NCBI GenBank assembly: GCA_021809425.1
Contig: JAKBAA010000024.1
Coordinates: 1-43,274 of the forward strand
Direction: 5' to 3'
DNA from: Actinomycetes bacterium
GTDB taxonomy: Bacteria; Actinomycetota; Acidimicrobiia; Acidimicrobiales; Bog-793
Length of the DNA stretch: 43,274 bases
Below, piece after piece: positions 1 to 43,274 of the stretch. Below the pieces are notes generated by a model. It was not told the origin of the DNA. It saw nothing but the letters and a program-made list of their open reading frames with translations, and searched no databases. The translations under genes and the position numbers were made by a program. Every line of letters starts with the position of its first letter. The stretch's first letter is position 1.

Positions 1-1
1 G

Positions 2-136
2 CCGGCGCTCGGAGAGCACAGCGAGGCGATCCTTCGGGGCGCCGGCTACGCAGCCGACGAGGTCGCCGCCCTCGTCGATGCGGGTGTGGTCGTCAGCGCG
101 GCTCGAGATGGCGGTGGGCGCACCGCCTCCTGCTAG
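2..136 (+). CDS. CoA-transferase family III (CaiB/BaiF), C-terminal fragment
   Basis: The window opens inside a reading frame of 44 codons ending in TAG. The visible end, starting PALGEHSEAIL and running through GYAADEVAALVDAGVV, matches the usual C-terminus of class III CoA-transferases, where a GEH(T/S)-x-x-(I/V)L motif precedes a short helix and a GVV ending. These enzymes move CoA between acyl-CoA and free acids. Next to an aromatic-CoA pathway it could activate an aromatic or dicarboxylic acid, but the substrate is not visible. It converges on the CofG/CofH gene with 48 bases between. A weak stem (GCTCC 140-144, GGAGC 153-157) lies between them without a T-run. Confidence 0.7.
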   Translation, partial: PALGEHSEAILRGAGYAADEVAALVDAGVVVSAARDGGGRTASC

Positions 137-184
137 GCCGCTCCGGGCGTCGGGAGCCGCACGGGCCGCAGGAGCCGGGGGGCC

Positions 185-2476
185 TCAGGGCGCCGTCGCG
201 ACCGGACCGAGCCGTTCGTAGAGGGTGGTCCGCTGGACGACCGGTCGCCCGAGCGGTTCGATCGCCGCCCGCAGCTCGCCTGGCGTGAGGTTGCCATGGG
301 TGACCGCGCCGGCGGCGGCGGCGATCTGCTCGTCCATGAGGGTCCCGCCGGCGTCGTTGCAGCCGGCCCGAAGGAGGCGGCGGAGGCCCTCGAGCCCCGT
401 CTTCACCCAGCTCGCCTGGATGTTGTCGAGGAGGCCGAAGAAGGCGATCCGTGCGACGGCGTGCAGGAGGAGGACCTCGCGGAAGGTGGGCCCCCGCCGT
501 GCCCGGCCCTCGAGGAAGAGTGGCGTCGCCATGTGGACGAAGGGCAGCGGGACGAGCTCGGTGAAGCCACCCGTCTCCGCCTGCAGCTGGCGGGTCAAGC
601 CGAGGTGGTGAGCCCAGTGCCGCGGGTGCTCGACCGAGCCGAACATGATGGTGGCCGTGGACCGCAGGCCGACGCGGTGGGCGACGCGGTGCACCTCGAG
701 CCACTCGTCCGTACGGAGCTTGTCGGGGCAGAGCACCGACCGTACGTCGTCGTCGAGGATCTCGGCAGCCGTGCCGGGGATGCTGCCGAGCCCTGACGCC
801 CGGAGCCGGCGGAGGAACGTCTCGAGGTCCTCGCCGAGGCGGCGTGCGCCCTCGGAGATCTCGAAGGCGGAGAACCCGTGGACGTGGATGCGCTCCGAGC
901 CGGCCCGGACCGCCTGGAGCAGCTCGAGGTAGCGCTCACCGCCGAAGCCGGGCGGGATGCCCCCCTGGAGGCAGACCTCGGTCGCCCCGGCCTGGTCTGC
1001 CTCGGCGACGCGACGGCTGATCTCCTCGAGCGGCAGGAGGTAGGGCGCTTCGCGCAGGTGGAGCGACCGTGGTCCCTTGGAGAAGGCGCAGAAGCGGCAC
1101 TTGAAGCTGCACTGGTTGGTGAAGTTGACGTTGCGGTTGACCACGAAGGTCACGGCCTCACCCACCGCGCGGGCTCGAAGCTCGTCGGCGGTCTCGATCA
1201 CCTCCTGCACCTCGTGGCCGCGGGCCGCGAACAGGGTGACGAGCCCGTCCTCCTCGAGGGTGGCACCGGAGCGGGCGGCCTCGAGGAGCTCGGCGACCGC
1301 GCCGGCCGGCGAGCGCGCAGGGAGAGGCCCTGGCGGGCGGCGGCGGCGGGCGACCGGCTCGGCGGGCGGCGGCGCCGGGCCACCGGCCACCCAGGGGGAG
1401 TCCCGCGCGAGGCCTTCGGCGTCCGCGGCAGCGAGGACCCTCGGGCGCAGCGCGGCGTCGAGCCAGCGGTCGGGGGCGTTGGCCCATTCGGGGTGGAGCG
1501 GCAGGCGAGGGGCGAGGACGTAGCCCCGCGCCTCGAGGTCTCGCTCGAGGTCGGAGGGACCCGGCCCGTGGCGGGGCGAGGTGCTCGCCGGAGCGAGCGG
1601 CCCGAGATCGTCGGCACCACCGAGCAGCGGGAGATCGAGCCCGAGGGGCGATCGGGGAGGCGCCTCGACGTGCACCTCGAGCGGAAGGAGCAGGCGGGCC
1701 ACGGCGAGGGTCCAGAGCGCGTCGTCCAGCCTCGACCGGCCGCCCTCGACGGTTGCCACACCGACCGCCTGGACCTGGCCGTGCCGGTCATGGCTCGCCA
1801 CGATGGCGCGCAGCGTGGCGAGCTGCGCTTCCCGCTCGCCGACCGGTGGGACCGGCAGGAGGATGCTGAGCGGGATGCCGGACCGGCCGGCGGCGTCGAG
1901 GGACGCGGCCAGTGCCGGTCCCCGGTCGCGACCCGACCGGACGCGGCGCGAGCCCGTCGGCCTGTCGAGGTGGTCGCCGGGGAGGAGCACGACGCCGCAG
2001 CTCACCGCGCGAAGCGTTGCGAGCGTCGCCTCCTCGAGGCGGGAGAGCTCGAGCCGGACCGGGAGGCCGGTCTCGTCGAGGATACGGCGGGCCGCACGGA
2101 CGAGGAGCTCGAGCCCGGGGTCGGGACCGTCCGGATCGCCGAGGGTGGGCACCGGGCGACCGGGGCGCTCGCCGAGGCCGACCAGCACCTCGGCGAGCGC
2201 CCCGGGCTCCGCCGCTCGGGCATGTGCAAGGAGGGCGTCGAGGGAGGGGATCGCCGGATCGGCGAGCGCCCGGCGATCGGTGCGGCGCGCGGTCGGGTCG
2301 TTCGGCCGGCCGGGGGGCGAGACGGCGAGGCGGGCGGCTGCCGAGTAGGTCAGTCGCCGTCCGTGCCGCTCGTCCCGTCGCCGGCCGGCGCGGGCGCAGA
2401 GCATGCCGGTCGAGGTGGTGAGCAGGGTGGCGTCGGTGGGTGGCCCGTCCTCGGTGGGGCCCGCCGAGGTGGGCAT
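185..2476 (-). CDS. CofG-CofH fusion (FO-synthase type) with degenerate CofG half and intact CofH half
   Basis: This 763-residue protein has the two-domain plan of actinobacterial FO synthase (FbiC). Residues about 440-763 are CofH: the radical-SAM motif CSFKCRFC (Cys456, Cys460, Cys463) is intact, and the tail keeps the family pattern around FVHMATPLF and NIQASWVKTG. CofH joins a tyrosine-derived 4-hydroxybenzyl group to 5-amino-6-ribitylaminouracil. Residues about 42-375 align with CofG (LTYS, a GLGERP segment, APPRSPL, RPRVLAAADAEGLARDSPW), but the CX3CX2C motif expected just after LTYS is absent. That stretch reads SAAARLAVSPPGRPNDPTAR and has no cysteine. CofG-type closure of the deazaflavin ring is therefore unlikely from this protein. 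The ATG at 2476 was chosen because it follows the FrhB-like stop by one base (TGAGATG), so translation is probably coupled; longer in-frame starts would lie inside that gene. Confidence 0.85.
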   Translation of the reverse strand: MPTSAGPTEDGPPTDATLLTTSTGMLCARAGRRRDERHGRRLTYSAAARLAVSPPGRPNDPTARRTDRRALADPAIPSLDALLAHARAAEPGALAEVLVGLGERPGRPVPTLGDPDGPDPGLELLVRAARRILDETGLPVRLELSRLEEATLATLRAVSCGVVLLPGDHLDRPTGSRRVRSGRDRGPALAASLDAAGRSGIPLSILLPVPPVGEREAQLATLRAIVASHDRHGQVQAVGVATVEGGRSRLDDALWTLAVARLLLPLEVHVEAPPRSPLGLDLPLLGGADDLGPLAPASTSPRHGPGPSDLERDLEARGYVLAPRLPLHPEWANAPDRWLDAALRPRVLAAADAEGLARDSPWVAGGPAPPPAEPVARRRRPPGPLPARSPAGAVAELLEAARSGATLEEDGLVTLFAARGHEVQEVIETADELRARAVGEAVTFVVNRNVNFTNQCSFKCRFCAFSKGPRSLHLREAPYLLPLEEISRRVAEADQAGATEVCLQGGIPPGFGGERYLELLQAVRAGSERIHVHGFSAFEISEGARRLGEDLETFLRRLRASGLGSIPGTAAEILDDDVRSVLCPDKLRTDEWLEVHRVAHRVGLRSTATIMFGSVEHPRHWAHHLGLTRQLQAETGGFTELVPLPFVHMATPLFLEGRARRGPTFREVLLLHAVARIAFFGLLDNIQASWVKTGLEGLRRLLRAGCNDAGGTLMDEQIAAAAGAVTHGNLTPGELRAAIEPLGRPVVQRTTLYERLGPVATAP

Positions 2477-2477
2477 C

Positions 2478-3635
2478 TCAGGGGCGGTGGCCACGGGCGC
2501 GTTGCTTCGCGGCGAGCCGCTCGAGGAGGGCGGTCGCCTCCGGCAGCTCGCCCGGCGGCCGCTGCTCGAGGACCTCGTCCTCGAGCATGGCCTCCACCCA
2601 TTCGGCGGCGGCGGGGGTCCGGACGACGGCCATGGTCCACCCGTCGAGGCCGACGCCGCCAGCCGAGAGGTCCGCGAGCTCGCCGGAGAAGTCGGTGCAG
2701 GAGCCGCACTGGGCGCGCACCGTTGGTCGGACCTCGCGGAGGGGGATCTCGACGACGTTGCCGTCTGCCACACGGGCTGCGGAGCCGGCGACGCGGCCCG
2801 CGGCGATGTGACTGAGGTCCTGGTCGGTCGAGACGAGGAGCTTGCCCTTGACGTTCACCCTGGTGACGCGCGTGAGGTCCAGCCCGAAGCGCACCTCGAG
2901 CAGGTCATGGAGGAAGGCCGTCTCCTCGAAGGTCTCGCTGCACATGAGGGCGATGGAAAGGACGACGGGACGGAATCGCTTGAGCCCGCTGACCTGCCCC
3001 TTCACGAGCCCGGCGACCTGGCAGGGCAGGCCGACGAAGGCGAGGCGCATCGTCGGGGCAGCCTCGTGGAGCATGAGGAGGCTACGCGAGTAGGTGTAGC
3101 GGGAGCCGGCGCTCGAAAGGACCTCGTCGGGCTCGGTCACGATGACCGGCAGGTTGTGCCAGGGGCGATCGGGGTCGGGCCGGGTGACGATGGCGCCGTC
3201 GATGCGACCGGTCCGCATCGCCCAGGCGAGCGCCGCCGTCACGAGCCCGCCGTCCTGTCCGGCGCTGGCGACGGCGCGCAGGACTCGCCGATCGAGCTCG
3301 TTGCCGAGGGCCTCGTCCGGTCGGCGCGTGCGGCCGAAGCGATGCAGCTCGAGCGACTCGGGGTCCGGCCGGAAGCGGGAGCAGACCCTCGTGCAGGCGT
3401 CGCAGCCGGCATCGCCGAAGCGGCAGCCGTCCGGGCCGGACGCCTCGTCGGTCTGATAGGGGCGGGTCTCCCCGGAGGCGTAGGCGAGCACCTTTCGTGG
3501 GCAGGCCACCACGCAGGCGCCACAGCCGGCGCAGACGTCGGTGCCGGCGACCTCCCGGAAGAGGTCGGACCAGCTGGGCTTCGGTGCCGACTGCTCGGGC
3601 ACTGCCGGGTCCCCGACGACCGAGTCGACCCTCAT
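2478..3635 (-). CDS. FrhB-family coenzyme F420 oxidoreductase subunit with two Fe-S motifs
   Basis: This 385-residue protein belongs to the F420 hydrogenase/dehydrogenase beta-subunit family. The N-terminus has a ferredoxin-type motif CAGCGACVVACP (Cys35, 38, 41, 45) and a second cluster motif with Cys71, 78, 81 and 85. The body shows the family signatures AFVGLPCQVAGL, a SIALMCSETF strand, and CGSCTDFSGELADLSAGGVG. FrhB-type proteins bind FAD and exchange a hydride with F420, passing electrons to Fe-S clusters. It sits in the ferredoxin-hcrCAB operon, 31 bases after hcrB, and is directly followed by the CofH fusion. I infer that it links F420H2 to the ferredoxin or to the reductase. The family also includes glutamate-synthase-like and assimilatory-sulfite-reductase subunits, so the exact partner is open. 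ATG start with a purine-rich GGGGGCGGAG stretch just ahead. Confidence 0.85.
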   Translation of the reverse strand: MRVDSVVGDPAVPEQSAPKPSWSDLFREVAGTDVCAGCGACVVACPRKVLAYASGETRPYQTDEASGPDGCRFGDAGCDACTRVCSRFRPDPESLELHRFGRTRRPDEALGNELDRRVLRAVASAGQDGGLVTAALAWAMRTGRIDGAIVTRPDPDRPWHNLPVIVTEPDEVLSSAGSRYTYSRSLLMLHEAAPTMRLAFVGLPCQVAGLVKGQVSGLKRFRPVVLSIALMCSETFEETAFLHDLLEVRFGLDLTRVTRVNVKGKLLVSTDQDLSHIAAGRVAGSAARVADGNVVEIPLREVRPTVRAQCGSCTDFSGELADLSAGGVGLDGWTMAVVRTPAAAEWVEAMLEDEVLEQRPPGELPEATALLERLAAKQRARGHRP

Positions 3636-3666
3636 CTCCGCCCCCTTCCCTGCCAGGCAGCCGCCG

Positions 3667-4653
3667 TCATGCTCGCCCCGCCGCCTGGCGCACGGCTCGC
3701 TCGACGATCACCTTCACCATCCGCTTGCGCCATGGGAAGCTGAGGTCGGTGTTGTCCAGCGGCTTCGCAAGGCGCGCCGCCTCGGTGGCCGCCCGGTCGA
3801 TGGCGTCGTCGTCGAGCTCGCCGCCGACCAGCAGGTCGGCAGCGCTCGGGACCTCGAGCGGATGCGACGCCACTGCCCCGAGGACGATGCGGCAGCCGTC
3901 GACGACCGGTCCGTCGAGGTGCAGCGCGACGGCGGCCGAGGCGACCGGGAAGTCCATCGAGGCCCTGCGACGGAGCTTCTGGTACGCCGAGCGCCACCCC
4001 TCGCTCGCGGGCAGGCGGAGCGCGGTGAGGACCTCGGTGGCGGCGAGGGCCAGGTAGGCCGCGCCGTCGTCCGCATAGAGGGAGGCCACCGGAACCTCGC
4101 GCATGCCGTCGGGCCCGGCGAGGAGGGCGGTGGCGCCGAGGGCGATCGCCATCGGCGCCGTGTCCGACGAGGAGACCGCCCAGCAGCGCGGGCTCGAGGC
4201 GGCGACCCGGCACACCTCGCCTCCGGCCTTCCGGCAGAAGCCGATGGCGGAACGCCACTCCTCGGTCATGTCGTAGTAGTTGCAGCGGGTGTCGACGCAG
4301 AGGTTGCCGCCGACGGTGCCGGCATTGCGAAGCGCCGGGGTCGAGACGACCCTGACGGCCTCGAGGTACCCGGGCTGCTGCTCGCGCAGGGCCGGATGGC
4401 GAAGCGCCTGGCTCAAGGTGGTGCCGGCACCGAGGGTGGCGGCGCCGGAGGGCGACACCTCGAGCTGTCGCAGGGCGTCGAGGTGACCGATGGCGACGAG
4501 CACCTCGGGGGCCAGCTGGCGCCGCTTCATCTTGGGGAGGAGATCGGTCCCGCCGGCGACGAGCTTGGCCCGCCCGCCGTGGTCGGCGAGCATCTGGGTC
4601 GCCTCGACGGGCGACCCCGGTCGAAGGTAGCTAAAGACTGGCAGTCGCAGCAT
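3667..4653 (-). CDS. hcrB: 4-hydroxybenzoyl-CoA reductase, beta (FAD) subunit
   Basis: The 328-residue protein is the FAD-binding medium subunit of the xanthine-oxidase family (AGGTDLLP at 33-40, TVGGNLC at 113-119). It carries the insertion that distinguishes 4-hydroxybenzoyl-CoA reductase from other family members. Within residues 119-160, Cys124, Cys140, Cys148 and Cys157 have spacing C-x15-C-x7-C-x8-C, which as I recall matches the [4Fe-4S] ligands of the Thauera enzyme. The extra cluster carries low-potential electrons from ferredoxin toward the molybdenum site, the reverse of normal flow in this family. HcrABC removes the phenolic OH from 4-hydroxybenzoyl-CoA, giving benzoyl-CoA. The start overlaps the hcrA end by 23 bases. 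Confidence 0.92.
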   Translation of the reverse strand: MLRLPVFSYLRPGSPVEATQMLADHGGRAKLVAGGTDLLPKMKRRQLAPEVLVAIGHLDALRQLEVSPSGAATLGAGTTLSQALRHPALREQQPGYLEAVRVVSTPALRNAGTVGGNLCVDTRCNYYDMTEEWRSAIGFCRKAGGEVCRVAASSPRCWAVSSSDTAPMAIALGATALLAGPDGMREVPVASLYADDGAAYLALAATEVLTALRLPASEGWRSAYQKLRRRASMDFPVASAAVALHLDGPVVDGCRIVLGAVASHPLEVPSAADLLVGGELDDDAIDRAATEAARLAKPLDNTDLSFPWRKRMVKVIVERAVRQAAGRA

Positions 4654-7045
4654 CGGGCGAGACCTTCGTGCAGGGGGGATAAGGGATGTCCGGGAACCGG
4701 CGCGGGCCGACGCGTCCCTCGCCGCCCTTGGCTCGCTGGTCGAGGGCCCGAAGGACCTTGTCGGGCGTCACGGGCACCTCGTCGATCCAGACCCCGAGGG
4801 CGTCGTGGATCGCCGAGACGACGGCAGGGACCACGGGGAGCATCGGTCCCTGCCCGACCTCCTTCGCGCCATAGGGGCCTTCTGGATCGATCGTCTCGAC
4901 GAGGATCGTCTCGATCGCTGGCATGTCGAGGGCGAGCGGGGTCTTGTACTCGAGCACCGAGGGGTGGTGGTGCAGGCCCTTCCGGTAGGACTGCTCCTCC
5001 ATGAGGGCCTCGCCGAGCGCCATGTAGACGCTCCCGTCGACCTGGCCCCGGACGAGGACGGGGTTGAGGATGCGCCCGATGTCATGGGCCACGAAGACCT
5101 TGTTGACCCGCACCTCGCCGGTGAGGGGATCTGCGTCGAGGTCGACGACGGCGGCGGTGAACGTGAAGGCCGGGCTGGGCCCGACCCCGGAGCCCCGGAA
5201 TCGACCGGAGATGCCCTTCGGCGGCGCATAGCTGCCGCTCGTGCTGATCGTTCCACGAGCCTCCTCGGCGAGCGCCACCGCCTCCTCGAAGGAGACCTCG
5301 CCGATGCCGCCGTCACCCACGCGCACGGCGGCGCCGGGCTGGCCGCCCCGGCTGGCGACGGCGTCGACGAGGATGGCCCGCATCTTGCGGGCCGCGTCGA
5401 TCGCTGCGTTGCCTGCCATGAACGTGACGCGCGACGAGTAGCTGCCGAGGTCGACGGGGGTGAGGCCGGTGTCGGCGGTGACGACGCGGACGTCGCCCCG
5501 GGCGAGGCCGAGCTCCTCGGCGACGAGGGTGGCGAGGACGGTGTCCGAGCCCTGGCCGATGTCGGTGGCGCCGCAGAACACGGTGACCCCGCCCCGGTCG
5601 ACCTTGAGGTTGACCTCGCTGTGGGGCATGCGGTTGAGGTACATCGGGAACCCGGCACCGCACAGGTAGGCGGAGACGGCGAAGCCCTGCCCGTGCCCGA
5701 CCGGGCGCGGGCGGCGGCGGAAGGCGGAGGCAGCGACGACCTTCTCGGTGACCTCCTCGAGCCCCGAGGAGGTGATGCGCAGGCCGTTGACGGTCCTCGT
5801 GTAGGGCTTCACGAAGTTCTGCTGGCGGAGCACGACCGGGTCGATGGCGAGGTCGTCGGCGAGCTTGTCGAGGTGGATCTCGAGGCCGAAGCGGGGCTGG
5901 GGGACGCCGTGACCGCGCTTTGGCCCGCAGGTCGCCTTGTTGGTGAAGACGCGAGCGCCCTCGAAGCGGTAGGCAGGGATCGCGTAGGTCGCCGTCTGGA
6001 GCGCGCCGGTGTAGTGGGTGGTCGCCACGCCGAGCGAGGCGTAGGCCCCTCCGTCAAGGGCCGTGCGGAAGTGCATCGCCGTGATCTTCCCGTCGCGGGT
6101 CGCGCCGGTCCGCACCCACATGAGCACCGGATGGCGGCCGCGATGGTTGTAGAACACCTCCTCCCTCGTGAGGGTGCACTTGACGGGGCGACCGGTGACC
6201 ATGGCGAGCTTGGCGACCGCGACCTCGTGGGCGAACGGGTCCACCTTGCCACCGAACCCTCCGCCGTGGGGCGTGGCCACGACCCGGACGTGGCCCATCG
6301 GCAGCTCGAGCACCTTCGAGAGGACGCGGTGGACGTTGTGAGGTGCCTGGGTGGAGGACCACAAGGTGAGCTGGTCGCCGGCGAAGACCGCGGTCGCAGA
6401 GTGCTCCTCCATGGCGAGGTGGTTGCTCCCCTCGTAGAAGAGGACGTCCTCGCGCACGTGGTCGGCGAGTGCGAATCCCTCGTCGACGTCGCCGAACTCA
6501 AGGGCGACGAAGCGGTGGATGTTCCCGATCTCGGTGTCCCCGTGGATCGGCTCGTCGACGGGAACCTCGAGGGCCTCCTCGATGCTCCCGACGGTCGCGA
6601 GCACCTCGTAGTCCACCTCGATCAGCTTGCAGGCCGCCCGTGCCGTGGGCTCGTCCCGAGCGGCAACGGCTGCGACGGGGTCGCCCACGTAGCGGACCTT
6701 GGCCGAGGCGAGAACCTCCTCGTCCTGGCTGATCGGGAGCGGACCGAAGCGGATGGGGAGGTCCTCGCTCGTGAGCACGGCGGTGACGCCCGGCAAGGAC
6801 CGGGCGGCCGTCGCGTCGACCGAGCGGATCCGGGCGTGAGGATGGGGGCTTCGGAGCAGCACGCAGGCGAGCATGCCGGGTAGCTCGATGTCGTCGGCGT
6901 AGATGGTGGCGCCGGTCACCTTCTGCACGCCGTCGACGCGTGGCAGGGCCTTGCCGACGACGCGGAAGGCTGCCCCAGGCTCGTCGTCGCCACCGGGGCC
7001 GGCGCCGAGACGCCGGCCCGCCCACGCCTCCGGCCCGGCGCTCAT
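4631..7045 (-). CDS. hcrA: 4-hydroxybenzoyl-CoA reductase, alpha (molybdopterin) subunit
   Basis: This 804-residue large subunit of the xanthine-oxidase family begins with an aldehyde oxidase/xanthine dehydrogenase a/b hammerhead region (RVDGVQKVTGATIYADDI). The molybdopterin-binding domain follows, with VVATPHGGGFGGK, GATDIGQGSDTVLATLVAEE and, near the end, EGPYGAKEVGQG, whose Glu is the expected active-site carboxylate. The length is normal or slightly long for HcrA. It overlaps hcrC by four bases (ATGA) and hcrB by 23 bases, so the three subunits are translationally coupled. Because HcrB in the same operon carries the diagnostic cluster, 4-hydroxybenzoyl-CoA reductase is preferred over CO dehydrogenase, nicotinate or xanthine dehydrogenase. 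Confidence 0.9.
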   Translation of the reverse strand: MSAGPEAWAGRRLGAGPGGDDEPGAAFRVVGKALPRVDGVQKVTGATIYADDIELPGMLACVLLRSPHPHARIRSVDATAARSLPGVTAVLTSEDLPIRFGPLPISQDEEVLASAKVRYVGDPVAAVAARDEPTARAACKLIEVDYEVLATVGSIEEALEVPVDEPIHGDTEIGNIHRFVALEFGDVDEGFALADHVREDVLFYEGSNHLAMEEHSATAVFAGDQLTLWSSTQAPHNVHRVLSKVLELPMGHVRVVATPHGGGFGGKVDPFAHEVAVAKLAMVTGRPVKCTLTREEVFYNHRGRHPVLMWVRTGATRDGKITAMHFRTALDGGAYASLGVATTHYTGALQTATYAIPAYRFEGARVFTNKATCGPKRGHGVPQPRFGLEIHLDKLADDLAIDPVVLRQQNFVKPYTRTVNGLRITSSGLEEVTEKVVAASAFRRRPRPVGHGQGFAVSAYLCGAGFPMYLNRMPHSEVNLKVDRGGVTVFCGATDIGQGSDTVLATLVAEELGLARGDVRVVTADTGLTPVDLGSYSSRVTFMAGNAAIDAARKMRAILVDAVASRGGQPGAAVRVGDGGIGEVSFEEAVALAEEARGTISTSGSYAPPKGISGRFRGSGVGPSPAFTFTAAVVDLDADPLTGEVRVNKVFVAHDIGRILNPVLVRGQVDGSVYMALGEALMEEQSYRKGLHHHPSVLEYKTPLALDMPAIETILVETIDPEGPYGAKEVGQGPMLPVVPAVVSAIHDALGVWIDEVPVTPDKVLRALDQRAKGGEGRVGPRRFPDIPYPPCTKVSPDAATASL

Positions 7046-7533
7046 CGCTCGCCTCGAAGGCGGGCCGCGGCGACCCCGACGGCGTCGACGATGCTCGCGT
7101 ACCCGGTGCAGCGACAGACGTTGCCGGAGAGGGCGTCACGAATCTCGCCCTCGGTCGGCTCGTCGTTCTCGTCGAGGAGCGCCTTTGCCGACATCAGCAT
7201 GCCGGCCGTGCAGTAGCCGCACTGGGAGGCGCCGAGCTCCATGAAGGCGTCCTGGAGGGGGTGCAGGTCCGGCCCCGACGCGAGGCCCTCCACGGTCACG
7301 ATGGCGGCGCCCTCGACCTCGGTCGCGAGGAGCAGGCAGGAGAGCTTCTGGTCGCCGTCGACGAGGACGGTGCAGGCGCCGCACTCGCCGAGCTCGCAGC
7401 CGTGCTTGGTCCCGGTCAGGCGGAGGCGCTCCCGGAGCACCTCGAGGAGCGTCTCGTTCTCGGCGACGATCGTCTCGCGGGGCTCGCCATTGACCGAGAG
7501 GCGCACGACCCTCGAGGATCCCGGCGGGCTCAT
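7042..7533 (-). CDS. hcrC: 4-hydroxybenzoyl-CoA reductase, gamma (2x[2Fe-2S]) subunit
   Basis: The 163-residue protein is the small iron-sulfur subunit of the xanthine-oxidase family. The plant-type [2Fe-2S] motif is in GCELGECGACTVLVDG, with a fourth ligand in KLSC. The second, helical cluster uses CGYC (SQCGYCTAGM) and CRC (GNVCRCTGY). It passes electrons between the FAD/[4Fe-4S] subunit and molybdenum. The ATG at 7533 was chosen over upstream in-frame codons because it overlaps the ferredoxin stop as ATGA and gives the normal family length; its own stop overlaps the hcrA start in the same way. The order ferredoxin-hcrC-hcrA-hcrB suggests that the ferredoxin is the direct donor. Confidence 0.92.
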   Translation of the reverse strand: MSPPGSSRVVRLSVNGEPRETIVAENETLLEVLRERLRLTGTKHGCELGECGACTVLVDGDQKLSCLLLATEVEGAAIVTVEGLASGPDLHPLQDAFMELGASQCGYCTAGMLMSAKALLDENDEPTEGEIRDALSGNVCRCTGYASIVDAVGVAAARLRGER

Positions 7534-7817
7534 GCGCGTTCCGTCCAGGCACGAACGAGCGCGCGGGCAGCGGCGGCGTCTTCGAAATGGACCCGGTTGA
7601 TGTGGGTGAAGTCCGCCCATTCGGCGGGCACCTCGGCCTGCGGGTGGATGGCCTCGACCGGGCACACCTCGACACAGGCTGCGCAGTCGATGCAGGTGAC
7701 CGGGTCGATGAACAGCATCTCGTCCTCGGGCTCGGCGGTGATGCAGTCGACCGGACAGACGTCCACGCACGAGCGGTCCTGGGTGCCGATGCACGTGGCA
7801 CCGATGACGTAGGCCAA
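7530..7817 (-). CDS. 7Fe ferredoxin (FdxA type)
   Basis: This 95-residue ferredoxin carries cysteines at 9, 17, 21, 25 and 42, 45, 48, 52. The first group (C-x7-C-x3-C-P) and the second (CIDCAACVEVCP) have the spacing of the Azotobacter/mycobacterial [3Fe-4S][4Fe-4S] ferredoxins rather than clostridial 8Fe ones. The start is TTG: GCGAGGTGCCACC precedes it and no ATG or GTG lies close by in frame, and the resulting N-terminus MAYVIG resembles MTYVI of FdxA. As first gene of the hcr operon it is the likely electron donor for the 4-hydroxybenzoyl-CoA reductase, and perhaps for the benzoyl-CoA reductase encoded across the divergent promoter region. Confidence 0.9.
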   Translation of the reverse strand: MAYVIGATCIGTQDRSCVDVCPVDCITAEPEDEMLFIDPVTCIDCAACVEVCPVEAIHPQAEVPAEWADFTHINRVHFEDAAAARALVRAWTERA

Positions 7818-7929
7818 GGTGGCACCTCGCTTCCTGTGGCTCGGGTCCCTCGATCGGCGAAGCCCGACCGGGAACGGTCCGCTCGAGCCAGCCCCAAAGT
7901 AGAGTGCTGCGCTAGACGTGGTAAGGCGA

Positions 7930-7959
7930 ACTATATTGAACTGACGTTCGGTAGGTCAA
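7930..7959 (-). promoter_or_regulatory. Sigma70-type promoter of the fdx-hcrCAB-frhB-cofH operon
   Basis: Read on the minus strand, TTGACC (7959-7954) is followed after 18 bases by TATAGT (7935-7930). It is the best -35/-10 pair in the window and lies in a short AT-rich patch of the 228-base gap between the ferredoxin and hemerythrin genes. Transcription would start near 7923, leaving a leader of about 105 bases. The rest of the gap (to 8045) holds no open frame; no clear plus-strand promoter was seen. Confidence 0.6.
7938..7949. promoter_or_regulatory. Inverted repeat GAAC-N4-GTTC, candidate operator
   Basis: A perfect 4-base inverted repeat with a 4-base centre (GAACTGACGTTC) lies inside the spacer between the -35 and -10 boxes of the hcr operon promoter. 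A protein bound here would block RNA polymerase. The TetR-family gene starting 540 bases away on the other strand is the obvious candidate, but the repeat is short and its use is inferred. Confidence 0.35.
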
Positions 7960-8045
7960 GATGCGAGTCAGCCGATCCGGCGCTGGCCCGGGTGTCACGG
8001 GCGTGGACCGGCCGTCGCGTGCAGCGTGCAGCGGGGGAGGATGCG

Positions 8046-8492
8046 ATGACAGCGACCGCAGGGGCGAGCCGTGCGACGATCTCGGTGCTCGCCTCGGAGC
8101 ACGTTGCGGTGCGGGCGCTGCTCGAGGAGCTCGCTCGGGCGGAGGGCCGCGGCGACCGGGAGGGCGCGTCGGCTGTGCTGTCGGCCTCGGGCGAGCTCCT
8201 GGGGGCAGGCCTCGACGCCCACATCGGGCTCGAGGACGACGTCCTCTTCCCGGCGATCGCCGAGGAGCTCGGCGCGGCGATGGTCGACTCGTTCCGCGCC
8301 GAGCACCGGGAGATCGAGCGGCTGCGGGACGCGGTCGTCGTGGCCGCCCGTCGTGGCGACCTGGACGGCGCGCCGCTCGAGGAGCTGTGCGAGCGACTCG
8401 GCGGTCACATGCAGCGCGAGGACGAGCTCCTCTTCCCGGCGGCGATCGGTCTCCTCGAGGACCGGGGAGAAGGGGAGGGAGCGGCGTCGTGA
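8046..8492 (+). CDS. Hemerythrin HHE-domain protein
   Basis: The 148-residue protein is a four-helix hemerythrin-like domain. Candidate di-iron ligands are His19 (SEHVAVR), His59 and Glu63 (DAHIGLEDD), His87 (AEHREIE), and His121 and Glu125 (GGHMQREDE), with the usual spacing. Such proteins bind O2, NO or iron, or act as oxygen sensors. The start ATG at 8046 follows GGGGGAGG by five bases; a nearer ATG at 8041 hits a stop after two codons. The stop overlaps the GTG of the TetR gene, so the two are co-translated. Between two operons for extremely oxygen-sensitive enzymes, a role in oxygen sensing or scavenging is plausible but unproven. Confidence 0.88.
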   Translation: MTATAGASRATISVLASEHVAVRALLEELARAEGRGDREGASAVLSASGELLGAGLDAHIGLEDDVLFPAIAEELGAAMVDSFRAEHREIERLRDAVVVAARRGDLDGAPLEELCERLGGHMQREDELLFPAAIGLLEDRGEGEGAAS

Positions 8493-9178
8493 GCGAGCGC
8501 GGCCACACCAGTGGGCGGCGCCCCGGCCGTCCCCGCAATACCGAGCCGAGCCCCGAGTACGTGGCGCGCATGAACCAGATCGTCGAGACGGCAGCGAAGG
8601 TGTTCCAGGCGAAGGGGTACGACGCCGGATCCCTCGACGACGTCGCCGTGGCGCTCGACCTGCGCAAGGCGAGCCTCTACTACTACGTCCGCTCGAAGGC
8701 CGAGCTGCTCTACCGCGTCTTCGATCGGGCGATCACGACGGCGCTCGACAATGTGCAGTGCTGCCAGGAGATCGACGACCCCCGGGAGCGCCTCGCCGCG
8801 CTGATCCGTCTCCAGGCCGTCTCCGTGGCCCTCTCGCCCGGCTACTTCACCGTGTTCTTCGACCAGCGCCCCCGACTCTCCCCCGACTACGAGGCGGACA
8901 TCCGATCGAAGGAGCGGCGGTACCTCCGGGTCTTCGCGGAGGCAGTCGACGCGGCCGTGGCGGCGGGCGTGCTGCCGGCGGTCGACCCTCGCTTCGGGGC
9001 GCAAGCCATCCTCGGGATGACGAGCTGGGTCTACAAGTGGTTCGACGGCGAGCGGGACGACCCAGAAGCCTTCGCGAGGACCTGCGCCGAGCTGCTGCTC
9101 GGTGGCGGGGGGGTCGCAGCGCCTGCCGGCGTCGCCTCGAGCGGGAGCCCGGCCCGAAAGGCCCCTGCGTCGGCGTGA
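8489..9178 (+). CDS. TetR/AcrR-family transcriptional regulator
   Basis: The 229-residue protein begins with a basic arm (SGRRPGRPRN). A helix-turn-helix domain follows at about residues 28-75 (AAKVFQAKGYDAGSLDDVA, then LRKASLYYYVRSKAELL). The C-terminal part is an all-helical ligand-binding domain similar in style to the TetR_C-type regulators of fatty-acyl-CoA and sterol catabolism. The GTG start was chosen because it overlaps the hemerythrin stop (GTGA) and follows AGGGGAGGGA by eight bases. It lies between the divergent hcr and bzd promoters, so I infer that it represses one or both in response to an aromatic acyl-CoA. It is unrelated to BzdR or BadR, which belong to other regulator families. 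Confidence 0.88.
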   Translation: MSERGHTSGRRPGRPRNTEPSPEYVARMNQIVETAAKVFQAKGYDAGSLDDVAVALDLRKASLYYYVRSKAELLYRVFDRAITTALDNVQCCQEIDDPRERLAALIRLQAVSVALSPGYFTVFFDQRPRLSPDYEADIRSKERRYLRVFAEAVDAAVAAGVLPAVDPRFGAQAILGMTSWVYKWFDGERDDPEAFARTCAELLLGGGGVAAPAGVASSGSPARKAPASA

Positions 9179-9185
9179 CCTCGGG

Positions 9186-9207
9186 CGGGCGGCGGTGCGG
9201 CCGCCCG
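9186..9207 (+). terminator. GC-rich hairpin after the TetR gene
   Basis: CGGGCGGC (9186-9193) pairs perfectly with GCCGCCCG (9200-9207) across a six-base loop, starting seven bases after the TetR stop codon. There is no U-tract. Strong stems without U-runs are common behind actinobacterial genes, so it may separate the TetR transcript from the bzd operon. Confidence 0.5.
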
Positions 9208-9237
9208 TGGTCGCTCCCCCGACCGTGCGAGTGCCTC

Positions 9238-9266
9238 TTGCTCTACGTAGATCGGCTCGCTACACT
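9238..9266 (+). promoter_or_regulatory. Promoter of the benzoyl-CoA reductase operon
   Basis: TTGCTC (9238-9243), a 17-base spacer and TACACT (9261-9266) form a plausible sigma70 promoter in the only AT-richer stretch between the TetR gene and bzdN. A second possible -10 box, TAGAAT (9296-9301), lies downstream without a recognisable -35. The first gene has a good ribosome-binding site, AAGGGGG (9328-9334), five bases before its ATG. Confidence 0.5.
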
Positions 9267-9272
9267 AAGCGA
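9257..9272. promoter_or_regulatory. Inverted repeat TCGCT-N6-AGCGA over the bzd -10 box
   Basis: Five-base arms TCGCT (9257-9261) and AGCGA (9268-9272) flank six bases and cover the -10 hexamer. A separate 8-base palindrome CTACGTAG (9243-9250) sits in the spacer. Either could be an operator. Neither resembles the GAAC-N4-GTTC repeat at the hcr promoter, so a shared regulator is not shown by the sequence. Confidence 0.3.
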
Positions 9273-9339
9273 CAATAAGGCGACCGGCTAGTAGGTAGAA
9301 TAGGGCAAGCCCTGGGGCCGGCGCAGCAAGGGGGTAGCC

Positions 9340-10512
9340 ATGGAACCTCGGTTGCTGGACGACTGGCAGGGTCTCGACCTCGACGGGCTGCTGCGCTACG
9401 TGCGGGAGGTCGTCGAGGACGCCGACTACCCGACGGTGCGGCGATGGCGAGCGTCGGGCGGGAAGGTCGTGGGCCACTTTCAGGTCTACTTTCCGGAGGA
9501 GATCGCGATGGCGGCCGGCCTTCTGCCGGTGAAGATCCACGGCGCGCCGATCGAGCCCCGCCAGGGTGACGCCCACTTCGGCTCGTACCTGTGCTCCATC
9601 GTGAAGACGTCGTTGGAGCTCGCCCTCTCGGGACGGCTGGAGCTCGACATGTTCGTGTCCCACCCCATCTGCGATACCGCCCGCAACCTCGCAGCGGTGT
9701 GGGGTCGAAACGTCGGGTACCCCTGCGAGGTCCTGTACCTGCCCCAGAACGCCAATTCGTCGCACAGCGCTCGCTACCTTCGTGGCGAGTACGAGCGGCT
9801 CCAGCGCGGCCTCGAGGCGATCGCAGGTCGGGAGGTGAGCGAAGCCGACCTGGTGCGGGCGATCGGCGTGTACAACGAGAACCGGGAGCTGTTGCGGCGC
9901 CTCTATGCCATCAAGCGGACGTCGCCGTGGCTGCTCGGCGTCGACGAGGCCTACGTGCTCGTCGCGCTGGGAGGGCGGATCTTCCGAGAGGAGCACAACG
10001 AGCTGCTCCGAGCGGTGATCCCGATGATCGAGCGGCGCGAGGCGACGCCGCAGGACCGGATGCGGCTGGTGCTGGAGGGTGGCTTCTGCGAGCAGCCGCC
10101 GCTCGACCTGCTCACCACGATCGCCCAGTCCTCCTACGTGGTCGACGACGACCTGCTCGTCGGCATGCGCTTCCTCACCGACGACGTGCCGCTGGAGGGG
10201 GCCGCGCTGGACAACCTGGCCGAGAGCTACCTCGAGCGGTCGACGTACACGCCGGTGCAGCACGACCTGCGAAAGCCGAAGGAGCGGATGCTTCTCGATC
10301 GGATCCGATCGGCAGGCGCCGGCGCCGCGGTCCTCTGTGCGGCGAAGATGTGCGAGCCCGGGCTCGACGAGCAGGTCCCGTACGTGAAGGCGCTCGAGGA
10401 GGAGGGGATCCCCTACTTCGTCACCGAGTTCGAGGAGTCGATGACGAGCTTCGAGAGCCTTCAGATCCAGCTCGAGACGTTCATCGAGAACGTCCTGTTC
10501 GCGGAGGCATAG
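9340..10512 (+). CDS. bzdN: Class I benzoyl-CoA reductase, BzdN/BcrC-type subunit
   Basis: The 390-residue protein belongs to the 2-hydroxyglutaryl-CoA dehydratase/benzoyl-CoA reductase catalytic-subunit family, with the typical opening YFPEEIAMAAGLLPV (residues 50-64). Cysteines that could ligate the low-potential [4Fe-4S] cluster include Cys85, Cys111, Cys129, Cys250, Cys333 and Cys338; the CEPGLDEQ motif near the end is family-typical. Its length matches BcrC/BzdN. With the next subunit it forms the catalytic half that reduces benzoyl-CoA to cyclohexa-1,5-diene-1-carboxyl-CoA. Two activases follow, which supports benzoyl-CoA (or methylbenzoyl-CoA) reductase over (R)-2-hydroxyacyl-CoA dehydratase, which normally has one. 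The ATG has a strong ribosome-binding site. Confidence 0.88.
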   Translation: MEPRLLDDWQGLDLDGLLRYVREVVEDADYPTVRRWRASGGKVVGHFQVYFPEEIAMAAGLLPVKIHGAPIEPRQGDAHFGSYLCSIVKTSLELALSGRLELDMFVSHPICDTARNLAAVWGRNVGYPCEVLYLPQNANSSHSARYLRGEYERLQRGLEAIAGREVSEADLVRAIGVYNENRELLRRLYAIKRTSPWLLGVDEAYVLVALGGRIFREEHNELLRAVIPMIERREATPQDRMRLVLEGGFCEQPPLDLLTTIAQSSYVVDDDLLVGMRFLTDDVPLEGAALDNLAESYLERSTYTPVQHDLRKPKERMLLDRIRSAGAGAAVLCAAKMCEPGLDEQVPYVKALEEEGIPYFVTEFEESMTSFESLQIQLETFIENVLFAEA

Positions 10513-10519
10513 CGCTGCG

Positions 10520-11848
10520 ATGACCACCAGCACCCCACCGCCGCCGGCTGCGACGAGCCAGACCGGCGAGCACCCATTGATCGGACGAGGGAACCGGGAA
10601 GGCAACCAGCTCTTCAAGGACTGGTACGGGCGGCTCGACGCCGCCGCCGAGCGGGGCGAGAAGGCGGCCTACGTCTTCGTGATGGGCAATGCCATCGAGC
10701 TCCTCGAGTCGTTCGACCTGCCGATCGTCCACTCGGAGATCAACGCGCTCCAGACGGCCGTCCGGCACGTCTCGGACTCCTACATCGCACAGGCCGAGGA
10801 TCACGGATACGGGACCGACGTCTGCGGCTACGTGAAGGCCGACTACGGGCTCCAGCTGCGAGGCGGCGAGCACCCGATGGGCCGGATCCCGAAGCCGGCG
10901 ATCGCCGTGTACACCGGAGCGTGCAACACCTACATCAAGTGGGCGGAGATCTGGGAGCGGATGTACGGCATCCCGATCGTCACCCTGGACGTCCCGGGCC
11001 CGCGGGCAGCCGGCGTGCTGCCCGGTCGCGGGAACCGCGACTTCGAGAACGACCTCGCCTATGTGCGGGGCCAGCTCGGCGAGCTCATCGAGCGGCTCGA
11101 GGAGCTGACCGGAAGGCGCTTCGACGTCGACCGCCTGCGCGAGGTGATGGGCCACGCGAACGAGATGACCCGAGACTGGGTGCGGGTCCTCGAGCTCAAC
11201 CGGAGCCACCCGGCCGTCTACAACGCAGTGACGGACGGCACCGTCTATCTCGGCGTGGTGAACGGCTTCCGGGGCCGACCCGAAGGGGCGCGGTACTTCC
11301 GGGAGCTCGTCGAGGAGCTGGAGCACAAGGCGGCCAACGGGATCGGCACGCCGTTCGAGGAGCAGCACCGCCTGGCCTTCGTCGGGGTGCCGTGCTACCC
11401 GATCTATCGGCGCTTCAGCGAGATGTTCACCCAGCACGGCGGGATCTTCGTGGGGTCGAGCTACACCTGGTTCGCCTCGGGAGGCTGGAGCACGGGCTTC
11501 GAGTACGACCTCGACCACCCGGTCGAGAGCCTCGCCGAGGGCCTGCTCGTCGTCGCCCGTGCCTCCATGGACGCCATGTTCCACACGGACCGGATCCTGG
11601 CGGACCTGGCAGAGCCGTTCGCCATCGACGGGATCGTGTACCACGCCATCAAGTCGTGCCGGACCGTCTCGGCCGGCCTCGCCGACAGCCGTCGCGCCGT
11701 GATGGAGCAGGCGGACGTGGGCACCTTGCTGATCGACTCGGACCACATGGATCCTCGGGTCGTCTCGGAGGCGCAGATGAAGAACCGGGTGGACGCCTTC
11801 TTCGAGGGGCTCGAGACCCGGAAGCTGCTCGCGAGGTCGGCCTCGTGA
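10520..11848 (+). CDS. bzdO: Class I benzoyl-CoA reductase, BzdO/BcrB-type subunit
   Basis: The 442-residue protein is the larger catalytic subunit of the benzoyl-CoA reductase family, close to the length of BzdO and BcrB. Conserved-looking features include [20 protein letters not shown], the region around Cys135 ([13 protein letters not shown]), [10 protein letters not shown] (Cys292) and IKSCRTVS (Cys380). It starts seven bases after bzdN stops, so the two are surely co-expressed. The heterodimer would hold the active site and a [4Fe-4S] cluster that receives ATP-driven electrons from the activase pair. Alternative substrates such as 3-methylbenzoyl-CoA cannot be excluded from sequence alone. 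Confidence 0.88.
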
Positions 11849-11939
11849 GACGGGGGCACGTGCAGGCGAGGGGGCCGGCGGCAGCGAGGCCGTCGCAGCG
11901 ACAAGAAGATCGCACGAGCGTGGCGGAGGGGTGGAGGCG

Positions 11940-12749
11940 ATGACCTACACGGCAGGGGTGGACGTCGGATCGACGCAGACGAAGGCGGTCATCATCGACG
12001 ACCTCGGGGCGATCGTGGGCCGGGCGCTCATCGACACGGGATCGAACGTGACCCTGGCGGCGGAGCGTGCCTACGGGATGGCGCTCGCCGAGGCGGGGGT
12101 CGACGAGGAGAAGGACGGGGTCGGCTACGTCGTCGGTACCGGCTACGGCCGATACCGGGTGACCTTCGGCGATGCGCAGACCACCGAGATCTCGTGTCAC
12201 GCGAGGGGGGCCGTGAAGATGTTCCCCGGGACGCGCACCGTGCTCGACATGGGGGGCCAGGACACGAAGGCCATCAAGGTGAACGAGCGTGGAGAGGTCC
12301 TCGACTTCTCGATGAACGACAAGTGCGCCGCAGGGACCGGTCGGTTCCTCGGTGCCGCCGCGACGGCCCTCGAGATCCCGCTCGACGACCTCGGCCCCAC
12401 CGCCCTCCTGTCGGATCGGCCGGTCAAGATCTCGACGACGTGCACGGTGTTCGCCGAGTCGGAGATCCTCTCCTGGCTCGGCAAGGGCAAGCGGTCGGAG
12501 GACATCCTGCTCGGCGTGCACCAGTCGGTCGGGTCACGGGCGCTCGCGCTGCTCCGGCGGGTGGGCATCGAGAGCGAGGTGACCTTCACTGGCGGGGTGG
12601 CGCGCAACGCCGGGATGGTGGAGGTGATCTCCTCGCTGCTCGGGTTCCGGGTGAACTACGGGGAGGACTCGCACTTCATGGGGGCCCTCGGGGCCGCGCT
12701 GTTTGCGAGGGACCACGTGCAGGCACGCCAGGTGCCTGCGTCGGCGTGA
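11940..12749 (+). CDS. bzdP: Class I benzoyl-CoA reductase, ATP-dependent activase subunit 1 (BzdP-type)
   Basis: This 269-residue protein has the ASKHA ATPase fold of HgdC/BcrA/BcrD activases. ATP-binding motifs are [10 protein letters not shown] (6-15), [10 protein letters not shown] (103-112) and [11 protein letters not shown]. Cys129 (NDKCAAGTG) and Cys168 ([10 protein letters not shown]) each donate to the subunit-bridging [4Fe-4S] cluster. It uses ATP hydrolysis to lower the redox potential of electrons from ferredoxin. The ATG at 11940 is preferred to an in-frame GTG at 11931 because GGAGGG (11925-11930) is well spaced for it and because the next activase starts with the same MTY. The P/Q naming follows gene order only. 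Confidence 0.88.
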
Positions 12750-12762
12750 GGAGGGGAGGGAG

Positions 12763-13575
12763 ATGACCTACTACGCAGGGGTCGACGTCGGTTCGACCTA
12801 CACGAAGGCGGTCGTCGTCGGAGACGACGGCGAGATCGCCGGGCGGGCGCTGTTGAAGACCGGCTTTCGCCTCGCCGAGGCAGCGAGCGAAGCCCTGGAG
12901 TCGGCGGCGGCGGCGGCGTCCCTGGAGCCGGGAGAGCTGGACTACGTCACGACGACCGGGTACGGCCGCTTCCAGGTGTCGTCGCGCCAGCTCAACGTCA
13001 CGGACCTGACGGCGGCGGCCTTCGGGGCACGCTTCCTCTACCCGCAGACCCGCACCGTCCTCGACGTCGGTGGGCAGACGATGAAGGTGTCCCGCGTCGA
13101 CGGCACCGGCAAGGTCGTGTCGTTCCGTCTGAACGACAAGTGCGCGGCGGGGACCGGTGCCTTCCTCGAGAAGACGGCTCGCTACATGGGGTTCGGCATC
13201 GAGGAGGTGGGCCCGCTGGCGTCCACCTCGCGGTCGGACGTCTCGATCTCGGGCGTCTGCGCCGTGTTCGCCGAGGCCGAGGTGATCAACCACCTCTCCC
13301 AGGGCATCGCGCCGGCGGACATCATGCACGGCGCGATCGCCTCGCTCGTGAGCCGCAGCGTGCAGCTCATGAAGCGGGCCAAGATGGAGCCCGAGCACAC
13401 CCTCATCGGTGGGATCCTGCGTTTCGAGACGATGGCGTCGTTGCTCAGGGAGTCCCTGGGCGGCGTGGTCAACGTGCCCTCGACCGACGACGTGCAGCAT
13501 GTCCTCGCCCTCGGTGCGGCGCTGGCCGGTCGCCAACGGCACCGATCGGTGCTGGCGGGCAGGGTGCACGCGTAG
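12763..13575 (+). CDS. bzdQ: Class I benzoyl-CoA reductase, ATP-dependent activase subunit 2 (BzdQ-type)
   Basis: This 270-residue paralogue of the preceding activase starts 13 bases after it, with GGGGAGGG as ribosome-binding site. The first ATP loop (GVDVGSTYTK) and the cluster cysteines Cys127 (NDKCAAGTG) and Cys166 (SGVCAVFAE) are kept. The second nucleotide motif is DVGGQTMK, with Thr where subunit 1 has Asp, and the adenosine motif is IGGILRFETM instead of [10 protein letters not shown]. The two activases are therefore not equivalent, as expected for a heterodimer. The length around 270 for both resembles the Bzd-type enzyme; in the Thauera type one activase (BcrA) is much longer. Confidence 0.87.
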   Translation: MTYYAGVDVGSTYTKAVVVGDDGEIAGRALLKTGFRLAEAASEALESAAAAASLEPGELDYVTTTGYGRFQVSSRQLNVTDLTAAAFGARFLYPQTRTVLDVGGQTMKVSRVDGTGKVVSFRLNDKCAAGTGAFLEKTARYMGFGIEEVGPLASTSRSDVSISGVCAVFAEAEVINHLSQGIAPADIMHGAIASLVSRSVQLMKRAKMEPEHTLIGGILRFETMASLLRESLGGVVNVPSTDDVQHVLALGAALAGRQRHRSVLAGRVHA

Positions 13576-13611
13576 GCTGCGGCGCGACGTCCGTCCGGTT
13601 GCTGCCGACTC

Positions 13612-13627
13612 GCCCGGGACCCCGGGC
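13612..13627 (+). terminator. Hairpin in the bzdQ-gcdH gap
   Basis: GCCCGG (13612-13617) and CCGGGC (13622-13627) form a perfect stem around GACC, 37 bases after the bzdQ stop. No U-tract follows. It could attenuate transcription between the reductase genes and gcdH, or protect the 3' end of a processed reductase mRNA. Confidence 0.4.
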
Positions 13628-13659
13628 CGTCGAGGCCGAGAGAGAGTGCATTCGCCACG

Positions 13660-13678
13660 GGCCGGCCGGGAGCCGGCC
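13660..13678 (+). terminator. Second hairpin upstream of gcdH
   Basis: GGCCGGC (13660-13666) pairs with GCCGGCC (13672-13678) around CGGGA. The stem ends nine bases before the AGGAG ribosome-binding site (13688-13692) of gcdH, so it could act as a terminator or influence ribosome loading. Confidence 0.4.
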
Positions 13679-13697
13679 GCCGGCACGAGGAGCAGAC

Positions 13698-14870
13698 ATG
13701 GCGCAGGCAACGTTCGACCCGACCGATCCCTCGTCGATCGGGATCGAGCTCTCGAGCGAGGAGCGGCTCGTCCAGTCGACCGTCCGCTCGTTCGTCGCCG
13801 ATCGGGTGGTCCCCGAGGTGGCGGACTGGTTCGAACGGGGCGTCCTGCCGGTCGAGCTCGTGCCGGAGCTCGGGGAGCTCGGTCTGCTCGGGATGCACCT
13901 CGAGGGCTACGGCTGCGCGGGGACCAACGCGGTGAGCTACGGGCTCGCCTGCCTCGAGCTCGAGGCGGGCGACTCGGGCCTGCGCAGCTTCGTGTCCGTG
14001 CAAGGCTCGCTCGCGATGTTCCCGATCTGGAGGTTCGGGACCGAGGAGCAGAAGCAGGAGTGGTTGCCGCGCATGGCGAGTGGTGCGGTGATCGGCTGCT
14101 TCGGCCTGACCGAGCCCGACGCCGGGAGCGATCCCGGCGCGATGCGGACCCGGGCGCGCCGGGACGGCGGGGACTGGGTGCTCGACGGCGCGAAGATGTG
14201 GATCACGAACGGCGGCATCGCCGACGTCGCAGTGGTCTGGGCGCAGACCGACGAGGGCATTCGTGGGTTCATCGTGCCGAGGGGGACGAAGGGTTTCACG
14301 ACCCAGGACATCCATCACAAGCTGTCCCTGAGGGCCAGCGTGACGAGCGAGCTCGCCTTCGACTCGTGCCGGCTCCCCGGCGAGGCGGTGCTGCCGGGGG
14401 CGAGCGGGTTGAAGGGCCCGCTCGCCTGCTTGAGCGAGGCGCGCTTCGGCATCATCTTCGGCGTCATGGGCGCGGCCCGGACCTGCTTCGAGGCAGCCCG
14501 AACCTACGCGCTCGATCGGGTGCAGTTCGGCCGGCCGATCGGCGCCTTCCAGCTGACGCAGGCGAAGCTCGCCGACATGGCGGTCGAGCTCGAGAAGGGC
14601 CTGCTGCTCGCCATGCACCTCGGTCGGCTGAAGGACGCCGGGCGCCTCCGCCACGAGCACGTGAGCGTGGGCAAGCTCAACAACGTGCGGGAGGCGTTGG
14701 CGATCGCCCGGACGGCCCGGACCATCCTCGGGGCGAACGGCGTCACGCTCGAGTACCCGGTCCTCCGCCATGCGGCGAACCTCGAGGCGGTGCTGACCTA
14801 CGAGGGCACCACCGAGGTGCACCAGCTGGCGCTCGGGCGCGCCCTGACCGGGCTGGACGCGTTCAGCTGA
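13698..14870 (+). CDS. gcdH: Glutaryl-CoA dehydrogenase
   Basis: The 390-residue acyl-CoA dehydrogenase aligns closely from memory with glutaryl-CoA dehydrogenases: LRSFVSVQGSLAMFPI, GCFGLTEPDAGSDPGAM, NLEAVLTYEGTTEVH, RALTGLDAFS. The catalytic base is Glu369. Tyr368, Arg96, Ser97 and Glu89 match the positions associated with glutarate binding and decarboxylation in the human enzyme. It would convert glutaryl-CoA to crotonyl-CoA and CO2, the step that links the upper benzoyl-CoA pathway to beta-oxidation, with electrons to ETF. AGGAG lies five bases before the ATG. The stop shares one base with the thiolase start (TGATG). Confidence 0.92.
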   Translation: MAQATFDPTDPSSIGIELSSEERLVQSTVRSFVADRVVPEVADWFERGVLPVELVPELGELGLLGMHLEGYGCAGTNAVSYGLACLELEAGDSGLRSFVSVQGSLAMFPIWRFGTEEQKQEWLPRMASGAVIGCFGLTEPDAGSDPGAMRTRARRDGGDWVLDGAKMWITNGGIADVAVVWAQTDEGIRGFIVPRGTKGFTTQDIHHKLSLRASVTSELAFDSCRLPGEAVLPGASGLKGPLACLSEARFGIIFGVMGAARTCFEAARTYALDRVQFGRPIGAFQLTQAKLADMAVELEKGLLLAMHLGRLKDAGRLRHEHVSVGKLNNVREALAIARTARTILGANGVTLEYPVLRHAANLEAVLTYEGTTEVHQLALGRALTGLDAFS

Positions 14871-16063
14871 TGGCAACCGTTCCCGCTCCCGTCATCCTCG
14901 CCGGCGCCCGCACCCCAATCGGCAGGCTCTCCGGCAGCCTCGCCCCGCTTCGGGCGGTGGACCTCGGTGCGGTCGCCATCGCCGAGGCGCTCCGGCGAGC
15001 CGGCGTTGCCGGCGAGGAGATCGACACGGTCATCTTCGGCCACGTGCTCCAGGCTGGGCTGGGGCAAGGGACCGCTCGGCAGGCTGCCCACGAGGCGGGC
15101 ATCCCGATGCAGGTTCCGGCCATGACCGTCGACAAGGTCTGCCTGTCGGGGCTGCAGGCGGTCCACCTCGCGGCGTTGACGATCGCCGCCGGGGAGGCCG
15201 ACCTCGTGGTCGCCGGTGGCATGGAGTCGATGACGGGCGCCCCTCACCTGGTCCCTGGCGCCCGAGCAGGCTTTCGCTTCGGTTCCGGGGCGCTCCTCGA
15301 CGCCGTGCAGGTCGACGGGCTGCAGTGCGCCTTCGACGAGGTGGCCATGGGTGAGGCGAGCGATCGCTACGCGGCCGAGAAGGGGGTGCGCCGGGACCGC
15401 CAGGACGCCCTCGCTGCACGTTCGCACGCGCTCGCCGCGTCGGCGACGGAGCGCGGCCGCCTCGCGGAGGAGATCGTCGGGACGAGCGTGCCCCAGCGTC
15501 GGGGCGAGCCGGTCGTCGTGCGCGAGGACGAAGGCATCCGGGGCGACACGACGGCGGAGGCGCTCGCGAGGCTGCGCCCGGCGTTCTCCCGGGACGGGTC
15601 GATCACGGCGGGCAACGCCAGCCAGCTCTCCGACGGGGCGGCGGCGCTCGTCGTGGCCTCCCGTCGCGCCGCCGAGCGCCTCGGGATCCGTCCGCTTGCG
15701 GAGATCGCCGGCTACGGCCAGGTGGCCGGGCCGGACCCGTCGCTGCTGACCCAGCCGTCCCGGGCGATCCGGGCGGCGCTCGACCGGGCAGGCGCCGCGG
15801 TCTCGTCGCTCGACCTCGTGGAGATCAACGAGGCCTTCGCCGCCGTGGTCGTGGCCTCGATCGACGACCTCGGGGTGCCCGAGGACCTCGTCAACCGGAA
15901 CGGAGGTGCCATCGCCCTCGGGCACCCCCTCGGAATGTCGGGCGCCCGGCTCGCGCTCACCCTCGCCACGGAGCTGGCGCGGGGGGGCGGGGCCCTCGGC
16001 GTGGCGGCGCTGTGCGGTGGGGGCGGTCAGGGCGACGCCTTGCTGCTGCGGACCGTCGCCTGA
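14870..16063 (+). CDS. Acetyl-CoA C-acyltransferase (thiolase)
   Basis: The 397-residue protein is a full-length thiolase. Cys91 (DKVCLSGLQA) is the acyl-accepting nucleophile, NEAFA and GHPLGMSGAR carry the catalytic Asn and His, and CGGGGQG near the end holds the second Cys. It would cleave acetoacetyl-CoA to two acetyl-CoA at the end of the benzoyl-CoA pathway. It overlaps gcdH by one base and is followed after 31 bases by 3-hydroxyacyl-CoA dehydrogenase. Chain-length preference cannot be read from the sequence. Confidence 0.92.
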   Translation: MATVPAPVILAGARTPIGRLSGSLAPLRAVDLGAVAIAEALRRAGVAGEEIDTVIFGHVLQAGLGQGTARQAAHEAGIPMQVPAMTVDKVCLSGLQAVHLAALTIAAGEADLVVAGGMESMTGAPHLVPGARAGFRFGSGALLDAVQVDGLQCAFDEVAMGEASDRYAAEKGVRRDRQDALAARSHALAASATERGRLAEEIVGTSVPQRRGEPVVVREDEGIRGDTTAEALARLRPAFSRDGSITAGNASQLSDGAAALVVASRRAAERLGIRPLAEIAGYGQVAGPDPSLLTQPSRAIRAALDRAGAAVSSLDLVEINEAFAAVVVASIDDLGVPEDLVNRNGGAIALGHPLGMSGARLALTLATELARGGGALGVAALCGGGGQGDALLLRTVA

Positions 16064-16094
16064 GGCGGGCGAGCGAGACGGGGGAGGCGATCGG

Positions 16095-16952
16095 GTGTCG
16101 GACATTCGTCAGGTCGGCGTGGTCGGCTGTGGGCTCATGGGGTCGGGCATCGCCGAGGTGTGCGCGCGCGCCGGCGTCCCCGTGCTCGTGGCGGAGGCAG
16201 ATCCGCCGCGCGCCGCGGCTGGTCGGGCCCGGATCGAGTCGTCGCTCGAGCGGGCGCTGGCGGCCGGCAAGCTGGACCCGGCGGGGCGTGAGGCCGCCCT
16301 CGCGCGGTGCTCGGTCACGACCGACCTCGACGCCCTCCGAGGGTGCGACCTCGTGGTGGAGGCGATCGGCGAGGACGTGGGGGCGAAGCTGTCGCTGTTC
16401 GCGACGCTGGACCGGGTCGTGGCGCCCGGCGCCGTGCTGGCCTCGAACACCTCCTCCATCCCGATCGCTCGCCTGGCAGCTGCCACGTCTCGGCCGGGCG
16501 CAGTGCTCGGCATCCACTTCTTCAACCCGGCGCCGGTCATGCGCCTCGTGGAGATCGTGCCCGGTCTGCGCACCGAGCCGGAGGTGCTGGTCCGTTGCGA
16601 GGCGTTCGTGACCGACGTGCTCGGGAAGGTGGCGATTCGCGCCAGGGACCGGGCCGGGTTCGTCGTGAACGGCCTCCTCGTCCCCTATCTGCTCGCAGCG
16701 ATCCGCATGCTCGAGGCCGGCCACGCAAGCGCCGACGAGATCGACCAGGCGATGGTGCTCGGCTGCGCGCACCCGCTCGGTCCGTTGGCGCTGTGCGACC
16801 TGATCGGGCTGGACACGGTGCTCGGGATCTCCGAGGCGCTCTACGACGAGCTTCGGGACCCCGCCATGGCGCCGCCGCCGCTGCTGCGCCGCATGGTGGA
16901 GGCCGGACTGCTCGGGCGCAAGAGCGGGCAGGGCTTCTCCCTCCATGGCTGA
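16095..16952 (+). CDS. 3-hydroxyacyl-CoA (3-hydroxybutyryl-CoA) dehydrogenase
   Basis: The 285-residue protein has the NAD-binding motif GVVGCGLMGSGIAEV at its N-terminus, the catalytic His in LGIHFFNPAPVMRLVEI, and the C-terminal dimerisation domain with HPLGPLALCDLIGLD and GRKSGQGF. The length matches monofunctional Hbd/PaaH/FadB2 enzymes. It oxidises 3-hydroxybutyryl-CoA (or a related hydroxyacyl-CoA) to the 3-keto product for the thiolase just upstream. The GTG start was chosen for the fit to the family N-terminus and the GGGGGAGG about eight bases ahead. Crotonase, needed between GcdH and this enzyme, is missing from the window. Confidence 0.9.
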   Translation: MSDIRQVGVVGCGLMGSGIAEVCARAGVPVLVAEADPPRAAAGRARIESSLERALAAGKLDPAGREAALARCSVTTDLDALRGCDLVVEAIGEDVGAKLSLFATLDRVVAPGAVLASNTSSIPIARLAAATSRPGAVLGIHFFNPAPVMRLVEIVPGLRTEPEVLVRCEAFVTDVLGKVAIRARDRAGFVVNGLLVPYLLAAIRMLEAGHASADEIDQAMVLGCAHPLGPLALCDLIGLDTVLGISEALYDELRDPAMAPPPLLRRMVEAGLLGRKSGQGFSLHG

Positions 16953-17046
16953 GCGCTCGCCGACCACGGCTGGAAGCTCGCCGACGCCGGTCGCACGTGC
17001 TGCCGGCCGCCCTTCGTCGCCCTCGAGCCGGGGAACGGGCGGCCAC

Positions 17047-17052
17047 TATGCT
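17047..17052 (+). promoter_or_regulatory. Possible -10 box upstream of etfB
   Basis: TATGCT stands out in the GC-rich 167-base gap between the hydroxyacyl-CoA dehydrogenase and etfB genes and would give a leader of about 60 bases. No convincing -35 lies 17 bases upstream (GAGCCG). Weak evidence. Confidence 0.25.
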
Positions 17053-17119
17053 GAGCCCCACGCCAGCGACCACGGCGGTGCCGCCGCGGTCGCGTTGCGT
17101 CCACCGGAGGCCTAGGAAC

Positions 17120-17896
17120 ATGCAGATCGCCGTCTGTGTCAAGCAGATCCCCGACCCCGGGGATCCACCGCGCTTCGACGCGCAGACGTACCGGCTCGAC
17201 CGGAGCGGGGCCATCATCCTCGACGACTCCGACGCCTACAGCGTGGAGATGGCGCTTCGCCTCGCCGAGGTCGCAGGTGGCGAGGTGACGGCCGTCTCGG
17301 TCGCCCCGGACGGGGAGCTTTCCGGCTTGCGCACCGCGCTCGCCATGGGCGTGCAGCGGGCGGTCCTCGTGTCGGATCCCGCCCTGGCCGGTCTGGACGC
17401 GCTCGGCACGGCGAAGGTCCTTGCCGCCGTGGCACGCCGGGTCGGCGCCGAGCTCGTGCTCGCGGCGACCGAGTCGACCGACGGCTACACGGGCACCGTC
17501 CCCGTCCAGCTCGCAGAGCTCTTGGCGTGGCCCGCCCTGAGCTTCGCCCGCCACGTCGAGCTCGAGGACGGGCTGCTCCGCGTGCAACGACAGACCGAGG
17601 CCGGCTACGACGAGCTGCGCTGCCCGCCGCCTGCGGTGGTCACCGTGACCGCCGGGGTGGTCGAGGTCAGGTACCCGACGATGAAGGGGATCCTCTCGGC
17701 GCGCTCGAAGCCGGTCGACCAGCTCTCCCTCGCCGACCTCGACCTCGAGGCGGCTGAGGTCGGCGTCCTCGGCGCCGGTCAGGAGGTCGTGGGCATCGAG
17801 GATGCGCCGGTGCGCGCGGCGGGGACGATGGTGACCGACGACGGGACCGGGCACGTCGCCGTGCTCGAGGCGCTGCGGAGCTGGAAGGTCATCTAG
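17120..17896 (+). CDS. etfB: Electron transfer flavoprotein, beta subunit
   Basis: The 258-residue protein starts with the standard MQIAVCVKQIPDP and carries the AMP-binding ETF-beta signature region (VRYPTMKGILSARSKPV). With EtfA it accepts electrons from GcdH and other acyl-CoA dehydrogenases. The ATG follows GGAGG (17106-17110). It is separated from etfA by 234 bases, which is unusual because the two subunits are normally encoded back to back. It lacks the features I would need to call it an electron-bifurcating ETF, so a conventional role is assumed. Confidence 0.92.
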   Translation: MQIAVCVKQIPDPGDPPRFDAQTYRLDRSGAIILDDSDAYSVEMALRLAEVAGGEVTAVSVAPDGELSGLRTALAMGVQRAVLVSDPALAGLDALGTAKVLAAVARRVGAELVLAATESTDGYTGTVPVQLAELLAWPALSFARHVELEDGLLRVQRQTEAGYDELRCPPPAVVTVTAGVVEVRYPTMKGILSARSKPVDQLSLADLDLEAAEVGVLGAGQEVVGIEDAPVRAAGTMVTDDGTGHVAVLEALRSWKVI

Positions 17897-18130
17897 TCGG
17901 GGGTCGCTTCGAGCGCTGCGTGGCACGGGCCCTGGCAAGCGAGCCCGGCGCGCGTCGTCCCGCGACCGGACTGCTCCGCACGCGCGATGGCAGAACCTTG
18001 GTGAATTGGCCTTGGTGCGCGGAATTCCGTCGTCTCAAGTCGCTCGCCCCACCGTGCGCGTCTAGGATCGGGCGCCTGCGCGCCGAACCACGTCGTGCAG
18101 CACGCACCTGATGCAGGCGGGGTGAGGCTG
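17897..18130 (+). other. Noncoding gap between etfB and etfA
   Basis: No open frame with coding character was seen. A TAGGAT box (18063-18068) could be a -10 element about 65 bases before the etfA start, without a clear -35. A GGAATTCC palindrome (about 18021-18028) is short and probably chance. The gap may let etfA and the membrane oxidoreductase be transcribed separately. Confidence 0.35.
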
Positions 18131-19102
18131 ATGATGGATCGGATCTTGGTCGTGTGCGAGCAGCGGGACGGCGTGCCGTCGGCGACCGTGCTCGAGCTCG
18201 TGAGCGCCGCCGCCAACCTGGCGACCGCGGTGGAGGGGGTGACCTGGGGACCTGGCGGCGCAGCGGCCGCGGCCGTCCTCGGTGCGCACGGGCTGGCGCG
18301 ACTGCTCGACCTCGGTGACCTGGGCGACCGGCTTCCGGCTCCCCGCGTGGCCGACGCCCTCGCGGCGAGGATGGCGGGGGAGGGGCCGCCGGCGGCGGTG
18401 CTCGTGCCGATGTCCTACGACGGACGCGACGTCGCCGCGCGCCTGTCGGCTCGCCTCGACCGGCCGGTGCTGGCGAACGTCGTCGGGCTACGCGACGAGG
18501 AGGGCGGCCTCGTGAGCGAGCACGAGATCGCCGGTGGCGCCCAGCTCGCCCGGGCTCGGTTCACGGGACCGGGCCCGGGGATCTTCGTGGTGCGGCCGAA
18601 GTCGTTCGCACCGGCGAGCGACCCGTCGCGCCCTCCCGCCACGGTCGAGGCAGTGGCGCTGCCGGCGCCAGGTCCGAGGGATGCGGTCGAGGTGGTCGCC
18701 CGCCACGTCGAGGAGCGAACCGGGCCAGGCCTGGAGGCGGCCAGCGTCGTCGTCGCCGGGGGACGCGGGCTCGGGGACCAGGCGAGGTACGCGCGGGTGG
18801 AGCGGCTCGCCGAGCTGCTGCACGGAGCTCCGGCGGCCTCCCGGGCGATCGTGGACGCGGGGTGGGTGCCCTACGCCTACCAGGTGGGCCAGACCGGAAA
18901 GACGGTCAAGCCGGACGTGTACGTCGCCTGCGGCATCTCGGGGGCGACCCAGCACCTGATCGGCATGAAGGGGTCCCACCACGTGGTGGCGATCAACAAG
19001 GACCCGGCTGCGCCGATCTTCGGGATCGCGGACCTCGGGGTCGTGGGCGACGTCAACGAGGTCCTGCCTCGCTTGATCGCGGCGCTCGAGGCCGAGGCCT
19101 GA
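18131..19102 (+). CDS. etfA: Electron transfer flavoprotein, alpha subunit
   Basis: The 323-residue protein ends with the FAD-binding domain typical of Etf[10 protein letters not shown], the [20 protein letters not shown] segment, and the HLIGMKGS and [11 protein letters not shown] motifs. The N-terminal half is the less conserved domain I. Two adjacent ATG codons (18131, 18134) are possible; GCGGGGTGAGG is nearer the ideal distance for the second, giving MDRILVV. It pairs with EtfB and is followed after 19 bases by the membrane oxidoreductase, its likely electron acceptor. Confidence 0.9.
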
Positions 19103-19121
19103 GGGCACGAGGGCGCGACGG

Positions 19122-21161
19122 ATGCTGTCTCGCTTTCCGGTCGTCGGGGGCGTAGCCATCGTGGCGCTCGCGCTGAGCGGCCGCCGCCTCTGGCAGCTCG
19201 GCCAGCTCGTCACCTCGGGGGCGCCAGCGCCAGGTCGTAAGGGCCGGTGGGGGGCGCGGCTCACCCGGGAGGTCCGGGAGGTCGTCGGCCAGCAGCGTCT
19301 CCTGCGGTGGCGACTTCCGGGTCTCGCGCACGCCTTCACCTTCTGGGGCTTTCTCCTCCTCGGGCTGACGGTCATCGAGGCGTGCGGCGACCTGTTCTCG
19401 GCGAGCTTCGCCCTCCCGTGGATCGGCCACGCAGCCATCGTCGGCTTCCTCGAGGACCTGTTCGCGTGCGCCGTGCTCGTGTCCCTGGTGGTCTTCGCCG
19501 CCATCCGGCTTCGCCAGAACCCGCGTGTGCTCGAGCGTCGCTCGCGGTTCTTCGGCTCCCACAACGGCGTCGCCTGGCTCGTCCTCGGGATGATCGCCGC
19601 CGTCATCGTCACCCTGCTCCTCTACCGGGCGGCGCAGACGAACACGGGCCACTTCCCGTATGGATGGTGGGCCTTTGCGTCGCACGGCCTCGGAAGGGCG
19701 CTCGCGGGGCTCGGTGCCGGGACGAACCGGACGCTCGAGACGGTGTTCGTCGACCTCAACCTCATCGTGATCTTCGCCTTCCTCGTGCTGGTCGTCTACT
19801 CGAAGCACCTCCACATCTTCTTCGCGCCGATCAACATCGCCTTCGCTCGGACGCCGCGGGCGCTCGGCGCGCTCGACAAGACCCCGGTGATGGACCTCGA
19901 GGAGCTGACGGAGGAGTCACGATTCGGCGCTGGCCGGATCGAGGACCTGACCTGGAAGCAGCGGCTCGACCTGTTGGCGTGCACCGAGTGTGGTCGCTGC
20001 CAGAGCCAGTGCCCGGCCTGGGCGACCGAGAAGCCGCTCTCGCCGAAGCTGCTGGTGATGGCCTTGCGGGACGAGCTGCTCGCCAGCACGCGGCCGGCGG
20101 GCGACCACGCGGGGGGATCGGAAGGTCGAGCGCTCGTCGGCGCGGTCGTCGAGGCGGCGGCCGTGTGGTCGTGCACGACCTGCGGCGCGTGCGTCGAGCA
20201 GTGTCCCGTCGACATCGAGCACGTGGATGCCATCGTGGATCTCCGGCGTCACGAGGTGCTGATGGCCTCTCGCTTCCCGCCCGAGGCCGGCACGATGCTG
20301 CGCAGCCTCGAGAACCGCGGTGATCCGTGGGGCATGGGGAGCCAGCACCGGCTCGACTGGACGAGCGGGCTCGGGTTCGAGGTGCCGGTGGTCGAGGGTC
20401 GGATCCCGGACGAGGTCGAGTACCTGCTCTGGGTGGGCTGCGCCGGCGCATTCGACGATCGGGCGCGCGCGACGACCCAGTCGCTGGCCCGGCTGCTCCA
20501 CCTGGCCGGCGTCTCCTTCGCCGTGCTCGGTCCCCGTGAGTCGTGCACGGGGGACCCGGCACGCCGGCTCGGCAACGAGTTCCTCTTCCAGGAGCAGGCC
20601 AAGGCAAACATCGCCGTCCTGAAGGAGGTGGGCGTGCGCAAGCTCGTGACGAGCTGCCCCCACTGCGCCAACACGATCGGCGCCGAGTACCCCGAGCTCG
20701 GCCTCGAGGTCGAGGTGCTGCACCACAGCGAGCTGCTCGCGCAGCTGCTGGCGACCGGCCGGCTGGACGCCGGCCGTCTCCCGGCGAGCGTCACCTACCA
20801 CGACCCGTGCTACCTCGGTCGCCACCGAAGGGTCTTCGATGCCCCCCGTTCGGTGATCGACGGGGTCGAGGGGGTCGAGCTGGTGGAGATGGAGCGCCGG
20901 CGAGAGCAGAGCTTCTGCTGCGGGGCGGGAGGGGCTCGGATGTGGCTCGAGGAGTCGTCGGGGACGCGCATCAACCGGGCTCGGGCCGACGAGGCCCTCG
21001 GGACGGGGGCTGCCGTGGTCGCCACCGCATGTCCGTACTGCGCGGTCATGCTCGACGACGCCGTGCGGGAGCGGGGTCGGTCCGAGGAGGTGGAGGTGCT
21101 CGACCTCGCTCGGCTGCTCGAGCGGTCCGGGGCGTCCGGCCGAGGGGTCGGTGCAGGGTGA
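19122..21161 (+). CDS. Membrane ETF:quinone oxidoreductase, NarI-like/HdrD-like Fe-S protein
   Basis: The 679-residue protein has an N-terminal integral membrane domain (to about residue 235, five or six hydrophobic stretches with His residues, e.g. [11 protein letters not shown]) resembling the heme-b NarI/DsrM fold. Two [4Fe-4S] motifs follow: [12 protein letters not shown] (Cys287, 290, 293, 297) and [12 protein letters not shown] (Cys351, 354, 357, 361). Then come two CCG-type domains of the HdrD/GlpC family (SCPHC and, after [20 protein letters not shown] with ACPYC). Proteins of this architecture next to etfBA serve as EtfAB:menaquinone oxidoreductases in anaerobic aromatic and fatty-acid degraders. 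It would deliver GcdH electrons to the quinone pool, replacing the flavoprotein ETF-QO. Confidence 0.9.
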
Positions 21162-21185
21162 GGCCGGGCGCGTGGCGGGCGCGGC

Positions 21186-21191
21186 TAGCCT
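21186..21191 (+). promoter_or_regulatory. -10 box of a probable leaderless transcript
   Basis: TAGCCT ends seven bases before the GTG at 21199. This is the spacing expected when transcription begins at or beside the start codon, a common arrangement in actinobacteria. It marks the boundary between the catabolic and polysaccharide blocks. Confidence 0.45.
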
Positions 21192-21198
21192 CTTGCGC

Positions 21199-21633
21199 GT
21201 GCGCGAGCTCCACCCGAACGGGATCCTGAGCACCGAGGAGGCGCCCGCGGAGCGGCTTGCCGCGCTCGAGCTGCGGCTCCGTGAGCAGGTCGAGGCCGCC
21301 GAGCTGTGCGGAACCGAGCTCCGGGCGATGGAGCGGGACCTCGCCGTGAAGGACTCCTTCATCCGCCGCCTCGAGCGGGGCCAGGAGCTGCTGTCGGTCG
21401 AGCTGGCACAGGTCCGAGCCCGCGCCGACGAGCTGTTCGGCGACCTCGAGCGGGCCGAAGCCCGCTGCGCAGCCGCCGAGGCGGCCCTGGCGGCGTCGGC
21501 GGCCGAGCTGGCGTCCGTGCGTGCCAGCACCTCGCTGCGCGTCGGCGCAACTGCCGTCGCCGTCGCGCGGCGCCTCGGGCCGCTCGGGCGGCTCGCACGG
21601 CACCTCGCGTCGGGGCGCCCGGCAGGACGCTGA
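21199..21633 (+). CDS. Small coiled-coil protein at the head of the polysaccharide block
   Basis: With the GTG at 21199 the protein has 144 residues. From about residue 18 to 105 it is rich in Glu, Leu, Arg and Ala with heptad-like spacing (ERLAALELRLREQVEAAE, later ERAEARCAAAEAALAASAAE), predicting a coiled coil. It ends in a basic, glycine-containing tail (RRLGPLGRLARHLASGR) like those ending many coiled-coil glycosyltransferases. An alternative GTG at 21151 overlaps the upstream gene. The nearby TAGCCT box favours 21199. No catalytic motif is visible. It may be a scaffold or chain-length-measuring element, or the remnant of a longer coiled-coil enzyme. Confidence 0.65.
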   Translation: MRELHPNGILSTEEAPAERLAALELRLREQVEAAELCGTELRAMERDLAVKDSFIRRLERGQELLSVELAQVRARADELFGDLERAEARCAAAEAALAASAAELASVRASTSLRVGATAVAVARRLGPLGRLARHLASGRPAGR

Positions 21634-21640
21634 GCGGCGG

Positions 21641-22942
21641 GTGAGCGTCCCGCCGCCGGCGGAGGCCCGCCGCGACCTCGGGCTCTCGACCGCCAAGGGG
21701 CTGCGGCAGCGCCTGGCGCGTCGTGCCCTCTGGCCGTTCCTCCGGCACCAGCTGGTCCTGAACGAGGCGACGGCGGCAGCGCTCGAGGAGGTGCGAGGCC
21801 GGCTGGACGCAGCGGAGCTCGGTGCGCTCCGCGGCCGCCTGGATGCGGCGGAGCACGAGCTCCGACGAGCCCGAGGCGATCTCGAGCACCACACGAGCGT
21901 GCTGGTCCGCCACGAGGAGCCGCTCGATCGCCACGAGTTCCTGCTGTCCCACCTCGAGCCCGCCTTCCTCGACCTCCAGCGGGCCATGGACCTCGTCCAC
22001 GACAAGGTCGATCTCGCCAACCGCCAGGCCTTCGCCCGGTACCACGAGGGCTTCGGGTCGCTGCAGCGCTCGATCGCCGAGCTCGCCCAGCGTCTCGGCG
22101 ACCTGGAGCTCGCCGACGAGGATCGTCGGGACGGCTGGCGGCGGGCCCTCGCCGACGTGTCGCTCCGGCTCGGACAGCTGGACCTGTTCCTCACCGAGGT
22201 GCGCCGGAGCTTCCCCGCGCCACCCGAGGGCGACCGCCTGGCCCGCCTCCCGGTCGGTCTCGAGGGCTTGCGGTCGGCCTTCGACGAGGCCTTCCGCGGG
22301 CCCCGCGCGGTGATCGAGGAGCGCGCCCGTGGCTATCTCGGTGAGCTGACCTCGCTGCCAGGCGGTGGCCCGGTCCTCGACCTCGGCGCGGGACGGGGCG
22401 AGCTCCTGCGCGTCCTGTCGGACGCCGGCGTCGAGGCCTACGGGGTCGACACGAGCCCCGAGGCGGTGGCGAGCTGCACGTCGTGCGGGCTCGATGTCCG
22501 CCACGAGGAGGCCCTCGCCCATCTCGCTGCCGTGCGGGCGGCGTCGCTCGGTGCCGTGACGGGGCTCCACCTCGCCGAGCACCTGCCGCCCGAGGCGCTG
22601 CTCGAGCTGCTGGCGCTCGCAGCACGGGCGCTGCGGCCGGGCGGCCTGCTCGTCCTCGAGACGCCGAACCCGGAGAACCTCGTGGTGGCGGCCTCGTCGT
22701 TCTGGCTCGACCCGACCCATCGCCGACCGCTGCCACCGGCACTCCTGGCCTTCCTCGTGGGTGCTCGGGGCTTCGACGGGATCGAGGTCCGCCGGCTCGT
22801 GCGGGCCGACCAGCCGGCACCCATCGCGCTCAAGGCGGATGAGGCGGAGGCGGCCGGCCAGGCCGTGGCCGGCCTCGTCGAGGCGGTGAACGCGCACCTG
22901 TTCGCGCCGACCGACTACGCCGTCCTGGCGCGACGCCCGTAG
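21641..22942 (+). CDS. Coiled-coil class I SAM-dependent methyltransferase (copy A)
   Basis: In this 433-residue protein, residues to about 235 are helical with coiled-coil character and residues about 240-400 form a Rossmann methyltransferase. Motif I is VLDLGAGRGELL, the acidic loop is YGVDTSPEAV, and the later signature LETPNPENL with FWLDPTHRRPLPPALL resembles WbdD-type O-antigen chain-terminating methyltransferases. In those systems methylation caps the glycan and a coiled coil sets its length. The GTG start lies eight bases after the previous stop. A paralogue follows at 25521-26852, each paired with a glycosyltransferase. The acceptor is unknown; a role in capping or decorating surface glycan is inferred. 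Confidence 0.8.
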   Translation: MSVPPPAEARRDLGLSTAKGLRQRLARRALWPFLRHQLVLNEATAAALEEVRGRLDAAELGALRGRLDAAEHELRRARGDLEHHTSVLVRHEEPLDRHEFLLSHLEPAFLDLQRAMDLVHDKVDLANRQAFARYHEGFGSLQRSIAELAQRLGDLELADEDRRDGWRRALADVSLRLGQLDLFLTEVRRSFPAPPEGDRLARLPVGLEGLRSAFDEAFRGPRAVIEERARGYLGELTSLPGGGPVLDLGAGRGELLRVLSDAGVEAYGVDTSPEAVASCTSCGLDVRHEEALAHLAAVRAASLGAVTGLHLAEHLPPEALLELLALAARALRPGGLLVLETPNPENLVVAASSFWLDPTHRRPLPPALLAFLVGARGFDGIEVRRLVRADQPAPIALKADEAEAAGQAVAGLVEAVNAHLFAPTDYAVLARRP

Positions 22943-22950
22943 GAGGGGCG

Positions 22951-25524
22951 GTGCGAGTCGGGTTCCACTCGCCGTTGCCGCCGGAGCGGTCGGGGATTGC
23001 CGATTACAGCTACGAGCTGCTGGAGGAGCTGCGCCACCACGTCGAGGTGGTGGCGGTGGTGCGGGACGATCTCGTCGGGACGGATCGGGCCCCCGAGGGG
23101 GTCGAGGTCGTGGGCTGCTCGCAGCTCGGTGTGGACGACGTCGACGTCGACGTCTACCAGATGGGCAACAACCCGCGTTACCACCGCTTCCTCTACGCGC
23201 GGGCCCTCGAGCGTCCCGGCTTGCTCGTCCTCCACGACCCGTCGCTGGCCGACTACCACAGCGAGATGTGCCGGTCGCCCGAGAGCGGGGTGTTTCGCCA
23301 CGAGATCGCCTTCGACCACCCCGGGATACCCCTCGAGGCCGAGCTGCCGCTCGTGGACGTCGGCGAGGGGCGTCGCGACCTGGACCGCCTCGAGGTCCTC
23401 CTCGCCCGCCGGGTCGTCGAGGCGAGCGTGCGCACGCTCGTCCACTCGAGCGCCATCGCCGAGTCCATGCGGGCCCGCTACCGGGGGGCGGACGTGACGA
23501 CGATCCGGCTGCCGGCGCCGGTCGTCCCCGAGCGCCCTGGCCTCGCCCGGCGCCCCGGGGAGGTCACCTTCGGGGTGTTCGGCGGGATCAACTACTACAA
23601 GCGGATCGACGCCGTCGTCGAAGCTTTCCGGCAGGTCCGGCCCCGGTTCCCGCTGGCCCGCCTCGTCATCGCCGGGCGCCCGGACGAAAGGGAGATGACG
23701 GCCCGGCTCCGGCGGCTGGCGGCGAGCGAGGAGCTCGGCGGGGCGCTCGAGGTCCACACCGAGCTCACCCTCGCCGAGCTCGAAGCCGAGATGCACGCCT
23801 GCGACGTCGCCGTGTCGCTGCGCTGGCCGACGGCCGGGGAGATGAGCGCCACGCTCATGCGGGCCTTCGGAGCCGGCCGGCCGGCGGTCGTGACGGACGT
23901 GCTGCAGTTCCGCGAGCTGGACGGGCGGTTCTGCTGGCGGGTCCCGATCGGCGACGAGGAGGTCCCGAGGCTCGTCGAGGTGCTCTCCGCTGCCGCCGAG
24001 GACCCTGCCAGATGCGTCGAAGCGGGGCGGGCGGCGCGGCGCTTCGTCGAGCGCGAGGCAACCTACGCCGTCGTCGGCGAGCAGTACGTCGCCCATCTCG
24101 AGCACTGCCGCCGCCTCCGCCGGGCGAAGGCGGCGGCCGTGGCCAGCCGCTCGCTGGCCGCCCACGCCGTCCTCGGCGTGGCGCTGCTCGATGCCTATCC
24201 GCGCGAGGGAGAGGGTCGCGACGCGGTGACGGCGACGGCGACGGCCCTCGGGCGGGCCGGCGTGGACGTCGTAGACCTGCCACCCCCTCCCGGAGCCGAC
24301 GGACCGGTCGAGCGTCTGGCGCCGGCCCGCGTCGTCGCCTCCCGCCGGTCGCTGGCGGCCGCCCGCAAGTCCGCGTCCCGGGGCCGCCGCCCGGTGGGGG
24401 GAGCGTCACCGGTCCGATCGCGGCCGGATCGCTTCCGGCTGGAGGGCCGGGCAGCCTCGTCGGTGGTCGAGGTCGGCGAGCTGCACGACGTCGTCGTCTG
24501 CCACGTGGATGCCCGACGGGCGCCGCTCGTCGGCAGGGCGCTGCGCGACCACCACCGCCGTGGCCGGCGCACCGTGGCGATCGTGCTGCCCGACGCCGTG
24601 CCGCTCAGCCGGTCCTTCGAGCGGGTCCTCCGGCACGCCGACGAGATCTGGGCACCCAGCTGGTTCGCCGCCGACCTGCTCGCCAGCGCGCCCACCGGTC
24701 CGGTCGTGGTCGTCCCGACGCCGTTCGACCGGTCGGCGATCGCGGTGCCCCTCCCGGCGCCAGACGGGCCGCTCCGCGTCGCCGTCGTGGTCGACGGCGC
24801 CGCCGGCCTCGCCCGGGCCAACCCGCTGGGGGCGGTGGCGGCCTTCGCTGCCGCCTTCGGCACGAAGGCGGGCGGGTTGCCGGCGGGGAGCGAGCGGCCG
24901 GCCCGGCTCGAGCTGGTCGTGCGCAACGTACCGGCGACCCGTGCCGCCGCGGTCCTCGCCGCGGCGCTGGCGACGGTCGACGGACGGCTCGTGCTCGCAG
25001 CGACGGGGGCCGAGGTCGGCGAGCGGCTGGCGGCGGCCGAGGTGGTGCTGTCGCTGCACCGGACCGATGCCGCCGGGCAGTGGTGCCTGTCGGCGATGGC
25101 GGCCGGCCGACCGGTCGTCGGCACGGCCTACGGCGGGTGGACCGACGTCGCGACGGGGAGCTCGGCCTGCCTTGTGGGGTTCGACTCGGAGGCGGTCTCG
25201 GAGGGCGAGTACCTCCTCGACGCGCCCGGTGAGTGGGGGGTGGAGCCGGGCCAGCGCTGGGCGAGCCCGGCGCTCGACCAGGCAGCCGGCTGGCTGCGGC
25301 GCCTCGCCGCGGATCGCCGGCTCGTCAGGCGTGTCGGGGCGGCGGCCCGGCAGGCGGTGGAGGCCCAGCCCGACGAGGCGGCCGTCGGCGCCCTGATGCG
25401 GGCGCGCCTCGAGGCCCTTTCCCACCAGTCGGCCTTCGACGAGGGAAAGCGGCGGCGACGCGAGGCTAGGCTCGCGCTGGCGCGTCCAACGGGCGCCAGC
25501 GCAGCCGGCGGAGGGCGTCGTTGA
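22951..25524 (+). CDS. Two-domain GT4-type glycosyltransferase (copy A)
   Basis: The 857-residue protein appears to hold two GT-B glycosyltransferase units. The N-terminal unit (to about 395) starts MRVGFHSPLPPERSGIADYS, includes FGVFGGINYYKRID and RLVIAGRPDE, and has a donor-site loop PTAGEMSATLMRAFGAG in which only the first Glu of the GT4 EX7E motif remains. The C-terminal unit (about 415-830) has the same order of strands, but its donor loop reads RTDAAGQWCLSAMAAG, without either Glu. About 70 residues between them are Pro/Arg-rich. GTG start with AGGAGGGG just ahead. The last bases overlap the next start (TTGA). Homology to the 26862-29219 product is visible along the whole length. Confidence 0.8.
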   Translation: MRVGFHSPLPPERSGIADYSYELLEELRHHVEVVAVVRDDLVGTDRAPEGVEVVGCSQLGVDDVDVDVYQMGNNPRYHRFLYARALERPGLLVLHDPSLADYHSEMCRSPESGVFRHEIAFDHPGIPLEAELPLVDVGEGRRDLDRLEVLLARRVVEASVRTLVHSSAIAESMRARYRGADVTTIRLPAPVVPERPGLARRPGEVTFGVFGGINYYKRIDAVVEAFRQVRPRFPLARLVIAGRPDEREMTARLRRLAASEELGGALEVHTELTLAELEAEMHACDVAVSLRWPTAGEMSATLMRAFGAGRPAVVTDVLQFRELDGRFCWRVPIGDEEVPRLVEVLSAAAEDPARCVEAGRAARRFVEREATYAVVGEQYVAHLEHCRRLRRAKAAAVASRSLAAHAVLGVALLDAYPREGEGRDAVTATATALGRAGVDVVDLPPPPGADGPVERLAPARVVASRRSLAAARKSASRGRRPVGGASPVRSRPDRFRLEGRAASSVVEVGELHDVVVCHVDARRAPLVGRALRDHHRRGRRTVAIVLPDAVPLSRSFERVLRHADEIWAPSWFAADLLASAPTGPVVVVPTPFDRSAIAVPLPAPDGPLRVAVVVDGAAGLARANPLGAVAAFAAAFGTKAGGLPAGSERPARLELVVRNVPATRAAAVLAAALATVDGRLVLAATGAEVGERLAAAEVVLSLHRTDAAGQWCLSAMAAGRPVVGTAYGGWTDVATGSSACLVGFDSEAVSEGEYLLDAPGEWGVEPGQRWASPALDQAAGWLRRLAADRRLVRRVGAAARQAVEAQPDEAAVGALMRARLEALSHQSAFDEGKRRRREARLALARPTGASAAGGGRR

Positions 25525-26852
25525 CCGGAGAGGTGGAGCAGTCAGCCTGGTCGCGGGCGAACGCCGCGACCGATCCGTGCGCCGCCGGTGGTCCTGGCGA
25601 TCGCCCCCTCCGTCGCCTGCTCCGCAGGCTGCTCGCCCCACAGCTTGCACGCCAGCGTCAATTCAATGAGGCGGTGCTCGGCACGATCGTCGAGGTGCGG
25701 GACGACCTTGCCGGCCAGCTGGGGGAGACCCGCCAGGCGGCCGGGGCGCCGGAGGAGCTCCAGGCGCTGCGGCGCCAGCTCGACACGGTGCTGTCGAGCC
25801 TGCAGTACCAGGGTGACGTCATCGGCGCGCTGCGAGCGGTGGTGGACGATCAGCTCCTCGACCGTGAGCTCGTCTCCCAGGAGATCGACCTCTCGCGCCA
25901 GCAGTCGTTCGCCCGGTTCCACGACGGCCTCGGCCTGCTGCGGCGGGAGCTGTCCGAGCTGACCCGGGTGCTGACGGCTCGGGCGGACGCCGCCGAGCGC
26001 CGGCTGGGCCGCGCCGAGCGGGCGCTCGCCGAGGCGCGCCTCGCCCTGGCGTCAGGGCACGGCACGGGGGCGGTGCCCGCCTCGACAGGTGCCCCGGAGG
26101 CCGCCCCGGAGGCCGCCCCGGAGGCCGTCGCCGAGGGGGCCGTCCGACGAGGAGCGAGCGCCCCTGGCGGGCGCTTCGGGGCGCTGTACGCCGCCTTCGA
26201 GGACGAGTTCCGGGGCGCGGAGGGGCTGATCAAGGAGCGCGTCGCCGGGTATCTCCCGGACCTCGAGCCGCTGCGGGGCAAGGGCCCGGTGCTCGACGTC
26301 GGGTGCGGCCGGGGGGACCTCCTGGAGGTGCTGGCGGAGGCCGGCATCGAGGCGTACGGGGTCGAGGTGAGCACGGGCTACGCGGCCCGCTGGGAGCTGG
26401 CCGGCGTGGACGTTCGGGTGGAGGACGTGGGACGGCACCTCGCCGGGGTTGCCGCCGGGAGCCTGGCGGCGGTGACGGCGTTGCAGGTCGTCGAGCACCT
26501 CGACACCGAGACGTTGCTCGGGTTCCTCGAGCAGGCGTACGCGGCCCTCCAGCCGGGCGGTCTCCTCGTGCTCGAGACGCCGAACCCCGAGAACGTGACC
26601 GTCGGCGCCTTCACGTTCTGGCTCGACCCGACCCATGAGCGGCCGATCCCGGCAGGGTTGCTGGCCTTTCTCGTCCGGTCCCAAGGCTTCGAGGACGTCG
26701 AGGTTCGCTACCTTCGCCGCCCCGAGCTGCACGGGCTGGCGGAGATCCCCTCGAGCGCCGCCTGGGCGGACGACGTCGCTCCGGTCCGCCAGGTCGTCGA
26801 CCACCTGGTGTTCGGAGCCCAGGACTACGCCGTCCTGGCCCGTCGCGGCTGA
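25521..26852 (+). CDS. Coiled-coil class I SAM-dependent methyltransferase (copy B)
   Basis: This 443-residue paralogue of the 21641-22942 product has the same plan: N-terminal helical and coiled-coil region to about 190, a short Ala/Pro/Glu linker made by a 12-base tandem repeat, then a methyltransferase domain. Motif I is VLDVGCGRGDLLEVL; LETPNPENV and FWLDPTHERPIPAGLL match copy A. The likely start is TTG at 25521, six bases after GGAGGG and overlapping the previous stop; a GTG at 25533 is the alternative. Two diverged copies in one cluster suggest two different methyl acceptors, or a heteromeric capping complex. Function beyond methyl transfer is inferred. Confidence 0.8.
   Translation: MTGEVEQSAWSRANAATDPCAAGGPGDRPLRRLLRRLLAPQLARQRQFNEAVLGTIVEVRDDLAGQLGETRQAAGAPEELQALRRQLDTVLSSLQYQGDVIGALRAVVDDQLLDRELVSQEIDLSRQQSFARFHDGLGLLRRELSELTRVLTARADAAERRLGRAERALAEARLALASGHGTGAVPASTGAPEAAPEAAPEAVAEGAVRRGASAPGGRFGALYAAFEDEFRGAEGLIKERVAGYLPDLEPLRGKGPVLDVGCGRGDLLEVLAEAGIEAYGVEVSTGYAARWELAGVDVRVEDVGRHLAGVAAGSLAAVTALQVVEHLDTETLLGFLEQAYAALQPGGLLVLETPNPENVTVGAFTFWLDPTHERPIPAGLLAFLVRSQGFEDVEVRYLRRPELHGLAEIPSSAAWADDVAPVRQVVDHLVFGAQDYAVLARRG
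26091..26126 (+). repeat. Three perfect 12-base tandem repeats in the methyltransferase linker
   Basis: The unit GCCCCGGAGGCC occurs three times in a row and encodes APEA three times. It lies between coiled coil and catalytic domain, so copy-number change would alter linker length without a frameshift. Confidence 0.85.
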
Positions 26853-26861
26853 GCCGGCACG

Positions 26862-29219
26862 GTGAGGGTCGCCTTCTGGGGCCCGCTGCCGCCCGAGGAG
26901 GGTGGGGCAGCCGAGCAGGCTGCGCTGCTGCTGCCGGAGCTGGCCCGTCGCCTCGAGGTCGTGGCGATCGTGCGCGACGAGCTCGTCGGCCGCACGTTGG
27001 CGCCGCCCGGGGTCGAGGTGGTCGCCGCCTCTCGCTACGGCCCGTACGGGGTCGACCTCGACGTCTACCACCTCGGCAACGAGCCTCGCCAGCACGCCGA
27101 GGTCCACCGACGGGCGCGCGAGCGGCCGGGTGTGGCGCTGCTCCACGAGCCGTCGCTCGCCGGGCTCTACGCCGCCGTCGCCGGTCCTCGAGGGCGGGCG
27201 TTGCTGGAGGAGGAGGCGTGGCGCGAGTCGGGCGGGGTTCCTTCCGAGGCACCTGGTCCGACGCTCGAGGGCGGTCGCGCCGGCTGCCACGGGGTCGCCC
27301 CGCTGCCATGGTGCTCTCCCCGGGTAGCCGCCGCGAGCCTGTGCGCGGTCGTCGACAGCGCCTTCGCTGCCGGCGAGCTGGTCCGCCGGGCGCCCGGATC
27401 CGTGGTCGAGGTCGTCCGACGCGCGGCGTGGGCTGGACCGGCGCCCGGGGGGGCCGGAGAGGCCCGGGCGGTCGTCGTGCCCGGGCCGGCGGTCGGGCGG
27501 CTCGTCCTGCTCGCCCACGGGTCCCCTTCCGGGCTCGTCGCCGGGGCGGCCGTGGTCCTCGCCGCCGCGGCGGCACGGGACGGCGGCGAGGTGACGGTGG
27601 TCGCGCCACCGGGCGCGCTGGCCGGGCCGGCGGCGGTGGCGGCGTGCCACGCAGCCGGCTTGGGAGCCGTGCGGGCGGTCGAGATGCCGGCGAGCATGGC
27701 GGCGATCGCCCAGGTTGTCGCCGGGGCGGCGCTTGCCGTCCTGCTCGAGGGGTGCAACCACGGTGGGACGAGCCCGCTCGTGGCCGCCTGCCTGGCGAGC
27801 GGCGTGCCGGTCGTCGTGGCGGATCACCCGCAGTACCGCGAGCTGACCGCTCCGGCGGTCAGCCGGGTGGCGGTCGACGAGGAGGCGGCGATGGTCGACC
27901 TCGCTGACCTGTTGGCCGGGGCCGACGGCGCGTGGAGGGCGGGGGCGCGGCGAGCGGCAGCCGCGCTCGGCCGGGCCCATGCGCCGGCAGAGGTGGCTGG
28001 TCGGATGGCCGAGGTGCTGGCGGGCTTTGCAGACGGCGAGGTGCATCGAAGGCGGGTCGCCCGCCGCTCGCCGGAGGCCGGGTGGCCGCCGGGGGTCAAC
28101 GCCATCGCTTCGTTCGAGGCGACGACCGGGCTCGCCGAGGCGGCCCGGCGCTACGCCTCGGCGCTCGTCGCGGCGGGGGTGCGCGTGGCGATCGAGGACT
28201 ACGACTACCGGTGGGCACCTCGGGTGGCCCACCGCTTCGACGAGGCCCTGCGGGCGCTGCCGCGCGGGCGGCCGTACGACGTGGAGCTGTGCTCGCTCAA
28301 CGTCAACGAGCTGCACATCCTGCCGGAGCGCTACCTGCGACCGCCGCACACCCGGCGCCACGTCATCGGGTCGTGGTTCTGGGAGCTGCCCGACCTGCCT
28401 CGGTCGCTGCACGAGCAGGTGGCTCGGGTCGACGAGGTGTGGGCGCCGAGCCCGTTCGTGGCGGAGGCGTTCGCGCCGCACACGAGGGGGCCGGTGGAGG
28501 TGGTGCCGTGCGTCGTCGAGCCGGCGCGCGACGAGCGCCTCGGCCGGCCCGACTTCGGGCTGTCGCCGTCGCGGCGGTGCTACTTCTTCCAGTTCGACTG
28601 CAACTCGACGCTGGCGCGCAAGAACCCGTTCGGGGTCATCGACGCCTTCGCCCGGGCCTTCCCACGCTCGCGCCGCGGTGACGTGCAGCTGGTGATGAAG
28701 ACGCTCAACCTGCACCGTCACCCGGAGGCGGCGATGGCGCTGCGCGCCCGCATGGCGGAGGTGGACGGGCTCATCGTCGACGCCGATCTCACCGTGGAGG
28801 CGATGGGGTCGCTGACGGCGGCCTGCGACGTGTTCGTGTCGCTGCACCGCGCCGAGGGGTTCGGGCTGGGGCTCGCCGAGGCGATGTACTTCGGCAAGCC
28901 GGTGGTCGGGACGGCCTACTCGGGGAACCTTGCGTTCATGTCGGTGACCAACAGCTGCCTCGTCGGCTACCGGATGCGGCCCGTGACGATCGGCGAGCTG
29001 CGGTTCAACCCGGGGTCCGAGGTCGTCTACGAGCCCGGCCAGCGCTGGGCCGAGCCGGACCTCGACGACGCGGTCGACTGGTTGCGCTTCTGCCACGACG
29101 AGCCGGCGGCGGCGGACCGCCTGGGGCGGGCGGGGGCGGCGACGATCCGCGACCGGTGCAGCCGGGCGGCGGTCGGCGGGCGCATGCGCGAGCTGCTCGA
29201 GGAGCGTCGGGCCGGATGA
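26862..29219 (+). CDS. Two-domain GT4-type glycosyltransferase (copy B)
   Basis: This 785-residue protein is homologous to the 22951-25524 product: the N-terminus MRVAFWGPLPPEEGGAAEQA and the C-terminal EPGQRWAEPDLDDAVDWLR pattern match. Here the C-terminal unit (about 405-785) is the intact one. It has FQFDCNSTLARKNPFGVIDAF, VQLVMKT, and a full EX7E donor motif in HRAEGFGLGLAEAMYFGKPVV. The N-terminal unit (to about 375) is Ala/Val-rich and lacks the acidic pair (LLEGCNHGGTSPLVAACLASG). The GTG start follows the methyltransferase stop by nine bases. The arrangement suggests that each tandem protein keeps a different working domain. Sugar donor and acceptor are unknown. Confidence 0.82.
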   Translation: MRVAFWGPLPPEEGGAAEQAALLLPELARRLEVVAIVRDELVGRTLAPPGVEVVAASRYGPYGVDLDVYHLGNEPRQHAEVHRRARERPGVALLHEPSLAGLYAAVAGPRGRALLEEEAWRESGGVPSEAPGPTLEGGRAGCHGVAPLPWCSPRVAAASLCAVVDSAFAAGELVRRAPGSVVEVVRRAAWAGPAPGGAGEARAVVVPGPAVGRLVLLAHGSPSGLVAGAAVVLAAAAARDGGEVTVVAPPGALAGPAAVAACHAAGLGAVRAVEMPASMAAIAQVVAGAALAVLLEGCNHGGTSPLVAACLASGVPVVVADHPQYRELTAPAVSRVAVDEEAAMVDLADLLAGADGAWRAGARRAAAALGRAHAPAEVAGRMAEVLAGFADGEVHRRRVARRSPEAGWPPGVNAIASFEATTGLAEAARRYASALVAAGVRVAIEDYDYRWAPRVAHRFDEALRALPRGRPYDVELCSLNVNELHILPERYLRPPHTRRHVIGSWFWELPDLPRSLHEQVARVDEVWAPSPFVAEAFAPHTRGPVEVVPCVVEPARDERLGRPDFGLSPSRRCYFFQFDCNSTLARKNPFGVIDAFARAFPRSRRGDVQLVMKTLNLHRHPEAAMALRARMAEVDGLIVDADLTVEAMGSLTAACDVFVSLHRAEGFGLGLAEAMYFGKPVVGTAYSGNLAFMSVTNSCLVGYRMRPVTIGELRFNPGSEVVYEPGQRWAEPDLDDAVDWLRFCHDEPAAADRLGRAGAATIRDRCSRAAVGGRMRELLEERRAG

Positions 29220-29235
29220 GCCGCCTGCCGACCCG

Positions 29236-31494
29236 GTGAGCGCGCCGCTCGCCGAGCTCGCCGTACGCTTCGCTGCCTTCTCCCTCCTCCTCGCCGGCGT
29301 GGGCGCCGGTCCGGCGAGCCTGCTCCCCTCGAGCTGGCCGGCCCGTGCGAGGCTGGCGCTGGCGCCGGTGCTCGGGCTGTGCCTCGCTGCCTGCGGCGCC
29401 ACGACCCTCGAGTGGCTGGCCCCGGCGGACCGTTGGTACCCGGCGCTCCCGGCGACCGCCGCGCTCTCGCTGCTGGTGGCGGCGGGTCGTGCCCGGCGCG
29501 CCCGGGCAGGCGGTCCCCGGGCAGGCGGTCCCCGGGCGGGGGCCGGGCCCCGAGCCGGGGGTGGCGTCCGGGGCGGTCTGCTCGTCGCCGGCGAGCTGCT
29601 GGTGGTGGTGGCGGCGGCGTTCCTTCCGGTGGCCACGGCGCTGGCCGCCCACGGCAGCGTGGGGCCGATGAGCTACGAGGTCTACGACGGCCCCGGCTAC
29701 GTGGCCAATGCCGAGGCGGCGGCGACGGTGTCGATCCGCACGGCGTCGACCGAGACGAGCGTGGCGAACTACGTGCAGCGCTGGTGGCACCTCGACACGG
29801 CGTCGCCCAACCGGCTCGACGATGCACCGGTGGTGGCGGGCGCCGACGCGCTGCTCGGTCTGGACGCCACGCAGACCTACGTGGCCAACCTGCTCGCCGT
29901 GCTGGCCGCCGGGGGGCTCGGGCTGTACGCGGCCGTGGTGGTGGCGGCGCCGCGCGCCCGGCGGCTCGCCGCCCCGCTTGCCGGGGCAGCCTTCGGCGGG
30001 AGCTTCTTCTTACAGCTCGTGTTCGACGGCAGCCAGGCGGCGCTCACCGGCCTTGCCGTGCTGGTGCCCCTGCTCGTGCTGCTCGTCGAGGCGGCTCGCC
30101 GGCCCAGGGCGGGCACGCTGGCGGTGCTGTCGCTGGCGCTTGCCGGGCTGGGGACGCTGTACCCGATCTTCCTCTTCCCGGTGGTGGTGGTGGTGGGTGG
30201 CGCGGTGGCCGTGCTGGCGGCCCGGTCGTGGCGCGGCCGGCGTGTGGCGTGGCGGCCGTGGCTGGTCCGCGGCGCCGGGGTGGCCGTGCTGGCGGCGCTC
30301 GGCGACGTGGTGGCGACGGTTCGCGACGCCCGCTCGCTCAGCTCGATCGCGACCGGTGGGGGCATCCTGTCGAGCTTCCCCGCCTACCACCTCGGCGCGG
30401 GAGTGGCCGGGAGCTGGCTGCTGCAGACGCGCGATCTGTACGGGGTGGCCTTCGGCGCCCAGAGCCCGCTGGCCGACGTGGTGCCGGCGCTGCTGGTGCC
30501 GCTGGCCGTGCTCGCCGTGGCGCTGCCCCCGCTGCGCCGTGAGCCGGTCGCCTGGTTGGCGCTCGCCCTCGTGGCGGTGTCGGTCCTGCTCGGGGCGTAC
30601 GAGCAGGTGCGCCACGGGTGCGGCTACTGCGAGGACCGCAGCATGCTGTCGGCGGTGCCCCCGCTCGCCTTCCTCGTCTTCGCCGGCCTCGGCACGGCGC
30701 TGTCGAGCGGGCGCGCCGGGCTCGTGGCGGTGGGCCGGGCGAGCCGGCGCCCCGGGGCGGCGATCCCCGGGCACGGTCGGGGTGCCGCCCGCCTGGGCAC
30801 GGCGATGGTGGCGATGGTGGCCGCCTCGTACGTCGGTCTCGTCGCCTACTCGTCGACGAACGCCCGCGCCCGGTACGCGGCGGGAAGCCTGTACGTGACC
30901 GGCGCCGAGCGGGCGCTCGTCGACCGGATCTCGCCGGCGGGCGGACCGGTCGAGCTGGAGGGCCTCGGGACGCTCCCGTCGTCGATCGCCGCCGAGCCGT
31001 ACGCCTACGAGCTGCTGGTCGCCCGCCACGTGGCGGTGTCGGTGGCGACGGCGGAGGAGGGTGCCGGTCTGGCGAGCGACTGGGGTCCACGACCGGTGCG
31101 CCCGCCGTGGTTCGACCCGTCGTACCGGCTGGTGCTGACCCGGCTCGGTGCGCTGGTGGGAGGGCGCCGGCGGGTGGCTACGGCGGGGATGCTGACGCTC
31201 GAGCGGCGGGTGGCGCCGGTCGGGGTGACGGTCGAGTCCGGGCTCGGCTTCTCCTCCCCGACGTCGCGGCTGGCGACGGTGACGGGCCCGCTGCGCCTGG
31301 TCGTGAGCGGCGCCCGGGGTCCGGTGGCGGTGCGGGTCCGCACCGCCCTCCCGGGCCGCCACACCGGGTCGGGAGGGGGGAGCGCCGTGCACTGCGCCGT
31401 CGTCGAGGAACGGTCAGGCGTGCGGGGCGTCACGCTGGACGTCCGGGGCGGGGCGACCGTGCTCGGGGTGTCGGCGGTGGCGGGCCGCTGCTGA
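29236..31494 (+). CDS. Large polytopic membrane protein, possibly GT-C type
   Basis: The 752-residue protein has roughly ten to twelve hydrophobic stretches by eye, starting with a probable signal anchor (LAVRFAAFSLLLAGVGAGPASLL). The C-terminal 200 residues look extracytoplasmic. A loop after the third segment contains YEVYDGPGYVANAEA, and a later loop has HGCGYCEDRSML. This layout fits the GT-C class of polyprenyl-phosphate-sugar glycosyltransferases, but I see no diagnostic motif and do not assign an enzyme. The GTG start lies 17 bases after the glycosyltransferase gene. It ends four bases from the convergent rfbH stop. Confidence 0.65.
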   Translation: MSAPLAELAVRFAAFSLLLAGVGAGPASLLPSSWPARARLALAPVLGLCLAACGATTLEWLAPADRWYPALPATAALSLLVAAGRARRARAGGPRAGGPRAGAGPRAGGGVRGGLLVAGELLVVVAAAFLPVATALAAHGSVGPMSYEVYDGPGYVANAEAAATVSIRTASTETSVANYVQRWWHLDTASPNRLDDAPVVAGADALLGLDATQTYVANLLAVLAAGGLGLYAAVVVAAPRARRLAAPLAGAAFGGSFFLQLVFDGSQAALTGLAVLVPLLVLLVEAARRPRAGTLAVLSLALAGLGTLYPIFLFPVVVVVGGAVAVLAARSWRGRRVAWRPWLVRGAGVAVLAALGDVVATVRDARSLSSIATGGGILSSFPAYHLGAGVAGSWLLQTRDLYGVAFGAQSPLADVVPALLVPLAVLAVALPPLRREPVAWLALALVAVSVLLGAYEQVRHGCGYCEDRSMLSAVPPLAFLVFAGLGTALSSGRAGLVAVGRASRRPGAAIPGHGRGAARLGTAMVAMVAASYVGLVAYSSTNARARYAAGSLYVTGAERALVDRISPAGGPVELEGLGTLPSSIAAEPYAYELLVARHVAVSVATAEEGAGLASDWGPRPVRPPWFDPSYRLVLTRLGALVGGRRRVATAGMLTLERRVAPVGVTVESGLGFSSPTSRLATVTGPLRLVVSGARGPVAVRVRTALPGRHTGSGGGSAVHCAVVEERSGVRGVTLDVRGGATVLGVSAVAGRC
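29504..29533 (+). repeat. Two perfect 15-base tandem repeats
   Basis: GGGCAGGCGGTCCCC occurs twice in a row inside the membrane-protein gene, giving an Arg-Ala-Gly-Gly-Pro repeat in a probable cytoplasmic loop. It is in frame and likely a slippage product. Confidence 0.75.
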
Positions 31495-31498
31495 GCGG

Positions 31499-32950
31499 TC
31501 AGGCGCGCCCGAGCACGCCCCGCGGGTCGCGGCAGAACCGGTCGAGGGTGTCGGCCATGTAGTCGAGCTGCTGCTCGGTCATGCCGGGGTAGACGCCGAG
31601 CCAGAGTGCCCGCTCCATCAGCCGGTCGGTCTCGGCGAGCTCGCCGACCACCCGGTAGCCGCGCCCAGCGGCGCGCAGCTCGTCGAAGCAGGGGTGCCGG
31701 ACGAGGTTGCCGGCGAAGAGCATCCGGGTCTGGATCCGCTGGCCCTCGAGGTGGCGGACGAGGTCGTTGCGGGTGAACGGGGCACCGTCCTCCACGCTGA
31801 GCAGGAGGCCGAACCAGCTGGGGTCGGCCCGCTCGGTGGCGACCGGCAGCCGGAGGAGGTCGCCGTAGGGTGCCACCGCTTCGGCGAGCCGGGCGAAGTT
31901 GGCCCGGCGCGCTGCCCCGAAGGCGTCGAGCTTGGCGACCTGGGCGACACCGATGGCGGCCTGCAGGTCGGTCATCTTCAGGTTGTAGCCGAAGTGCGAG
32001 TAGGTGTACTTGTGGTCGTAGCCCTCGGGGAGCTGGCCCAGCTGGTGCTCGAAGCGCAGACCGCAGGTGTTGTCCTTGCCCGACTTGCAGTAGCAGTCTC
32101 GACCCCAGTCCCGGAAGCTGGCGGCGATCGTGTCGAGCTCCTCGTCACGTGCGTAGACCGCGCCGCCCTCGCCGGTCGTCATGTGGTGCGGCGGGTAGAA
32201 GCTGCTCGTGGCGAGGTCGCCGAAGGAGCCGGTGCGGCGCGTCTCGGCGGTGGGCCCGAGGAGCGAGGTGTAGGCGGAGCCGAGGGCGTCGCAGTTGTCC
32301 TCGACGAGGTACAGGTCGTGGCGGCGGCAGAAGGCGACGACGGCGTCCAGGTCGAACGGGTTGCCGAGGGTGTGCGCCGCCATGACGGCCCGGGTGCGAT
32401 CGGTGCGTGCGGCCTCGAGCAGGCGGGTGTCGAGGTTGGCCGTGGCGCGCTCCACGTCGACGAACACCGGGACGGCGCCGTGCTGGACGATCGGGGCGAC
32501 CGTCGTCGGGAACCCCGCCGCGACGGTGATCACCTCGTCGCCGGGACGGACCCGCCGGTCGCCGAGGCGGGGGGAGGTGAGGGTGGAGAAGGCGACGAGG
32601 TTTGCCGACGAGCCGGAGTTGACGAGCCGGCAGTGGGGGACCCCGACGTAGGCGGCGAGGGCGTTCTCGAGCCGGTGGGCGTAGCGGCCCTCGGTCAGCC
32701 AGAAGTCGAGGGAGGCGGCGACGAGGTTCGTGACCTCGGCGGCGTCGTGCACCCGCCCGGCGTAGCGGACCGGGCTGCGGCCGGGGACGAAGGGACGCTC
32801 CTCGCGGCGGGAGGCCTCGACGTAGGCCTCGACGAGCCCGAGGATCTGGCGTCGCAGCTCGGCCGAGCCGGGTGGCGTGGGGCCGTCCGGCGCCGGCGGT
32901 CCGGTGTCCTCGGGGCGCCCGCCGGCGGCGCTCGTGCCGGGAACGCTCAT
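31499..32950 (-). CDS. rfbH: CDP-4-dehydro-6-deoxyglucose 3-dehydratase (E1)
   Basis: The 483-residue protein belongs to the aminotransferase fold but has the marks of the PMP/[2Fe-2S] dehydratase E1 (AscC/DdhC). The position of the PLP lysine is His ([15 protein letters not shown]). The cluster ligands are Cys220 (EDNCDALGS), Cys286, Cys288 and Cys296 ([11 protein letters not shown], spacing C-x-C-x7-C). From the Yersinia enzyme I remember 57 residues between the first two cysteines; here there are 65, so a short insertion is likely. It removes the C3 hydroxyl of CDP-4-keto-6-deoxyglucose and needs an E3 reductase, which is not seen here. The start overlaps the rfbG stop (ATGA). Confidence 0.92.
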
Positions 32951-34080
32951 GCCGGCAGCCCCGTCGTGCCGGCGCCGTCGTGCTCGAGGGCGAGGTAGCG
33001 CTCGATCTGCGACCGGGTGAGGGCGCGTGTGCCGGCGGCGCCGTCGCGGGCGGCGAGGTACCACTCGATCGTCCACTCGGCGGTGGCCTCGAGGTCGAGC
33101 ACGGGGCGCCAGCCGAGGCGGTGGCGGGCCTTCGTGCTGTCGAGCAGCAGGACGTGGCGCTCGGGCGGCCCGGGCGGACCGGCAACGATGTCGGGGGCGG
33201 CCCGTCCGGCCCGCCGGCAGGCCGCGGCGAGCAGGTCGACGAACTCGCCGACGCTCGCTGCCGCGCCGGGCTCCGGTCCGAAGTTCCAGGCCTCGGCCAC
33301 CGGGTCGCCCTCGAGGAGGGCCACGGTGAGCCGGAGGTAGCCGGCGACGGCGTCGAGCACGTGCTGCCACGGCCGCACGGCGTCGGGCCGGCGCAGGACG
33401 AGCGGCGACCCGGCCCGGAGGGCCCGGGCGAGGTCCGGCACGATCCGCTCGGGTGCGGCGTCCCCCCCGCCGACGACGTTGCCGGCCCGTGCGGTCGCCA
33501 GGGCCCCGCCGGCGGGGGCGAACGAGGCTCGCCAGGCGTGGGCCACCAGCTCGGTGGCGGCCTTGCTGGCGCTGTAGGGGTCCTCGCCACCGAGCGGGTC
33601 GCCCTCGGTGTGGGCGGCCGGGCCGACGGCGTAGCACTTGTCGCTCGTCACGACGAGGCAGGCGGCGACCTGCGGCGCCGAGCGGACGGCCTCGAGGAGG
33701 CGGACCGTCCCGGTGACGTTCGTCTCGAACGTGCCGAGCGGGTCGTCGTAGGAGGGGAGCACCAGGGCCTGGGCGGCGAGGTGCAGGACGACCGAGGCGC
33801 CGCTCTGGTGCAGCGCCCCGGCGAGGGCGCCCGGGTCGCGCACGTCGCCGACGATGCTGCGCACCCCCGGCGGCGGGCCGGCGGTGGCCGCCAGGCTGCC
33901 CGGGAGCGGCTCGAGCGCGTAGCCGGTCACCTCGGCGCCGGCGGCGGCGAGCAGCTCGACCAGCCAGGCGCCGACGAAGCCGGTGTGGCCCGTGACGAGC
34001 ACTCGCCGGCCGGCGAAGGCGCCGAGACGGTCGGCGAGGCTGCCGGGGCCGGGGCCGGGGCCGGGGCCGGGGCCGGTCAC
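32947..34080 (-). CDS. rfbG: CDP-glucose 4,6-dehydratase
   Basis: The 377-residue extended SDR has the nucleotide motif [10 protein letters not shown] and the catalytic YSASK, with TSDKCY just upstream as in CDP-glucose dehydratases. It converts CDP-glucose to CDP-4-keto-6-deoxyglucose for RfbH. The GTG start at 34080 overlaps the rfbF stop (GTGA). The first residues are an unusual (Gly-Pro)5 stretch written by five hexamer repeats, before the normal family start at about residue 14 ([18 protein letters not shown]). The order rfbF-rfbG-rfbH is the classic ddhABC order of 3,6-dideoxyhexose clusters. Confidence 0.92.
34045..34074. repeat. Five tandem GGGGCC hexamers at the 5' end of rfbG
   Basis: The plus strand carries GGGGCC five times without interruption. 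In rfbG this codes for alternating Gly-Pro immediately after the GTG start region. Copy-number changes stay in frame. The G-rich strand is the template strand of rfbG and could form a G-quadruplex. Confidence 0.9.
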
Positions 34081-34844
34081 CAGACCCGCCAGGGTGCCGC
34101 GCCGCCCGCCCAGAGCTCCTCGAGCTGGTTGCGGTCGCGCAGGGTGTCCATGGGCTGCCAGAACCCCTCGTGGCGGAACACGGCCAGCTCGCCGTCCCGG
34201 GCGAGCCGCTCGAGCGGCTCGTGCTCGAACAGGGTGTCGTCGTCGCCGAGGTAGTCGAGCACGCCGGGGGAGCACACGAAGAAGCCCCCGTTGATCCAGG
34301 CCTCGCCGCCCGCCGGCTTCTCCTGGAAGCGCACGACGCGGTTCCCGTCGGTCTCGAGGGCGCCGAATCGGGCGGGCGGGCGCACGGCGGTGACCGTGGC
34401 GAGCCGGCCCTCGGCCCGGTGGAAGGCGAGCAGCCGGGCCACGTCGACGTCGCCGACGGCGTCGCCGTAGGTGAGGGCGAACGTCTCGCCCTCGAGGAAG
34501 GGTGCGGCACGCCGGATGCGGCCTGCGGTCTGAGTGCGCTCGCCGGTGTCGACGCAGGTGACCCGCCAGTCCTCGCGCTCGCCCCGGTGGAGCGCGACCT
34601 CGCCGGTGGCGAGGTCGAAGGTGGCGTCGGAGCCGTGCAGGACGTAGTTGGCGAAGTACTCCTTGATGACGTACCCCTTGTATCCGCAGCAGACGACAAA
34701 GTCGTTGCAGCCATGTGCCGCATAGATGTGCATGATGTGCCACAGCATCGGCCGGCCGCCGACCTCGACCATGGGCTTGGGGCGCGTGACGGTCTCCTCG
34801 GAGAGCCGGGTGCCGAGGCCGCCGGCCAGGATGACGACCTTCAT
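34077..34844 (-). CDS. rfbF: Glucose-1-phosphate cytidylyltransferase
   Basis: The 255-residue nucleotidyltransferase starts [18 protein letters not shown] and continues with [18 protein letters not shown], the signature of RfbF/Ddh[14 protein letters not shown] and [17 protein letters not shown] are also typical. It makes CDP-glucose from CTP and glucose 1-phosphate, feeding RfbG. The ATG at 34844 gives the canonical N-terminus; an in-frame upstream extension to 34964 has no family support. The ribosome-binding site is weak (GAGGAG about 13 bases before the start). Confidence 0.93.
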
Positions 34845-34903
34845 CTCGAAACGTTCGCTCCTCGTCCGGCCGCCGGCAGCGCCGGCCCGCAGGCTGGCGG
34901 CCG

Positions 34904-34909
34904 ATCGTA
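34904..34909 (-). promoter_or_regulatory. Possible -10 box upstream of rfbF
   Basis: TACGAT on the minus strand lies in the 97-base gap between the epimerase gene and rfbF and stands out from its GC-rich surroundings. No matching -35 was found. It could give rfbFGH a promoter of its own. Confidence 0.25.
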
Positions 34910-34941
34910 TCCGAGGCACCCCGGCTCCGGGGCGATGCCGC

Positions 34942-35973
34942 TCACGACGAGCGCAGCCAGGCAACCGTGCGGGCGAGCCCCTCGGCGAGCGTTGTCGCGG
35001 GCAGGACGCCGAGCTCGTCCTCGATCCGGCGGGTCACCGGCACGTAGCACGGGGCCGGGCCGTCACCAGGTGGCGTGCGTACCTCGACCGGAAGGGCCGG
35101 CTCGGCGAGCGCTGCGCAGGCCTCGGCGAGGTCGCGGATCGACACCGGGACGGGGGAGCCGACGTTGTACGCCCGGCCGGGCGTCCCGCGGGCGAGGAGG
35201 GCGAGGAGGGCGCGGGCGAGGTCGGCGCAGTACAGGTAGGAGCGGAGCGGCCGGCCGTCGCCCTCGACGACGACCGGGTGCCCGTCGAGGGCGTCGGCGA
35301 GGAAGTTGCCGGCCGCGTAGTGGGCGCGAAGCGGGATGCCCGGCCCGACGAAGGCGAAGCAGCGGGCGATCACCGCCTCGACGTCGCCGGCGGCGGTGGC
35401 CGAGGCACAGAGGTTCTCCGCCAGCCGCTTGGCCTCGCCGTAGGCGGAACGGGGCTCGAGCGGGTCGGGGGCGCCGCCGTCGTCCTCGTGCACGGGCGCG
35501 GTGCGGGGGCCGTAGACGGCACCCGAGCTGAGGAAGAGGAGGCGGGCGGCGCCGCGGGCCGCGACGGCGAGGGCGGCACGGGTGCCGTCGAAGATCGTGG
35601 CGGCCATCGCCCGGGGCTCTCCGTCGCCGGTCCCGAAGCCGGCCGAGGAGCTGGCGGCGGCGTGGACCACGAGGTCGACCGGGCCCACCCCGTCGAGCGC
35701 TGCCAGCCCGGCGACGTCACCACGGACGAGCCGCGCCCAGTCGACGGCCGGGAGCCGCACGTCGTCGGGGCGCCGCGACAGGAGGAGGAGCTGGCCACCC
35801 GGCCCGGGGACGCCGGCGGCGAGGAGCGAGGCGGTGAGCCAGCGGCCGAGGAAGCCGGTGCCGCCGGTGACGAGGATGCGGGCGCCCTCGAGGCGGGCGA
35901 GGTCGTCCGAGGCGTCGGCGACGACGGCCCGGAGGTCCGAAAGGGGCAGGCCGAACGGGCTGGCACCGGCCAC
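34942..35973 (-). CDS. NAD-dependent epimerase/dehydratase (candidate CDP-3,6-dideoxyhexose reductase/epimerase)
   Basis: The 343-residue extended SDR has the Rossmann motif GGTGFLGRWL, SSGAVYG with the catalytic Ser, and the catalytic Tyr-Lys in SAYGEAKR. It stands just before rfbFGH on the same strand. In dideoxyhexose clusters this position is often taken by abequose, paratose or related synthases that reduce the 4-keto group of CDP-3,6-dideoxy-4-ketoglucose, so that role is the first guess. A UDP- or dTDP-sugar epimerase is equally possible by motif. The GTG start is six bases after a -10-like box, suggesting a leaderless mRNA. Confidence 0.75.
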   Translation of the reverse strand: MAGASPFGLPLSDLRAVVADASDDLARLEGARILVTGGTGFLGRWLTASLLAAGVPGPGGQLLLLSRRPDDVRLPAVDWARLVRGDVAGLAALDGVGPVDLVVHAAASSSAGFGTGDGEPRAMAATIFDGTRAALAVAARGAARLLFLSSGAVYGPRTAPVHEDDGGAPDPLEPRSAYGEAKRLAENLCASATAAGDVEAVIARCFAFVGPGIPLRAHYAAGNFLADALDGHPVVVEGDGRPLRSYLYCADLARALLALLARGTPGRAYNVGSPVPVSIRDLAEACAALAEPALPVEVRTPPGDGPAPCYVPVTRRIEDELGVLPATTLAEGLARTVAWLRSS

Positions 35974-35979
35974 GCGGTC

Positions 35980-35985
35980 ACGCTA
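35980..35985 (-). promoter_or_regulatory. -10 box of the minus-strand sugar operon, probably leaderless
   Basis: On the minus strand TAGCGT is followed by six bases and then the GTG start of the epimerase gene. The arrangement repeats that seen at 21186-21199, with the mRNA likely beginning at the start codon. Confidence 0.45.
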
Positions 35986-36001
35986 GCGCCCTCCCCGGTT
36001 C

Positions 36002-36030
36002 TCGACGCCGCCGGGTCGGTCACCTATCGT
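36002..36030 (+). promoter_or_regulatory. Promoter of the aldolase-ThDP-SDR-cyclase operon
   Basis: TCGACG (36002-36007), 17 bases and TATCGT (36025-36030) fit a sigma70 promoter pointing right. Transcription would begin near 36037 and include the ribosome-binding site GGAGAAGGAGAGGG. Together with TAGCGT on the other strand it makes a compact divergent promoter between the two sugar operons. Confidence 0.5.
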
Positions 36031-36087
36031 GGCCGACGACCACGGACGCGACGGCCGGCAGGCCCAGGGGCGCCCGCAGGCCCGGAG

Positions 36088-36105
36088 AAGGAGAGGGCAG
36101 CCATC
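36088..36105 (+). promoter_or_regulatory. Ribosome-binding site pointing to a non-ATG start of the aldolase gene
   Basis: AAGGAG (36088-36093) is the strongest such site in this block, yet the first in-frame ATG (36124) is 30 bases away. Nine bases after it is an ATC (36103) that opens INAREROML-like residues (I-N-A-R-E-R), matching the N-terminus I remember for relatives of this aldolase. Initiation at ATC, or a sequencing error in a normal start codon, are both possible. Confidence 0.4.
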
Positions 36106-36123
36106 AACGCGAGAGAGCGCCAG

Positions 36124-36936
36124 ATGCTCGACCTGTTGCGGCGCGGGCGTGACGAGTACGGCTACCTCGCCGTGAAGGCCGAGTTCGAGGCCGAGGGGAC
36201 GAGGACCGACGAGCTGCTCCGCCTGCTCGAGATGACGCGGCGCGCCGGGTTGCGGATGGCGCTCAAGATCGGCGGGTGCGAGGCCGTACGCGACCTGATC
36301 GAGAGCCGCCAGTTCGGGGTCGACTACGTCATCGCGCCGATGATCGAGACGCCGTACGCGCTCGGCAAGTACGTGCAGGCCAAGAACAAGGTGTACCGGG
36401 CGGAGGAGCAGGAGGACACGAAGTTCCTGTTCAACCTCGAGACCGAGACCGCCTACCGGTCGCTCCCGGCGCTCGTCGAGCTGGGGCGTGCGCCCCAGGG
36501 AGTCGACGGCATCGTGTTCGGTCGGGTCGACTTCTGCGGCTCGCGCGGGCTCGGCTCAGACGACATCAACCGCCCGGAGATCACGAGCTGCTGCGTCGAG
36601 GCGGCCGCGGCCTGCAAGGCGGCGGGGCTCGAGTTCGTGGTGGGTGGCGGCGTGTCGAAGGACGCGCTCGACGTGCTCGCCGAGATCCGCAGCACCCACC
36701 TGTCGCGCTTCGAGACGCGCAAGATCATCTTCGACGCCGGTGCGCTGCCCGGGGTGGGCGACGGCGTCGCCGAGGGATCGCCGGTCGCCCGGGGGCTGCT
36801 GGCGGCGGTCCACTTCGAGATCCTGTGGCTGCTCAACAAGCGGGACTACTACACCGAGATCGGCGCCGAGGACGACCGCCGCATCGCCATGCTCGAGGCA
36901 CGCTGGAAGGTGCTGAACGGGGGAGCCAGCGCGTGA
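36124..36936 (+). CDS. HpcH/HpaI-family aldolase
   Basis: From the first ATG the protein has 270 residues; starting at ATC 36103 would add seven. It has the TIM-barrel features of the HpcH/HpaI (pyruvate-dependent class II aldolase/citrate lyase beta) superfamily. Probable metal ligands are Glu in APMIETPYAL and Asp in VFGRVDFCGSRGLG. The C-terminal VHFEILWLLNKRDYY segment resembles a group of these aldolases found in polysaccharide clusters. Such enzymes add pyruvate or a similar enolate to an aldehyde. With the ThDP enzyme 28 bases downstream it may help build or extend a sugar carbon skeleton. The exact substrates cannot be read from sequence. Confidence 0.75.
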   Translation: MLDLLRRGRDEYGYLAVKAEFEAEGTRTDELLRLLEMTRRAGLRMALKIGGCEAVRDLIESRQFGVDYVIAPMIETPYALGKYVQAKNKVYRAEEQEDTKFLFNLETETAYRSLPALVELGRAPQGVDGIVFGRVDFCGSRGLGSDDINRPEITSCCVEAAAACKAAGLEFVVGGGVSKDALDVLAEIRSTHLSRFETRKIIFDAGALPGVGDGVAEGSPVARGLLAAVHFEILWLLNKRDYYTEIGAEDDRRIAMLEARWKVLNGGASA

Positions 36937-36964
36937 GGGCGCCGTCGCGCCGTCGCCCGGGCGC

Positions 36965-38788
36965 ATGAGGCGGGTCGCCGACCTCATCGCCGACCGCCTG
37001 CACCGGGCCGGGATCCGCCACGTGTTCATGGTGACCGGTGGCGGCGCGATGCACCTGAACGACGCCTTCGGGCGCCACCCGGGCCTGGTGACGGTGTTCT
37101 GCCACCACGAGCAGGCGTGCGCCATGGCGGCCGAGAGCTACGCCCGCCTGACCGGGCGGATGGCGGCGGTCAACGTGACGACGGGCCCGGGCGGCGTCAA
37201 CGCGCTGAACGGCGTGTTCGGCGCCTACGTGGACTCGATCCCGATGGTGGTCGTCTCCGGGCAGGTGAAGCGGGAGACGATGGTGGCGAGCTACGACCTG
37301 CCGTTGCGCCAGCTCGGCGACCAGGAGGTCGACATCGTGGCGATGGCGGCACCGGTCACGAAGTGGGCGGCGGTCGTCGAGGACCCGGCGGCGGCCGAGT
37401 CGATGGCCACCGCCGCCTGCGACCTGGCCCGCGCCGGCCGCCCGGGTCCGGTGTGGCTGGACGTTCCGATCGACGTCCAGGCGGCGCCCGTGGCGGCGGT
37501 GCCCGAGGGGGACGGGGCTCGCTTCCCCGGACCGCCGGTGCCCCCGCCGCCACTGCGGGGCGGGGCGCTCGAGGCGGTGATGGCGGAGGTGGTCGAGCGG
37601 CTCGAGGCGAGCGAGCGGCCGGTCGTCCTGGCCGGCGCCGGGGTGCGGCTGTCGGGTGCCCAGGCGCGCTTCGCCTCGGTGACCGCCCGGCTCGGCGTCC
37701 CCGTGACGACCGGGTGGAACGCGCACGACGCGCTGCACGACGCGCACCCGTGCTACGTCGGCCGCCCGGGAACGATCGGGGACCGCGCCGGCAACTTCGC
37801 CGTGCAGAACGCCGACTTCCTGCTCGTGCTGGGGAGCCGGCTGAACATCCGGCAGGTCAGCTACAACTGGTCCTCCTTCGCCCGGGCCGCGTTCAAGGTG
37901 ATGGTCGACGTCGACCCGGCCGAGCTGGCGAAGCCGACGCTGCGCATCGACCTGCCGGTGCACGCCGAGCTGTCGGAGGCGCTCGCTTCCCTCGACCGGT
38001 TGCTCACCGGGTGGTCGCAGGGTCGCCACGACGAGTGGCTGGCGTGGTGCCAGGAGCGCCGGCACCGCTACCGGGTGCGACCGGAGGCGCCGTCGTTGAC
38101 CGGCCCGATCGACCCGTACGCGGCGCTCGGGGTGCTGTTCGACCAGCTCGAGGAGGGGGAGGTCGTCGTCACCGGTGACGGGTCGGCCTGTGTGATGACC
38201 TTCCAGGTCGCCGAGCTCAAGCAGGGGCAGCGCCTGTACACGAACTCCGGGTGCGCCTCCATGGGCTACGACCTCCCGGCCGCCATCGGCGCCGCGCTGG
38301 GGGCGGGCGGCCGGCGCGTCGTCTGCGTGGCCGGCGACGGCAGCATCATGCTGAACCTGCAGGAGCTGCAGACGATCGTCGGGCTGGGGCTGCCGGTGAA
38401 GATCGTGCTGTTGCGCAACGACGGCTACAGCTCGATCCGCCAGACCCAGACGAGCTACTTCCCCGACAACGTGGTCGGGTGCGACCCGTCGTCGGGGCTC
38501 ACCTTCCCGGACTTCGTGGCGGTGGCGCAGGCCTTCGGGATCCGGGCGGCGCGCTGCGAGGAGCTGCGGGAGGTGCCCGGCGCCCTGGCCGAGCTGCTCG
38601 CCGGCGAGGGCCCGGGGCTGCTCGAGCTGGTGGTCGACCGGGACCACCCCTTCGAGCCGAAGCTCGCCTCCCGGGCGCTCGAGGACGGCACGATGGTGTC
38701 GTCGCCGCTCGAGGACCTGGCGCCGTTCCTCCCGCGAGCAGAGCTCGCCGAGAACCTGCTGGTCGCGCCGATGGAGCTGCCCGGGTGA
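36965..38788 (+). CDS. Thiamine-diphosphate-dependent enzyme, acetolactate-synthase-like
   Basis: The 607-residue protein has the three-domain plan of the acetohydroxyacid-synthase family. The N-terminal Pyr domain has the catalytic Glu49 (CHHEQACAMAAESYARL) and GPGGVNALNG. A central domain follows (about 200-340). The C-terminal PP domain has the ThDP/Mg motif GDGSIMLNLQELQTI and a downstream RNDGY. Family members decarboxylate a 2-keto acid and transfer the bound aldehyde to a carbonyl. YerE, in yersiniose A biosynthesis, does this on a CDP-3,6-dideoxy-4-ketohexose, the type of sugar the neighbouring rfbFGH genes would make. A role in housekeeping valine synthesis is unlikely, because no small regulatory subunit or ilvC is present and the setting is a sugar cluster. 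Confidence 0.85.
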   Translation: MRRVADLIADRLHRAGIRHVFMVTGGGAMHLNDAFGRHPGLVTVFCHHEQACAMAAESYARLTGRMAAVNVTTGPGGVNALNGVFGAYVDSIPMVVVSGQVKRETMVASYDLPLRQLGDQEVDIVAMAAPVTKWAAVVEDPAAAESMATAACDLARAGRPGPVWLDVPIDVQAAPVAAVPEGDGARFPGPPVPPPPLRGGALEAVMAEVVERLEASERPVVLAGAGVRLSGAQARFASVTARLGVPVTTGWNAHDALHDAHPCYVGRPGTIGDRAGNFAVQNADFLLVLGSRLNIRQVSYNWSSFARAAFKVMVDVDPAELAKPTLRIDLPVHAELSEALASLDRLLTGWSQGRHDEWLAWCQERRHRYRVRPEAPSLTGPIDPYAALGVLFDQLEEGEVVVTGDGSACVMTFQVAELKQGQRLYTNSGCASMGYDLPAAIGAALGAGGRRVVCVAGDGSIMLNLQELQTIVGLGLPVKIVLLRNDGYSSIRQTQTSYFPDNVVGCDPSSGLTFPDFVAVAQAFGIRAARCEELREVPGALAELLAGEGPGLLELVVDRDHPFEPKLASRALEDGTMVSSPLEDLAPFLPRAELAENLLVAPMELPG

Positions 38789-39471
38789 GCCCCGAGCTGC
38801 GCGAGGTCCTCGTGGTCGGCGCGTCGGGCGACCTCGGCCGCGCGATCGCGGCGCGCTACGCCGCCGCCGGGCACGCCGTCACGGGAACGTCACGCGCCGA
38901 GCTCGATCTGTCGAGCCCGGCGCACGTCGACGCCTTCCTGGCGGCCGACCGGCCGCGCTTCGCCGCGTTGGTGCATGCGGCGGGGCGCAACTTCCCGGCC
39001 CCGCTCGCCGAGCTGTCCGACGACGAGATCCGAGCGTGCTTCGAGGTGAACGTGGCAGGGTTCGTGCGGCTCGTTCGGGGGCTGGCCGAAGAGCTCCAGG
39101 CGGCCCACGGCAGGATCGTGGTGCTGTCGTCGATCTTCGGCACGGTGTCGCGCCGCGGGCGGCTGGCGTACGCGATGTCCAAGCACGCCCTGGTCGGCGC
39201 CGTCCAGACCCTGGCGCTCGAGCTCGCGCCGGCCGGCGTCCTCGTGAACGCCGTGTCGCCCGGTTACATCGCCACGCGGCTCACCGAGCAGAACAACGAC
39301 GCCGCCACGATCGCCGCGCTCGAGGCGGCCATCCCGCTCGGGCGGCTCGGGACGCCGGCGGACGTGGCCGAGGCGGTCTACTTCCTCGGTTCCACGGCGA
39401 ACGGGTACGTGACCGGCCAGGACCTGGTGCTCGACGGCGGCCTGCTCGTCGACGGTGGGGCCGGCGCGTGA
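38785..39471 (+). CDS. Short-chain dehydrogenase/reductase
   Basis: The 228-residue classical SDR has the cofactor motif GASGDLGRAI (12-21), catalytic Ser115 or Ser116 (VLSSIFG), Tyr129 and Lys133 (YAMSK), and the C-terminal GQDLVLDGG typical of FabG-like reductases. It likely reduces or oxidises a keto group in the product of its operon partners. The GTG start overlaps the ThDP gene stop (GTGA), and its own end overlaps the cyclase start in the same manner, so all three are translationally coupled. Substrate unknown. Confidence 0.87.
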   Translation: MSPELREVLVVGASGDLGRAIAARYAAAGHAVTGTSRAELDLSSPAHVDAFLAADRPRFAALVHAAGRNFPAPLAELSDDEIRACFEVNVAGFVRLVRGLAEELQAAHGRIVVLSSIFGTVSRRGRLAYAMSKHALVGAVQTLALELAPAGVLVNAVSPGYIATRLTEQNNDAATIAALEAAIPLGRLGTPADVAEAVYFLGSTANGYVTGQDLVLDGGLLVDGGAGA

Positions 39472-40625
39472 CGGAGACCTTCCGCATCGGAGGGGACCGG
39501 TTCTCGGTCGCACCCCCGCCCCCGCTCGGTGGGGAGGCGTCCGGTTTCGTCGTGCGCAGCGGGGCGGGCGACTACGAGGTGCGGCTCGCGGCGGGCCAGC
39601 CGGGGCCGGCGGTTCAGGTGGCGGCGCTCCTCGACGGGCTGGCCGCACCGCTGGTCGTGGCCGACGAGGTGGTGCTCGCCGCGCATCTCCCCGACGGAGT
39701 CGGCCCGGCGCCGTGCCACCCGGTGGTGGCGAGCGAGGCGACGAAGAGCCTCGACGGGGCGGTCGCCGTGCTCGACTTCCTCGCCGGCGAGCGGGCAGGG
39801 CGGGCGACGACGGTGGTGGCGATCGGTGGTGGCGTCGTCCAGGACGTGACCGGGTTCGCCTGCGGGGTGTACAAGCGGGGCCTGTCGTGGTGCTACGTGC
39901 CGACGACGCTGCTCGCGCAGGCCGACAGCTGCATCGGGGGGAAGACGGCCGTCAACTTCCGGCGGACGAAGAACCTGCTCGGTCTGTTCTGCGCGCCCGG
40001 GCAGGTGCTGTCGCACCCGGGCTTCCTCTCGAGCCTCGCCCCCGCCGACCTGCGCTCGGGCCTCGGCGAGATCCTGAAGCTGTGCGCCATCGGCGGGGAG
40101 GGCTGCCTCGCCCGGTTCGAGGACGGCCTCGCCGCCGCCCTCGCCGGCGACCTCGACGTGGTGCGGTCGCTCGCCGCGCTGTCGCTCGCCGTGAAGTGGC
40201 CGGTGATCGAGGCGGACGAGCGTGACGTGGGCGCCCGCAGGGCGCTCAACCTCGGCCACAGCGTCGGCCATGCCGTCGAGGCGACGACCGGGTACGAGGT
40301 GCCGCACGGGGTGGCGGTCACCCTGGGGACCCTCGTCGAGTCCGAGCTCGCCCGGCGGCGTGGCCTGCTGGAGGCAGGCGTGGTCGACCGGTTGACGCGC
40401 AGCGCCCGCCTGCTCGTGACCGGGACGGAGGCAGCCGCGGCGGCGACGGTCGCGCCGGAGGCGCTGTGGTCGGCCATGGGTGGCGACAAGAAGGTCGAGG
40501 GTTCGGTCCTGAAGCTCCCCGTCCCCGTGGCGCTCGGGGCGGTCGAGCTGGTCGACCTGCCGCTCGATGCCCGGGGGCTCGGCGAGCTCGAGAGCGCGCT
40601 CGGGTGCCTGGCGAGCCTGCGCTGA
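39468..40625 (+). CDS. Sugar-phosphate cyclase, 3-dehydroquinate-synthase family
   Basis: The 385-residue protein has the AroB-family motifs: NAD loop GGGVVQDVTGF, PTTLLAQADSCIGGKTAVNF, and LNLGHSVGHAVE. The zinc ligands Glu201, His264 and His280 are all present, with the family's 16-residue spacing between the two His. AroB relatives include 2-deoxy-scyllo-inosose synthase, 2-epi-5-epi-valiolone synthase and aminoDHQ synthase. After GGKTAVN the sequence FRRTKNLLGLFCAPGQVL differs from the HPLGKNMIG-type of true dehydroquinate synthases. Its place in a sugar cassette without other shikimate genes suggests cyclisation of a sugar or keto-sugar acid phosphate. The GTG start overlaps the SDR stop. 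Confidence 0.82.
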   Translation: MTETFRIGGDRFSVAPPPPLGGEASGFVVRSGAGDYEVRLAAGQPGPAVQVAALLDGLAAPLVVADEVVLAAHLPDGVGPAPCHPVVASEATKSLDGAVAVLDFLAGERAGRATTVVAIGGGVVQDVTGFACGVYKRGLSWCYVPTTLLAQADSCIGGKTAVNFRRTKNLLGLFCAPGQVLSHPGFLSSLAPADLRSGLGEILKLCAIGGEGCLARFEDGLAAALAGDLDVVRSLAALSLAVKWPVIEADERDVGARRALNLGHSVGHAVEATTGYEVPHGVAVTLGTLVESELARRRGLLEAGVVDRLTRSARLLVTGTEAAAAATVAPEALWSAMGGDKKVEGSVLKLPVPVALGAVELVDLPLDARGLGELESALGCLASLR

Positions 40626-43274
40626 GGCGCCCGTCGCGGCGCAGGGCCCCGGCAGCGCTCGGGCTGGTGGTCGTGGCGCTGGGCTGCTTCGTGGCGTCGT
40701 TCGCCGTGCGCCCGGCGGCAGGGCGGCTGCTGGCCGCCGGCTCGGACGGTCCGGTGGCGGCGGCGCCCGGGCGGCGGGTGACGCTGCCCATGCCGAGCTG
40801 GCTCGGGGGGGCGCCGGCGCCGGGTTCGATGGCGCTCTCGTTCGAGCTCACCGACGCCCGGCCGCGAGCAGGCCAGCGGGTGCTCTCGGCCGGGACGGCG
40901 TCGTCCGGCCTGCAGGTCCGGCTCGTCCGGATGCTCGGGCCCGCTCCGTCGCTCGTCGTCCGGCTCGCCCCGTGGCCCGGCGGCCCGCTCCGGGCAGTCC
41001 TCGTGCCGCAGGTGCGGCCGGGTCGGCGCTACCGGGTGCGGCTCGTGCTGCGCGACGTGCGGACCTTCGAGGCGGAGGTCGACGGGGCCGAGGTGGTCTC
41101 GCTGCGTGCCCCGGCCCCGGAGGTGACGACGATCTTCCGCCCGCTCGTCGCCGGGGCCGGCCCGGCGGGAGGTGCGCCCGGGGGCGCCCCGGCCGGCCCG
41201 GCGGTGGGCGGCGTCGTCCTCTCGTACCGGGCGCTCGCCGAGCCGGGCTCGTCGACGGCGGCGGCGGCGCTGCTGACGGCGGCCGGGCTCGCCGCCATGG
41301 CGCTCGTGTTCGGTGCCGTCGTGGCGACTGCCGGCGGCGGCCTCACCGCGGCGGCCGGCCCGCCGCGCCGGCTGCTCGCCTGGTGCCGACGCCATCCGGG
41401 GCGTACGGGGGCGGTGCTCGTGGTGGTCGGCGGGGCGGTGCTGCAGGTGGTGACGCCGCCGGCGAACGCCGTCGGGCCGAGGGTCGGCTACGAGCGCCTC
41501 GCTGCCGCCAGGGTGCCAGGGGGGAGGGTGGTGCGAGAGCTGCTGGCCCCGCTCCCGGAGCTCGGACCGGGACGGCCGTCGGTCGACGAGCGGCTGGCGT
41601 TCACCCTGGAGCTGTCGGCGCGCCTCCCACCGGGCGGCCGGCCGCTCGTCACCACGTGGGTCCACGGCACCGGCATCGCCGTCGGGGTGGGTGCCCACGA
41701 CGCCCTGTACGCCTCGATCCGCACGTTCGCCGAGCAGGGGGGCACGTTCGCGCTCGCCCGGACGGTGCCGTTGCACCGGCCGGTGCGCGTGGTCGTCACG
41801 GCGACGCGCTCGCGCACGGTCGAGGCGACGGTGGACGGCCAGCAGGTCTTCGCCTACACCTTCGCCTCGCCGGTGTGGGGTCCGGCGCCCACCGGGCTCG
41901 AGATCGGGGCGCCAGGTGCCAGGTACACGGTGTCCGCCCTGTCGGCGACGACCGCCCTGTACGGCTGGCCGAGCCCGGCCTCGTCACTGCTGCTCGTACG
42001 GGTGGCCCAGGGGCTGGGCTTCCTCCTCGTCGCCGCCGGGGCGCTGGCGCTGGCGGCGCGCCTCGCAGGCCGGCTGGTCCCGGCGTCGCGCCCGTCCCGC
42101 CCGCTCGTACGGGTGGTGTTCGGGGTGGCAGCGGCCGGGATCGCCGTCAACCTGCTGGTCGACGCCCTCCACCTGCAGACGGTCCCGTCGCCCTACACGC
42201 CGCGCAACACGTGGCTGTTCGCCTCGGACGCCCGCTTCTCGGACTTCCTGCAGACCTTCGAGCTGCTCCACGGGCTGCATCCCTACGGGGTGGCGGCGGG
42301 CAGCTACCCACCGCTCGGTTACTTCCTCGTCGGCCCGCTCGAGGCGATGTCGCCGTTCGCGGCCCTGTGGAGCTTCCTTGCGCTGTTCGTCGGGGTGTTC
42401 GCCTGGTGGTGCTGGCGCAGCTTCGGCGGGGGTGGCCGCCTCGAGGCGGTGGCCGTGCTCGTCGTGGCCTTCGCCACCTACCCGGTCAGCTTCGCCCTGG
42501 ACCGGGCCAACGTCGACCTGCTCGTGCTGCTCGTGCTCGCCCTCGCCCTCGCAGGGCTCGACGCCGGGCGTGACCGGTTGACCGCCGCCCTCGTCGGCCT
42601 GGCGGCGGCCGCCAAGGTGTTCCCGGGCCTGTACGCCGTCGTGTTGCTCGGGCGGTCCCGCGGTTGGCGGCGCCTGCTGCTCGCCGTCGGGGTTGCCGTC
42701 GCGGCGACGCTGGTCGCGTTCCTGGTGCTGCCGGGGTCGCTGGCGGGCAACATCGACGGCCTGCGGCGCGGCCTGCACAGCGTGCAGGCCGTCTACGACA
42801 ACGGCGTCCAGTCCGCGCTCGACAGCTCGACGCTCTCGAGCTTCGCCCAAGCAGTCGGGTTCGCCGTCGCCGGCGCGGGAGGGGCCCAGGCGGTGGCGGG
42901 CTGGACCGGCCGGCTCGCCACACCGGCCGTCGTGGCCGGCGCGGTCTGGCTCGTGTGGTACCTGTGGCGGCGAGAGCGGGAGCCGTGGCGGGCGGTCACG
43001 CTCGTGACGGTCGCCGTGGTGCTGTTGCCGCAGGTCTCGTATGCGTACGACCTCGTGTACCTGTTCCTCCCGCTGGCCCTGTTCGTGCGCGACGCCCCGC
43101 CCGGGCGGTCGCAGCGGCAGGTGGCGGCGCTGTTCGGGCTGCTGCTCGCCCCGAAGGCGTACCTGTACCTGGGCAACACGTTCATCGACTCGAGCGTCCT
43201 GCTCGAGGCGCCACTGCTCGTGGCGCTCGCCATGGCGGTCGTGGTGGACGGGCGCCGGGCTCGCCGCGACATCG
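40604..43274 (+). CDS. GT87-like membrane glycosyltransferase with extracytoplasmic insert domains, 3' end cut by the window
   Basis: A single frame of about 890 codons stays open to the window end. It starts most plausibly at GTG 40604 (MPGEPALRRPSRRR, then a hydrophobic signal anchor), overlapping the cyclase gene by 22 bases; GTG codons at 40667 and 40673 are alternatives. Two soluble beta-rich segments (residues about 70-190 and about 310-445) are separated by transmembrane helices and resemble LamG/concanavalin folds (e.g. VRVVVTATRSRTVEATVDGQ). The C-terminal half is polytopic with GT87/DUF2029-like features: HPYGVAAGSYPPLGYFL, DRANVDLLVLL, AAAAKVFPGLYAVVLLG. GT87 enzymes use polyprenyl-phosphate mannose or similar donors outside the membrane. 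Donor and acceptor are not known. Confidence 0.72.
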   Translation, partial: MPGEPALRRPSRRRAPAALGLVVVALGCFVASFAVRPAAGRLLAAGSDGPVAAAPGRRVTLPMPSWLGGAPAPGSMALSFELTDARPRAGQRVLSAGTASSGLQVRLVRMLGPAPSLVVRLAPWPGGPLRAVLVPQVRPGRRYRVRLVLRDVRTFEAEVDGAEVVSLRAPAPEVTTIFRPLVAGAGPAGGAPGGAPAGPAVGGVVLSYRALAEPGSSTAAAALLTAAGLAAMALVFGAVVATAGGGLTAAAGPPRRLLAWCRRHPGRTGAVLVVVGGAVLQVVTPPANAVGPRVGYERLAAARVPGGRVVRELLAPLPELGPGRPSVDERLAFTLELSARLPPGGRPLVTTWVHGTGIAVGVGAHDALYASIRTFAEQGGTFALARTVPLHRPVRVVVTATRSRTVEATVDGQQVFAYTFASPVWGPAPTGLEIGAPGARYTVSALSATTALYGWPSPASSLLLVRVAQGLGFLLVAAGALALAARLAGRLVPASRPSRPLVRVVFGVAAAGIAVNLLVDALHLQTVPSPYTPRNTWLFASDARFSDFLQTFELLHGLHPYGVAAGSYPPLGYFLVGPLEAMSPFAALWSFLALFVGVFAWWCWRSFGGGGRLEAVAVLVVAFATYPVSFALDRANVDLLVLLVLALALAGLDAGRDRLTAALVGLAAAAKVFPGLYAVVLLGRSRGWRRLLLAVGVAVAATLVAFLVLPGSLAGNIDGLRRGLHSVQAVYDNGVQSALDSSTLSSFAQAVGFAVAGAGGAQAVAGWTGRLATPAVVAGAVWLVWYLWRREREPWRAVTLVTVAVVLLPQVSYAYDLVYLFLPLALFVRDAPPGRSQRQVAALFGLLLAPKAYLYLGNTFIDSSVLLEAPLLVALAMAVVVDGRRARRDI

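Follow-up and report, generated by a model that had tools for sequence, protein, structure and literature searches.

The gene at positions 185-2476 on the minus strand of the window (the whole stretch of 43,274 nucleotides analysed here) raises the question of what an FbiC-like protein may still do when one of its two radical-SAM sites is missing. An earlier note on this DNA had described a fusion with a dead CofG half and an intact CofH half, and had offered two explanations: either CofG is supplied elsewhere, or the protein makes an adduct that is not closed to FO, perhaps a deazaflavin precursor used with the adjacent FrhB protein. The gene, its parts and the neighbouring genes transcribed in the same direction are as follows.

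185-2476, minus strand: FbiC-like paralogue of 763 amino acids (degenerate CofG-like half plus CofH half), its ATG lying 1 nt beyond the stop codon of the frhB-like gene
1382-2356, minus strand: CofG-like half, about residues 41-365, without CX3CX2C and altered at 46 of 82 otherwise invariant columns; in the predicted structure the barrel is retained and several loops, among them the former cluster loop, are unordered
2288-2311, minus strand: GRPNDPTA, which in the alignment takes the place of CRDRCGYC from canonical FbiC (lost [4Fe-4S]/SAM site)
206-1306, minus strand: CofH half, about residues 391-757, above the TIGR03551 cut-off and with the CofH_C domain
1088-1111, minus strand: CSFKCRFC, the intact CX3CX2C of the CofH half
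2478-3635, minus strand: FrhB-like F420H2 oxidoreductase subunit, the upstream neighbour
3667-4653, minus strand: 4-hydroxybenzoyl-CoA reductase beta-like subunit
4631-7045, minus strand: 4-hydroxybenzoyl-CoA reductase alpha-like subunit
7042-7530, minus strand: 4-hydroxybenzoyl-CoA reductase gamma-like (2Fe-2S) subunit, start approximate
7530-7817, minus strand: FdxA-like ferredoxin

The 763-residue protein is encoded in one open frame with 0 stops and 0 frameshifts. Using tblastn, residues 7-770 of the canonical FbiC of the same genome were aligned in a single frame over window 2458-212, and the window gene therefore contains no frameshift. Within this frame the region between LTYS and LGERP is 64 residues long, as in the canonical protein, yet CRDRCGYC is replaced by GRPNDPTA. 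Because the length is unchanged, the cluster site was most likely substituted rather than simply deleted. A six-frame scan of window 1-3700 returned no second CX3CX2C, the sole match being the CSFKCRFC of the CofH half. Both motif readings of the earlier note, a CofG motif lost after LTYS that no other frame supplies and an intact CofH motif, are thus borne out.

The loss extends well beyond the motif. Aligned with 59 other FbiCs, the CofG half departs from 46 of the 82 columns that are otherwise invariant; the next worst sequence departs from 5. It scores 49.4 bits against the TIGR03550 cut-off of 213.35 (canonical copy 401.3), and lacks both the motif and the curated score of that family. 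The window protein, the only one scored against the FbiC model NF006687, reaches 586.7 against a cut-off of 1018, and of the two radical-SAM sites of FbiC it has the C-terminal one only. We infer from the sequence that this gene could not on its own make FO in two steps.

The CofH half behaves differently under the same kind of comparison. It carries CX3CX2C, scores 446.6 bits against the TIGR03551 cut-off of 374.1 (457.7 for the intact FbiC of this genome, on contig C86) and contains the CofH_C domain PF19288 (36.6 versus a cut-off of 27). Between the window copy and the C86 copy we obtained a dN of 0.175, a dS of about 2.2 and an omega of about 0.08 for the CofH half, with omega=1 rejected (LRT 185); judged by codon comparison, purifying selection is acting on this half. 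Pairwise dS is saturated in most comparisons, and the omega of the CofG half alone is accordingly not trusted. Amino-acid identity to the C86 FbiC is 40% in the CofG half and 70% in the CofH half.

An AlphaFold2 model of the window protein has a mean pLDDT of 81.5 and keeps both barrels, in a prediction whose input alignment consists of canonical FbiCs and is biased toward the canonical fold. The unordered stretches of the N-terminal half comprise most of residues 55-74, which lie in the former cluster loop and directly behind it, as well as 103-117, 168-183 and 299-302. The best PDB match of the model is MqnE, with a TM-score of 0.84-0.85 by target length.

If CofG is to be supplied elsewhere, as the earlier note had allowed, a second and intact fbiC should be sought in the genome, and this search was successful. 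The source genome is a MAG of 179 contigs, estimated to be 93% complete, and on contig C86 it holds an FbiC with both radical-SAM motifs; a CofD/FbiA gene is also present. A FastTree phylogeny of the CofH half pairs the window copy and the C86 FbiC as sisters (local support 0.94), the branch of the window copy measuring 0.48 and that of C86 0.09, a difference of about five-fold. The tree of the CofG half gives the window copy a terminal branch of 1.84 against 0.18 for C86, about ten times as long and too long for reliable placement. Since the CofH-half tree joins the two copies with the window copy on the longer branch, the gene most likely arose by duplication inside this lineage and then changed rapidly, its CofG half most of all. 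Three relatives each carry two complete FbiC genes of different types, with identities to the window protein of about 50-54% for one type and 49-50% for the other, and with the motifs intact in both.

The most economical account of these data is a CofH-only paralogue that feeds FO synthesis in trans. A review (PMC8498797) states that the two domains of FbiC work independently of each other and that what CofH makes reaches CofG by diffusion; where the cell also has an intact FbiC, a paralogue with CofH alone can for that reason contribute to FO. The CofG half has lost its [4Fe-4S]/SAM site and most of its conserved positions; it would survive as a vestigial barrel, which has to be translated all the same for the CofH part that follows it in the fusion. 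The CofH half has most likely kept the coupling of tyrosine to 5-amino-6-ribitylaminouracil, and its product would diffuse to the CofG half of the C86 FbiC, where it would be closed to FO. The gene is the last in an operon-like run with the frhB-like and hydroxybenzoyl-CoA reductase genes; if these are co-transcribed, its position would tie extra F420 precursor to the use of a putative F420-linked pathway. That the product is closed by the normal FbiC, and that the copy thereby raises the dose of CofH, we hold to be rather probable on balance.

Some of the evidence points the other way. The CofH half has evolved about five-fold faster than its sister and has 13 of 129 invariant columns changed (next worst sequence 4), including H508P and S719A/R720A, and long-term retention is shown by no orthologue. 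Searches of 60 near relatives, 397 genomes of the order and 395 of the class (overlapping sets) returned no orthologue of this degenerate gene exceeding 55% identity. None appeared in a pattern scan of GTDB r220, a scan which finds close relatives only and which distant copies with a diverged N-terminal half could escape. All FbiC copies of relatives for which the motif region was fetched have the CofG motif.

The main rival is that the duplicate is becoming a pseudogene, the CofG half having decayed first and the CofH half now being relaxed and dispensable beside the intact FbiC. So far the gene is seen in one species only, and besides the acceleration and the private changes in its CofH half, its CofG half has drifted to GC-rich codons. 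GC at the three codon positions is 0.85/0.61/0.89 in the CofG half and 0.75/0.50/0.92 in the CofH half, a shift as expected of relaxed constraint. Against decay stands the open frame: had the CofG half drifted neutrally to the identity seen, about 4 stops would be expected, and simulated copies free of stops made up only 1-2.5%. The open frame need not imply a function of the CofG half itself, because CofH is fused downstream. The low omega and near-canonical HMM score of the CofH half also speak against decay. Of the 'isolated pseudogene' which the earlier note had set against its own reading, the isolation holds in the phylogenetic sense, while the open frame and the constrained CofH half do not fit a pseudogene. 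We regard ongoing decay as unlikely, though with a real share of the probability.

A neofunctionalised CofH, which would form its adduct from another partner or make a product that is not closed to FO and is used by a neighbouring enzyme, is improbable. Two things favour it, the gene's place in an aromatic-degradation cluster and the changes H508P, S719A and R720A at positions conserved in actinobacterial CofH, which remain unusual when archaeal CofH is considered. Most of the FbiC-invariant positions changed here vary in archaeal CofH too: N607T has T in 16 of 16 archaeal sequences, and F452, F679 and E476 are likewise found there. The histidine of GG[IL]HP, P508 in the window copy, is present in all other aligned FbiCs and in 15 of 16 archaeal CofH; the remaining one has Leu and still scores 504 bits, which means that the family does not strictly depend on this His, a conserved position rather than an established defining one. 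Moreover, the score of this half passes the equivalog cut-off of CofH and falls far short of the MqnC and MqnE cut-offs.

The neighbourhood also argues against this reading. A GTDB scan with FrhB placed it beside reductase genes at six loci in five other actinobacterial MAGs (72-76% identity, once 52%). These genomes carry ordinary FbiCs, and no fbiC-like gene lies within the fetched flanks (up to 6 kb) of their blocks. As these loci are without it, the window gene is, by gene order, an addition to a conserved FrhB/reductase block and not part of the block. A conserved link between the degenerate gene and frhB/hcr was rejected on this ground, and the degenerate orthologues that the earlier note had suggested looking for beside frhB/hcr in other genomes were absent from these blocks.

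The linkage itself deserves mention. FrhB-like and hydroxybenzoyl-CoA reductase-like genes are linked in six actinobacterial genomes including this one (window 2478-13575). Benzoyl-CoA-reductase-like subunits and activases lie divergently to the fbiC-like/frhB run, and benzoyl-CoA-reductase-like genes are linked to the FrhB-like gene in the window and at four of the other loci. This arrangement suggests that the reductases may draw their electrons from F420H2; our search turned up almost no literature on the FrhB-like/hydroxybenzoyl-CoA reductase linkage.

The boldest form of the idea, in which a changed substrate or an unclosed product of the CofH half would yield a new deazaflavin-like or hydroxybenzylated pyrimidine cofactor for F420-linked anaerobic aromatic reduction, is very improbable. 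The data can be explained without a new deazaflavin precursor, and the unclosed deazaflavin proposed for use with FrhB gained no positive evidence.

Regarding the assembly, the gene is known from one MAG contig. The only other copy is on contig C326 of a second assembly (G022), assigned to another genus of the same family, which is 99.3% identical in DNA over window 1-1368 and ends at the junction between the halves. It covers the CofH half only, which leaves a single assembly as the source for the CofG half. In the overlap we counted 3 synonymous differences, 1 non-synonymous difference and one in-frame 3-nt indel. Because G022:C326 is 99.8% identical over 14.85 kb to contig C23 of the present genome, it is probably misbinned DNA of the same species. 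Window 1-281 overlaps the end of C23, with an 18-nt repeat difference near window 155, and G022:C326 bridges both contigs. A deletion-plus-insertion origin of the motif region was tried and gave a weak signal only, an out-of-frame match to sequence downstream of the motif that 29 of 1000 shuffles equalled.

That the gene is a normal fbiC distorted by a sequencing error, a misassembly or a frameshift, to which the single MAG, the contig break and this weak match might point, is scarcely credible: the protein is homologous to FbiC in a single frame from end to end, its motif stretch is as long as the canonical one, the CofG half has lost 46 invariant positions along its extent, and there is a separate intact fbiC, at 40% and 70% amino-acid identity in the two halves. 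An error hiding the motif was rejected on the single-frame homology and the six-frame scan.

The gene is a natural separation-of-function form of FO synthase, with CofG catalytically dead, CofH apparently kept and an intact FbiC in the same cell. If its CofH is active, it would provide in vivo evidence that the intermediate is shared between proteins, would indicate that selection can act on CofH dose separately, and would offer a ready-made CofH-only construct for mechanistic work. As a lineage-specific duplicate the gene is of modest general interest, a local variant and not a new pathway.

With the bifunctional actinobacterial FbiC, the CofG-CofH fusion that acts as FO synthase, the window protein shares the two-half architecture, the length and the in-frame homology; it differs in a CofG half without CX3CX2C and without most of the conserved positions, and in the open-access literature searched we found no description of an FbiC with a dead CofG half. 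With CofH, 5-amino-6-(D-ribitylamino)uracil--L-tyrosine 4-hydroxyphenyl transferase, it shares CX3CX2C, CofH_C and a score passing TIGR03551, whereas its own CofH half is fused behind a vestigial CofG half and has the unusual H508P and S719A/R720A. The nearest parallel in gene dosage is found in methanogens, where five genomes each hold two CofH and one CofG above the cut-offs. CofH in excess of CofG therefore occurs naturally and is not unusual; the second CofH copies of methanogens resemble the window case in that CofH outnumbers CofG in one genome, and differ from it in being stand-alone genes.
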